DNA of 64,000 bases from positions 69,010 to 133,009 of the forward strand of contig MU277745.1 in assembly GCA_022385805.1 (NCBI GenBank), written 5' to 3'. The notes beneath the pieces were generated by a model. It was not told the origin of the DNA, made no database searches, and worked only from the letters and a program-made list of their open reading frames with translations. This document shows, in pieces, positions 1 through 64,000 of this stretch. Each line of letters starts with the position of its first letter. Positions within the stretch are counted from its first letter, which is position 1. The translations under genes and the position numbers were made by a program. Source of the stretch: Pilatotrama ljubarskyi. Its lineage: Eukaryota > Basidiomycota > Agaricomycetes > Polyporales > Polyporaceae.

Positions 1-137
1 TCCCGCGCGTCTAGAGTGCGCCTAGCGCATGAATTGTAGACGGCTAGTCTGTCAATGAGTTTGAGCGGCGTGAAAGACGTGAAGAAGGCACCAGAGGATA
101 AACTCTCACCTGTACCGTAAAAGTCGGTGACGCTGCT

Positions 138-1730
138 TTAATCATCGCCATCACCATCCAGCTCCTCGAGCGCTTCCAACTCTGACTCCACCTCGTCCTC
201 CCAGCTTGCCATGCTGTCTTCGTAATCTACCTCGGGATCCACGTCGATCGGTTTGTCCTTGGGCAGCTCGGTCGGGTACCAGGCCCCATCCGCGCCCTTC
301 ACCCACTCGAACTCGGTCGTGAACGCGACGTGGCGAAGGACGGAAGAATGCCGGGCGTACTCCGCGAGCCATGCACGTTGCAGAGCGACATCGCGAGCGA
401 ATTTGAACGCTTTGTTTGAACCGTACTCCTTGTAGGATATGTCGCAGAGCAATAGCGTGTGCAGGCGCGGTAGACGGGCGATGATCTTTGCGCCGAGTTC
501 GTGCACCAGGTCCTAGATGAAATCCTCTTGCGGTGAGCAAATGCAAGGTACGAACGCGTTGAGAGGGAGACGTACAGGGGTTGGACAGTCCACTATCACT
601 ATTACGATGGTCTCCACATCGCGGAGGTAAGGAAGGAACAGCTCGAAACGTCTGATGTTCAGCTTCTCGACTTGGAAGTTGAAGTGCTTGAGGGGTACGG
701 CAGAGTGTTGTGCATAAGTCAACGCATACAGGCTCTCCCTCCAGGATGGCGTGAAATCAGGGTCATACCATCCACCGTTGTGTTCGTAGGTCGCATAGCT
801 CAACCGGATGGTATGGATAGGCCGCGGAGCTTCGGCCTGCGGTGGGAGAAAGGAGGGTACCAATCCAAGAGAGCAGCCGAGCTCCTCCAGAACAGGCCAG
901 TGCGTGGGCGGGACGAGGAAGCCGTCGCGGGGCAGCGATATGCTGTCGATGATCGAGAGTGATTTGACCTGCGAGAGATAACCGAAGCCGGAAATCCGGA
1001 GTGCGTCTGCGTAGACCTCAAGCTTCCGAAGAGCGTGCCACATGGAGAGCGGGGGGATAATGGCCTGTAAGACAGCATTGTGGTGCGTCGTTATCGACAG
1101 AGTGCGCATGGTGTCTGAGCTGGAGGTGATCATGTTGTGAAGGACGGTGGCCATGCTGGGGGACAACTCAATGGGGACGTGGACCTTCAATAGGGTCAGT
1201 CTTGGCATAGCAGATCGACGACTCGCGAGCTGGTGGAAGGCTCGTTCATGAGGATCCTCGGTCGGCGACGTGGAGGACCAAAGGAGTGATGTCTCGATGG
1301 ATCTGAGTGCCCTGTGTCCGTTTGCGAGTAGCGCTAAAAGAACTAGCAGACTGCATTCTCTGGGCTCCGTACACTCCAGAACTTGAACATTGGACATGCT
1401 CGCAGCACTGCGGACGAGAAGTGCGTCGAAAACAGGGTCACGGGCGAAAGGCTCCGCCGAGTGGCAGGAGCTATGGAGAAAGAATTCGCGAACTAGGCAC
1501 GCGAGGTCCCGACGGAAAGAGAGCGCTGATGGGTCGGAAGCTAGAGTACGAACGCACTGTCGGGCCGTCGAGTAGTCGTAGAGGTGAATCGTCCGATACA
1601 AGAGGGGCGTGCAAATCTCGTTGCAGAGCTTGTTGGCGAGGGCAACGGCTGGGAGGTCCTGATGCGTCACAAGGGAGGTTATGATATGCAGGAGCTCGGT
1701 AGGCAAGGGCGAGCGCGGTACGGCAGCCAT
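138..1730 (-). CDS. F-box/LRR-like protein
   Basis: Two exons. The ATG at 1730 opens a frame running to a TAG at 513-515. A GTACGT...CTAG intron (513-575, 63 nt) removes that stop and continues in phase into 138-512, giving about 509 aa. The N-terminus (residues about 8-50, LPTELLHIITSLV then TPLLYRTIHL) is an F-box of the type common in Agaricomycetes. The rest is leucine-rich without sharp repeats. The tail has the W-Y-P-x-x-L-P motif often seen in these families, followed by an acidic end (EALEELDGDGDD). F-box proteins are substrate adaptors of SCF ubiquitin ligases, where the F-box contacts Skp1; the substrate cannot be told. The family call is firm, the function is not. Confidence 0.8.
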
Positions 1731-2360
1731 AGCGAGCGCTATTCAGGACGCGAAAGCGGGAGCGTGACGACGTCGGCTGGCAAGGAAGCTGACAAGTGAG
1801 GACTTGGTTGTTCGCGAGCACACGCTATGTTTTGGTGAACAAGAACGTACAGGACCTGCTCTGAGCCTCAAAGTCTCTCGTAAGGAGCCTGTTCAAACGG
1901 TCGAGTCAGGACCAATACCGAGCTGGCAGAGGGCAGTCGCCCCACGGGATAACTTGCATACGCTCACCCACTGCCAGAAGTACTGGCTTCGCCAACCCTG
2001 CGAGAGTCCGCTGTCGCGCTTCGGATCCGGGTCCACTACGGACGAGTTGAGATCGGGCGAGCTAAACAGTCCACGTTAGCTGGCGTCAAGTCGAACAACG
2101 CCGGTGCTGCAGCACAGAGCCACGACATCGTCGGCAAAACCTGAGGGGCGTAAGCGCTCATTGCGCGGCAGCGCCACAAAGGCGCGATCGAGATCGCGCG
2201 GGCGCCAATTAGCTCGTATTGTGGCTGAAGAGTGCTCGACTTTGGTTGCCTCCGTTCCTATAACATCTCCAGCAGACAGTGCAGACCTTCCGCCGCCACT
2301 GACATTCAAATCATAGCGTATACCTGTCATCTACGACCAACATCAGAACATACGAAGATT
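1731..2360. other. Intergenic, divergent promoters
   Basis: Lies between the start of the F-box gene (minus) and the next plus-strand gene. Only short random open frames are present. I see no convincing TATA or CCAAT element and no RNA gene. Confidence 0.5.
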
Positions 2361-3163
2361 ATGGCAGAAAGACTGGACACATGCACGTGTGGCAAGTGCT
2401 TTGAGGGCTGGTTGTCGCCACGGATGCGGGAACGGCTCGAATGTGGGTGTCTCCTCCAATAGCACGCGCTTTGAAGCATGGTACTGACGGTATCTCACAA
2501 ACAGACTCCTCCGAGCTGAGATATGGGCTCGCGAAACAACTCCTCGATACACAAGACGGAGTCTCAGCTGACGTCACGCGCACCCTCTCCATCGACTACG
2601 CGCAGATCGACATCGCGTTCTACTACCTCCCGCCGGAGCTGCGCGAGAAGATCAGCTCCTCAGACAACGCGGACGCGCCATCAGGAGACGCGATCTACCG
2701 CGGGTACGTCGCTGTCTTCAAAGTCGTCAAGCATCTCGCCACCGCGGATGCGGACTCGGACAAACCTCGAGGCTTCCCCACCGTGCCCGATGTCTCAAAG
2801 CGCCTCACCGAACTCGTATCGTCTAAGGACGCCGCTGCGGAGGCGCAGATCCTGAGCCCAAAGGCACGCGAGCACCTCGCGGCGTTCCTGGACAAAGGCG
2901 GCTCGGCGGAGTACGCCCTCGACTGCATCGTCGACCGTGCGCGCGAGGAGCTCTCCCCGCTCGGGAGCTTGTACGACGCAGAGAAGCAGTACATCGACGC
3001 GATCCTCGACGGTATTGATGGAGAGGAGCGCCCGGAGTGTCCGAACGACCTGGACTTTGCGCTGGTGCGCGTGAAGCTGGGGTTGCCGCTGGAGACGAGA
3101 GGCATCGATATTTCGCACGACGAACAAGACGCTCAGGACCCGTTGTCTGACGAAGATGAGTAG
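2361..3163 (+). CDS. Small protein with CxCxxC and GWLSPRM motif
   Basis: Two exons, 2361-2442 and 2505-3163, with a 62-nt intron (GTGGGT...ACAG, branch-like TACTGAC at 2482). The product is about 246 aa. The N-terminus reads MAERLDTCTCGKCFEGWLSP, with a C-x-C-x-x-C cluster. The remainder is helical and charged and ends in an acidic tail (DEQDAQDPLSDEDE). I recall the CxCGxC...G(W/Y)LSPRM block as the C-terminal part of some ankyrin-repeat proteins of Agaricomycetes. No ankyrin repeats are encoded upstream here, so this is either a stand-alone version or the surviving 3' part of a longer gene. The molecular role is unknown. Confidence 0.6.
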
Positions 3164-3977
3164 GTTCTGCGACTCGGCCGGGATGGGGATTGCAAGGACT
3201 GGAAGCCGGAGGACAAGGGGCAGTGGCCGTATTTCTCTCATAGGCGAGGAGGGGAATTCTTGGAGAGCAGCATATACCGGTGTTCATTTCACTGTGTCAC
3301 ACAGTTCTGTACTATAGCAGAGGCCGGCCCAAAGGTGTGTAGAGAGAGCAGATACTGTATCTAGTAGAACGGAGTATCATCGGATGTAATTCCTTGGTGG
3401 ACTGGTTACGACTCGGGTTTGATGAGTGGTGGGGCGGAGAACCCTTCTGGGACATGTACCTGCATTATCAACTCCATCTCATTCTACAGACTCTTAGTGC
3501 AATGGCGGAGTACTGGTTGTCGGATGAACTTGTTCTCCAGAGTGACAAAGTCCGATCTCCCCGAACCGGCCAAGGTACCCGTGCCACGAGAGCTGTTTGG
3601 CGCTGTTTGGCAAGAGCTTCGTACCTGAGCTCGATTTGGTAGGTGCCTCTTTCGCCACCCATGGTACAGTATGCTCGCGTGGCGAGTAAACGGCTTTGCC
3701 GGCTGTCATTTGCCACACGCTTTCCTCCACACAAGCACACTCCAAAGGCCAATGTAGCGTATAAGTCAGCCTCAGCCATAGCGCGGAGAAAGGCCATTCT
3801 CGGTCAGGGCGTATAAAGTGCGCCGATGGGTGGGGAATGAGCAAACCAGCCACGGCCCCCCATGCGTCCGAATCTATCCCCTTTGAGGGCGTCGCCCTAC
3901 GAGGACGTATTTAAGGCGCTTAAGCAGATGAGTGTTCTGTACCTCCAACTACTCTCGGCTTGCCCTCGAACGCGAAG
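3164..3977. other. Intergenic
   Basis: About 0.8 kb. Several overlapping short open frames on both strands look random. A TATTTAAG-like box at about 3908 sits some 70 bp upstream of the next start codon and could serve as a core promoter. No tRNA-like structure was recognised. Confidence 0.4.
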
Positions 3978-4926
3978 ATGATCGCCCCTCTGCGCTCCTT
4001 GTACTCAACGTCGATCTGGGAAGACCCATCGCTGTCCGCACGGACGCTGACTGACAGGCCCTTGGGTATGGGACCGTCACTTCTTCCTCCAGCGCCAAAT
4101 CCGCTTCAGCTGGTCAACAAGGCGCACACAGAGACGCCGACGCCTACAACTCCAGCACTCGCCCGTCCATCCGGGGAGACTCGGGCTGAGACAGCGCCCA
4201 AAGACATCATCGTACCCACTCCGCGCCTCATGGTCATCCCCCAGTCACTCTACCGCCATCGTCGCTACACACCGCGCATTCCCGAGGCGAAGAAGATAGC
4301 GCGGACGATGTTCCGCCTGAAGACGCCGCTGGTGGGCAAGCCGGGCGTGCCGCTCAGTATGCTCGCGAACGAAAGCGAAGAGGGGCTCCGGGCGGCGATG
4401 ATGGACGCGGACGAGCCGGTGCTGGAGGAGTTGGCCCAGCGCAGGGTGAGCGTGGCGTTGCTGAGGATCACGGTGAGTGCGTTACGCGGTGGTGGTCGAT
4501 GCGGGCAAGGGACTGAACGAGTGCGTTCGAGTGGCCGGCATATCCGGGCTACCAGTTTGAAACTAGGCTGTTGGTGGCGGAGTACGAGAGGATGAGCGGG
4601 GGCGCGGACCATTACGCGGACCCTCCGCAGCCGATCTCACGACTCGCGCTCGCGCAGCAGGTGGCCAAGGCGTTCGAGACGTTCGTGCAGGTGAGAGTCG
4701 CAGCGCGGCGGGAGGCATCTGTGGCGCGGGTCTGATCTGACGATGAGCCCTGGTACAGCAAGTGCAATGGTACCACTTCGTTTCGCGCGATCCGTGGGAG
4801 GCGCAGTTCAGGTTTGACAAGGGTGCGCTGTCGTTCGGGGGCTTGTGGCTCGTGTCACTCGGACAAATAGGCTGTAGAGTGTTCGAGGCGGAAGTGCGCC
4901 ACACGCGCATCGGCGATGGGTGCTGA
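3978..4926 (+). CDS. Agaricomycete hypothetical protein
   Basis: Three exons, 3978-4472, 4532-4690 and 4759-4926; introns of 59 and 68 nt both have good GTGAG donors and phase closes, giving about 273 aa. The conserved-looking part is C-terminal: WPAYPGYQFETRL after the first intron, then a helical ALAQQVAKAFETFVQ, then QWYHFVSRDPWEAQFRF and a hydrophobic tail. The first 90 residues are Pro/Thr-rich and probably disordered. The W-P-x-Y...A-x-x-V-A...F layout resembles an uncharacterised expanded family of mushroom fungi that I know only as 'hypothetical protein'. No catalytic motif is visible. An ATG at 3978 was chosen because the longer frame above it has only a TTG. Confidence 0.65.
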
Positions 4927-9554
<4,628 letters not shown>

Positions 9555-10371
9555 CCGGTGCGGCGTTAGCGGTTCTGGCGGCAGCGGGCGAAGACGCAAG
9601 ACCACGGACGTCACGATGTACATGCTGCGGGTGTATAACGAACGCGTGTGGTGAGTAGTATCAGTAGTGGTAGTGTATCACGAGTGCAGATATAACGCAT
9701 GAAAGGGGGCGAGAAGAGAACGCGTTGTAGATTTTGCTTTCTTTCTGTGTGTGCGCGAATAGCTGCTGTTGCGTCATCTCATCTCTTCAATTTGTATCCC
9801 TGTGCACTTTGCTATTCTATATGACCAGATTTATTAGTTCTGCTCTCCCGGGTGCAGCGTCACACTGAACGTCGTCGGGCCCCGCAAATATTCTCGGGAG
9901 TCGCTGAAAGCCCCCTAGTACCCCCGGCTCCCCGCGTATACCGTCACCGTGGCCCGGGAGCAGGTTTTGCGACCCGCATACTTACTTCGTGCGACCAAGT
10001 TCAGATCGTTCTGCTGTGGTGTCTCTCCTCTGACCTCGTATACCCACTTGTCATCGTTTTCTGGATCCTGTAAGACACAGGCCAACCTGGTAAGCTCCCT
10101 GCCAAGACCGGGGCCAGCGGCCCGGGAGGGATGGCCCGTTCTATTTGTCCGTGCTTGGCAAGAGCTCCATCAAAATTGCCAAATGCAGGATTTTTCCTAC
10201 CGACTGATGCGACTCAGCACCCCGTGCCAGACCACGACGACAACTCGTCAGTTTGTATTCAATCGCTCTACATGCGGCTGTTTCACTGAACTATCTGACG
10301 TCTAGGCTAGCACGCATTTGCGGGAGCAGTATCAATACTCCTCACCCCCCAAATCCGACTCGAGCAGCAGC
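9555..10371. other. Intergenic between two plus-strand genes
   Basis: The first 250 bp are T-rich and probably form the 3' UTR and polyadenylation region of the kinase gene. The remainder should contain the BTB gene promoter. No gene or repeat was recognised. Confidence 0.45.
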
Positions 10372-11511
10372 ATGGCCACTGTCGACGCAGCCGACTCCGC
10401 ACCACCTCCCGCGAAGCGTATTCGCCTAGATGAAGAACCCTCGGTGACGAGTGTCCAAGAGGAGAAGGCTATCGCACGTTCAACCAGGTTCTGGTTTGAC
10501 GACGGGAATGTTGTCATTGTTGCAAACGGCTCTATGGCTTTCCGCATCCACCGCGGTGTTCTCTCGCGCCACTCCTCCGTCTTCCGCGATCTGTTTGAGC
10601 TTCCTCAGCCGGATGGAGGTCTGGTCATGGACGGGTGCCCTGTAGTGCACATCTCAGACCCTCCGCTAGACCTCTCTCGTCTCTTACAGGCTTTGTACGA
10701 TGGAGCCAGGTGTGTCCCTATCCTACAGCGTGGATCAAGCGCAGCATTGCTGAGCTCCCGTGACATGCTGTGTACTAGGATCTTCAAGCTTGGAGAGCGC
10801 CTGCACTTTGAGTTCGTCGCCGCCCTAGTGGAGCTCGGACACAAGTACAACATCGAACACGTGAAGGCCGAAGGGCTGAATCGCATGAAGACCTGCTTCT
10901 GCCACAGCTGGTCTGCTCTGCAGTCCACAGCGAAATTTCTGACCATCAACTTGAACGATGGTGCTAAAGAACCCGGGCTAGTGAGCTCTTCCCTCATGGC
11001 GGTCCCCAGCAAGGACGCTATCCGTGCGGTCAACCTCGTTCGTCTCGTGGATCAGCCTTCGATGCTCCCTGTAGCATTCTTCTTGTGCACCCTCCTTCCG
11101 ATTCAGAGACTCCTCTCAGGATCCGAGTTGTCGAACGGGGCGGTTGAGACGCTCTCGCAGGAGGATCTCGCTCGCTGCCTCGAAGCACGCAGGACCTTCG
11201 CCCTCCGAGCGTTCAAAGCACGCGAACGGCTATGGACGACCCCTGGTTCTGACCGATGCTTGCACGACCGACACTGTATGGGCACTATCGTCGCGCGGGG
11301 CCGGGCCGAGCAGCAAAGCAGGAACGTCAATCTGGAGTATCATGCCTTCATGACCCGAGAGTCGATAATCAGAAGGCTGGACGGGCTCTGCGAGGAGTGC
11401 ATCAAGGCACTCCTGGCTCGGCAGACGGAGGAGATGCGCCTTATCTGGGAGCAGTTGCCTCCTGACCTGGGCCTGGAGATCCCCGAGTGGGACGCTGCCG
11501 TCGCTCCCTAG
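10372..11511 (+). CDS. BTB/POZ-domain protein
   Basis: Single exon, about 379 aa, starting MATVDAADSAPPPAKRIRLDEE. The longer frame upstream opens only with a TTG, so the ATG at 10372 was chosen. Residues about 40-110 form a BTB fold: FWFDDGNVVIVANGSMAFRI, HRGVLSRHSSVFRDLF, then VVHISDPPLDLSRLLQALYD. The C-terminal region carries CMGTIVARGRAEQQS and LDGLCEECIKALLARQTEEM, a Cys/His-containing tail typical of the large Agaricomycete BTB family. BTB domains dimerise and often recruit cullin-3; the target is unknown. The protein is not a close paralogue of the BTB gene at 26.0 kb. Confidence 0.85.
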   Translation: MATVDAADSAPPPAKRIRLDEEPSVTSVQEEKAIARSTRFWFDDGNVVIVANGSMAFRIHRGVLSRHSSVFRDLFELPQPDGGLVMDGCPVVHISDPPLDLSRLLQALYDGARCVPILQRGSSAALLSSRDMLCTRIFKLGERLHFEFVAALVELGHKYNIEHVKAEGLNRMKTCFCHSWSALQSTAKFLTINLNDGAKEPGLVSSSLMAVPSKDAIRAVNLVRLVDQPSMLPVAFFLCTLLPIQRLLSGSELSNGAVETLSQEDLARCLEARRTFALRAFKARERLWTTPGSDRCLHDRHCMGTIVARGRAEQQSRNVNLEYHAFMTRESIIRRLDGLCEECIKALLARQTEEMRLIWEQLPPDLGLEIPEWDAAVAP

Positions 11512-11863
11512 GACACGCGCGGGAGGTGAGACGAGATCCTTGTCGTGACTGACAATTCTGTTCTGCAGACTCTGCACGCATCTGGATAGGTTTTTTTGTT
11601 TCAATCTGTGTTTAGTCGGATGTATCTCGACAACTGTACTGTTACTCGTTTCGGTCCCGGCCATTCATCGTCAAGGTCTGGAGCGACGATATCTTCTCCG
11701 CGCTCGCGATGTTCCAAGAGAATTCTACTAATACTCTGACACCGCCGATTGCAATGGACCAAAGCGACAGGGGCGACAACATTCACACAGCAGATAGGAG
11801 ATAGTACAGAGCGGGGGTTCGACTACGAGAGTAGGACATGACGACAGCATTTTGAATCGATAT
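11512..11863. other. Convergent 3' region
   Basis: 352 bp between the stops of the BTB gene (plus) and an oxygenase gene (minus). It includes a T7 run at about 11590 and no gene. Confidence 0.5.
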
Positions 11864-13346
11864 CTAGGACGCGGCATCGCGACGGCCAGGCGGCCCCACG
11901 TCAACCAGCATGCAGATTCGCTGGTATAGATGCCCGATCATGGGCTCGTTTCCATAGGCCGCGAATCTTGTCTTTACGCGATTAGCCTCTGAAAGCGGCG
12001 TCACCCAGTGCACGGTCCAGTTGCGAACTGAGGTCCCCTCAGTCGCATCAAGCTCACTGGGCGGGAAGTTGATGAGCACACCGTCCCAGTGCTTACAGAG
12101 CTTCTCCCACAAAGGCGGTTCTTCTTCTGCGTCGTGGCTGTGGAACTTGACGATGCGCGGGCATGCGACGAGTGCACGCCGGCCGTCTTCGCTCGTCTGG
12201 CTATAGGCCTCGAACACGGCGTAGAGGGTGGGAGCAGCGACGAGCTCTTCGCAGGCTCTGAACAGCGCCGCGTCGACTCCTTTCAGCTTGTCTTTGAGCA
12301 TTGCAAGCGTGGTATCCTCATGCGCGTCGAAGGACGTAGGGAGGGGGTAGAGATGACGGAGTCCGAAACCTAAGACGCCGCCATTGGGAAGGAACGTGCT
12401 ATCATCGAGCAAGGCTGCAACAACGCGTTTGACTTCAGGAGTATTCGCACCGCGAGGTTGGATGATATCTAACCCATCCATGCGGGCGTGCTGTGTCTCG
12501 TTGGCGTAGTACAGATTGTACGTGATGGTCACCCGATGTCCAGCCGTTACGCGTGCGATCTCGTGCTCGACGTCGCTGAAGAAGGCAATGTAGGCAGCAC
12601 GCGGCGAAGATGGCTCCGGCGCTGGCACGAGCGAGGCGGAGTCGAATGACCACTCGCGTCCGCCATGCTTGAGGATAAGCGTACCCCCAGCGTGCGCGGT
12701 GGGCAACACCAGCACGAGAGAAGCAAACATGATCGTCGAACGAGGGGTGTCCTTGTGCGCTTTGAAGAACGAGCCCTTCCCTGCAGTACACTGAGCAACA
12801 ATCGTGGAGGGGACTCAAAGGCGATGAACTCACCGTATACGTTCAGCTTGTGCAACTCGGCTCGGATTGGCCGGCGCTGCTCCTTCCCAGAAAAGAGACC
12901 GGTGCGCACGGCCTCCAATAGTCCTGCGCGTTCGATGTCAAAGTTGATCGCGAAGTGATCCTTGTCGAGCTTTCCGGCCTTGCGATATGTCATGTCTAGG
13001 ACGTCTTTTTGGGCGACCCCGAACGTGGCCGGGTCGCAGGACGTTTCCAGGTCGTCAAGTGCTACTTGGGACGCGTGCAAGACATCAATGCGTCTTCGAT
13101 CGCTTCAGGATTTTGCGACAAGCTCGATCAACGAAGCACTCACTTCGCTTTGTCGGTCTTGCCGTAGTAGAGCACGAGGTTTTCCGACGGCAGCGCTACA
13201 GTACCGCAGCAGTAAGGCAGCGTGTCGTTCAGCGTTTCCCGCAGCTGATCGATTTTTGGGTGGCGAGCGAGTGCGAGTGCGGGATTGGGTCCGAGCTGGC
13301 CTTCGTACGCGTCGTGCTCGTCCGAATCCGAGGAAGGGTCGAACAT
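11864..13346 (-). CDS. 2OG-Fe(II) oxygenase-like protein, copy 1
   Basis: Three exons, 13346-13144, 13093-12834 and 12780-11864, with introns of 50 and 53 nt at the same sites as the paralogues; about 459 aa. The N-terminal part carries YCCGTVALPSENLVLYYGK. After the second intron comes FFKAHKDTPRS, with an H-x-D pair expected to bind iron. Then follows MFASLVLVLPTAHAGGTLIL, and later AFFSDVEHEIARVTAGHRVT, which should supply the distal His and the Arg that holds 2-oxoglutarate. This is the double-stranded beta-helix layout of prolyl-4-hydroxylase-like proteins. The tail AAYGNEPMIGHLYQRICML matches copy 3. It is intact, on the opposite strand from the other three copies. Substrate unknown. 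The GTG upstream of 13346 was not used. Confidence 0.85.
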
Positions 13347-15938
13347 GGTAATGGGCGACTGGGGGACGCGTTCAAACCTCGAGCTCACCTGCCTAAGTAT
13401 TCAGTTCGCCACGAAGCAGGCATCGTACTAGGCTGTCCTGTGGTGCGCTGAGTGGCGACACTCGCATGCCCTCTCACACAGAGTCAGAGTGGACCATTTT
13501 GGATTGAAATTAGCAATGGAAGGGATGGCGCGCTTCGAGAACCTGCGGAGTAGACGTCGCATTGCCCTGATTATGGAAACCTACCCGGGTACAACGAGGA
13601 TCTAAGAGTACCTGTTTGGATTCTGATCGATCTCCGGCAGCTTCGCTTGCGTACGCGCTGCATGCAATGGCACATTTACGACACTCGTGCCAGCGATCCG
13701 TCGTCGTCCCGGATCTGGATGTCGCGGGCTCGCACGAGTAGTGCTGCAGGACGTCGCGCACAGGACGCTGTCTCGCCACAGATTGCGAGCGTTTCGAATG
13801 CGTTGTTTGCCGCTGTGGGCGTGTTCCTCTCAGCGTGCTTAGCAAACAAACGCGCGCGCCGTGGCCTCAGAATATGCAGAAACACACCTTCTGGGCTCTC
13901 ACTGCGAGTCAGGCAGCACAAACAGGGAGAACGGGACGGCCGCAGTGCCCGCATTGCGCTGGGGCTTTCCCGAACAGGCAAATGTTGTACTCGTGGACCA
14001 TCTCCGCGAAGCTTTCTAGCAGCGACGGAATTGCCTCCGGATCAATGCGACACATACCTCCAATCGCCGCAAGCTTCGGCGCACTTCTCTGAAAGGGGTA
14101 ATGACGTTAGACCTGACATGGCTGCGTCTCCGTGAGTGGGACTAGACCACCCGCCAGTTTGGACGGTCCCTCACAAGAGGGGACTCGCGACAATCTTGAA
14201 GCTGAGAGGCAGGATTGCGAAACATCCTGCGCGGGTTGCTACCAGCAGTGGTAGTGGGATAGGTAGCAGGTTGCCGCGGCGTGCACTGTCGCATGCCCCA
14301 CTCAACCACAGTATTATGTGACCTGCTCAATAATACTAGACTGATGGAGAGTCTTGAGATCTGCCGATGTTTAGGTATGCTTCTGGGATGCAGCTGCACA
14401 GACTGTCGAGTGCCTACTTGCTGGCGACACTTTGAGTATCGCAAGAGACATAGCACCTCGAGAGTTGGAGGAGGGGTCGAGAGCTGTGAGGAAGAGTTAC
14501 GCTCAGCAGAGGGGACCCACGTGGCCAACCATGCGACCGATGGGCGCTTGAGGCAAACGCCTCGGCGTTCAGGCGCTTCGAGTCGTTCTCGCCCCGTCGT
14601 CATCATCGCAGCACTCCCAGTATCTGCGAACTGCAGCGTCTGAGTCGTACTGGTCGCCTTGTGGTCATGGCAATTTTTCCACGGCCGAGGTGTCTTAGTA
14701 CTGCTGTATCCCGTTCGCCCACGTAGCACTCGAGGCCCCAGGATCTCAAGTCTGGCAGTAGGTCACGGCATTGGCGAGGGTAGCGTACATGTCTGAATCC
14801 CCCATTCTGTAGAAGCCTCCTACGCTTGCCACAGCCGATCGGTCTCTCTCGGTCTGACAAGCGACTCCTAGTCAATATGCCTGCTCCGGCTCCGCTGTCC
14901 AGTAGCTCATCTCGGAGTTAGAGCTTTCTTCTTCGACACTTCCCATTTCGAGGTCACGCGAATTTCGCGTTACAGTTGCAGTGACTGATTCGAGTCATCC
15001 TGATCGGCTCCTCATTCGGCATACTAGGAGACGACCTGCATTCGCGCGGTAGGGCTCAACGAGATGATCGGCTATGGACTCTGAGTCCCCTCAGTGCGGA
15101 GCTGAGGTGTCCTGGTATCCTGAGTGGATTGTTACCGCTCATCGAAGGTGTATCGAGGGTTCGCAGCTAGGCTGAGGCCCGATTTGACATAAGGGGCTGA
15201 TCATCGTGTACACGCTTCCCGGAGGTCGGTCTTGGAATTCAGATGGCAGCTACGATAAGTGCGCTCTGAGGTAATTACGTCGTTTGCTTAGACGCACATT
15301 CATCAGAGATGCCGCGAGGCCACCCACTTCCGTATCCTCGGGTTCCGACGAACAGGTATGAGTGCGCCTTAAGGACTCTCGTGATCCGTCTATGAGTCCT
15401 GTGGGACACTCTAGTCGTTTACATCCGTCCAGACTGACTCGACGTAAAACTACCAACCGGACTTGACAAGAGGTATGTAGGCAAAGTGACTTCGCCGATC
15501 AAAGGGAAGGACATCTGGGCGATGCTTCGCTTCAGGTAGCCTGGACGCGGCCCGGTGAGCGGTGAGTATGCATCTACCATTGTTGCCGCATCGTGAGTCG
15601 TATGGGGACGACACTGACGTACACACTATCCACAGATACATTTACCGCCCTCGGCATGAACCACCTGTCCACGCCTCACGGGCACCGCAAGGTTGAATCG
15701 GATGAGCATGAGCTCTTCGCTACTGGTTGTCAATTATCGATATGATGTAGGGTGAGAAGCAAACCTCGCTGTATGATGGTACAGCAGGTCGATTCTGAGT
15801 GCTTGCTTACATACGTTTGCACACACTTCGCCTGATCACGTCTTCCCTGTTCTCGGCAGTCAGATGCGGGCCCCACCGCAGGATGGATACATACAAATAG
15901 ATGCTTGGAACGACCATCAACAGCACCGAGTCGCTATC
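13347..15938. other. 2.6-kb spacer inside the oxygenase array
   Basis: I find no gene. Open frames at 13647-14135 (+), 13676-13981 (-) and 14142-14729 (-) have mixed, non-conserved composition and no domain. No terminal repeats or transposon proteins are visible. Confidence 0.4.
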
Positions 15939-17275
15939 ATGTTCACACCGTCTGCTCTGCTGGGTCGCCTCCAAGCCACGCTCGAAGATCAGCCGCCCTT
16001 CTGTAGCGGCACTGTAAGTCTTGCGAAGAAGTACCTCGAACTCTACTATGGAAAAGAAAACGCTCGGTATGTCAAAATCACATCCGGGTTGCACATAACA
16101 CGCTCACTCGTAACTCGTCGTGCGCAGATACATCGACCTCACTGAGTCCAGTGAAGGGCAGGTTGACCTTGCTGCACTCGAGGACGCCTGTGCCCCCGCC
16201 TCCTTCGGGAGGAACCAGGAGACGATTCTGGACGAAACATACAGGAGGGCAGGCAAGATGGATCCCTCGAACTTCATGACGCGCTTCAGCGTGAGCGGAG
16301 CCGGCCTCCTCGATGCCATCCGCTTGGGCTTGTTCACAGGACCGGAATCAAAGCGCGACATCAGATCTGAACTATACGCGCTCAACGTCTACGGTAAGCG
16401 CATGCGCTCCTCGAAAGCATCAAGCAGTCATCTAGATAGGCCGATCGTGCGCAGGGAAAGACGCCTTCTTCAAGCCACATGTGGACACGCCACGCTCGCC
16501 TCACATGTTCGGCTCCCTCGTCGTCGTATTCCCCACCCCACATGAAGGCGGTGAGCTCATACTGCGCCGAAGAGGCACAGAGTGGACCTTCGATGCTGCC
16601 AAGCTACTAGCTGGTTGCACGGACCGCATCGCGTATATCGCCTTCTTCAGCGATGTTGAACACGAGGTCCTGCCGGTGCTTTCCGGTCATCGTGTCACCT
16701 TCACCTACAACCTTTTCTACGCTCCGGATCGCCGACAGAACGCTGCGCCGCAGAAGGGACTCACCGTCTTACAACCTCTTCGAGTGAACTCTGATGCCAT
16801 CTTCGACTCGCTGCGTGCTCTCCTTCGCGACGAGCACGTACTGCCCCACGGCGGTACCCTTGGATTTGGCTTGTCCCACGTCTATCCCTTGCCTTCGACG
16901 TGGGACGATGGTCCCGAGCCCCTCGACACTATCTTCGAATCACTCAAAGGAAGCGATGCCGCTATCTACCACGCTTGCGAGCGGCTCGGCTTGAATCCTC
17001 GTCTGCGTCTTGTGACGAACGACTATGACGAACCGATCATGCTCGATCACCTGAGCTGCCTCGGCGACCAAGTCGAGGATGCAATGCGCGAGCTGTTGGA
17101 CTACGACGACGGTGTGATATTGGAGAAGATGGAGTCGATCACAGGCAGTGATGACAAGGGCGACGAGGCTCCCGACTCGAAAAGAGAGACACTCGGACAA
17201 GAGGCTTCGCGTCTTCTGGGTCACCGAAATGAATGGATGGAACCAGACGAGCACATCATACTTGGCGTATGGTAA
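15939..17275 (+). CDS. 2OG-Fe(II) oxygenase-like protein, copy 2 (C-terminal frameshift)
   Basis: Exons 15939-16066, 16128-16393 and 16455 onward; both introns are 61 nt and sit exactly where they do in copy 3. The catalytic part is intact: FFKPHVDTPRS (H-x-D), MFGSLVVVFPTPHEGGELIL, AFFSDVEHEVLPVLSGHRVT. The frame ends at 17275 (404 aa). The expected C-terminus (VFWVTEMNGWNQTS, YLAYGNEASMSYMYVFVCLI) lies in the next frame and runs to 17390. One extra base between about 17190 and 17207, most simply one T of the TT at 17206-17207, explains the shift. So this is either a truncated allele that keeps its active site, a young pseudogene, or a base-call error. An in-frame ATG at 15864 would add 25 residues. 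Confidence 0.8.
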
Positions 17276-17390
17276 TGAGGCGTCCATGAGCTACATGTAC
17301 GTCTTTGTCTGTCTCATTGCTGACGTCGGGAAGCCCGGAAGCAGGGACGTCGAGATAGTGGCCGAAGGCAGTGGGGACGACGAGTTGTGA

Positions 17391-18388
17391 GTCGACAAAG
17401 GAAGGCGCCTGAGTTGCCTCAGCGTGGAACTGGAATGTGTTACGTTTGCCATGTACTGTCATTGAGTACGCTAAATACAGAATTCTTCGCCGACTGTCTC
17501 GTTATGGTCTCGAGGGCTCGGCACTCGAGGCTGTCTTCACTCTAGGAACCGCAGTGAGTGAGGTAGTATGGCTTCCTCATCCGTCCCAATGGTCGCCCCA
17601 GTGGGCGACTCCGAACCCGACTCCTATTAGAGCCGCAGATGTCACGTTTGAGTCCACGGACACGAAGCCGCCTGACGTCCTACATAGGTGCCACTAGACA
17701 CTGACAAGTCGCTGCTGATCGAGGGTTACGCGGAGGCCACAGAACCAGTGGAATTTGCTCACCCGGTGTAGGCAACACGAGCGTGAGGGTCATCATTTTG
17801 GTTGGATGGAGTGCATCGTGCCCGACGAAAGCACACGTGCAGCCTATCCTGGGCCTCTTCGCGTATCTTTGGGTATCCGGCACGAGGCGATCAGTATACC
17901 TCAAAGTTTCTCATGCCAATCCATGCATGAGCCCCGTGAGACTGCCACAGTCCGCATTCATATGAACTGACTCGAGCGTCGCGTTAATCGGGCCACCGGC
18001 GGACACGCGCAATGCTTCCTTGCTTCGTACAGTTCACCGATCATAGAACAGCGGGACGATGAGGCTTCTTCTGCGATAGTGCGTAATGGTAGTGCCACTG
18101 AAACCGCTCTCATGTGGGATCCGAGTCATCAGAAGTTGAAGAGGCTCAAGGTTCAGTAAGGCTAGCGATGTCACTTCCTAGTACTCATGACGAGAGCAGA
18201 GCCCGGGACTCCCATTCAAGACGAACGACCACTCACGTGTTTCGCGAAAGTTGGCAATAGTCGGCTTCGTCTACAGGGTGCCTGGGGTGCGTGCGAGGGC
18301 GGCCACCCGGCGAGGGTCGAGTATAAGTAGCAGCGATTCGGACCCGGAGTCGTATCAAGGCTAGATCATCTCTCCGCCGACCGAAACG
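17391..18388. other. Spacer between oxygenase copies 2 and 3
   Basis: About 1 kb without a supportable gene. The last 150 bp should contain the promoter of copy 3; an AGTATAAGTAG stretch lies about 70 bp before its start codon and looks like a TATA box. Confidence 0.4.
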
Positions 18389-19952
18389 ATGGGTACTACT
18401 CAGCCTGACCCTGCTTTCTTGCTCAAGGAACTCCACGCTACCTTAGAGGCAGCACCACCGTTCTGCAGCGGCACTCTCAAACTCTCGCCGGACATGCTCG
18501 ACTTCTACTATGGCAAACACAACCATCAGTACGTTCGCAGTTGTCTGACCTCGCCGCCGACTCGGACGCTCACATCTACTACTGCTGTCATATCTAGATA
18601 TATCAACTTCGCTGAGTCCGCCCAACGGCCGGCCGACATAGAGCAGCTCGAGGCGGCGTGCGACGCAGCCGCCTTCGGGAGGAACGAGGAGACCGTAATC
18701 GACGAGACCTACCGCAAGGCGGGGAAGATGGACTTGTCGAACTTTGTGATGCGATTCGACGCGGAACGATCGCGCCTCGTCGATGTCGTACGCACGGGCT
18801 TGTTGACAGGCGACAAAGAAACTCGAGGTGTTGTCGCTGAGCCGTACAAGCTGAACGTCTACGGTGAGCAACCATGCTACACATACCTCGAACGATCGTT
18901 GATCGGATGAGCGGGGCCACGCAGGGAAGGGAGCGTTCTTCAAGCCACATGTAGACACGCCACACGCCGCCAACATGTTTGCCTCTCTCGTTGTCGTCTT
19001 CCCGACCCCGCATGAAGGCGGCGAGCTCGTCCTGCGCCAGGAGGATCGGGTGTGGACGTTTGATTCTTCAACACTCCTCACCGGATCTACCTCCTCCATC
19101 GCCTACATCGCGTTCTTCAGCGACGTCGAACACGAGGTTCTGCCTGTGCTGTCTGGCCATCGCATCACTATCACCTACAACCTGTATGTATCGGCAGATG
19201 GGCCACGTACACTGATACCCGACGGCCTCACCATCTTGCAGCCTCCTCACGCCAGTCCCGCAGCCGTCTCAGACGCTTTACGCGCCTTCGTCTCGAACCC
19301 GGAGGTTTTGCCTCGTGGCGGTACCCTTGGGTTCGGACTGCGCCACGTCTACCCCTTGCCTCGCACGTGGAACGATGAGGACGATGACCCCCTTGAGATC
19401 GTCGGACGGTCCCTCAAAGGGAGCGATGCTGCACTGTACCACGCCTGTGAAGAGCTTGGACTGAATCCTCGTCTTCGTCTCATCACGGAGGTCGGTGGCG
19501 ACTACGACGTACGAATCATGCTGAGCCAGATGGCTCCCTTCCCTGATTATGAAGTCGAAAGTAGGACAAGGGTCATCATGGGCAGTTCCGGCGCTCACTT
19601 GTACAAGGACATGGATTTCGTCTTCTCCAGCGAAGACGTCGGAGACGAAGGCGATTCCAACGGGAAGGGAGTACAGAAGAATGAAGGTACTGACGAATCC
19701 GGTCTCGATCGGTACGAAAAGCGCTATGGGCAGAAGCATCCCATTCATTGGGTGACCAAATGCAAGCCGGGCAACAACCCGGTGACAGCTCAGCCGTTCG
19801 TCTCGTATGGCAACCAGGCTATGCTCTCCTACCTGTACGTCTCTGTCCGCCTTATTGCCGACGTCGCTGTCCTGGAAAAACGTGGTTTCGCGGTGGGCGG
19901 AACCGGAGGGGAAAAGGATAGCTATGGGGGGGGGAGGGAACGAGTAGCCTGA
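18389..19952 (+). CDS. 2OG-Fe(II) oxygenase-like protein, copy 3
   Basis: Three exons, 18389-18528, 18598-18863 and 18925-19952; introns 69 and 61 nt; about 477 aa with all phases closed. Exon 2 (266 nt) is the same length as in copy 2. Order: PPFCSGTLKLSPDMLDFYYG, then AFGRNEETVIDETYRKAGKM, then AFFKPHVDTPHA (H-x-D), MFASLVVVFPTPHEGGELVL, AFFSDVEHEVLPVLSGHRIT, GGTLGFGLRHVYPLPRTW, and the C-terminal HWVTKCKPGN and SYGNQAMLSYLYVS. This is the best full-length reference for the array. It should be a non-heme iron, 2-oxoglutarate-dependent oxygenase of prolyl-hydroxylase type; the substrate cannot be inferred. The last 25 residues are Gly-rich and unlike copy 1. Confidence 0.87.
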
Positions 19953-20373
19953 TGTACTGTGCATGATGGGGAGAGTCTGCTATTCTGCGGGCCTCATCTG
20001 GATCGGAGCGGCGAACTTGTTGTTCCACAGTATAGAACCCTTTCGAAAGCCACTAACACATCTTGTCGAAGCGTGCGCGAGTGAGTGCGACGAGGTGGAC
20101 GAGTCCTGACAGCGCTTAGCATGGCAAACGGCGATGGCGAAGTGGTCGAGTCAGAGAATAGGATTATGCAAACGGCGCGGCGGGCTGTTTTGCCATTGTT
20201 TGTCCGGGTGGGCGGTAGCGCCCGTGGAACGCGACACGTCTGATCAGAGTCCAGCACATTTGACCGTCACGCCGGTTCTCAAAGATCTCAACACTCTCTT
20301 CTTCAGCTCTTTTCCGTTCATTACCTGCCCATCGGTACAACTCACAACGAATATCGAAAACGCATTACGGCGA
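19953..20373. other. Intergenic
   Basis: About 0.4 kb between copy 3 and the LIS1/PAC1 gene. The last 100 bp are T/C-rich (CTCTTCTTCAGCTCTTTTCC), as expected near a fungal transcription start. Confidence 0.45.
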
Positions 20374-22255
20374 ATGTCGACCGAACTAACCGACCGCCAG
20401 CAGAACGACCTGTTAGTAGCCCCAATATCTGCTCCAGATTCGTCCAGTAGTACCGTGCAGGGTAGCGTCACATATTGATCGCCATGATTGATATTGGACG
20501 CTAGTCATAGGGCTATGCTGGACTACTTGCATTCCGTAGGGTACCATAAGACATATGAACAACTCAAGGAAGAGAGCTCTCAGGTACGCGCTGACAGTGC
20601 ATGACCCGTGTTTGAATGACGACGTAGAGTAGCTAGATTTCGAACCGGATCCCAACAGCAAGACGAAAGACCTCCTAGTCAAGAAGTGGACAAGTGTGAT
20701 ACGTCTACAGAAGAAGGTGAGCTACTATTGCAAGGTGCATCTCCCAGAGGGCTCCGCTAAGCATAAGTATCCTCTCACAGATCATTGATCTAGAGTCCCG
20801 CTTGGCTCAAGCGTTACAAGATAGCGCAAACGTAGCGACTAGTCCCGCAGCGTTGAATCAACGCAGTAATCCAGACTGGCTCCCTGCGGTCACTCCGCCC
20901 AAGCTTACGCTCACCGGGCATAGAGCAAACGTCAATGCGGTCGCCTTCCACCCACGCTACTCCGTCCTCGTCTCTGCGAGCGACGACAGTACAATGAAGG
21001 TATGGGATTGGGAGACTGGGGACCTCGAGCGAACGGTGCAGGGCCATACGAGACGTGTCAGCGATTGCGAGTATGACTCGAAGGGGAAGTACTTAGGTGG
21101 GGGTCTCTTACCGAGGGGCATTGCTGGTCTTACTATTGACCGTCTCGTGTCACAGTCTCCTGTTCTCACGATCTCTTCATCAAGCTGTGGGATGTCGATA
21201 ACGAGTACAAGAACGTATCGACTTTCCGAGGGCACGATCACTCAATCTCTACAGTGCGGTTTCTCCCTGGCGACGATCGTCTTGTCAGTGCCAGCCGTGA
21301 CCAGTCCGTGCGGATATGGGAGGTCGCCACTACGTGGGCACTTCATTCTGATTGTCCTCGGCCGGGCTGACCGCCACCTAGTCATTGCATCAAAGTGATT
21401 AGGCCTCACGAAGACTGGATCAGAGCCGCGTTGCCCAGCCCCGACGGTCGATTCCTGGTGACCAGCTGCATGGACCATGTATGCGATATACTCTCGCCTG
21501 TTTATGCTGTTCGCTGAAGATCAATGCAGACCGCACGCGTCATCGAGGTCGCCACTGGCGCTACGAAGGCCGAGTTCAGAGGACACAACAACGTGGTCGA
21601 GAACGCCGTCTTCGTACCTCGGAATGCGGTTCCTGCGGTTTCCGAGCTTCTGGGCCTGAAAGTGAGTTGATTCGGTCGGCATGAGGCCAACTGCTTTTTC
21701 GTGGATCCTCTTCAGGTACCCGCACCGTCTGCCTCAGCTTCAGGCGCAGAAGATCTCTCGGTCGCCTTCGTCGTGACCGCCTCTCGCGATCAGAAGATCA
21801 AGATCTGGGACGCGCGAGCAGGCCAATGTCTGCACACTCTGGTACGCCGAGCCGTTCCAAACCGTCCACTTTTCATTCACAAGGGTGCTCTCGCCGCTTC
21901 AGGTGGGTCATGACGGCTGGGCGCACGGTCTGGTGTTCCATCCGAACGGACGATACCTGCTCTCTGCCGCGGACGACGGCTCGATCCGCATATGGGAACT
22001 CAAGACCGGCCGCTGCATTCGCAAGGTGGAGACCGGCGAACGCTTTGTCTCTTGTCTGTCCTGGGGTCGTCAGACAACCGGAGGAGGCCCTCCTGGTGAC
22101 ACAAAGGATGTGCAGGGAGAGGCTCCGAGGCGAGTCAATGTGATCGCTGCCGGCTGTTGGGATTATGTACGTGCACTCGTCGTCTGCTACATTGACGGGC
22201 GAGTGGTCCTGACGTCCGTGTTCATGCACAGACCGTGAAGATATGGAAACCGTGA
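20374..22255 (+). CDS. PAC1: LIS1/PAC1 dynein regulator (WD40 protein)
   Basis: Ten exons: 20374-20411, 20511-20583, 20633-20716, 20781-21096, 21156-21333, 21382-21478, 21530-21661, 21716-21841, 21903-22166, 22232-22255; 443 aa with every phase closed. LisH motif [20 protein letters not shown], then [20 protein letters not shown] and coiled coil [19 protein letters not shown] repeats begin [15 protein letters not shown] with [17 protein letters not shown], then [49 protein letters not shown], and end TVKIWKP. This is the family order. Known role: LIS1 binds dynein and NudE for nuclear migration. Odd: the fourth repeat ([15 protein letters not shown]) lacks the usual W-D, so this may be the divergent one of two PAC1 paralogues. 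Confidence 0.9.
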
Positions 22256-23371
22256 TAGTATGGGAATGTCGCTGTATCCTCCCTTTCCAAGACTCATATT
22301 TCAGTTCTGTTGTCGCATTGACAGGCTCTTCTTTCTATACCGCGTGCTCGGATGCCGTTCCACCACTGTACGACAATGTTGATACCATCTTCAACCGCTC
22401 AAACCTGCGCCGTGCATAGCACTGTGGCGTTGGACGACGCGAGCAGCGCAAGAGATCTGGTGCGTCAAGTTTGTGATTATATCCATAACTTGAGCGACGA
22501 GCGCACGACGAGTTTGCCCGCGTGGGCCTGGCGGGAGGTACTCCTTGAGCCGAATAACCTCCTCTTGAAGCCTGTACGACCGCGTTAGTCCTTACTCGGC
22601 GTCATGTTGTACGTGTACGTTCAGATGACCTCGCGTGAGAGATCGTTAGAGCGAATATGAAGGAACTTGTAGTAGTGTACCAGGCGGAACACTGCGAACG
22701 ACCATGACTCAGAATCAGATGGTATAGCGATTCTCCATCAAGCTACGGGTGAGAACGCCGAATGCGAGTAGTTAAAATGGTCGGATGGAGTCAATGAGCA
22801 CAGTGCGCGTGCGCGGACAGGCCAGGAGTGAAACACACAGGGGAAGTGCGCTCTACCGGTATACACACAGCAGTGGAAAGTGGCTGGAGTAGTACCCGAC
22901 TTGGTCCCTGATCACAAGGTGAGGGCTGAACTCCGACATGAAGTACTCTACGCTTGAGGTTCCGAGTCAGTCGCATTGGCAATGAGTCATTCGTGGGCCT
23001 GAAGGTGCGCAAGCCCACAGGAACGCCAGTAGAACGAGGTGGTCTGCATACGACCTGTTTCGGTGAAGGATAATGTTACTGGAGTCGGGAACGCGCTAGC
23101 CGGGGAATCCGGTCCACTGTCACCCATCTTCTTATTTTGAACCCAACAGTGAAAGAACATGACTAGATCTTGCGCCCGTTTCAGCACACAAATACAGCGG
23201 ATGTGGCAATGTGGACGTGGCGTTTTCCCTTCGTACTCTACCACTTGCGTCTCCATGATTCGAGTCAGAGAGGAGACGAAGATGATGAACGAGCACGAGC
23301 CGTGAGGTGGCGAAGGTATTTGAGACCTCTCCGTCCCGTCAGTGTTCTTCGCCACCCCCCTCATAGTCATC
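22256..23371. other. Intergenic
   Basis: About 1.1 kb. A 78-codon frame at 22352-22588 has a plausible composition but no recognisable domain and no start context; I do not call it. Nothing else seen. Confidence 0.4.
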
Positions 23372-24900
23372 ATGCCGCGAACTGTCCGACATCGCGCAGT
23401 GCCCGTAACTGTCACACGCCTCCGTGCCACCTTGAAGGCAGGCGAGCCTTTCTGCAGCAGCACCCTGCAGCTCCCGCCCAAGGATCTCGAGATCTACTAT
23501 GGCCGAGAGGCAGGCTGGTGCGTTTTGCCCTGCGAGTCCCTTCGAGTTGACAACGTCGCCAGGGGACTGAGCTTTCGTATCACCAGCTTTATTGACTTCA
23601 CAAAGGTCGCGCAGCAAGTGGATGCGCTGGACGAACTCCAGAAGGCACGCGAACCTGCTCCGTTCGGGCGAGACCAGGAGACCGTACTTGACGAGACGTA
23701 CCCGTAAGGCCGGCAAGATGGACGCGGAGCACTTCATGACTCGCTTCGATGTGCGAGAGTCCTGGCTCCTCAGCGTCCTTCGCGCAGGTCTCCTCACAGG
23801 GGGCAGGGAGGTCAACAACATCAGAGCCGAGCTGTACATGCTGAACATACACGGTCAGCAACCTTGCTTCTTACGACTCGGGCGCGTCCTGACATACCTG
23901 TGTCAGGGAAGGGGGCGTCCTTCAAGCCGCACAAGGATACACCACGCGGCGAGAACATGTTCGGTTCCTTAGTCGTCGTCTTCCCTACTCCTCACGAAGG
24001 CGGCCAGCTCGTCCTCCGCAAGGAGAAACGTTCGGTGCGGGCCAGCTCTAATCTCCGTTGCCGCCCCTTAATGATATAGATGACAGTCGATCTATCTTCT
24101 ATAGGCCAGCTCTTGACCGGTTTGAACGATCGCATCGCCCACATTGCGTTCTTCAGCGACGTCGAGCACGAGGTTCTCCCGGTTCTCTCTGGCCATCGGG
24201 TCACCCTTACCTACAACCTCTACATTGCGAATGAGCCCGACAACGCGCGTCCCAAGGGCCTCACCATCCTCCACCCTCTGCACTCGAATCCGAACGCGGT
24301 GAAGGACGCGCTAGTCGCATTCTTGAACGACCCCAAGGTGCCGCCACGCGGAGGCATGCTCGGATTCTGGCTCCGCCCATTCCAGACGAGTGGGACAGGG
24401 GCAAGAAGAACCCGCTGGTCACGGTGAGAGAGTCGCTGAAAGGCAGCGACGCCGCGCTCTTCTCCGCGCTTCGCGATCTTGGGCTCAAGCCGCTGCTCCG
24501 CATGCTGGTGAACGAGGACAGGCCGGTTTCCTCGATCGCATGGTCGACTTGAACGGCATGGGCTACGAAGAAATGGGCGTAGAAGATATGTTGGAGAGTG
24601 AACATGGGCCCTCGGAGTCCGGTTCTGCCGGGACTTCGATGGAGACTCCGACGGAGACTCCGGCAGCTTGGAAGATACCGCCAGTGACGAAGATCCCGCC
24701 GGCGCTGACCGTGAAGTCGCCGCCGGAGCCGAAGATGCCGCTGGTGATGAGGATGACGTCGCCAGTAACGACGGGAGCGGGCCCGTGGTACATTGGGTGA
24801 CCCCGATGACGAGCTGGAACAGGACGCATAGCGTCTATGCGTCTCCATGCCTTGTCGTTAGCATCGGACCTGCAGGCGCAAGGGCCTCAGGTTCGCCCAT
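23372..24900 (+). pseudogene. 2OG-Fe(II) oxygenase-like pseudogene, copy 4
   Basis: Homologous throughout to copies 1-3. Exon 1 23372-23517 and the 69-nt intron to 23586 are normal. In exon 2 an extra C near 23700 (DETY followed by a stop instead of RKAGKM) breaks the frame. Exon 3 keeps SFKPHKDTPRGENMFGSLVV and AFFSDVEHEVLPVLSGHRVT. A new GTGCGG...TATAG intron of about 45 nt, absent from the other copies, is needed to join RKEKRS to TVDLSSIGQLLTG. After GGMLGFWLR the HVYPLP segment is lost and the frame shifts into DEWDRGKKNPLVTV; it shifts again near 24525 and once more before the relic HWVTPMTSWNRTHSVYASPC. Several independent lesions make it a pseudogene. The 3' limit is approximate. Confidence 0.85.
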
Positions 24901-26045
24901 CGGCGACGACGACGACGACGAGTGGGGGGTGCTCTCGCTAGCCCAGATAATATTAGAAGCGTTATTTAGCTGAAGAAGGACTCCCTCCGGGAGCAGAAAG
25001 GCATTGGAGTAAATCACCGGCTCTCTTGTCATCCTTAAGTTGCTTATGTTACGTACCGTCTAACGCCGCCTCGAGAAACGAACACAAATCCCAGAGTAGT
25101 CGTACGCTCGCAAACAATATATCTGGGCGTTGCTTGGCTGCCTGCTGGAGTCTTGAGCGAAACGAAGGAGAGCGTCCGGCCTGCAAGGGAGATATGCATG
25201 GCTGGCCGTGACCATTGAAGCACCAGGAACGGGCCCGGGCACGAGAGCCCAACCGGACATTCACAGCGAGAAGGCGGAGGTCGAGGATGAGGCCGAGTAG
25301 CTCCGAGGGGTTGCTGCGCCCGGAGTGGGTATCTATCCAGGCAGATAGACACCGGCATCGTGGCTGTCGTGATATTGGTCGAGGTACTCGCCATTTTACA
25401 CACCGTCGACTCCTTGCAACGGCGCAAATGTCGCCATGCCTGCGAAAGGAGTTGGCCCGGGATCCAGTGGCCCGAAACACTCCTACATCGCACGCCGCCG
25501 TGATACGAGCCCGTTGAATCGGTTTTGGAGCTCACGACGAAAGGAGAAGGGGAGAGTCGCGTGAGGAGCACGGGTTGTTGTGGGACTGTTTGGCTGGGTG
25601 GGTCCTGGCGCCCGTCCCTCTTCCGGTCCGACGACAGCCATCGTTTGCGTCCTGCTCTCTGCGACACCTGCTTTCTACTGCTATGAGGACACTTGTGCCC
25701 TGTCTTGTGCTCCCTCTTCTTGTCGCTGGCTACTTTCCGTGTCACATCACACTCCGAGGACTGGCTCGCAGGGCCAAAAACGTGCAAACCCTCGTTCACG
25801 CGGCCGTCATTACCGCAGCACGCTGCTCGAGGCGCCTGCGAAGCTGCTCGCATCGTATTTCATCTGTTATCGTCGCATGCCATCCTAGAGTCTTGCGTTC
25901 TGACTCCTTGCTCCCCCTCGCGATCCTCTGTCGTCTCGAGTCTCATTGATCGGTACGGTCACCTCCGGCCGTGCGCGGCGCTCACTCTGACTGAATGATT
26001 CACGACGGCGCCTCCCCGCTGACCTCCACCAACACTACTCGAGAC
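24901..26045. other. Intergenic
   Basis: About 1.1 kb. Frames at 25044-25853 (-) and 25575-25949 (+) overlap each other on opposite strands and show no domain, so I leave them out. The BTB gene promoter should lie at the right end. Confidence 0.4.
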
Positions 26046-26893
26046 ATGGCTGCTGCCCTCCCCACTCCGCCCGCGACCCCGCGGCGCGATCCCGAGTTCT
26101 ATTGCCAAGATATCGTCTTCCAAGTGAGTCCTACCTGAACATTGCTCGCCGCCGCCGCACCTATGTATCTCTCGGAAGGTGGAAGACGTGCTCTTCAAGG
26201 TGTCGCGCCGGCCGTTCGAGGAGGACTCAGACGGTTTCAGCTCCATGTTCACCCTGCCGTCCAGCAACCAGGCGTCCGTCGTCGAGGGTACCAGCGACGC
26301 CAACCCCGTTCATCTGCACGGCGTGACGGCGGACGACTTCCGATCGTTGCTCTACGTCCTCTTCCCAGCGTGAGTAGATCTCTACTTCCCCGGGACGTTT
26401 CCCCACCTCAGCGTCGTGCTCCGTCAGTTCGTATGGAGGAACGCGACCCCTCACCAAGGAGCAGTGGATGTCGGCGCTCAGGCTCGCAGACATGTGGGAC
26501 TTTGAGGGCGTCCGCGACAAGGCCATCGACGAACTCCGCAAGCTCATCCCCTGGCACGCCGAGCGCGTCAGCGTCGCGCGGCGGTTCGGGATCCCGGGCT
26601 GGATCGAGCCCGCGCTCAAGGAGCTCGCGCAGCAGGATTCGATCAGCGCGACCGAGCTGCAGATGCTCGGGTGGAGCACCGCCGCGAAGCTCTTCCAGGT
26701 CAGAGAGTGTGTGCAGTTCGGCGGAAGCTGCACGTGCGGGTGCAGTTATTGCTCCGCGGCGCATGGCCATCTCAATGGCGCTCTCGGGCCCCCGCCGGGC
26801 ACGAGGCCCGGCGTCGTTACTGCTGCGAGCGTGCGGCGGTCAACGGATTTCACATTGAGGATCAGGGAGATCTTTGGCGGGGAGCTGTTCTGA
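26046..26893 (+). CDS. BTB/POZ-domain protein
   Basis: Three exons, 26046-26123, 26179-26369 and 26428-26893; introns of 55 and 58 nt; 244 aa. It begins MAAALPTPPATPRRDPEFYC. The BTB part reads DIVFQVEDVLFKVSRRPFEE, FSSMFTLPSS, then HLHGVTADDFRSLLYVLFPA. The second half, YGGTRPLTKEQWMSALRLAD through MWDFEGVRDKAIDELRKL, is the extension usually found after the BTB core in Agaricomycete proteins. Cysteines CTCGCSYC sit near the C-terminus. Likely a protein-interaction adaptor; partner unknown. Confidence 0.85.
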
Positions 26894-28352
26894 TCTCGCC
26901 GAGCCTGCGCAGGCGGGTGTGTGGTCGAGCAAGTTGTATGATAGATGCTGTCGTCGTGTCTTGCGCCCGTCTCTCCATTATACGGTACCTATGCGTTGCC
27001 TGCTGCGTCGCTGTCTCTCGCGCTGGATCGATTGTGTATATACCTGATCGCCTTGTTATCGTGCCTCCCAGTCGCGTTGTGTATGTATCCGACCTCGCAT
27101 AGTCGAGCATTGTGTACGGTCTTCTCAGGAATACGGTGAGTCTTTCGTACAATCTGGTTGCTGCATGCTCATCCATCCTCGACGGATCGATGTATGTTCT
27201 CCGTCGTCGAACGGGATGCCGGTAACCTCGCGTGAGGTCCAGGACTCAGGCTAAGTTAGCCTTCGCTCGTCTGCGTCATGCTCAATCTTCACGTCGTCGA
27301 TGCGTGCGAGGTCTGCTGGAACTTCGGCTCCAGCGTCTTCGTCGAACCATTCATCCTCGGCCGACATAGTTCTCGGTGCGACCGTCGGGACGTCCTGGAC
27401 ATGTCAGTGCACCAGTGAGCGTCCGTCGTCGGGCCGTCCCCATCGCGACGCACTCGTCCCACCAGATCCAGTTTCTGAACCTCACCCGCCATCATGGCGT
27501 CGTCTGCGGTCTCCGAGTCTCCTATATAGGTAAGAACTTTTTGAACACTTCGGACGTCGCGACAGAACTCGACGCGACGACTATCGCGCCGTCCACACAC
27601 CACATGCCAGCAGTACTTGAAGTTACCGCTGCTTCATCCGAGTGCCGGCGCGCGTACGCTCCACGCAGGACGGGACTGTCCGACCGACTTTGACGGCTCT
27701 TGTACGGGCGGGCGCACACGTAGCGAAGGGCTGGCGACGCACGCAGAGCTGCTCTGAGTCGCCGCGCCGCCGCGTCGTAGAATACTTCATGAATGCCAAA
27801 CAGCGGTCCACGTCCGAGCGATTCGGTCGCGAGGACCGAGGGAACGCAGCCTGAGCGTGAGTTCTACGAAAGACGACATGTGCGGCGTACAAACGACTCG
27901 TCGATCGACACCGGGAGCTCCAGTTCTCACCGGGACGGGTGTACTACCACGCACGATGTCGAGCGGCCGCGCGCGTGCTGGAAAGAAGCTGACCGGCGAC
28001 ACGCGTGCGTACGTGTCGCGCTGGCCGGCGCGAGGAAACTAGAGTCGATGAGCATATAGACTGTCGTACTGTACTCTGCTGTTACAGAGCGAAGCGAAGC
28101 AACACGACCCGAGGCACAAGCGAAGAGCCACAGCGTCGTAGGCTCGATTCCACCACGCGACAAGAGAGAGGGACGCGCAGACGCGCCAGAACACTCCAGC
28201 AAACGATGTCGATGAACAGCGAACGGTAGGAAAGGGGGCGACTAGCACATACAGCAACCGACGACAACAAGAGCAGCGAGGCTGAACGCGAACGAACGAA
28301 CTCGACGGTCTCCGCCGTCGAATGCGACAAACGGCGTACAGCAGCAGGCCGT
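26894..28352. other. Intergenic, convergent
   Basis: About 1.5 kb between the BTB gene (plus) and a membrane-protein gene (minus); both 3' UTRs must lie here. Open frames are short and lack domains. No repeats or RNA genes were recognised. Confidence 0.4.
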
Positions 28353-30303
28353 CTACACCTGCAAGAAATCTGTCCGCAACGAGTCCGCGTCGCCCTTGTG
28401 TTTCTGCCGGCCCCACGCGATCGGTGACGCGCTCAGCAGCGGGCGCGTGACGGACGACGCGCCCGTGCCCGTCGGTGTCCCCGCGCCCTCTCTCCCACCA
28501 CTTCCACCACCTCCACCACCTCCACCTGCAGCGGAAGCCATGCGCATCTCCGCTCGACTGCTCGCGAGGCTCCCGTTCCCCTCCCCGGCTCGATGCGCGT
28601 GCGCGTGCGTATGGGGGAGCGACGCGTACGGCGCGCTGCGCTGGGACGGGTCCCGCGGGACGCCCGGCAGGTCCTTCAGGATCCCGCTTCCAGTGCTCGG
28701 CGAGAACGCGCCCGCCCCGCTCTTGTGGGACGACCCGCCGAACGTCGAAGGCGCGCCGCCGAGAGACGGGTTCGCGGAGGACTGGCCGTATCGGAAGACG
28801 CGCTCGCGCGCGCGGGAGCGGTCGTATACGCGCCTGAGGAGGAGGTAGAACGCGCCGAGGACGAGGGCGAGGCCGATGAGGGCGCCGAACGTCGCTGCGA
28901 GGATGGTGGGCGTCTTCGAGGGGGATGGTGGGGGTGTGGAAGTGCTGTGAACGTGGGTGGGTTGGGTTTAGATTGAGTACGGTGATGTCGACCGAGGCAG
29001 AGCGACGTACCTCCGGAAGGGCGTGAGGCTTGCTGTGGAGGAGAGCGTGCTCGTTTGCGAGGACCTGCACGGAGGACGTGAGCGGGGATGTTCGGGACCG
29101 ACACGTAGCGCGGGAAGAGAGGAGTGCCGAGGCCGGCGGCATCCCCGAGGCGGGAGAAGCATTCACAAGTGATGAAGTGGAGATGGAAAGAAGATGGATG
29201 GGTGGGGCAGGGGCAAGTGAGATCATCACGGATCGTGTATCAATGCCACCTCTGCATCCTCTCGAGTCTCGAGAGCGCTCTGAGGGTCTTCGTGCTGTCG
29301 CGTCTGTATGGAAGCGAAAGTGGCTCGGCACGGTGGTTAAATTGGACGGTGCTCACGAGCGAGGGGTGAACTGCGCAGACGGCCGTGGAGGGGGATCAGG
29401 AACGAGACTCACCCAGTAAGCCACGGTGGGGACGACGTGACGGTTCCGATACTACTCGTCCACTGACTGGATTACAGAGTCCGCGAAGATGAGCGCACGT
29501 CCCGCAATCAGTGCCTGGGACGCACCTGTCGGGGGCAGACGCAAAGGTGATGTAGTCGATATCGAGCCACCGTCCCTGGATGCCGTCCCCGCTGAGGACG
29601 GCGGTGAGTTTGACGAGGTGTGTGGCGGACTCGCTGCCGTTCCCAAAGGCGTGCGCGAAGAGTTGTTGGTGAAAGGCGGTCTGGGGCTGGGCGGCGTCGA
29701 GGGTGAGGACGGTGGAGTCGAACTGGACTTGGAACTTGGCCTGTGCTGCGGGGGTGAGCGGGGAGGGGAGGAGGGCATAGAGAGGACGTACGTGACCGGG
29801 GCCCTTGGAGCCATAGAGAGCAAAGGCGAAGCCGTTGAACTGAAAGGTCATGGTGGCGCCGTCGGCCTGGGCGGCATGGTAGGTGCGGTCGAAGAAGTGG
29901 TCGAGGTCTGGGTCAGAGGGGAGCTGAGTTGCCCAGGCTGGAGAGAAAGCGAGGGTGGGGTCAGTGTCGTCGAGGGTGAAGTTTGGCATAGGGAGGGACG
30001 ATGGTGAGCAAGGAAGGGCAGCAGGGGGAGGAAGAGAGGAGGCTAGGAGCGGAGAGGGCTGTGGCGGGAGGGCGGGGGAGTGTGTGGGCGCATGCAGGTC
30101 GCTTCCGGCGGAGGAGTAGGCGGGATGGGAGAACAGAGAGCAGCACACGAAGAGCAGCGGGACGAGGCCAAGCACGGACGCGACTGTCCTGCGGCTGATT
30201 GATGATCATCCCGCCCGACCCATCTCTGATCCCGCCCACCTGCTCGCTGCGCTGCAGATCCTCGCCGACGTTCTCGACAGGGGGCACAAGGGGCGGTTGC
30301 CAT
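28353..30303 (-). CDS. Single-pass membrane protein with lectin-like ectodomain
   Basis: Proposed exons 30303-30240, 30183-29526, 29466-29413, 29064-29011 and 28944-28353; all phases close, 473 aa. The 5' exon is the least certain. It was chosen because it joins a basic start (MATAPCAPCRERRRGSA) to a hydrophobic VASVLGLVPLLFVCC that has no ATG of its own; the next in-frame ATG is at 29989. The ectodomain starts NFTLDDTDPTLAFSPAW and contains MTFQFNGFAFALYGSKGPGH and GRWLDIDYITF, a pattern common in mushroom membrane proteins. A Ser/Thr stalk (SSQTSTLSSTASLTPF) leads to the membrane helix TILAATFGALIGLALVLGAF, followed by RRVYDRSRARER and a Ser/Gly-rich cytosolic tail ending FLQV. Probably a cell-surface sensor or adhesion protein. 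The 348-nt intron 29065-29412 is unusually long. Confidence 0.65.
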
Positions 30304-31512
30304 GACGGATCAGAGAGAGCAGCGAGAGCGCACCCGGCGAATCGCGACAGGCCCCGTCCACAGCATCAGAATCTCGCGGTACCTGCCATGGCCTACAGAT
30401 TCGTAGCAGATGATGCGCCGTCCTAGCAGGCAGAGACAGAACAGGGCACGCGTCGTGAGCATCCTGGTGCACGCAGGAGGAGTCTCGCGTAGCAGCGAGA
30501 TGTCAACCAACGCGTGCGTCACGCGCGTGGATAGCCCAACGACGATACACCAGCCTCGCAATGCGCTCACAGCGGTCATCAGCAGCAGCCGAAACGTTTC
30601 CCCGCCCCGGACCACGACCTAACCGCCCCTATGACATAGACTCGGATCCCGCGTCGGTATTGGGGTGCGACTACAACAGCCATATTCGGCATCTGGGACT
30701 TGTGTATGCTGCGCGAAACCCGCGACTCGCGACTGGATGGGAACACGTCGGTGGAATGTGGAACAACGAAAAGCAAGAACGTTGTACGAACGGACAGTGA
30801 TCGACGATTGCATCCGCCCGCGTGGTGCGACGAGCTCCAGCAGTACCTCGGGCCACAGTGGGCCCGCGGGTCGGCGAAGACCAGTCGGACGACGTCACGG
30901 TCTGCGCGTGTCTCTCCGTCATGAGCGCGATAGCCGATACGCGCACTCCAGCGACTGAGACACGCTCGAGAGCCAGAGATAGAGAGTAGCATTGACAGTC
31001 AAGACCGAGACCGAGCGAGCACCAGGCGGTCAGGACATACACAGGACGCGGAGTCGGGTGAGAGAGGTGGGAAGAGCAAGTGTCCTCTAATACAAGGGAA
31101 TAAAAACATCTCCAATACGAAGGCCAAATAGCAAGTACAAAATGCATGTGTGTGTGTTCCGGCGAAGAGTGTATGGAAAGAGGTGCCGCATGAAGGGGAA
31201 ACCGGAAGACGACGCACGGCGGCAAGGGGTAACATCGACGCGAACGAGCACGGAGACAAAGGAAACATAGCCGGATTACAGGTGCGTTTGCGTACAGGTA
31301 TGTATGGTATGCGTGCGGCGCCGAGGATATACAATATATAGACGTGTAAATCAGGTCAGTACGAGGGAGGAGGCGCGGACGAGACGAGACGAGGCAGGCA
31401 GAGACTTCAGACCCCGAGATATTGAGGCGAGACGAGAACGGACAGAGTCGTCGCGCGCGCACGTAGAGACGAGACGTGACGCGACGCCGCCCCTCCCGCC
31501 AGCCTAAGGGCT
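30304..31512. other. Intergenic
   Basis: About 1.2 kb between the 5' end of the membrane-protein gene and the 3' end of the zinc-finger gene. The part near 31100-31350 is richer in A+T (TATATTGTATATCC on the minus strand) and is probably the transcription factor's 3' UTR. No gene seen. Confidence 0.4.
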
Positions 31513-34262
31513 TCACGCCCTCATTCCAACGGCAGCGGCGAATCGTACTTGAGACTCATTCCCGTGGGGCTCCCCTCCAGCCCCAGCCCCACTCCCACCC
31601 CCATCCCCGCCATGTCCAGGGGATCCGGGCCCACCCCGTCCGGGAGGGGACGATAGCCCTGATGCTGACCCAGGTGATGCGCGTGGTGTCCGGGATGCGA
31701 GGGAAGGGGATGGTGTGGATGTCCCGACGGAGGAGGGTGATGCGGGTGATGCCCGTGCGTAGGATGCGTGGTGTGCGACGGGCGACCGTGTACCGACACC
31801 GACAGCGGCGTATGCACCCCATCCGGGTAGCTGTTGTTGTTGCTGGTGCTGTTGTGATGGTGGTTCGTAGTGTCCTGCGCCGGAAAGTACTGCGTGGCGC
31901 CCATATGCGCCTGAGGATGCGGACTGGCCGAAAGCGGTCCCCCATACCTCTCCGCGACGAACCGCCTCATGTACTCCTCCTCCGAACTCCGCCGCTCGCG
32001 CTCCGCCGTCTCCTCGCGCTGCTGCTGCTGAGCCTGCGCCTGCTGGAGCCGCTGCCGGAGCTGTTCCTGCTGCTGTCGGTGCAGCTCGAGCGAATAGTGC
32101 TGCGCCTGCGCCGCCAGGTGCGGGTTCTGCGCCAGCTGCTGCCGGAGGGGGGCTGACGCTGGGCCGATCGACGAGTGCGAGTTGCGCGGCTGATGTGACG
32201 AGTCCGGATGATGTGGTGGGCCGCGAGAGTGCGCCTGAGCCCGCGCCTGCTGGGCCTGCGCCGCCTGGTGCTGAGCCTGCGCCTGCGCCTGCGCCTGAGC
32301 CTGAGCCTGAGCCTGCTGCTGAGCCTGCACCTGCGCCTGCTGCTGCTGATAGCGGTATAAATGGTCGAGCTGCTGCTGCATCTGGAGGTGGGTCATTGCA
32401 GAGTTCCATGACGGAGAGCCGTCGAGACTGGGGTCGAGACTCGCTCCCGTACTCGTATTCCCCGCCGAACCCGCCGCTGCTAACGGGCCGCCCAGCATCT
32501 CCCCGTTGGCGTGGCCCATCGTCGTCATCGTCAGATCCAGAGAAAGGTCGTTTCCTGGGATTGCCCGCCCCGGCGGCGAACGCCGCAGAGGACCCGGACC
32601 CTGACCCTGACCCTGCGTAGGCGGAGGCGGACCCGGCGGTGGCAGGTGCGTGGAAGGAAAATGGAGAGTCGTATCCGCCGGGAGACGTCGGCTCGTCTCC
32701 TCCTGCTGCTGCATCCTCGCCGCCTCCATAGCCGCTCCCGAGTCGGCGTATGGGCTCGAGAGACCCGCCGCTGCCGCCGCCGAGCCGTCCATGTCCGACG
32801 GCAAACCGTAGGGATAGCTCTGGGCGAGACGCGCCTGAGCCTGCTGCGCCTGCGCCCAGGCCTGGTAGTGCTCCAGCTCCTGCAGCGAAAGGCCCTGCGC
32901 CGCCGCCTGCGCCTGCAGACCCGGGTGGGTAGTAGTATGCGGCGGGAGCGGTGCCCGGGCGAGCAGCTGTGGAGGGTCGCCGTCCGTAAGGGCCTGATGG
33001 GGTTGGTAGAGGTAGTACGTGTGAGTGTGTGAGGGGTTGCTGCTGCTGGTGCTGTTGTTGCTGCTGTGCGGCGGCGAGCGACCCATAGGGTGGTGGTGGG
33101 CCGCCGGATGAGCCGGGTGGGGGTGCGAGAGCGCGGACGGGAGGGAGGGATGAGGAGACGACGGCACTGAGGGGTGGGAGGGATCGCGCGGGGTCGGGCC
33201 CAGGGCCGCTGCTGGATCCTGGGCGAGCGGCGGATGGGAGATCGGCGACACTGAAGTTGAAGGAGGCGGCGGAGGGGACGAGAAAGGACTGGCCCGGGTG
33301 GTGTTGGAGCTGTTGGTGGTAGAGAGAGGCGGCGGCGGCGGGAGATGGAGCGGATGCTGAGGGGGCACGAAAGGACTGGCCGGGGTCACGAAAGGAACGG
33401 CTGTTGGTGGGGCGCATGGCGGGCCTGTCGACGTCGGAAGTCTGGATGTGCCATGTAGAACTCGCTGGGGGATGAAACATGGCGTTCGAGCCCTCGTAGC
33501 CGGTACTGGTGCCGGGGCGCTGTGCGAGGGGGTGGACGGCGTGGGAAACATCCTCCTGCTTGACGGCCATGGAGGGGATGGAGCCGTTGAGGGAGGCGGC
33601 GGTGGTGGGGGAAATAGCGGAGGCAGCAGCCTGGGCGCGTTTGCTGCGGCCGGGGCCGCCCTTGGAGGCGGCGGTCATGGAGGCGTGGAGGGAGGTGAGC
33701 TCCTGCATCATGCGCTCGTTTTGCTCCTGCTTGTCAGCGTGGACGGTCTGGGCGTGCTGGCGGAGGTTGTCGAGGCGGGAGAACTGCTTGCCGCAGTGGC
33801 AGGTGAAGGGGCGCTCGCCGGTGTGTTTCCTGCGAGGGCGATGATGAGCATGGTGTGCGGTCGCGTGGGGGGCGCGGAGGCAGATCAGGACCGCAGAAGG
33901 GAGATGCGCGGAGATGGCGGGGTGTATGCGCGCGGGTGGGGAGAGAAAGGAGAGAGAGGGGTGGGGACGTACCTGATGTGCCTGGCCAAGTGTTCGCTCC
34001 TGCTGAAGACCATCCTGCATTCGCCGTAGCCTCTGCACTGGAAGGTCTTTGCGGGGGCTGGGCGGTAGCGGGTCTTTGCGACGGCTGAGGTGGGTGGGTT
34101 GTTGTTGCGCATGTCGGTGGGGTGGGCGGGCTGGAAGGGCTGCTGGGCGACGACGGCGGCCATGGGGGACGGGGCGGACGGCGAGGGCGACTGCGAGGGG
34201 TCGTGCGCTGGCTGGGCGGAGGGGGGAGGGGGAGGGGACGGCGGGGACTTTTGGCTGTCCAT
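31513..34262 (-). CDS. C2H2 zinc-finger transcription factor, Usv1/Rgm1 class
   Basis: Exon 1 34262-33973, intron 33830-33972 (143 nt), exon 2 33829-31513; 868 aa in this frame. The two fingers straddle the intron: [20 protein letters not shown] then [14 protein letters not shown] and [20 protein letters not shown]. This is the Usv1/Rgm1/Com2 arrangement ([16 protein letters not shown]). The fingers are flanked by Pro-rich and polyQ, polyA and polyG tracts, and an [16 protein letters not shown] then [12 protein letters not shown] block at about 32.4-32.6 kb. From 33551 down to 31521 a second frame of the same strand is also open (676 codons), and its 3' half has better codon-third-position bias (for example [33 protein letters not shown]). 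The true C-terminus is therefore unsettled; see findings. Likely a nuclear regulator; targets unknown. Confidence 0.75.
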
Positions 34263-37200
34263 TGCCGTTCGAAGCGGCAGAGTGCCAACCTAAAAGGTGC
34301 CTGAAATCTCAATTAAGGCACATTTCCAGCGGAGTCCCAATTCCCCCGCCCGCTCTCCCGGGTCAGGCACTTGAATCCCCGGTACCGAATGTGGAATCCG
34401 TTCTGGACGTCAAAACATATCCTCCGCCGCCTGCTGTGCTGTGTCGCGGGAGACACCTCGAGAGACGGACGAGCAGGCAGGGCTCGTGCACGCCGTCCTC
34501 CTCCGTGAACCACCCGCGTCGCGCTGGCTGCGTTCCCGTTCGCTCCATGCCTTCATCCAAACGTTAACCTTGCCCGATCCCATACATTCCTCCCGCTCGC
34601 TTTCCCAGCTATCGCTCGCACTCGCCCTCCATTCCTCCCGTGCTCGATTTCTAACACCGGCTGCTCTCTCCACCCATCTCCGTTTTGGCACGTCCATCTA
34701 TCATCACCCACAACCGACGCCTCCCACGCGGTTTCGCCCCGACAGATCGCATCCGAACTCTCGTCCACGATGGATCTGCCTCGACCAAGCCTCTTTCGCC
34801 CTCCAGCCTGCCCGTCTCACACGGCGCCCGAACGCTGCGCTCGGCGCTCGTCTTCCCCGCCGCACTAGCAGCAGACGGCCCGTCCAGAACAGCGTCGCGT
34901 GCGCGTTTTTCTGCGCTTCGCCCCCGTTGTGTGGCCGTCGGAGGAGATTGGGATGCGCGTGGGCGATTGGCAGCAGCTCGCACCTCCTCTCCCGAGACCG
35001 TTCTCGCCCCTTGGTGGCTGTGTCGCCCTCCCCCAGCCAATCGCCGCTCGTGTTCGCCCGCGTCCACGTGGATCGGCATCCATATCGGGGCGTGGGCCGG
35101 CGGAGACGCCGCGCCGGGCAAAGGTGTTTCTCCGCGTCGGCCATGCCGGGCATGTGCTGCCGTGCCAGCTTGCTCGACAGAAAACGCAGTGCGCAAAAGA
35201 GTCCGTCGTCGTGTCCACGCTCACCCGGCCCGTCCCGTCCCGTCTTCCGTCTCGACCCGGCCTCGGACGCTGACACGGAAAGAGGACTTGTGCACGCACG
35301 CCGCGTCTTCTTGAACCCGCCGCTCTTGTCGCTGCTTACAGCATGATAGAGAGACCGCGTTCGTATCCTCGTCCGCCCGCTCAAGCCGCGCATCAGTCCA
35401 CCCAGCGCACCTCCCGACCGGCATTCCGTCCACGCTCCCTCTCGCACACGCCCGCAAACATCTTCACTTTCCTATCAATTCGTCCACCCGAAACGCGTCC
35501 CAACACGCTGGCCCACGCTCCCCCTCACATCTCTCGTCAACTTCCGCTGATGGCGAGTCTGGTCTCGACTCCTCCCCGTCACTGCTCTCTCGTCAGCCCA
35601 CGCCGCACGTCCCTCCCTCCGTTCCGCGCGCCCCGTTTCGCTCTCTCTCTCTCGCACGCTCTGTCTCCTCGTGGTTCCTCTCGTGTCTCACCTCGGATTC
35701 TCCTCTGCTCTAGTCCACGCGCAGACGAGCTATTGCTTGCAATATCACACGCTCAGAGCCATCTCGACATCTCATCCACGCCCGCGCTTCTTCTCCGCAG
35801 TACACACGCGCTCGCCCTGAGCGTACACAGCGTCGCGGGGCTAGCGCGCGCTCTCGCCGAGGACCTCCCTCGGTGCCTGGCTGGCACAGGCCCCAGGCCC
35901 CGCGCTCCCCACTTTACCTCTTAGCACCCTCCCCCTTACCTTCGGAGCACGCCTGCAGATCTGCCTCCGGAGACACGCGTCCTGCGCTGCTGCTGCTGCT
36001 GCTGCCCCTGATCGACAGTCACCGTCAAAACCATTGTCAGCTCTGTCGCCCGGGTGCATTCATATTGACGCGGCTGTCGGCCTGCGCTGCGCGCTCGTCC
36101 TCTGCTGCTTTTCCCCCGTCCCACTGTGCCGAACTGCAACTGCACCCTGCCCATCTGTCCGCCCCCGCCGCCGCCGTCTCTGCTACTGTATGGGACTACT
36201 TACCGGGTGTGCTCTGGGCTGGACTGGCCTGCCATGCCGGCGAAGGCTCGGTGCGCTCGGCTGTGCTCTGCTGCTTCTTCCTCGCGCGTCTGAACCTCCC
36301 TCTCTGCACGCGTCGCGCGTTCCCTGTGTCTCTTCCTCTTTCCAGAACTGCGGTCTCGGTGCTCGCCTCTCCGCGCGCTTGCCCTCCTGTCCATGTCCCC
36401 CAGGGCCCGTGTCGAACACCGGTCAGGGCAGGGCACCGCCCCCGAAGTGCGGCTGAATGGGCCGCTGCGCGCATGTGGTCTGCTCGCTCCCGTCTGCGTT
36501 GGCGTCGGCGTCGGCGTCGGCCGCCGCTGCTACAGTAGAATGGACACCTCGATTCCCCCGGGGGCCGTATTGCGACCGAGCCCGCGCGTCCACGGCTGCA
36601 CGAGGCACGCCGACAGTCGCGATAGAGAGGTGAGTGAGGTGATGGATCCCTGCATTTCGTGCGCAGGATCGCGGGCCACGCTGCGTGGTGTGCGATGCGG
36701 GTGGACTGTTCAGCAGGGCTGCACAAAGGAGTTTGCATGACAGGTATCCCGCCGACCAAGACGGGCGACAAGATGTCAACGTTCCGTCGCTCATTTGCCT
36801 TTGGACCACTTTTGGACGGTCTGCAACGCCTGGGTGCCCACCGCGTTGGTGAGCCTCTGTAGGTGTATGCCTTGCCGGCGCGGTGAGTGCGTGGTCTGAC
36901 AAAGCGGCGCGCGGACGAATGGCCGGTGCTTTTGCGCGAGTCCCTCCAAGTCCCCAGGCCTCGATCCCGACTTCTTCGGAGCGGCCGGGTATCACCTTTG
37001 TACTTCCGTGGCGACGATGTGTATGTTTTCGCAGGTGAGACGTCGTTTCGAGTGCATGTATGCCACCCATGTTGCTGAGTCGCTTGTTTGCTATGCCAGC
37101 AAAGCGGGTCTTCCTGCTCATGCCTCCTCCGTTCAGCTCGACGAATGCGCGCGCGCGCATTTGCAAAGGGCCCATCGCGAACTTAATCTCGCACGCGGGC

Positions 37201-40200
37201 GTTGTACAGTAGACTCGGGAACACCCGCTGATGGGAAAAGGGCATCTCGGAGCCGAAGAGAAGGCGGCTACACTCCGGGGGCAGCGTCCCGGTCGAGCCG
37301 TCCACCACTCGAGCGAAAGATGAGAGACGCTACCGAACGCCTCCCCATGTGGATCGTTCTCACGTGTCCACGCGAGTCTCGCCCCGCTCGACCGACGTTC
37401 GCACAACCGCCGCGATAGGATCGTACAGTATAATCAATGTCGGTGTCGCGGACGCCGACGGGGCTTTGTGCCCGTTGGGGCAATGGCGAGACGCGCGAGG
37501 AGGTAAGCGGATCGCCCGCCTGGGTACAATGCCAGGCACGCAGAACGTGGGCTGGGACGAGAAGAAAGAGCCAGGTTCGAGAGGGCCGACCGAGGGCGCC
37601 GCGTGCGTGTACGTACATCTTCCGTGTCATGCGCGACTCGAACCAGACCCACCCCCTCCGCTTGCCAGCTCATCAGCATGCACTCACGAACTTCTTCCGG
37701 ATCTCCACGAGTCGCGGAGTCGCGGAGGGAGAGCGTCGGGCGATCCACAATTCAGATTGCAGATGTCAGGGCACAGGCACAGAACCCTCTCAGTACGCGT
37801 TCGGTGAATTGGAAGCATGCTGCAGCGGACGGTGAGATGCGCGTAAGAGATGCATCAGGCCCGGTCTGCGAATCTGCACTTGTAAGTACGAAGATCGTAT
37901 GGTGTCTGCGCCGCGAAATCAGACGGTTCACTGTTCAGATGGCCCGCATCAACTACACTGTTTTCAGGCCATCTATCACAGGATGGCTCGTCTGGCCCAA
38001 GCGAGCGTTCCCGCCGGCAGCGCAAGGCACGCCCGCGTAACTCCCCTCCGTCGCCTGGAAATGTTGGAGCTCTCCTTAGTGCGTCCACGGCCCAGGGGCG
38101 AGGACATCGAGACGGAGTTTGCGTGCCTGCGGGCGACGGGGGCTGCGGACGTGGGACGGTACAGCCGCAGTGCTGTGCTTGCCTGTCACGCTACTTTTCT
38201 TTGGCCGCTCTGTGTCCGCGGCCAACGGGCCAGACGTCCTGTTCAATGTCGATGTGGAGCGGAGATGGCGGGGAAAATCTCCGGAGCTATGGTAGGGCTG
38301 GACGTAGACCAAGAAAAAAACGGTCACCGCGACCGAACTTGCGCCACGGCGTCCGGGATGTGCGAGCTACGCTGGCATTTTGGTTTTGAGGACAAGGAAT
38401 CTGAAGATGGCGGGTCGTGCACGTCCATCCCCGGAATGTTCAAAAACGTACCAAGCAGAAGGATAGGTGCAAAGGATGGCAAACGTCGGTGCCGAGGCCC
38501 GCTCGCACAGGCTTGGAGCTTCGAGTGATGTGATTGACCCATGCAGCTGAAAGGCGAAACCGCAGACATATTGTAGACATGTCGGCGTTCACGCGCCGCA
38601 GCCGTCTGCCGTGTTGTCGGCTATGGCGGCCAGAACGAAAGTGCGGCGACTCCTGTGTGAACGGTTGGCCGTGTTCAGTATACCGAGTCCGACTCGGGCT
38701 ATCGACTCGGGCGTATGATTGGAGAAGACACGTTCCAGCCCAACCGTAGGCGCGGGAAGAGCAGGGTGCTTACTCTAAGAGCGCTGAGCGTACGTCCCAG
38801 ATCCACGCCGTCCGAATCTCTGGTTCCTGTAGATGTTGCGGCGGCGACATGATGCAGACAAAAGCGGAGATCGTGTTTCGAAGTCACTCACGCACAATCG
38901 ACGGGGTGAGAGCGGGCGGTAAAGCTCCGCCGCTGGCTGCATCCACGTCGCTACCGGCACGGCGCCGTAGATAGCCCCAGCTGTCCTGCGGGAAAGTTCG
39001 CAACTCCAGGCGCTGCAGCAAGCCGCGTGCAAATCTCGAGCGTCCGAGGCAAGAGCAGCGGCTGCCCTCAAAGTCCAACGCGAGCCGTGCAGTACGTGTG
39101 TCGAGTTGTCGATCACGACTCTTACCGACAGCCCTAGGCACCAGGGCAACCACGCCCGCGTACGTCCGGAGGTACCGGCGGTATCAGCGAAGCAGTCGTC
39201 CGGTACGCTGCTGTGCCTCTTCCCGCGAAGCTGCACCGGTGTACGAGATCCCGACTGGGGTGCAGGATCTCGGAGGTCAGACCTTGCAGAAGCGGCGCCG
39301 CCGGGTAGAGTGGGGTGCGGGGAACAGGAGTCAGGAACGGGGGGTGGCGGCTCCTCTGGGCTTCGCAATGGATCGGTGTATGGGTGAGGGAACAGCACCG
39401 TTGGTCGTCCATCGCGTCGTTGGATGTGCCGGCTGGTGTTTGCGCTTCTCCGGCGCAGAAGAGGGTCGTTCTTGCGAGCGATGTTATCCTTCCTTGTAAA
39501 CAATCGTCGTCGCCCACCGGGGAAGTAGCGGCGGCCGGTGGAGGGGAAGGAGATTTAGGGCCTAGTCGCTGTCCATGATTCTGGTAGAGTATGCCGCTGT
39601 AATAGCCTGCGTGAGGATCACTTAGGGAGCGCAGAAGGGAACGAGGGCGTACCTTCCAGGGATCGCAGCAAATATACTATTGACTCCTCTCGATGTAGCC
39701 GCTGACTGCTCTCGTCCAGTGGCAGCTCGGCATTGCTCTCTAGCAAAGAGCATGCACGTCGCATGCTCTCCTAGTCGATCCGGTAGCTTTCAAATTGAAG
39801 GTGATCTTCACTTGCCGATAGTCAACAGAAGGTTGGGCTGAATGGGATAACGTGGCCTATTGAGGGAGACGTTGCTGACTAGAGAAGAAAGCACGACTGC
39901 CAGCAGCTGGACAAAGCTGAAATCTCTGTACGTACTGATGCATCAGGAGGCCCGGCATTGGAATACCACCCACGACACCACCATCCTCGATAAGGGACCT
40001 CGAAGACGAGGGTTTCGCGGGGTTGTAAATATGTACTGCATGGGAACATTCGGTAGGACTGCTTTGCCATCGCGCCAAAAACGTCTAGGAGCTTGCCACA
40101 GCGGCGCTCCTCGTGCCAAAGCTCCGATCGACAACCAGAACTGAGGCGGGGGCCGTTCGGCTGGCAGAGAATCGGACATTCGTATGCCCTCGGCTGATAC

Positions 40201-42341
40201 GGCACTTACTCAGCGACTCACCTTGCTGCTACTTGTTTACCGTATGAGTTCTCCGCGCCGCGGCCAAACGGTTCTGGAGGCCTCGGGAATAGCAGAACAC
40301 CATGCGTGAGAATGGTTCTGTCTTTCTGCAACTAGTTTGAGCATCGACCCTGTCCGAAATACCTATCTCGAGAGCGGACGGATCATGACACACACCAGGA
40401 GCCTTCTGGCATACAATCTGCCCGTCCATGCCCGCCCACGGCGGGCCACGTCTCCGGTACTGAGACCGCCGGCTCGAGGTGTGCAACCGTTCCCGCAGGG
40501 TGACAGAAGATGTCTGCCACGCCGTGGGGAGCAGCACCGTGTGCATGGTTTCTCCGGAGTGCAACAACACACGTTGGCAGATCATCGGCGGTGTTTTTGA
40601 CGGGCACCGACTGGGAGCTTGATGTCGACATTTTGAAACACATCAGTGCTGTTCGCTTGCGCACGCTATCTCCTGCGCTGCGCCTTGCCCGTGGGGTGCA
40701 TTGACTGCCTCTGACGTCCGGGGTAACTCGCTTGCCGCAAACGCGCAGCGTGTAGGGCCCGCGTATCTGAAGATGAAGTAAGTGGCGCACAGTCACCCAC
40801 AGGGTACATGTACTCCCATATCACAAACTTATCCTGCCTTCCAGCCTTCGACTTCGACTGACAAGAATATCGGGGCATTCGAGGCGCAGGTCAGGGCGGA
40901 GAAGCAGGGGCGATAGGCAGGGTGGCATCGAGCGTGATTCGGAAGCTCGCTGTATGGTGATTCGGTACTCCAATGCCAGGTGCTCGGGGCATAAGGGACG
41001 TGCCACGAGAGCTGTACCATAAGCTTCCGATGTTGCGTTCAGCCCATTCCGTCTGAATCGCGCGCGTGTCCACGCTCCCGCGGCTATTTCCTGAGCGTGT
41101 GCGAGCGACGTAAGTAGCGGCACTACTTTGCGCCTGAATCTTCCCGCCGCGCGCGATCGGGAGAGCCTCGAGCTCGCGGGCAGGGGAGGACGGGGCATAC
41201 CGTGCGTTCTGGGCGTGAGCGCGGACGCAGAACGTAGACCTTGCGTACTGAGAGGACCCACGGGACGTGAGCAAACAACTCCGGTTCTGGAAAGGGGCGC
41301 ATCTATCCGTACCTGAGGCGGATCAGTTTCGTCGAGTGATGTTCCCACTTCATGCCACGCACTTGCGAGCGGTCGAAACGGCGATGTCGCGCACGCGGTA
41401 CGGAATTACAGAGTCAATGGAGAGGCCACGCGCTGGCGGGAACAACGCGCTCGGTCAGGCACGAATACAAGGCAAGGTTCACGTACATGGCTCGGATGTT
41501 TTCACACCAGAGGAAGAGGGGCTGCCGGCCCTAATGCCATGTATTCAGTGCATGCCACAACAGAGCGACGTTTTGGACGTAAGGTGATAGGGTCGAGGTC
41601 TGGACAAGACGAACCGTATGGATGGTCATGAAAGTGATGTTAGATTTCGAGCCGGCGACCGTATGAAGTTCGATGGCACACTATTAGATGCTCTCTTAGT
41701 CAGCACATGCCGAAGAAGCAGACCAGGCCGTCTGAGACGTACCACGTTTCCAAAAGGCATTCAAGGATGATGAGGGAGATATCGCAGGGATAGGCATTGG
41801 TATGCCCGCTGGGGTTCAGCACCCTGAATGAACTCGATCTAGAGACTACGAATCCGGAGATGAACGGGGCCAGGCGGATCTCATACTCACGAGAAGCTGG
41901 GGGAATAGAACTGATCTGGAAGTGATAGACGGTGGACAGCCAGGGCACAAACTTTGTAATGGCTAACGGAGATGCGACCGGTGCGGAGGACAGTCGACAG
42001 GTCCCGTCAGTTTCGTGAGAGGTGATGTTCCACACGAGCTGACGGTTAGCCTCACATCTGGCATTCCTTGTATTGTTCACCATTCACTTCAGTTCTTGCT
42101 AGCGCTTGTATTGTGCGAAGCCCGAGGTTCGGCGACGTGCTCTCTGCGGTGTTGCAGATAGAGTGAATCGGGGGAGCATATGTGCCTGCCAGCGTGCGGG
42201 TCTGTACATATGAGCCTTTGGCTATAGCCGATAGACTGGCTGAACAAGATAGAGATTCGCTGTCGAAACGGCCATAAAAGCAGTGCAAGCATAGGTGCAG
42301 TTGTCGTAGGAGTCTAGCAAGAGATTTGCCGGAGGTAGTCG
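34263..42341. other. 8-kb region without recognisable genes
   Basis: The left part (about 34.4-36.5 kb) is strongly pyrimidine-rich on the plus strand (runs such as CTCTCTCTCTCGCACG). That produces long but composition-driven frames, for example 34441-35346. The rest (36.5-42.3 kb) is of ordinary composition with overlapping random frames on both strands. No transposase, reverse transcriptase, tRNA or rRNA signal was recognised. A small hairpin, GAGCATGC-acgtc-GCATGCTC, lies near 39750. It may contain the distal promoter of the zinc-finger gene, non-coding transcripts or old decayed repeats. Confidence 0.4.
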
Positions 42342-44157
42342 CTATGATGTTGGCCGTGAGCCGCCTGCGGGCGGGAAGTCGACCTTGTTCTCAATCTGCA
42401 ACATCGAGCACAGGGCGGCAGTCTGCGGGTTCGGGTAGTACGGTGCTGCACGAGACATACATGCGGTGAGTACCGCGCATACGTCCTGAGTCGGGTTTTT
42501 GTGACTTACGCGGTGCGCGAGGCTCGTCCTTTGCAGGGCCCGGTGCGGTCATGACGAACTGCTGGACGTCCTCGACTTTCAGCACCCCACCCTCCTTCCC
42601 TGCTAAAAGATGCTCTTTGACCCAGTCGAGCTCCTGCCGGACAGCATCACGCGCCGGGCCCTCGTCCGGGTAGGATGCCTGTTGTCGTCCCAGCGACATT
42701 TGTCGGTTGAACGCCCGGGTGATCGCCAGCCATTCGGGGTCGAAGGAGAGCACGGGCGGAATTGCTGATGAGGGTGTGTCGACGTCGATAACCTGTCAGA
42801 GCCGTCAGTGGGTATGATGCCCGGGGAGGTACGCTGGGGTACGGACCTCTAGGAACTTCCTCCTTGGGAGACACTTGTCAAGTGCGAGGAATCGAGTAGT
42901 CGTCGGCGGAGGTGGTGGAGGCGGCGGCGCCTCTACTTCATCCTCCTCATCGTCAAGCGTTATCTCGTCCGGGTTTACCCTCTTCTCTGCAACGCTTTCG
43001 ACGACCTGGGCCGAAGACGGCTGACCTGCTGTCTCGGGTGCAGGTTCGTCATCTTCATCGATATTGATTTCGTCCGGATTGGTCTTTTCCGCGCTCTTGA
43101 CGCTCTCTGCCGTAGGACCGCTGCTCTCGGCAGCGGGACCGCCGCCGTGCACGACGGTCGCCTCAAAGCGACAATGCAGGTGGGCAGAGAACCACCATGT
43201 AGGCTGGAGCGTGCGCATGAGGCCCATCATTGGAGGGGAGCCAAGCAAGCCCTTGTTAATGTCATCGCGGAAGTACGGCTTGCGGCGGAGCAGGTCGCGT
43301 AGGTCGCCGTGATGTTCGATGCCTTGTGGCCAGTCGTGCGAGAGGAATATCGTAGGAGGTGAGAGCTGCAAGGTGAAAGAATCGTCTCTAGGGTGAGCGT
43401 GATGAGAAGGGAGGATGAGCGTACGAGTGAGAGTCGGCGGATGTTATATTCGCGGATGTGGTATATGCTGCGCATAGAGCCGTGGTTGTAGGGCGGACGC
43501 TCGTGATGCCCTGGGTTCACAGTCAGTACGTAACATTAGGCGCAGACAAAGACCGGTACTGACCGAGGTGGAAGTCTCCCGGCTTGAAAATGCCGGATGC
43601 GCCTGCTATGCGAACACCATTGACTTGAACGCAGCCGGCGTGCCCGAGGAAGTAGATATTTGGTGCTAGCCAGCCCCCGTGATACCTGATCACTCGGTCA
43701 GCGCATATGAAAGTATCAAACAGACGGCTAGCTCACAGTTCCCAGAGGTAGTTCGAGGCTTCATGGTTCCCGCCGATGACTAGAGTGAGGATAGGTGCCT
43801 TTGCTTCGCCGGTGTAGTATCTGCCACCGCAACGTCAGTACATGCGCACCCGACGTCGTGCGCATGCAATCCACAAGACGAACGGAGAGCAGGCCCACCT
43901 ACTTCGCGAATCCGCCGAGCTTCTTGTACTTGTCCGGGACGGCCATGCACGCGAGGTCGCGGTGGTTGCGGATGGCCTGGAAGTCGCCGCAGATGAGGAG
44001 CAGGTCGACCTTGTATCCGTTCTGCTTCTCCAGGTTCGAGATCTCGGAGTATATGGCGTCGAGCTCGCCGTGGCAGCATCCCTCGATGGCGATCTGGGCG
44101 AACGAGGAGAAGAGGGCGAGCCCAGTCCCGCGAGTGGACAAATGTGCGTACCTTCAT
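42342..44157 (-). CDS. DBR1: RNA lariat debranching enzyme
   Basis: Eight exons: 44157-44152, 44093-43903, 43820-43737, 43685-43564, 43510-43425, 43365-42847, 42792-42510, 42445-42342; 464 aa with every phase closed. The first exon is only ATG AAG and joins to ATC GCC ATC GAG to give the expected start [14 protein letters not shown]. Metallophosphoesterase motifs follow in order: [96 protein letters not shown]. An acidic insert with polyproline separates the catalytic domain from a C-terminal domain ending [19 protein letters not shown]. The enzyme cleaves the 2'-5' bond of excised intron lariats in the nucleus. It shares a short promoter region with RPF2. Confidence 0.95.
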
Positions 44158-44391
44158 CTTCGCCCTGCCAGCACTGCGAGTCGATATATGCCGCTGCCTG
44201 GCCCGATATCTTCCAGACAGATGTGTACTGTGCCGTGCGGGAAGAAATCCGAGCGGAGCGGAGAGAGCAAGTCGCATCAAGCCCAAGATCTCGCCGAAGC
44301 GCCCATGAAATGCACGATCGACGGGCGCCTCCGCACCTGTCCTCCTCTTCCCACTCCAAAATTTCGATTCACCTCCCTCGCTCCCCATACC
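44158..44391. promoter_or_regulatory. Bidirectional promoter, DBR1/RPF2
   Basis: Only 234 bp separate the two divergent start codons, so the core promoters must overlap or abut. I see no TATA box and no clear CCAAT box, which fits housekeeping genes. Both products act in RNA metabolism, so co-expression is plausible. Confidence 0.6.
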
Positions 44392-45614
44392 ATGCTGCGG
44401 ACAGTGTAAGTGCCAAGTTCTGCTGTACGAATCATCGCTGAAAGCGTGCCTTGCAGAAAACCGAAAAACGCGCGGTCTAAGCGTGCGCTGCAGGCCCGCG
44501 AGCCGAAGGAGGTCGAGGATCCCCGGACGGCTATCTTCGTCAAGGGGACGCATACGGGAGAGAAGGTCAACGGCGTCATGAAGGAGCTCGTGCGTTTTCT
44601 CCTGCAGCTGATCTTAAGGACTGTGCTGATGCGTGGGCTCGCTCGCAGATGGCGCTGAAGCGGCCGCACGCGATCTCGTTCTCGAAGAAAAACACTGTCC
44701 GTCCGTTCGAGGACGCCTCGTCGCTCGAGTTCTGGGCGCAGAAGAATGATGCGAGTCTGTTCGTGCTGGGGCAGAGCACGAAGAAGCGGCCGGACGGGCT
44801 GACGTTCGTGCGCATGTTCGATTACCGGGTGTTGGACATGTGCGAGGTCGGGGTGGACATGTTCAAGAGCATGGCTGAGTTCAAGGTGCGTTCCCCCTTC
44901 CGCTAGCTGCTTGCCACTGGATTCTGATGGAGTATATTGCGTGTTCAGACACCGAAAGCGACGCCGGGACACAAGCCATTGCTGCATTTTGCGTCGGAGC
45001 TATTTGACTCGCACCCGCGGTTCATCCAGCTCAAGTCCATGCTCATGGATTTTTTCAACGGCGAAGTGATCGACTCGATATGTCTCGCGGGTATCGAACA
45101 CGTTATCAGCATCTCACTCGGCCCTACGCCTCCGTCGCTGAACGCTGCGACAACAACACTCGAAGCGTCTTCGTCGACGGCAGAGAACCCCGGGTCGCTG
45201 CCGAAAGTGCACATTCGGGCGTACACGATCCGGCTGCTCGCGTCGGGGACGCGGATACCACGGGTGGAGCTGACGCCGATGGGGCCGTTTATCGACCTGA
45301 CAATGCGGCGCCACCAGGAGGCAGATGGGGAGCTGCTGAAGCAGGCGATGAAGCGGCCGAAGGTGCGGAAGCAGGAGGTGGAGAAGGGGCTGGGGAAGAA
45401 GCGGAAGAATTTGGAGGTGGACGAGATGGGGGACCTGCGGGGCCGGATCCACGTCGGGAAGCAGGACCTGAGCAAGCTGCAGACGCGGAAGATGAAGGGG
45501 CTGAAGGCGGGGCGGGACGACGAGCTGATGGACGTGGACGTGGACGAGGAGGACGCGGGTGGGAGCGGGGGAGAGGCGGACGGGGGACAGAGGCAGAAGC
45601 GGCGGCGTACGTAG
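44392..45614 (+). CDS. RPF2: Ribosome biogenesis factor Rpf2 (Brix domain)
   Basis: Four exons, 44392-44405, 44457-44589, 44649-44885 and 44949-45614; 349 aa. It starts MLRTVKPKNARSKRALQARE, then TAIFVKGTHTGEKVNGVMKE, MALKRPHAISFSKKNTVRPF and FVLGQSTKKRPDGLTFVRMF, which are hallmark Rpf2 blocks of the Brix fold. FASELFDSHPRFIQLKSMLM and HVISISLGP continue it, and VELTPMGPFIDLTMRR closes the core. The tail is Lys/Arg-rich and acidic. Known role: with Rrs1 it delivers the 5S RNP (5S rRNA, uL5, uL18) to the pre-60S particle in the nucleolus. Full length compared with yeast Rpf2 (344 aa). Confidence 0.95.
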
Positions 45615-46004
45615 GGGACGGGGACGGAGCTCGCCGTCTGTGGCGTCGTCGTCGAGGACGGCGTCGGGGTCGGGAGGGTCGGAGCGTGCGGGGGAGGTCA
45701 TATGGGCGGGGGATGTGCTTACATAAGAGCGAGTGAGAATTGATTGAAATGATTTCTGGTTTTGCTGTTCTTTGCTGTCGCCGTCGCTGTGCTCTGCTTG
45801 TCCCGCGCCGAGCTCGCTGTCCCCGACGTCCTCCTCGTACCAGCCCTCACCGACTCTGCCACCGCGCCCGCTCTCGACGCCGCAAGAGTCGTCGGTCGTC
45901 GACACCGCCCGTCTAGTCTCGTCTCGTCTGGTTTGCGCAGGGCTGCTCGTTCCGAGTGACTGCACACACGCTCGTTTCTTTCTTCGTTCTCTCTTCTCGC
46001 CGTC

Positions 46005-47968
46005 ATGGCCGCCAGTCCGAGTCTGTCTTGCTCGTCCGTCGTCCGCCGTCTGCTGCTCACGCCCTCCCACAGCTTCCACTTCGCTCCCGCTTCCCCCCAT
46101 CTTCCCCCCGACATCGTAAGTCGACCGGCGTTGCGTCCGTCGGGCTCGTCGACTGACCGCTCGTGCTCCCAGATCCACCACGCAAACACCTCCCCCTACC
46201 TCCACCGACACGAGCACCACCCAGACAACAAGTCCTCCGACTACCTCTCCTCCCACCACAGACACAGACACGAGCACGACCGGCCAAGACACCTCCACCT
46301 CCGCCCCCACCACCAGCGCGACCACTACTCTCCCTACCTCCGACACATCCACCTCCGCCACGAGTGACACCTCGACGTCCTCGGACACCTCCACATCGGC
46401 CGCTACATCCGACACATCCACCTCGGCCGCCGCTCCCACCTCCGCATCGTCCACAAGCGTCCCTCCCACCCCCTCCACCACCTTCGTGACTGGGACCGAC
46501 GCCCAAGGTCAACCCACGACGATCACCTCCGTCGTCCTCGCAACCCCCACTCTTCCTGTCACCACCGATGCTGCCAGTCACAGCAAGCCCAAATCGTGAG
46601 TCCGCAGCTTCCACCCTTGGCCATCGCATATCTGTCACCCCCAGACGCGTTCACACGTCCTCGGTCACTCCATCACCATGTAGCTACTGTCGAGATCGTA
46701 TCATCTCCCGTCGCACGCTGCAGAACCTCTCGGCTCCCCGCGTCTTTCACTTTCTCTAAGCGCCCATTTCACGCGATCTCACCCGTTTCGTAGCTTCTTC
46801 CAGAACACTGGTGCCGTAGCGGGCGTATTCACTGTCGTCGGCCTTGCAGTCCTCGTCATCATCATCGCTCTCCTCACCAACGCCATCCGCCGTCGCCGCG
46901 CCAAGAAGCTCGACCGCGAGATCGCGGAGGCCGCTGCCGAGGCCGCACACGCGCCGGCCTTCACCGACGACGACTTCTATCCTGATGATCGTCTCGGCAA
47001 GGGCGGGAACGGCGGTGGTGACCTTCGCTCTTTGACCACCGGTTACTCCGACACTACGCACGGCACCTTTGTCCAGCCGCCCATGAACACCGCGGAGAGC
47101 TACAACATGGCTGAGCTCCCCCCCTTCGACTACGGCGCGGCTGCTACCGGTGGTGCGGCCGGTATCGGTGCGATGGGCCTCAACCGCGCTCGGAGTCAGA
47201 CCGCGCCGTACAACGCCTTCGCCGGTCCGTCCCCGAACTCCATGCCGAACCCGTACGACAATGCTGCGGGTCCGGGTGCTGGTGTCGGCGCGTATGGCGG
47301 CCACTACGCCCCGCGCGGTGGAAACGAGATGGATCTCTTGGACGCTGCGGGTCTCGCGGGCGGCGCTGCAGTTGGTTACGCCGCGGCTCAGCCGTATGGG
47401 GCGCAACAGCAGCAGCAGCAGCAGCAGGGCGGTGGTAATCTGGCGCGTAACCCGAGCCTCGGGCCTTCGTCCGCGACTTCGCCGTCGGACCATAGCGCAT
47501 ACAGCGCGCCTTTCGCGGGTTATGCGCCCCAGGACTATAATCAGTACAACACTGGCGCCCATGCTGGGTACAACCCGTACCAGCAGCAGTCGGCGTACCC
47601 GCCACAGCCGTACACGGGTGCTGGCCCCGCGCCCATGCCGACGCCCAGTCCGCCGCGCCCGACGTCCGTCGTCGACCCGTATGGCGGGTACGCGGAGGAG
47701 CCGGCAGGCGCAGGCCATGCTGCCAACCAGGCCAATTCGCAGGTAGAGGTCCGTGCGGCGTCGCCCGGCCCGGGTAGGCTCTTGAGCGGGAATTTTGCGT
47801 CCCCGCCGCCAAGTTCGGAGGGCCATGAGCACGATGACGGCCGGATGAGTATTCAGGACGATGACGACTATGGATATGAGCCTGGGCGGCGCGTCCTCAA
47901 GGTGCGTACTCCGAGTCCGGAGAGAAAACGCGATACTGACTGCGTCCGTTAAGGTCGCCAATGAGTAA
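46005..47968 (+). CDS. Mucin-like single-pass membrane protein
   Basis: Secure exons are 46173-46595, 46794-47901 and 47954-47968. The last intron (52 nt, ending TACTGACTGCGTCCGTTAAG) gives the C-terminus RRVLKVANE. The first exon is uncertain: the ATG at 46005 has a CT-rich leader and good context and can join through a GTCCGT donor at 46034, but a stronger GTAAGT donor near 46116 does not keep that ATG in frame. The protein has a long Ser/Thr/Pro stretch (TSTDTSTTQTTSPPTT and similar), likely heavily O-glycosylated, then the helix GVFTVVGLAVLVIIIALLTN, a stop-transfer RRRRAKK, and a cytosolic part with polyQ, Tyr/Pro/Gly-rich segments and SPDHSAY-like motifs. It resembles fungal wall-stress sensor layouts, but no WSC or other named domain is visible. 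Confidence 0.75.
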
Positions 47969-48711
47969 GCGGCGCTGCTCGCTGCTCACTCGCGCCTCAC
48001 TTGTCGTGGTGTCGCTGTGGATGATGTACGCGCATAACGTCTCTTGCGGAGGCCGGATCGGCGACAAGAGAGACTCTGCTGCTGGTACTGCCATGCGCCT
48101 GTGTTACGTGTAGCCGTGCACCATCCGCGTCCTGTCGTTGACTCGCTTTCATACCTCGTGTCCTGCTCCCCATGTTTTAAGTGATATTTATGCATCCCCG
48201 CACCCCCTCTTCCTCTGCCCTTTTCTGTATCGTGGCACGCTCGGCGATGCTCTGCCTAGTCCCCTCCGCCCCGAGTTCGACGGCACGCTCCAGAGTGTCT
48301 CGGTCGAACTTTTGTAGATTAACCCCACCATCTAGTTCTTCTTACAATCTTGGCTTCCACCCGCTACAGTTGTTCTGCGCCGGGTCGATGTTCTGAGATG
48401 GGACTTTGTCGTTTGTTCTACGCAATGTAGCAGTCCGTGCTGTGTGCCGGGGTTTCCTTTTGTTCGCAGCGCTGCTATGCTTCAACCCTGGGCCTTTGAC
48501 TGTGCTCGTCCTCCTGTATGTTTATTCAACGGTGTATCTTCTATGGACAGTATCTCTTGCACCTTGGAGGGTACCCTGGTGCTGATATCGGCCCGGGACT
48601 CCGATATCGCTGTGGCTGAAGTGTGGCGCACTCGCAGTCCGGGCCTCTATCTCGTCCTCGCCATCCTCGTCGACGTGGACAATACCAGACATACATCGCA
48701 AGCCAACGAGC
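47969..48711. other. Intergenic
   Basis: 743 bp between two plus-strand genes: 3' UTR of the membrane protein, then the URC4 promoter. A T/C-rich tract lies at 48195-48230. Frames here are short shadows. Confidence 0.45.
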
Positions 48712-50362
48712 ATGAACCCGATCGCGTTCGATTCGCCAGAGCAGACGGCAGCATACCTCCGCACGCTGCCTGCCATCCGGGAGCGTTGCGGCCGCGTTCA
48801 CGCGCTCGCGCAGAAGGGCGAGCTCGAGTACTTTGACTACCATCCCGAGAAGGAGCGCGATGCCGCTGCGTTCTGCGTGGAGATCATCAAGGTGCGTATG
48901 CGCGGGTGTGTACTGAACACGCACTGACCGCCGTCGTAGCGCGACTTTGGCACGAACTTCGCTGCGGTGAGCTCCGAGCTGTCTTGTTTGACCCGCGTTC
49001 CGGCGTAGCTCATCCTTCGCTCTGCGCAGATCCCGCCCCACGGTAGATGGCGACACCTCGACGCCGGTCGGCCGCGCGTGCAGCCTCTGATCGAGAAGTG
49101 GAAGGCGTCCCCGAACCCGCCAGACACGAAGGAGATCTGCCGCCGGCTCATCGATCTCTTCCTCGTCTCCGTCCTCCTCGATGCCGGCGCGGGGAACGCG
49201 TGGACGTACAAGGAGGAGACGTCTGGCCAGACGTTCTCGCGCTCGGAAGGGCTGGGCGTTGCGAGCATCGCGATGTTCGAGCAGGGCTTCTTCTCGGGGG
49301 ATAGCAGCAACCCTCACCAGGTCGATGGTACGTCCAACCTTGAGCGAACGAGCTAAGCTGTATGCTGAACACGATGAACAGCGGAAGGGCTGGCGCGCAT
49401 CACAGCGCCGAAGGTTGCGGCCGCCATGCAAGTGTCCGAGGCCAACCCTATGGTCGGCCTCGAGGGCCGGACCTCCCTCCTCGTTAACCTGAGCAAGGCG
49501 CTGAAGGCCAACTCGACCTACTTCGGTGACTCCGCACGGCCAGGAAACCTCGTCGGTGCGCCCGCTCCCATCCCTCCCTCGAGACACACAGCGTCTGACA
49601 TTACCCGCAGACTTTCTCGAGACTGGCTCCATTGACGACGGACCTGGCGGTGCGCGGCGCGTGCACATCTTCGCGCTTTGGACGGCCCTCATCGACGGGC
49701 TCGCGCCCATCTGGCCTGCCACGCGTACGACGCTCGGCGGCATCTCCTTGGGTGACGTCTGGCCGTGCGAGGCGCTGAAGAAGCATGCGCACGCTCAAGG
49801 CGACGAGCTCGTCCCGTTTCACAAGCTGACTGGGTGGACGACATATAGCCTTGTGGAGCCCATTGAGAAAGTGCTCGGGTGGAAGTTTGAGGGCTTGGAG
49901 CATATGACGGGCTTGCCCGAGTATAGGAACGGTGCGTCTCGTCATCCATAGATGGTGTTCGCTCGCTGAACGTGGTTCAGGCGGGTTGCTTGTCGATTTG
50001 GGAGTGCTCACGTTGCGCCCGGGCGCGATTGAGGCATCGTTCTATCCCGATCCCAGCGCGGGCATCCCGAAGCTCCCTCCGTCGCACCCCGCGATCATCG
50101 AGTGGAGGGCGATGACGGTCATCGAACTGTACGTGTCCGTACTTTGCATCGCTTCACTTGCTAGCTCACGCGTCTTTGCGACAACAGCGACAGGATAGCA
50201 GACGAGATCAGGAAGCAGCTCGGCCTCACAAGGGAGCAGCTAACGCTCGCGCAGGTTCTGGAGAGCGCGACTTGGAAGGGTGGCCGCGAGATCGCGAAGC
50301 AGAAACGGCCAGCCACTGGCGGACCGCCGATTGATATCGAGAGCGACGGCACGGTCTTCTGA
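48712..50362 (+). CDS. URC4: Uracil catabolism protein 4 (DUF1688)
   Basis: Seven exons: 48712-48891, 48940-48966, 49030-49327, 49382-49555, 49611-49931, 49981-50128, 50188-50362; 440 aa. Exon 2 is a 27-nt micro-exon coding RDFGTNFAA. Diagnostic stretches are IPPHGRWRHLDAGRPRVQPL, LLDAGAGNAWTYKEETSGQT, SRSEGLGVASIAMFEQGFFS, NPMVGLEGRTSLLVNLSKAL, LGDVWPCEALKKHAHAQGDE, FHKLTGWTTYSLVEPIEKVL and GGLLVDLGVLTLRP, followed by EWRAMTVIELDRIADEIRKQ. These are typical of DUF1688. In Lachancea kluyveri, URC4 is needed for the URC route that uses uracil as nitrogen source; its exact reaction is not settled. Its 3' end faces the transporter gene 164 bp away. Confidence 0.93.
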
Positions 50363-50526
50363 GTCGTCACACAGATACCTCGGAGGGGTCGACACGGTAG
50401 GAAAGCAAAGCGTGATGTAGGAATTAGGGATTTTATTCCAATGTAAGCCCTGACAGGATCAATACAGCGGGGGGGTGGTATAGTAACACAGCGAATGTCT
50501 AAGACGAACGGGAGAGCACTGCGAGA

Positions 50527-53176
50527 CTAGTGATGTCGGAGCTCGCGGGCGAGACGCAAGGTCAGCACGAATGCGACCGCGGCTGAGAGGCCTCCCAAGC
50601 TGCACATGCCAAACATCAGCGGGACTGCAATGATATACACAAGCAGTACTCACCGGTATATGACCGCGTATGAGTTCGGCCCTCCGCCAGTCGCGAGTGC
50701 TTCAGCGCGCACGATCAGCTCCGCCTCAGCGGGCTCAGTCGCGTTCACTGCGAGAGGTGGAAGCTCAGCTGCGCCCGGGGTAGCCTTGGTCGGGTCGAGG
50801 AAGAAGAATACGAGCGACGCGATACCGGTCATAATGAACTGCGGGATGACGATGAAGATGTTGTGAATGCCCTGGTGAGGTCCGATGCTCATCAGCGGGG
50901 TACAGGCATGACAAGTGAAGTAGGACGTACGATAATGATGCCTGCTTTGGCGGCAAGTCCGGGTCGCCGCTTCCCGCCGTCATCGTCATCGTGCAGCGTC
51001 GTGTCGTCGTCGGCTGCGAGCGAGTGCACGTCAAGGTGACTAGTTCGTGCGGCGAGGTTGTTCAGCAGCACGCCCTCCGTCTCACGATCGTGTACTGCTT
51101 GCCTCGACGTCGGCCGGCGCGTAGGCTCGTCGTCGGGATCGTCCATAGACGCGTTGGACGAGAATGACTGCACGTCTTCTTCAAGGCTGCGAGAGCGGAC
51201 GGGGTGTTCGTCTTCGTCTTCGTCTTCCCCGACGAGGAATTGGCGTTCGTGCTCGTCGCCGCTGAGGGCTATGTCGCCTGATGGTCGGCGTGTGCGGGTG
51301 TCGTGGAGGATGATGGAGCCCGCGTCTTCGTTCCCTGGGCCGTCCTCCGTCAGGATGGCTTCGGCGAGCTTCAGGATATCTTGCAGTCAGCACGTATCCA
51401 CAAGACGGAAGACCGAACTAGGGCACGAACAAGGGAGAAGGGAGCCCACTGCGTGATAGACCAAGAGAAGCCTGTGAGCGTCGTGAACAGTGTCGCTCCC
51501 CATACGCTCGAGTAGAAGCTGCGCCTATTTAGCCATGCCCCCGCGAGAATTTTCGGAGCACTTACAACGTCGCGAACATGCAGACAGCAAACAGGAGATG
51601 GCCCGTCGCCCAGAGCGTGGCTAGGCCTACCTTGATGCGCTCGTACATCCTCACCCATGTGCTCTTGTGCGCCTGGACGAGTTTGCGCTCGAGTAGTCGG
51701 CGGCTACGCGCAGACTCGGCGACGAAGAAGGGGAGGAGGATGTTGGATGTCAAGCTGAGGAGGGACGAATAGAAGAGAGCACGGGTGCCTAATCGTGTGG
51801 CTTCTGCATCTAGGGCGGGGTCGTCTGCGGGTAAGGGAGAGGACCGCTTGTGGAGGTCGCCGATAAAGGCGGTGGTGTAGAAGAGAACGGGGAACCAGCC
51901 GATCCAAGAGCTGGACACGATCAGCGGTGTGTAGGAGCTCAACAAGCCTGCACGCTTACAAGAATTGGATCATGCACTGCAGGCATCGCGTTAGGTAGTG
52001 CATATATGGAGGTGGAAACGCTTACTATTTGGCGGATGACGGAGGGCAGCGTTCGTGCATTGTCCCAGATGTCTCGTAGCTCCTTAGTGAAGCTCTTCTT
52101 TGGACCCCTGGGCAGGATGAGAAACTGACATGCTGGTATTGCTAGGGTGCGACACCCACTTGGTCGCGACGACTACTCTCTCCTTAGTACAGAACGCGGT
52201 GATGCCGTGGGTCATCAGGAGCAAAAATGAGCCGACGACGGCGAGAACCTCCAGCTCGGTGTCTCCGAAGAAGGGGAATACCGCGGTCATATCGACATTA
52301 CCTCTGACGGGGCCATGTCAGGCACTGTACAAAGGCAGGACGGAAATATGAGGACTGACATGAAGTAGCCAGCGACGCTGCCGACGCCCAGCATGCGCGC
52401 GGCCCAGGCATTGGCGTCTGCCTGGTCCGATGAGGGAAGAGTGTCTACGATCAGGGCACGGTCAACCGCTTGGACTGCGAGCGATTCGATGAGCTCAGCG
52501 GCGGAGAGGGAGATAGTCGAGCGAGCGCACCGGCGTTGATTGAAAAGTCGATGGTGAAGAGGGCGACTATAGCTAGCCAGATTGTAAGTAGGTCGTTCTG
52601 GTGGAGGCAGGAATGTGGGCGCATTAGGACTGCTCCTGGGGTAGGCGGGCGTGGGTACATACGGCTATTGAGGGTCTCGGGAGGAAGAGGGATGCGAAGG
52701 GTCTTGTGAAGCCAAGGAGGAGCATGGCGGCTGTACACAGGATGCAGCCAAAGACCATGTAAGGTCGCCGACGGCCGAAGCGGGATTTGGAGTTGTCGGC
52801 GAGGACGCCTTCGTGGGACTGAGTGTCGGGAGAGCATGTAGGCCACGGGGACACGCACCGATGAGGGGTTGTACTACAAGGCCAGAGACGGGTCCTGCAA
52901 GGAATACAATGGCAACTGCGGCCTTGGAAAGACCGAGAGAGAGGAGATACGGCGTGCCTGCGTGGGCGTGAAGTGAGTACGTGCAGAACGGAATCGAGTA
53001 AAGCACTCACCGTAGGACATCTCTACGGACCAGAACACCTGCACACCGAGCAGGCCAATCGTGATCGCTGGCAACTGCGCCCACCGCGGGCCCAGGATCT
53101 TTGCGACTCCTGCGAGCTGAGCACGGTCGTGCTCACCGCCCTCCTCCGCGAGGGGAATGGATGAGAAGCCGGTCAT
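50527..53176 (-). CDS. GPH/SLC45-like sugar transporter (MFS)
   Basis: Thirteen exons: 53176-53011, 52957-52859, 52808-52663, 52597-52531, 52474-52360, 52303-52160, 52107-52026, 51976-51960, 51910-51566, 51524-51427, 51379-50931, 50871-50654, 50599-50527; 672 aa. Exon 8 is a 17-nt micro-exon and intron 9 only 41 nt. Helix pairs are obvious: GLLGVQVFWSVEMSYGTPYL, VAIVFLAGPVSGLVVQPLIG, the loop SKSRFGRRRPYMVFG typical of sucrose/SLC45 carriers, LAIVALFTIDFSIN, VQAVDRALIVDTLP, FFSWIGWFPVLFYTTAFIGD and FSWSITQWAPFSL. A long acidic cytosolic loop (about 130 aa) precedes IHNIFIVIPQFIMTGIASLV. Proton-coupled sucrose, maltose or alpha-glucoside uptake at the plasma membrane is the family expectation (compare fission yeast Sut1). 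Substrate unproven. Confidence 0.9.
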
Positions 53177-53526
53177 GGTCGCATGTATGCCGGTGTCCTA
53201 TACAAGTCCAGAGCCGCCAAAGATGTTTATTCAGGCACGTAGGACGTCGGCGGCGGGCGAGAGCACGGGACGGTCGGTGACGGCGAGCATGTGGCGGAGA
53301 CTGGAGAGCGTCGGGAGGCGCGTTGTCGCTGCGCGTCTCGATGACGGCACACGCTCCCCGGGGTCTTGGACCCCGGACACTCCGGGGTAACGCTCACGTG
53401 GCCGGGATGTCGGACCTCCATGGGGCGCGTGATTCTGCAGACAGCGAATGGTGACGTCCGGATTCAGCGAAAGCAGCTTCACCTCCTCTCCTCTCTCCTC
53501 CTCGTCGCCGTCCCCGACTGCTCGCC
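53177..53526. promoter_or_regulatory. Divergent promoter, transporter/ETF-QO
   Basis: 350 bp separate the start codons of the sugar transporter (minus) and ETF-QO (plus). A near-palindromic ACACGCTCCCCGGGGTCTTGG and a CCCCGGACACTCCGGGG inverted repeat occupy 53345-53390; the latter resembles binding sites of Zn2Cys6 regulators (CGG...CCG). Confidence 0.4.
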
Positions 53527-55589
53527 ATGCTCGTACGCTGTCGGGCACGTCCACCACATCTCACTTTCGCCCGCCCGCTACACTCCACAGCGGCCTGGAG
53601 GCGGGAGCTCTTCGACCCTAGCAATGTCGAAAGGCCAAGCGACGAGGTCGATGTCTGCATCGTCGGCGCAGGTCCGGCTGGCCTCAGTGCCGCCATCAGG
53701 CTCAAGCAGCTGGAGCAAGAAAAGGGTCGCGAAATACGGGTGGTCGTCCTCGAGAAGGGCGCCGAAGTCGGTCAGTCATTCTCTCCCCACGCAAGTCTCG
53801 TTCATTTACAGCTCTCCAGGCTCGCACATCCTCTCAGGAGCTGTCCTCGAGCCCCGCGCTCTCAACGAACTCCTTCCCGACTGGAGGAACCGCGATGACC
53901 ACCCTCTTACCCAGCCCACCACGTCCACGCAGATGCGCCTACTAACCAAGAACCGCTCCTTCCGCATCCCTCAGCCCCCGCAAATGGCCAAGATGGGCAC
54001 CTATGTCATCTCCCTCTCCCGCGTCACCGCATGGCTCGGCGCCATAGCAGAGGAGATGGGCGTCGAGGTCTACCCCGGATTTGCCGGTGCCGGTCTCGTC
54101 TACTCCTCGGACGGCCGTTCCGTCCTCGGCGTCCGCACAAACGAAGTCGGCCTCGACCGTCAGGGCCGTATGAAGGAGTCTTTCGAACCCGGGATGGAGT
54201 TTCGCGCACGCGTCACTCTACTCGCAGAGGGTGCGCACGGTTCGCTCTCCAAGGAGGCCATCCGCCGCTTCAAGCTTCGCGAGGGTCGCGACCCTCAGAC
54301 GTACGGCCTCGGTCTCAAGGAGGTATGGCGCGTAGACCCCAAGAAGCACGAACCGGGCAAGGTCGTCCACACCATGGGCTGGCCTCTCGACCTCCACACC
54401 TACGGCGGCGGCTGGGCATATCACATGGCCGACGGGCTCGTCACCCTCGGCCTCGTCATCGGCCTTGACTATACCAACCCATACCTCAGCCCGTATCGCG
54501 AGTTCCAGGTACGCCTCGTCTCAATCACTTTCCTGCTTACCACTGACAACATCGTAGCGCATGAAACACCATCCCTACTTCCGGGATCTCCTCTCCGGCG
54601 ACGCGACCCGGATAGCCTACGGCGCGCGCGTCCTCAACGAGGGCGGCCTCCAGTCTGTCCCTAAGCTCAACTTCCCGGGCGGTGCTCTCATCGGCTGCTC
54701 GGCTGGTTTCGTCAACGTCCCCAAGATCAAGGGCACCCACAACGCAATGAAGAGCGGCATGCTCGCCGCCGAAGCCGCCTTCGACGTCGTCGCCACACAG
54801 ACGTCCGAGTCGCCCTCTGAAGACGAGGTCGCCGATATGAGTGCGTACGAGACCTCCCTCCGCAACAGCTGGGTGTACGAGGATCTCTACGAGGTCCGCA
54901 ACGTGCGCCCTTCGTTCAACACCCCGCTCGGCGTCATCGGCGGCGTCGCATACTCTGGCATCGACACCCTTCTTCTTCGCGGCCGCACCCCCTGGACGTT
55001 CCGCAACAAACTCGGCATGAGCGACGCTGCGCATACCAAGCGCGCGAGCGAGTGCAAGCCGATTGAGTATCCGCCGTTCGAGCCGCCGCTCTCCACCGAC
55101 CTCCTCACGAGCGTCACCCTCACCGGCACGAATCACGCCGAAGACCAACCTGTGCACCTCCGCGTGCGTCGGTATCTCACCGAGGGCGAGGATGCCGGTG
55201 CGGAGGGCGAGGAGGCGGAGAAGGGGCTCGCGACGGAGCGCTGGGTGGAGGACGCGGACGTCCGCCGGGAGCACGTACGCGTGAACGTGAGCGAGTACGC
55301 TGGGCTGCTCGGACGTGGGTGTCCGGCGCAGGTGTACGAGTACGTGGACGCGGAGGATGCAGAGACGGCGACGCAGGTCGAAAACGTGGGCTGGGGCGGG
55401 AAGAAGCTCGTCATCAACTCGCAGAACTGCATACACTGCAAGTTCTGCGACGTCAAGGTGCCGACGCAAGATATTACGTGGACCGTTCCCGAAGGCGGCG
55501 GAGGCCCGAAGTATAGTAAGTGCTATTATGCATCGTCTGCCACGTTGAGCAATGATACTGACGTCCTGGTCTCTTCAGCGATCACATAG
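53527..55589 (+). CDS. CIR2: Electron transfer flavoprotein-ubiquinone oxidoreductase
   Basis: Four exons, 53527-53770, 53820-54508, 54558-55515 and 55579-55589; 633 aa. The N-terminus [20 protein letters not shown] is a mitochondrial presequence. FAD-binding [20 protein letters not shown] is followed by [20 protein letters not shown]. The core continues [58 protein letters not shown] and [17 protein letters not shown]. The C-terminal [20 protein letters not shown] supplies the Cys residues of the 4Fe-4S cluster, then [13 protein letters not shown]. The last exon is 11 nt and the protein ends KYTIT. The enzyme passes electrons from ETF (fatty-acid and amino-acid oxidation) to ubiquinone at the inner membrane. 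Yeast homologue Cir2, human ETFDH. Confidence 0.95.
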
Positions 55590-55955
55590 CAGCGTTATGT
55601 CAAGCTGGAGGTTGTCCTGGAAAGTGTATGTAGCACCACACAACCTTATATGAACATAAGACTGCTAAGCGTTCGCAAGTGAGTAGGGCCGTACATTTTG
55701 GCGGACCAACCAGATTTTATGGAGTAGCACCGTGAATGGTTGACGGGACGTCAGGCATAGCTGAACGACATCTTGGTGGTTGCTTATTTAGCACCCATCT
55801 CGCATGGAATCCTTGCGAAACACGTTGGAAGCGGACATTTTCGTCTGGTTATGCTCGGTTCTCGCTCACAGTATGCAGGTTGAGAAGGTGGTGAAGAGGT
55901 GCTTGAAGAGAAGATTGCGCTGATGAACTCTGAACCTGGAAGGCAGGAGCACGAC
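55590..55955. other. Flank between ETF-QO and the retroelement
   Basis: 366 bp of lower G+C holding the ETF-QO 3' UTR. Nothing else recognised. Confidence 0.4.
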
Positions 55956-56458
55956 TGTAAGCCGCACAAAGAGAGTTCTTCAGTCTGTGAGCAAAAGACT
56001 ATATTGCATAGAGTAAGTACCTGTAAGCCGCACAAAGAGAGTCTTCAAGTACTTGGTAAGTGAACCATATATGTAAGCATAGATGTATAGTACTTACTCT
56101 TCAGTCTGTGAGCGAAAGACTGGAGAGCAGGGGCAGAGAATGTCCTCCTTATATACAAGTTTAGAGGACGCATGAGTAGGCGAAGAAAGGAGGGCATGTG
56201 ACCTAGCATACGATGAGTAAGACGATGGTGCGAGGATGGTGTAAGTATCGCACCATCAACTAGAACTATCTAGACGAGTCTATAGGGATCCGGAACAGTG
56301 TAGAACGCACTGGAGAAGTCCAGAAGTGTCCGGATGGGAAGTATCGTACAAACAAAGAAATCTATATACAGTAAGTAGGAACGTCCATGCTGTGAAGCAC
56401 AGCCACTGTGTGACCTCCGGACCGCGTATGGCCAGTACGCAATTCTGGAAGTTCAACA
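55956..56458 (-). repeat. Copia LTR (3' LTR relative to the element)
   Basis: On the minus strand the pol frame is followed by a purine run (AAATGAGTGGGAG, 56459-56471) and then TGTTGAAC, the usual polypurine-tract/LTR junction. Read on plus, the unit starts TGTAAGCCGC and ends GTTCAACA, so it has TG...CA ends. The start could be 55956 or 56022, because a 22-bp segment (CTGTAAGCCGCACAAAGAGA plus GT) is repeated 66 bp apart. A minus-strand TATATAAGG at 56147-56155 is a good LTR promoter. A second repeated motif, CTTCAGTCTGTGAGC, lies at about 55978 and 56099. No second LTR is present in the window. Confidence 0.65.
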
Positions 56459-56469
56459 CTCCCACTCAT

Positions 56470-57440
56470 TTAAGCTGTCGGATCCACCAAACCAATGCCT
56501 TTCCTGAAGCGATCCACAATAGCAAGCGGAATGTTCTTGGTTAGAGCATCGGCAAGTTGATTCTCAGAAGCCACAAAAAATATCTTGACGCTACCTCGCT
56601 CGATCTCCTCACGAATGTAGTGGTAGCGGATATCTATGTGCTTCGTACGGCGATCGACAACGGGGTTGACAGACAAGAATATAGACCCTTGATTGTCCAA
56701 GCACATAGGCGTAGGACGGGTCATGTCATCTCCGAGTTCTTCGCCAAACGTCCGCAGCCATGCCAACTGACGACAAGTATCTGAGGCAGCCTTGTACTCC
56801 GCTTCAGTCGAGGAAAGCGAAATGGTTGGCTGACGCCTCGATGCCCATGATATAGCACCACCTGCCATCAAAAAGACGAAGCCAGCGGTCGAATGCCGGT
56901 TGTCGCGGTTCTCACCCCAGTCAGAGTCCGAATAGGACACCAGACCGTCGTTGGACGCCCCTCAGTATCGCAAGCGAAGATGCTTAGTCCCTTGTAGATA
57001 GCGTAGGACATACTTCGCATAATGCCAATGCAGATCCGACGGATTGGCATTATACTTAGACAACCGCGTGACGGCAAAGTCAATGTCAGGACGCGTCCCA
57101 AGAGTTGCATAGAGAAGACTGCCGATCAAACTCTGGTAGCGCTGACGAAAGGAATCGGAAGCGGGCTGGTCCGTTGCTTTGAACTCAGCACCAGCAGGAA
57201 GGGGATTGCAGTCAGCCATGTCGAAGCGTTCGAGGACAGACTGGATGTACTCTTCCTGGTCAATGTCGATTGTACGAGTAGTCCGATCACGTGTGATACG
57301 AAGACCAAGGAAGCGCTTTACAGCACCCAAGTTAGTCATTTTGTACTGCTTCTTCAAGGCATCCTTAGTATCCTTGATATGGCACCAGTTACCGCCGAGG
57401 AGTAGTAGATCGTCGACATAGAGTACGACAATCGTAACGG
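56470..57440 (-). mobile_element. Truncated Ty1/copia retrotransposon (RT end and RNase H)
   Basis: Minus strand, reading from 57440 down. The fragment starts inside reverse transcriptase just before the catalytic LYVDDLLLLGG motif (YVDD at 57409-57420) and continues MKKQYKMTNLGAVKRFLGLR and RYQSLIGSLLYATLGTRPDI, then ALHWHYAKYVLRYLQGTKHL-like residues. One in-frame TGA near 56959 interrupts it. RNase H follows: YSDSDWGENRDNRHSTAGFV, SLSSTEAEYKAASDTCRQLA, KHIDIRYHYIREEI and NQLADALTKNIP. Gag, protease, integrase and most of RT are missing, so it is a dead 5'-truncated copy. The low divergence of the remaining frame suggests recent loss. Confidence 0.92.
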
Positions 57441-57447
57441 AATCCCC

Positions 57448-57527
57448 TTAGGGTTATGAGACCTTCGCTCAGCTGCCCAGGCCTCGTTTAAACCCTAGCC
57501 TTAACCCTAGCATTGCATTCTAGGGTT
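57448..57527. repeat. Degenerate interstitial telomere-like motifs
   Basis: TTAGGGTTA at 57448-57456, AAACCCTA at 57490-57497, TTAACCCTAG at 57501-57510 and TAGGGTT at 57521-57527, in both orientations within 80 bp. TTAGGG is the usual fungal telomere unit. The block begins exactly where the copia reading frame stops. Confidence 0.5.
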
Positions 57528-57604
57528 CCCAATCGGTGCCAGGTGACCGCAAGCGGAACCCCAACCCTGGGCGATCTGCCGGCGCTAACTGGGGCTGTGT
57601 GGCG

Positions 57605-57704
57605 GTGTGCGTAGTCGACGCACACATCACGTCGACGCCGGGTAAGGCACCAGAGCGTTGCCGCATGAGGTGCGCCGCAGCAGAGTGTGCGTAGGTGACG
57701 CACA
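57605..57704. repeat. Two related hairpins 80 bp apart
   Basis: GTGTGCG-tagtcga-CGCACAC at 57605-57625 and GTGTGCGTAGGTGACGCACA at 57685-57704. Both can fold into a short stem with the same outer sequence. The function is unknown; they may be part of a mobile element end. Confidence 0.5.
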
Positions 57705-58212
57705 TGAGGAGGAGGAGCGCGCTGACCGTCAGCATGCGAGAAAGATGCATAAATGATGCACCCCTGTGGCGCGCAACAAGCTCTGCGCACCATTTGAGGC
57801 CGAAGTTGTCACTACGGACGCGTGCGCGCACGATGCACATCACCATGTGGCCACATATCCAGATTGCAGCTATGGGTGACTAAAAAGGAGAACGGTGAGA
57901 ATGGGGCGGAGGTGATCTTTGGGATGCGAGAATGCCAGATGAATTCCACAGTATTTCAATTTATTAGCGCCCATCATCCCGACATTGATGGACAAAGCCG
58001 AGCTAGGATGATGAAAATAAAGGGGGTGAATGTCTTAGAGCCATAGGGTTAGACTCAGGTTAGAGTGACCAAAATCCTCACAAAGTCGACAAGGTAAAGA
58101 CACAATTCTATAGCTTTAATCCATAGGTACCCATGGCAACCTCATTTATGTACCCTGAGTGAAAACTGACGGAGATATTTGAGTGAGAAGTTTGGGCACC
58201 TAAATGCACGAA

Positions 58213-58815
58213 CTATCTATATAATCCGAGGGATGAACGTTCATCCCTGGAGGTAAATCGGAGGTAAGGCTGTATCTCCGTCGTTTCCTGGACAACTCCC
58301 TTACCTCCAAGCATTCTATCTATATAATCCGAGGGATGAACGTTCATCCCTAGAAGGTAGGTCGGAAGGTAGGCGGAAGGTAGGCCGCAGCTCCGTCGTT
58401 TCCTGGACAACTTCCTACCTTCCAAGGGTCTATGGAAAGCCACGGTTCATGGCTACAAGATGGCGGTACTTTTGTCCAATTTCGTCCACATCTCACGGAG
58501 TTATGGGAGAAATCGCCGTGGAAGGTAGGTCCCCTATCTATATAATCTGAGGGATGAACGTTCATCCCTGGAGGTAAATCGGAGGTAAGGCTGTATCTCC
58601 GTCGTTTCCTGGACAACTCCCTTACCTCCAAGCATTCTATCTATATAATCCGAGGGATGAACGTTCATCCCTAGAAGGTAGGTCGGAAGGTAGGCGGAAG
58701 GTAGGCCGCAGCTCCGTCGTTTCCTGGACAACTTCCTACCTTCCAAGGGTCTATGGAAAGCCACGGTTCATGGCTACAAGATGGCGGTACTTTTGTCCAA
58801 TTTCGTCCACATCTC
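58213..58815 (+). repeat. Structured repeat array A1-B1-A2-B2
   Basis: A 285-bp pair of units (58213-58497) is repeated 321 bp downstream (58534-58815) with almost no change. Each pair has an A unit and a B unit. All four units start CTATCTATATAATC(C/T)GA, then a perfect 18-bp palindrome around TGAACGTTCA (58230-58247, 58333-58350, 58551-58568, 58654-58671). Next comes an inverted repeat enclosing the conserved core CTCCGTCGTTTCCTGGACAA. The arms are GGAGGTAAGG/CCTTACCTCC in A (58260-58269 with 58299-58308) and GGAAGGTAGG/CCTACCTTCC in B (58375-58384 with 58414-58423). B units carry an extra 3' segment of about 70 bp. I do not recognise the family. Confidence 0.85.
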
Positions 58816-58832
58816 TAACTGTATAAGGCTGG

Positions 58833-58848
58833 AATAATGATCATTATT
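58833..58848. repeat. 16-bp perfect palindrome
   Basis: AATAATGATCATTATT, 18 bp after the end of the repeat array. It could be a hairpin, a terminator-like structure or chance in A+T-rich DNA. Confidence 0.5.
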
Positions 58849-59730
58849 CTTGATAATAGCAAAGTCATCAATTTGTTTGCCCCATAACTTTTGAACCAAG
58901 CCATAGAATCAGATAATCAAGTTGATTTTGGATAGCAGAGATACAGAGCTATGAGGATCAGATTGTTTCATAGCCATATCAAATGTTTTGGGGAAGTTAT
59001 GGCCATTTCAATGCCGGATCAGCAGATTATCAAGTCTGATTCTTCCAGTAATTGACCTGTAGTATTTGATCCGCTGGAGATTGGCTTGAGATATCACATA
59101 CACATGTACATATAGAGCACTGCTACATATATCAAGTGGTTTTGTGGTGTTTGCATAATTTTCTGGACCGGAAGAAGGCAAACAATTCTGACATGCTGTA
59201 GGGGCTCATTTGACTGTGTCAAAAACACGTTCTGATAATAAGCTCATTGATGCACATCTATCTGAGGCTTAGAATGAGAAGTTGAGGATCTCAATATGCA
59301 CAAAATGAGCCTGCTTGTGGGAATTTTGAGTAAGTGGTTATGCAATGATATCGACATCATTATTTTAAAGTGCATTAGTACCAGTACCATGCCAGGCATT
59401 AAACTGCATAGAACAATTGATGGCTGTCATGTCAAATACTTATGGTGTCTTAAACGGGCCAGCAATATGCTCAGATCTTAGCAATGTCATACACAAATTA
59501 TACAGAGTCAGAAGTCATCATTGAATATTGTACATCATACATCATTGTCAATTATCGTACATCACCAATTGTCATCAACTATCATACATTTATCGTACAT
59601 CATATATCACCATGCAGACGCTACACATCACAGTCGAATGTCCAGTATCATCCAGTATCATACATCACAACCATATAGAATCATTACACAAATAGTCCAT
59701 ACCAAGCATATGTCCCAAAGACGCTACAGC
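58849..59730. other. A+T-rich 3' flank of the large gene
   Basis: No gene. It probably contains the 3' UTR of the minus-strand gene. Its right part holds the degenerate short repeat listed separately. Confidence 0.45.
59515..59680. repeat. Degenerate CATCATACATC-type short repeats
   Basis: Motifs such as TACATCATACATCA, TATCGTACATCA and AGTATCATACATCA recur about ten times in 165 bp, just past the stop codon of the large gene. Spacing is irregular, so it is not a clean microsatellite. Confidence 0.55.
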
Positions 59731-62700
59731 TTACTCGTCGAGCTCATCATCTCCAAAGTCATTGAAATATGGATCCTGCCTAGCTCTGATAAGCGCTACC
59801 TCCCCTTCCACCCAGGTATGAAGGCGCCGGAATGCCTCTCTTGCAGCACGTGGATTGAGAGGGAACGTCTCTCGCAACTGAGCAATGAGCGGTAGAATCT
59901 CATAAGTAGCAGATTCAATAAACGGCTCTTCTTGATGGAATGGCTGCAAGTGCATCTGCATGGCCAGTCCGCGCTCAGTGCTGGATTGCATATTCCATGC
60001 ATCCTGGTCTGGGGTAGGGAAGCCAGATGGTAGAAGGTCGGCCAAGGAGCGGGGGGTTGGGAGTGGAGCAAAAGGGCTAGAGCTGGCAGCCTGTATAGCT
60101 GATTGATTAGTTTACTTCTTATTATATTAGAATAATGCTTACATTGCCCTCAGGCTGCTGACTGCCAGTACCAGGTTGTGTGTGATCTACTTCTGGAGTG
60201 GCGGGAGCAGTAGGCTTTGCCACAGCACTGGAATGTGTGGATGCGTCATCTAAAATATTTTTTGCTTAGAGTTGGGACCACTATATAGTAGAAGCATCAC
60301 ATACCAGCCTCTGTGGAGCTTTCAGGAACCTTGGAAGCATCATCAGCAGACTTGTCGATCTCCTTGTCGCTGTTGTTGGTATCCTTGTCGCTGTCGTCGA
60401 TGACTGCCTTGCTGCGAATATTGCGCCGCTTTTCCTGCAGACCTTGACGAACTCGGCGACCCCGGAATGCGCGCTGCTTCCCCTTGCCCTTGCGTTTGAT
60501 AACCGGCTCCTCCTCATACTCGTCATCATCTTTCTCTGTCTCACCTTCATCATTACCTGCAGGCATACGCTGAGGAATGGAAAGTGTTGAGCCACCGCGT
60601 CCTCGACCATGCCTACGGCCACCACCCTTTAGTTCCTGAGGTGGTTCACTGGCTGGAACAACGCTGGCATTGCTAGCCCGATTAAGGGCATCAGCAAGCT
60701 GTTCCTCAGGAGTGATGTCCGGCTGAGAGGTGGCAGGTACGTCGACGTCCATGGAGTCGCTTGGGTCTTCAGTTACCCGGCTAACCTTACCACCCGAGAT
60801 GGTACCAGCACCAGTAGCCGCTACCGTGCGTCCAGCTTCAGAGACGCTGACAGCACGCTCCTTCCGCTTTCCCAGAGCCTTCCGTGATGGGATTGCAACG
60901 TATACGGATGTTGACTGTGGTTTAGATGCAGTGACAGGAGCTGCTGTAGAGGTCGTGGAAGTCTGAGTGGTGGGGACTGGGGGTACAGGCAATGCGTTGT
61001 GAGCTGGCTCGGTTTGGGCTGTTGAGGGTGGTTCGGCATTATCGGCTGAGGGTTCCGTGGATTTCTGGGCTAAGGAAGGAGGTGTGGGACTGGCAAAGGG
61101 CAAAGGAGATTGACGAGGGCTTGGCACTGGGGTATGGCCTACAGAGACTGGTTTGGACAAGGAAAGTGGGTGGTGGGAAGCTGAAGGCTGAGAGGAATCT
61201 GTCACGGCACAATTAGAACATTATTTTGAAAGAATTATTAGTTATCCGTCACCTTGATGAGGCTTAGTTTGTACTGCAGATTGATCTACTGACACCTTCT
61301 CAATCTGCCTCAGCCTGATCCACGGAGGAGTTCCACCAGCACGTGGGTCCTGAGTGTTGAAAACCAGCACCGTGCCTTCAGATTGTGAGGATCCACCTTT
61401 TGCAGCTGGTCCCGGTGCTTCAGCTTCGGCTTGGAGAAGTTGGGCAACATTGAAGGGAAGATGCGAGCTACTAGGGGAAGCAGGATTGACAGTAGGAATA
61501 GGCGACATGTCGAGGTTGAATAACGAGCCCTGGTTGCCAAGCTGTAGCTCCGCCACGATACGTTGCCACGCTGGGTGCTGTAAGACGTTGGCGATGGCGC
61601 GTGCGTAGTTCTTGACGGCTCTATCGGTGCTGGATGTGTTCACGTTACAGTCGACCTCAAAGCTCACCAGAGCTTTGGCGAACCGCCTCTTGGTTTGCTT
61701 CATAAGATCAGAACCAGTGTATTTTGCAACACCAGCCTTCTCTTTTGGTAACCAAAAGAACTCGTCGCCAGTGGAGGTGACGTGCTTCAAAGACTTGGGC
61801 AAGTCATTGATGAGCTCAACATGGTTGTCGATAAGTATCGCAGCAATCTGTACAATTAAAAATGTCTTTATGCGTATATGAATTAAAATGCAAATATAAC
61901 ACACATACCTTGTAAAGTCGAGTCAGGTCCTCAGGATGTGCATCCCGATATACCTGAGCGATGGTCATTTCGGCAGATGGGATTGAAGGCTTGTAGCCGG
62001 GTATCTCGGAGAGCTTGCGCTTCTCAGCAAGATGATTGAGTATCGGACCATCTGCAGTCCGCCACCATGGCAGTTTGCCCCAGATGTGTGGCTCCTGACC
62101 GGGGAAAGGACTGTTGGAGGAGAAGAGGTTTGCCCAGGAGCCTCCATAAAGCACCCATACAAGCTACAATATATTAGTCTGGTTTATGATTTAACTACCC
62201 CAATTGATACACTTACAAGTGCTGTCAGGCAGCCCATGAACTCCCACCTTCCACGGAAGTTGCTGACCATGCCACGTGCCGAAAAGTAGGCATGCCACAG
62301 AAGCTATTATGAAATTTATTAGACTTCAGGTATAAGCAATCAGAATAAGTGCTTACTGCTCCTTTATCTTCTCCACGAAGTAGCAGAGAATATTCGCCAT
62401 CAGCACGGACCGCAGCATTCTCTGATTGCAAGAGGGTAGCTAGGTAGGGGTTGGTCGGCTTCTCATTCTTCCGCAGCTTCTCGACCAGAGCTTTCATCGC
62501 TTCAATACGTTCTGCAATTGGAGCATCTGGGAGAAGCCACACGAAAACCTGGCCCCGCCTAGCCCGAGCCGCGAGAGTGTCGAGTTTGGCCATTTCATTC
62601 AAGGTAAGAGTGACTGGGGCATCATTGCGACGAATGTCGACAATGTCTGAGCAAGTCGCCCATGGTGCACCAGCAAATGGAGAAAGCTGATCGGCCGCAG

Positions 62701-63749
62701 CTTCCAGATAGCATGACAAGGGCTATATATCAAAGTCAACAATCAAATTGTGGATATTTCCCTGCATTACTTACCCAACAGCCGCTATTCCAGATAGCAG
62801 AAAGAGCAGTCTTAGGCACCGTACGACCTATCCCATATTCAGATCCACGCGCTAAAGCATGCAAGATCTTGGGATGAGAGAGCGCCTGTTCGCCTTGAAT
62901 AACCGAGTAGTCGCCTCCCAAGCAGGTTCCTACAAGGTGCTTGAAGTAATCCACAGCGTCCTTGTTGCTCTTCGCTGCAGGATTATAGGCGTCGTCGGAA
63001 CCGTAGATCTGCCGATATTCGAAGTCGAGTGTAAGAAAGAGAGCAGTCATCATTTGAGGATCTTCAAGTTTTTTGAGGTTGATGTCGACATGGTTCTGAG
63101 CCAGGATATACATAGTGATGATAGAGGAGGGAAGGATATCAAGCACAACTTCAGAATTAGGATATAAGCATACTTGGTTCAAATGACTGAAAATATACTG
63201 CTTACAGCGAGGTAAAAAAATTGCAGTCCAGAGCAGCCGAGGGGTATAGATGTTGTGAAGCCATGCCTTCTGAGGCGTCACAGGATCTTCTTTATCGATA
63301 TCCAGCATAGCGTGAATGCGATGGCCGTGCGTGAGATATGTCAAAGTGACGCCAGGGGGGGGAGACCACTCGGGAACTTCTTCAATGGTGGCAGGATCGG
63401 CAGTGTGGTGACGGAGAAGTGACTCCCAATGCTCCGTGTCCACCACGAAGAATGCAGGAAATTTCAGGCGCTGATCAGAACCGCACAGCGAAGCTTTGAG
63501 ACGGTCTGCATGGCTACCAAGGATCGGGCGCTGGTCACTGTGCGGCTTGCAATTCTTGATTGATGTGAGGTACCAACCCCGCCCAATTGCCTGAAAAAGC
63601 CTGGTCAAATTCTCCATTTTTCCTTTAGCACACTCAGCATAGAAGCGCCGAATGACAGCCTCAATGAAAGCCGTAGAACAGCCCTCATATGTAGCAGGGT
63701 TTAGTGCTTTCTCAAGAGTGATTGATTCCATGTTGGCTGGGGTAGACAT
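59731..63749 (-). CDS. Large unknown protein of the candidate element, ParB/Srx-like stretch
   Basis: Nine exons: 63749-63206, 63148-62775, 62722-62357, 62303-62217, 62163-61909, 61847-61253, 61198-60305, 60249-60143, 60090-59731. Eight GT-AG introns of 52-61 nt, all phases closed, 1193 aa: clearly a maintained gene. The N-terminal 130 residues contain KPHSDQRPILGSHADRLKAS, LKFPAFFVVD and VTLTYLTHGHRIHAMLDI. This order recalls ParB/sulfiredoxin-fold proteins (NPR...helix...strand...GxHR), but only weakly. The middle has RRGQVFVWLLPDAPIAERIE, LLWHAYFSARGMVSNFRGRW and GDEFFWLPKEKAG. The C-terminal 450 residues are Ser/Pro/Thr-rich with basic blocks (RKGKGKQRAFRGRRVRQGLQ) that look like nuclear signals, and the tail is acidic. 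Function unknown. Codon third positions are richer in A/T than in neighbours. Confidence 0.85.
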
Positions 63750-63892
63750 TGTTTGTGATAGTGTTGCTATAAGACACCATGTTATTTTATGTGATCTTTT
63801 ATGCAAAGCAAAATTTATACGAACACTTCTGTTTTAGGAAGGTAGTGGTTGCAGTTCAAGAGGTATATCTGTGGCTGTGCAGCTATCTGTGG

Positions 63893-63903
63893 CTTTATAT
63901 ATA
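63893..63903 (-). promoter_or_regulatory. TATA box of the large gene
   Basis: TATATATAAAG on the minus strand, about 145 bp before the start codon, which has good context (ACAATGTC). It sits between the gene and the right-hand structured repeat. Confidence 0.5.
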
Positions 63904-63906
63904 GTC

Positions 63907-64000
63907 CTATCTATATAATCCGACCACTGAACGTTCAGTGGCGGAGGTAAATCGGAGGTAAGGCCGTATCTCCGTCGTTTCCTGGACAATCGCCTTACCT
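63907..64000 (+). repeat. Structured repeat, copy C (cut by the window end)
   Basis: Same orientation and order as the left array: CTATCTATATAATCCGA, an 18-bp perfect palindrome CCACTGAACGTTCAGTGG (63924-63941), GGAGGTAAATC, arm GGAGGTAAGGC (63954-63964), core TCTCCGTCGTTTCCTGGACA, and the closing arm GCCTTACCT at the last base. The palindrome keeps the central TGAACGTTCA but its four outer pairs differ from the left copies. Confidence 0.85.

What the first reader, a model, noticed from the sequence alone, without database searches (positions are those of the whole stretch)
58213..64000. A candidate new mobile or selfish unit: one intact 1193-aa gene bracketed by structured repeats
Seen: nine exons with closed phases, no stop codons, lower G+C than the rest of the window, and direct repeats on both sides (A/B units left, C unit right). 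A dead copia copy lies just outside. No known transposase, recombinase, RT or helicase motif is in the protein. Inference: an element family of basidiomycetes that carries a single large protein and non-coding structured ends.
Basis: partly seen in the sequence, partly recalled or inferred. Interest (0 to 1): 0.9.

Follow-up and report, generated by a model that had tools for sequence, protein, structure and literature searches.

The report
Stacked chromosome-end elements with palindromic heads
The stretch looks like a pile-up, probably near a chromosome end of a wood-rotting fungus, of broken copies of a mobile-like element that begins with a fixed tag and a palindrome whose letters change but whose symmetry does not; the 1193-residue gene inside it has one distant relative in this genome, which sits beside a known kind of chromosome-end helicase gene.

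Summary
The sequence facts hold: a nine-exon 1193-aa gene (minus strand, 63749-59731), lower G+C, and direct repeats on both sides. The reading "one gene bracketed by its own ends" does not. Each repeat is a "head": CTATCTATATAATCCGA, an 18-20 nt palindrome, then an inverted iteron pair. 15 heads were found on 9 of 173 contigs, all pointing to the nearer contig end. Between copies the palindrome changes with full pairing (91 of 91 inner-stem cells, 13 distinct heads). Eight empty/filled comparisons show one fixed edge, always after a C. The gene has a 28%-identical paralog sharing five introns in place and phase; it lies 0.9 kb upstream of a RecQ-type, telomere-linked-helicase-like (TLH) gene. 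Both TLH-like loci found lie on head-bearing contigs. Best reading: a subtelomeric pile-up of truncated TLH-associated elements whose constant palindromic end was joined to broken chromosome ends. Subtelomeric RecQ elements are known; the structured head, array-specific iterons and companion gene did not turn up in my paper searches. Unproven: true chromosome-end location, the outer end, the mechanism, other species. About 5.5 kb beyond base 64000 seems to exist publicly but was not readable here.

The parts
56473..57447 (-). copia remnant, broken off at its inner-sequence side where a telomere-like TTAGGGTTA begins
   Evidence: RVT_2 on 56965-57447; open frames
57448..57456 (+). telomere-like TTAGGGTTA directly at the copia break
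   Evidence: sequence
57452..57972 (+). repeat X, also on C159 (90%) and at the very last base of contig C54
58014..58212 (+). LTR-like repeat (polypurine run then TGAATGTC...), also on C159, C79 and C150; cut by the first head
58213..58315 (+). head unit A: 17-nt end, palindrome 58229-58248, iteron GGAGGTAA direct and inverted
58316..58533 (+). head unit B: palindrome 58332-58351, iteron GGAAGGTAGG; begins inside unit A
58534..58636 (+). second copy of unit A (tandem duplication)
58637..58815 (+). second copy of unit B, shorter
58816..59730 (.). AT-rich single-copy stretch downstream of the gene (G+C 0.37)
59731..63749 (-). nine-exon companion gene, 1193 aa
63907..64000 (+). head unit C (runs off the window): palindrome 63924-63941, iteron GGAGGTAA

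Best explanation
The stretch is a pile-up, probably close to a chromosome end, of truncated copies of one element family. SHOWN: every copy starts with a near-invariant 17-nt end, a palindrome and an iteron-bearing hairpin; that end faces the contig interior and is joined directly to unrelated DNA (LTR, copia, gypsy, other repeats, an older head), after a C in all eight cases that could be compared with an empty site; bodies face outward; each array uses its own iteron. SHOWN nearby: on two other contigs a head is followed by a RecQ-type TLH-like gene, on one of them preceded by a companion gene of the same family as the 1193-aa protein. INFERRED: an element protein (the companion, or the zinc fingers of the TLH) binds the iterons of its own array, the helicase opens the end, and the constant palindromic end is joined to a broken or eroded chromosome end, so that new copies stack outward and later lose their outer parts. 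INFERRED: the palindrome stays symmetric while its letters change because one arm is copied from the other through a fold-back hairpin.
For: 15 heads at 0-1 mismatch on 9 contigs, control 0; 11 of 15 exact palindromes, the other four with perfect arms but a CC centre (3) or one extra central base (1). Seven inner stem pairs: 91 of 91 cells paired, all seven changed on both sides; iteron helix 92.4% paired; covariation score 0.626 against 0.194 shuffled, 0 of 500 shuffles as high; slid versions at most 0.150 (13 distinct heads, two tandem duplicates left out). Single-strand fold z -4.5 (RNA) and -4.1 (DNA). Exclusive iterons per array (iteron list chosen by eye). Eight empty/filled comparisons with one edge. 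Heads point to the nearer contig end on 9 of 9 contigs (from; coin-toss chance 0.002). Body queries hit element parts only on head-bearing contigs. TLH-like gene with OrsD, DEAD, Helicase_C on C139, partial on C159; companion paralog 0.9 kb upstream of it, 5 shared introns. Repeat X reaches the last base of C54 and the LTR-like repeat lies 444 bases from the end of C79.
Against: No complete copy and no outer end was seen. Contigs tend to break at any repeat, so their ends prove little; the C139 head is 16.7 kb from its contig end and C159 runs on for 0.8 kb of other sequence after the broken TLH. Telomere repeats (TTAGGG x3) occur only at C75 and C142. The window itself holds no TLH, and its companion gene is inverted relative to C139. 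Between head and genes on C139 lie other repeats and a run of N, so the link of head and genes there rests on the same contig, not on continuity. The outermost palindrome pair is formed in only 46.2% of cells, and the number of pair types is not above shuffles (438 of 500 as high); the structure was read from these sequences, which favours it. One genome only; mobility has not been observed.
Confidence: 0.5

Rival explanations
1. Ordinary subtelomeric repeats spread by recombination or break-induced copying between chromosome ends, without transposition; TLH and companion genes are bystanders that live in the same region.
For: Repeat X, the LTR-like repeat and a 461-base stretch at 99% identity are shared between contig-end regions; palindrome and iteron types are reshuffled between copies.
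Against: The same base-exact edge recurs at unrelated sites, including a copia gene and a gypsy-like gene; recombination alone gives no reason for one fixed edge or for matched changes in both palindrome arms.
Confidence: 0.27
2. A telomere-attached retroelement of the HeT-A or Penelope-like type: the head is the 3' end of an RNA, with two hairpins for its reverse transcriptase, primed by a chromosome end.
For: Constant inner end, one orientation and stacking are as described for Drosophila telomere elements (PMC5537684, passages); the minus strand folds into two hairpins near the end.
Against: Junctions are not in telomere repeats; the genes keep introns, although some Penelope-like copies do so too (recalled); no reverse transcriptase was seen with the TLH or companion genes, but I did not search for one systematically and runs of N remain.
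Confidence: 0.1
3. A Helitron-like rolling-circle transposon: the head read on the minus strand is a 3' end with a subterminal hairpin.
For: An 18-20 nt hairpin lies about 16 nt from the end; Helitrons have a 16-20 nt hairpin about 12 nt from the 3' end (PMC4289320, passages).
Against: The end is GATAG or GATA, not CTRR; the site is C|T or C|A, not A|T; Helitron_like_N matches lie on C44, C14, C48 and C10, none on a head contig (best candidates only); the associated helicase is RecQ/DEAD type.
Confidence: 0.05
4. One reading: the 1193-aa gene with left (A/B) and right (C) repeats moves as one element.
For: The gene does lie between like repeats and differs in G+C from the rest of the window.
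Against: Both sides carry the same end in the same orientation; the companion family was found on only 2 of 9 head contigs; the 58816-59730 flank is single-copy.
Confidence: 0.05

Closest known systems
Subtelomeric RecQ-helicase (telomere-linked helicase, TLH) elements of fungi: U. maydis UTASa/UTASb (PMC10532341), Colletotrichum higginsianum subtelomeric repeats (PMC5576322), Agaricus bisporus var. burnettii (PMC7473861), Ganoderma leucocontextum (PMC10817607); all seen as passages
   Same: RecQ-type helicase gene on repeat-bearing contigs; same orientation relative to the end (as reported for Colletotrichum); an OrsD domain (as reported for UTASb).
   Different: A base-exact head with covarying palindrome and array-specific iterons, stacking of truncated heads, and a companion gene; none of these is mentioned in the passages I saw.
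CPA element of Tolypocladium inflatum (PMC3688495, passages)
   Same: Repeated, RecQ-like element in a fungus.
   Different: Reported as dispersed over eleven scaffolds; no palindromic head or companion gene in the passages seen.
Drosophila HeT-A/TART/TAHRE and other telomere retroelements (PMC5537684, passages)
   Same: Constant end towards the chromosome, outward stacking in one orientation, outer truncation.
   Different: No reverse transcriptase seen here; genes with introns.
Helitrons of Pleurotus (PMC4289320, passages)
   Same: Subterminal palindromic hairpin near a fixed end.
   Different: End sequence, target site and helicase type differ; no Rep match on head contigs.

Membership tests
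TLH / subtelomeric RecQ element | RecQ-type helicase gene in the element | tested here: inconclusive
   Present on C139 and C159, both head contigs; absent from the window itself; continuity with a head is plain on C159 (head, array, then TLH) but broken by other repeats and N on C139.
TLH / subtelomeric RecQ element | Position next to telomere repeats | tested here: inconclusive
   Heads point to contig ends on 9 of 9 contigs, but TTAGGG x3 was found only at C75 (about 40 bases before a head) and C142.
Helitron | 3' CTRR end | tested here: not met
   15 of 15 heads end in CTATC.../...GATAG.
Helitron | Insertion between A and T | tested here: not met
   C|T or C|A in 8 of 8 comparisons.
Helitron | Subterminal hairpin | tested here: met
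Helitron | Rep-helicase protein | tested here: inconclusive
   PF14214: 5 matches in the genome, none on a head contig (best candidates only, and N runs remain).
Telomere retroelement (HeT-A type or Penelope-like) | Reverse transcriptase | not tested
   No systematic RT search around heads.
Telomere retroelement (HeT-A type or Penelope-like) | One orientation, inner end constant | tested here: met
   9 of 9 contigs.
   Same end on both sides; paralog locus on C139 not bracketed by heads in held sequence.

The most novel reading that the evidence does not exclude
A new kind of chromosome-end element: its inner end is a hairpin terminus copied by folding back, so that the palindrome drifts freely yet stays symmetric; each lineage has its own iteron read by a co-evolving protein (the companion, a new DNA-binding family); and it joins end-first to broken chromosomes rather than by cut-and-paste or reverse transcription.
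Probability: 0.2. Interest if true: 0.85.

Novelty: new variant of a known kind. Interest (0 to 1): 0.6.

Why it matters
RecQ-like helicase genes sit at chromosome ends of many fungi, and why is unsettled: in Agaricus bisporus one variety lacks them without evident telomere abnormality (PMC7473861, passages). A base-exact, structured inner end with array-specific iterons would make it testable whether such regions are mobile or selfish elements that cap broken chromosomes, and would give a sequence handle for finding them in other basidiomycetes.

Tried and rejected
Rfam over 56000-64000 at E<=1: no match. Structure prediction of P0001 with seven paralog exon rows: mean pLDDT 40, so no fold search was run. 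PDB by sequence with the two-protein alignment: one match, E=0.73, taken as chance. NCBIfam: none. Three protein searches returned only the gene's own public record; each scored only about 8000 candidates, so relatives in other species are not excluded. Head pattern in viral contigs: 3 matches, none followed by a palindrome. Two further genome sites at 2 mismatches, on C24 and C34, have no palindrome either. Dropped as an argument: that the contig ends at base 64000, because the public contig is longer. Distal halves of interrupted units were sought in the window only as short exact strings: not found beyond 58816, one unrelated match at 28670. Papers: ten searches; nine papers seen as passages, none read whole; one not held.

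Full report
WHERE IT IS. The window is C76:69010-133009 of a 33.1-Mb genome held in 173 contigs. Its 1193-aa protein matches BV20DRAFT_982769 of Pilatotrama ljubarskyi, a polypore, at 94% over the query; the species is inferred from this. The held contig ends at window base 64000, but the public contig of that protein has 138,507 bases.

THE GENE. Nine exons on the minus strand give 1193 aa without a stop. A paralog on C139 (26718-30382, 7 exons, 1118 aa) is 28% identical over the whole alignment and matches at E=2e-67 in the N-terminal part. The first five introns agree in position and phase, 5 of 5; the remaining three in the window and one in C139 do not coincide. Only these two copies were found (best candidates only). 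No Pfam, NCBIfam or PDB relative passed a threshold, and the structure model is not usable.

THE NEIGHBOUR OF THE PARALOG. 0.9 kb further on C139 starts a gene of at least 1717 aa with OrsD (E=4.6e-8), DEAD (8e-13) and Helicase_C (1e-12) matches. OrsD and RecQ-type domains are reported for subtelomeric helicase genes of Ustilago (PMC10532341, passages); for Agaricus and others only the helicase core was reported (PMC7473861, passages). The 5' part of a second such gene follows the head and array on C159 and is broken by the LTR-like repeat. Apart from two weak matches on C14 no other was listed.

THE HEADS. The repeats around the gene are copies of one end: CTATCTATATAATCCGA, a palindrome, then direct and inverted iterons. 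15 sites with 0-1 mismatch lie on 9 contigs: C76 (5), C150 (2), C162 (2), and one each on C75, C88, C91, C102, C139, C159. Palindromes are exact in 11 of 15; three have perfect arms around CC and one an extra central base. On 13 distinct heads (two tandem duplicates left out) the seven inner stem pairs are formed in 91 of 91 cells and each changes on both sides; the outermost pair is formed in 46.2% and the iteron helix in 92.4% of cells. The covariation score is 0.626 against 0.194 in shuffles (0 of 500 as high) and at most 0.150 in slid versions; the count of pair types is not raised (438 of 500 shuffles as high). Palindrome and iteron assort independently: one palindrome occurs with three iterons, and C75 and C159, 88% identical over about 850 bases, carry different palindromes. 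Each array keeps to one iteron, with 2 to 11 exact copies, on one or both strands; the window's A and B units have one each. Direct as well as inverted copies change together, which speaks for protein-binding DNA sites at least as much as for an RNA fold.

THE EDGE. Eight filled heads could be set beside an unoccupied version of the same sequence (search strings chosen by eye and ending in the C): the LTR-like repeat (C159; also C79), an A-type unit (C150), a B-type unit (C162), a repeat on C139, repeat X (window), the LTR-like repeat again (window, for C150), copia (C142, for C102) and a palindromic array (C162). In 8 of 8 the two agree up to a C, after which the head goes on with TATCT; the empty site goes on with T in 6 and A in 2 (a second reference for the A-type unit shows A instead of T). 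Only the inner flank could be checked. In the window, the sequence that should follow the interrupted units was not found again beyond them, by short exact strings.

ORIENTATION. On 9 of 9 contigs the heads point to the nearer contig end, and stacked heads share one orientation. Queries made of body sequence matched element parts on head-bearing contigs only; bases 255-811 of the C139 query are other dispersed repeats. This fits chromosome ends, but contigs also break at repeats, so it is suggestive only. TTAGGG x3 occurs at C75, about 40 bases before a head, and at C142. At window 57448 TTAGGGTTA stands where the copia reading stops, as if a broken end had been healed there (inference). Repeat X, next to it, reaches the last base of contig C54.

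MECHANISM. Shown: a base-exact constant inner end, joining to unrelated DNA after a C, outward stacking, array-specific iterons, and matched change of both palindrome arms. Inferred: joining to broken ends, loss of outer parts, the roles of TLH and companion, and hairpin-templated upkeep of the palindrome. Introns in the genes make a spliced-RNA route unlikely, not impossible. Helitron membership fails on end and target and no Rep match lies on a head contig.

NOVELTY. Subtelomeric RecQ repeats in one orientation are known (PMC5576322, passages). The head, the iterons and the companion gene did not turn up in ten searches of an open-access library that lacks most subscription journals; those searches asked for helicases, telomeres and the species, not for the head sequence. 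I file it as a new variant of a known kind.

Noticed in passing
window 64000; contig C76: The public contig of the gene is 138,507 bases, the held one 133,009 and ends exactly at the window end, so about 5.5 kb is not held.
   Followed up: partly
L030:8040-8530; L010:6700-6830: Arrays of a perfect palindrome (GAGTGCAGCAGCTGCACTC type) lie between the iteron array and the TLH-like gene on C159 and before the second head on C162.
   Followed up: partly
L043:3180-3610: Other short palindromic repeats lie upstream of the companion paralog on C139.
   Followed up: no
L060; L045:4040-4500: The end of contig C79 and the outer part of C159 are 99% identical over 461 bases, so these end regions share a duplicated stretch.
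   Followed up: partly
C139:20583-21140 (L029:7584-8140): Right after the head's body on C139 come other dispersed repeats, found also on C5, C6, C3, C2, C107, C100, C28 and C156.
   Followed up: partly
window 61198-60305: The public gene model (P0001) leaves out about 50 aa that are open and in frame in the nine-exon model.
   Followed up: no
L010:8000-9100 minus; L029:5500-6400: To my eye a SUN-domain-like gene (C162) and a MAP-kinase-like gene (C139) are the nearest host genes inside two heads; not tested.
   Followed up: no
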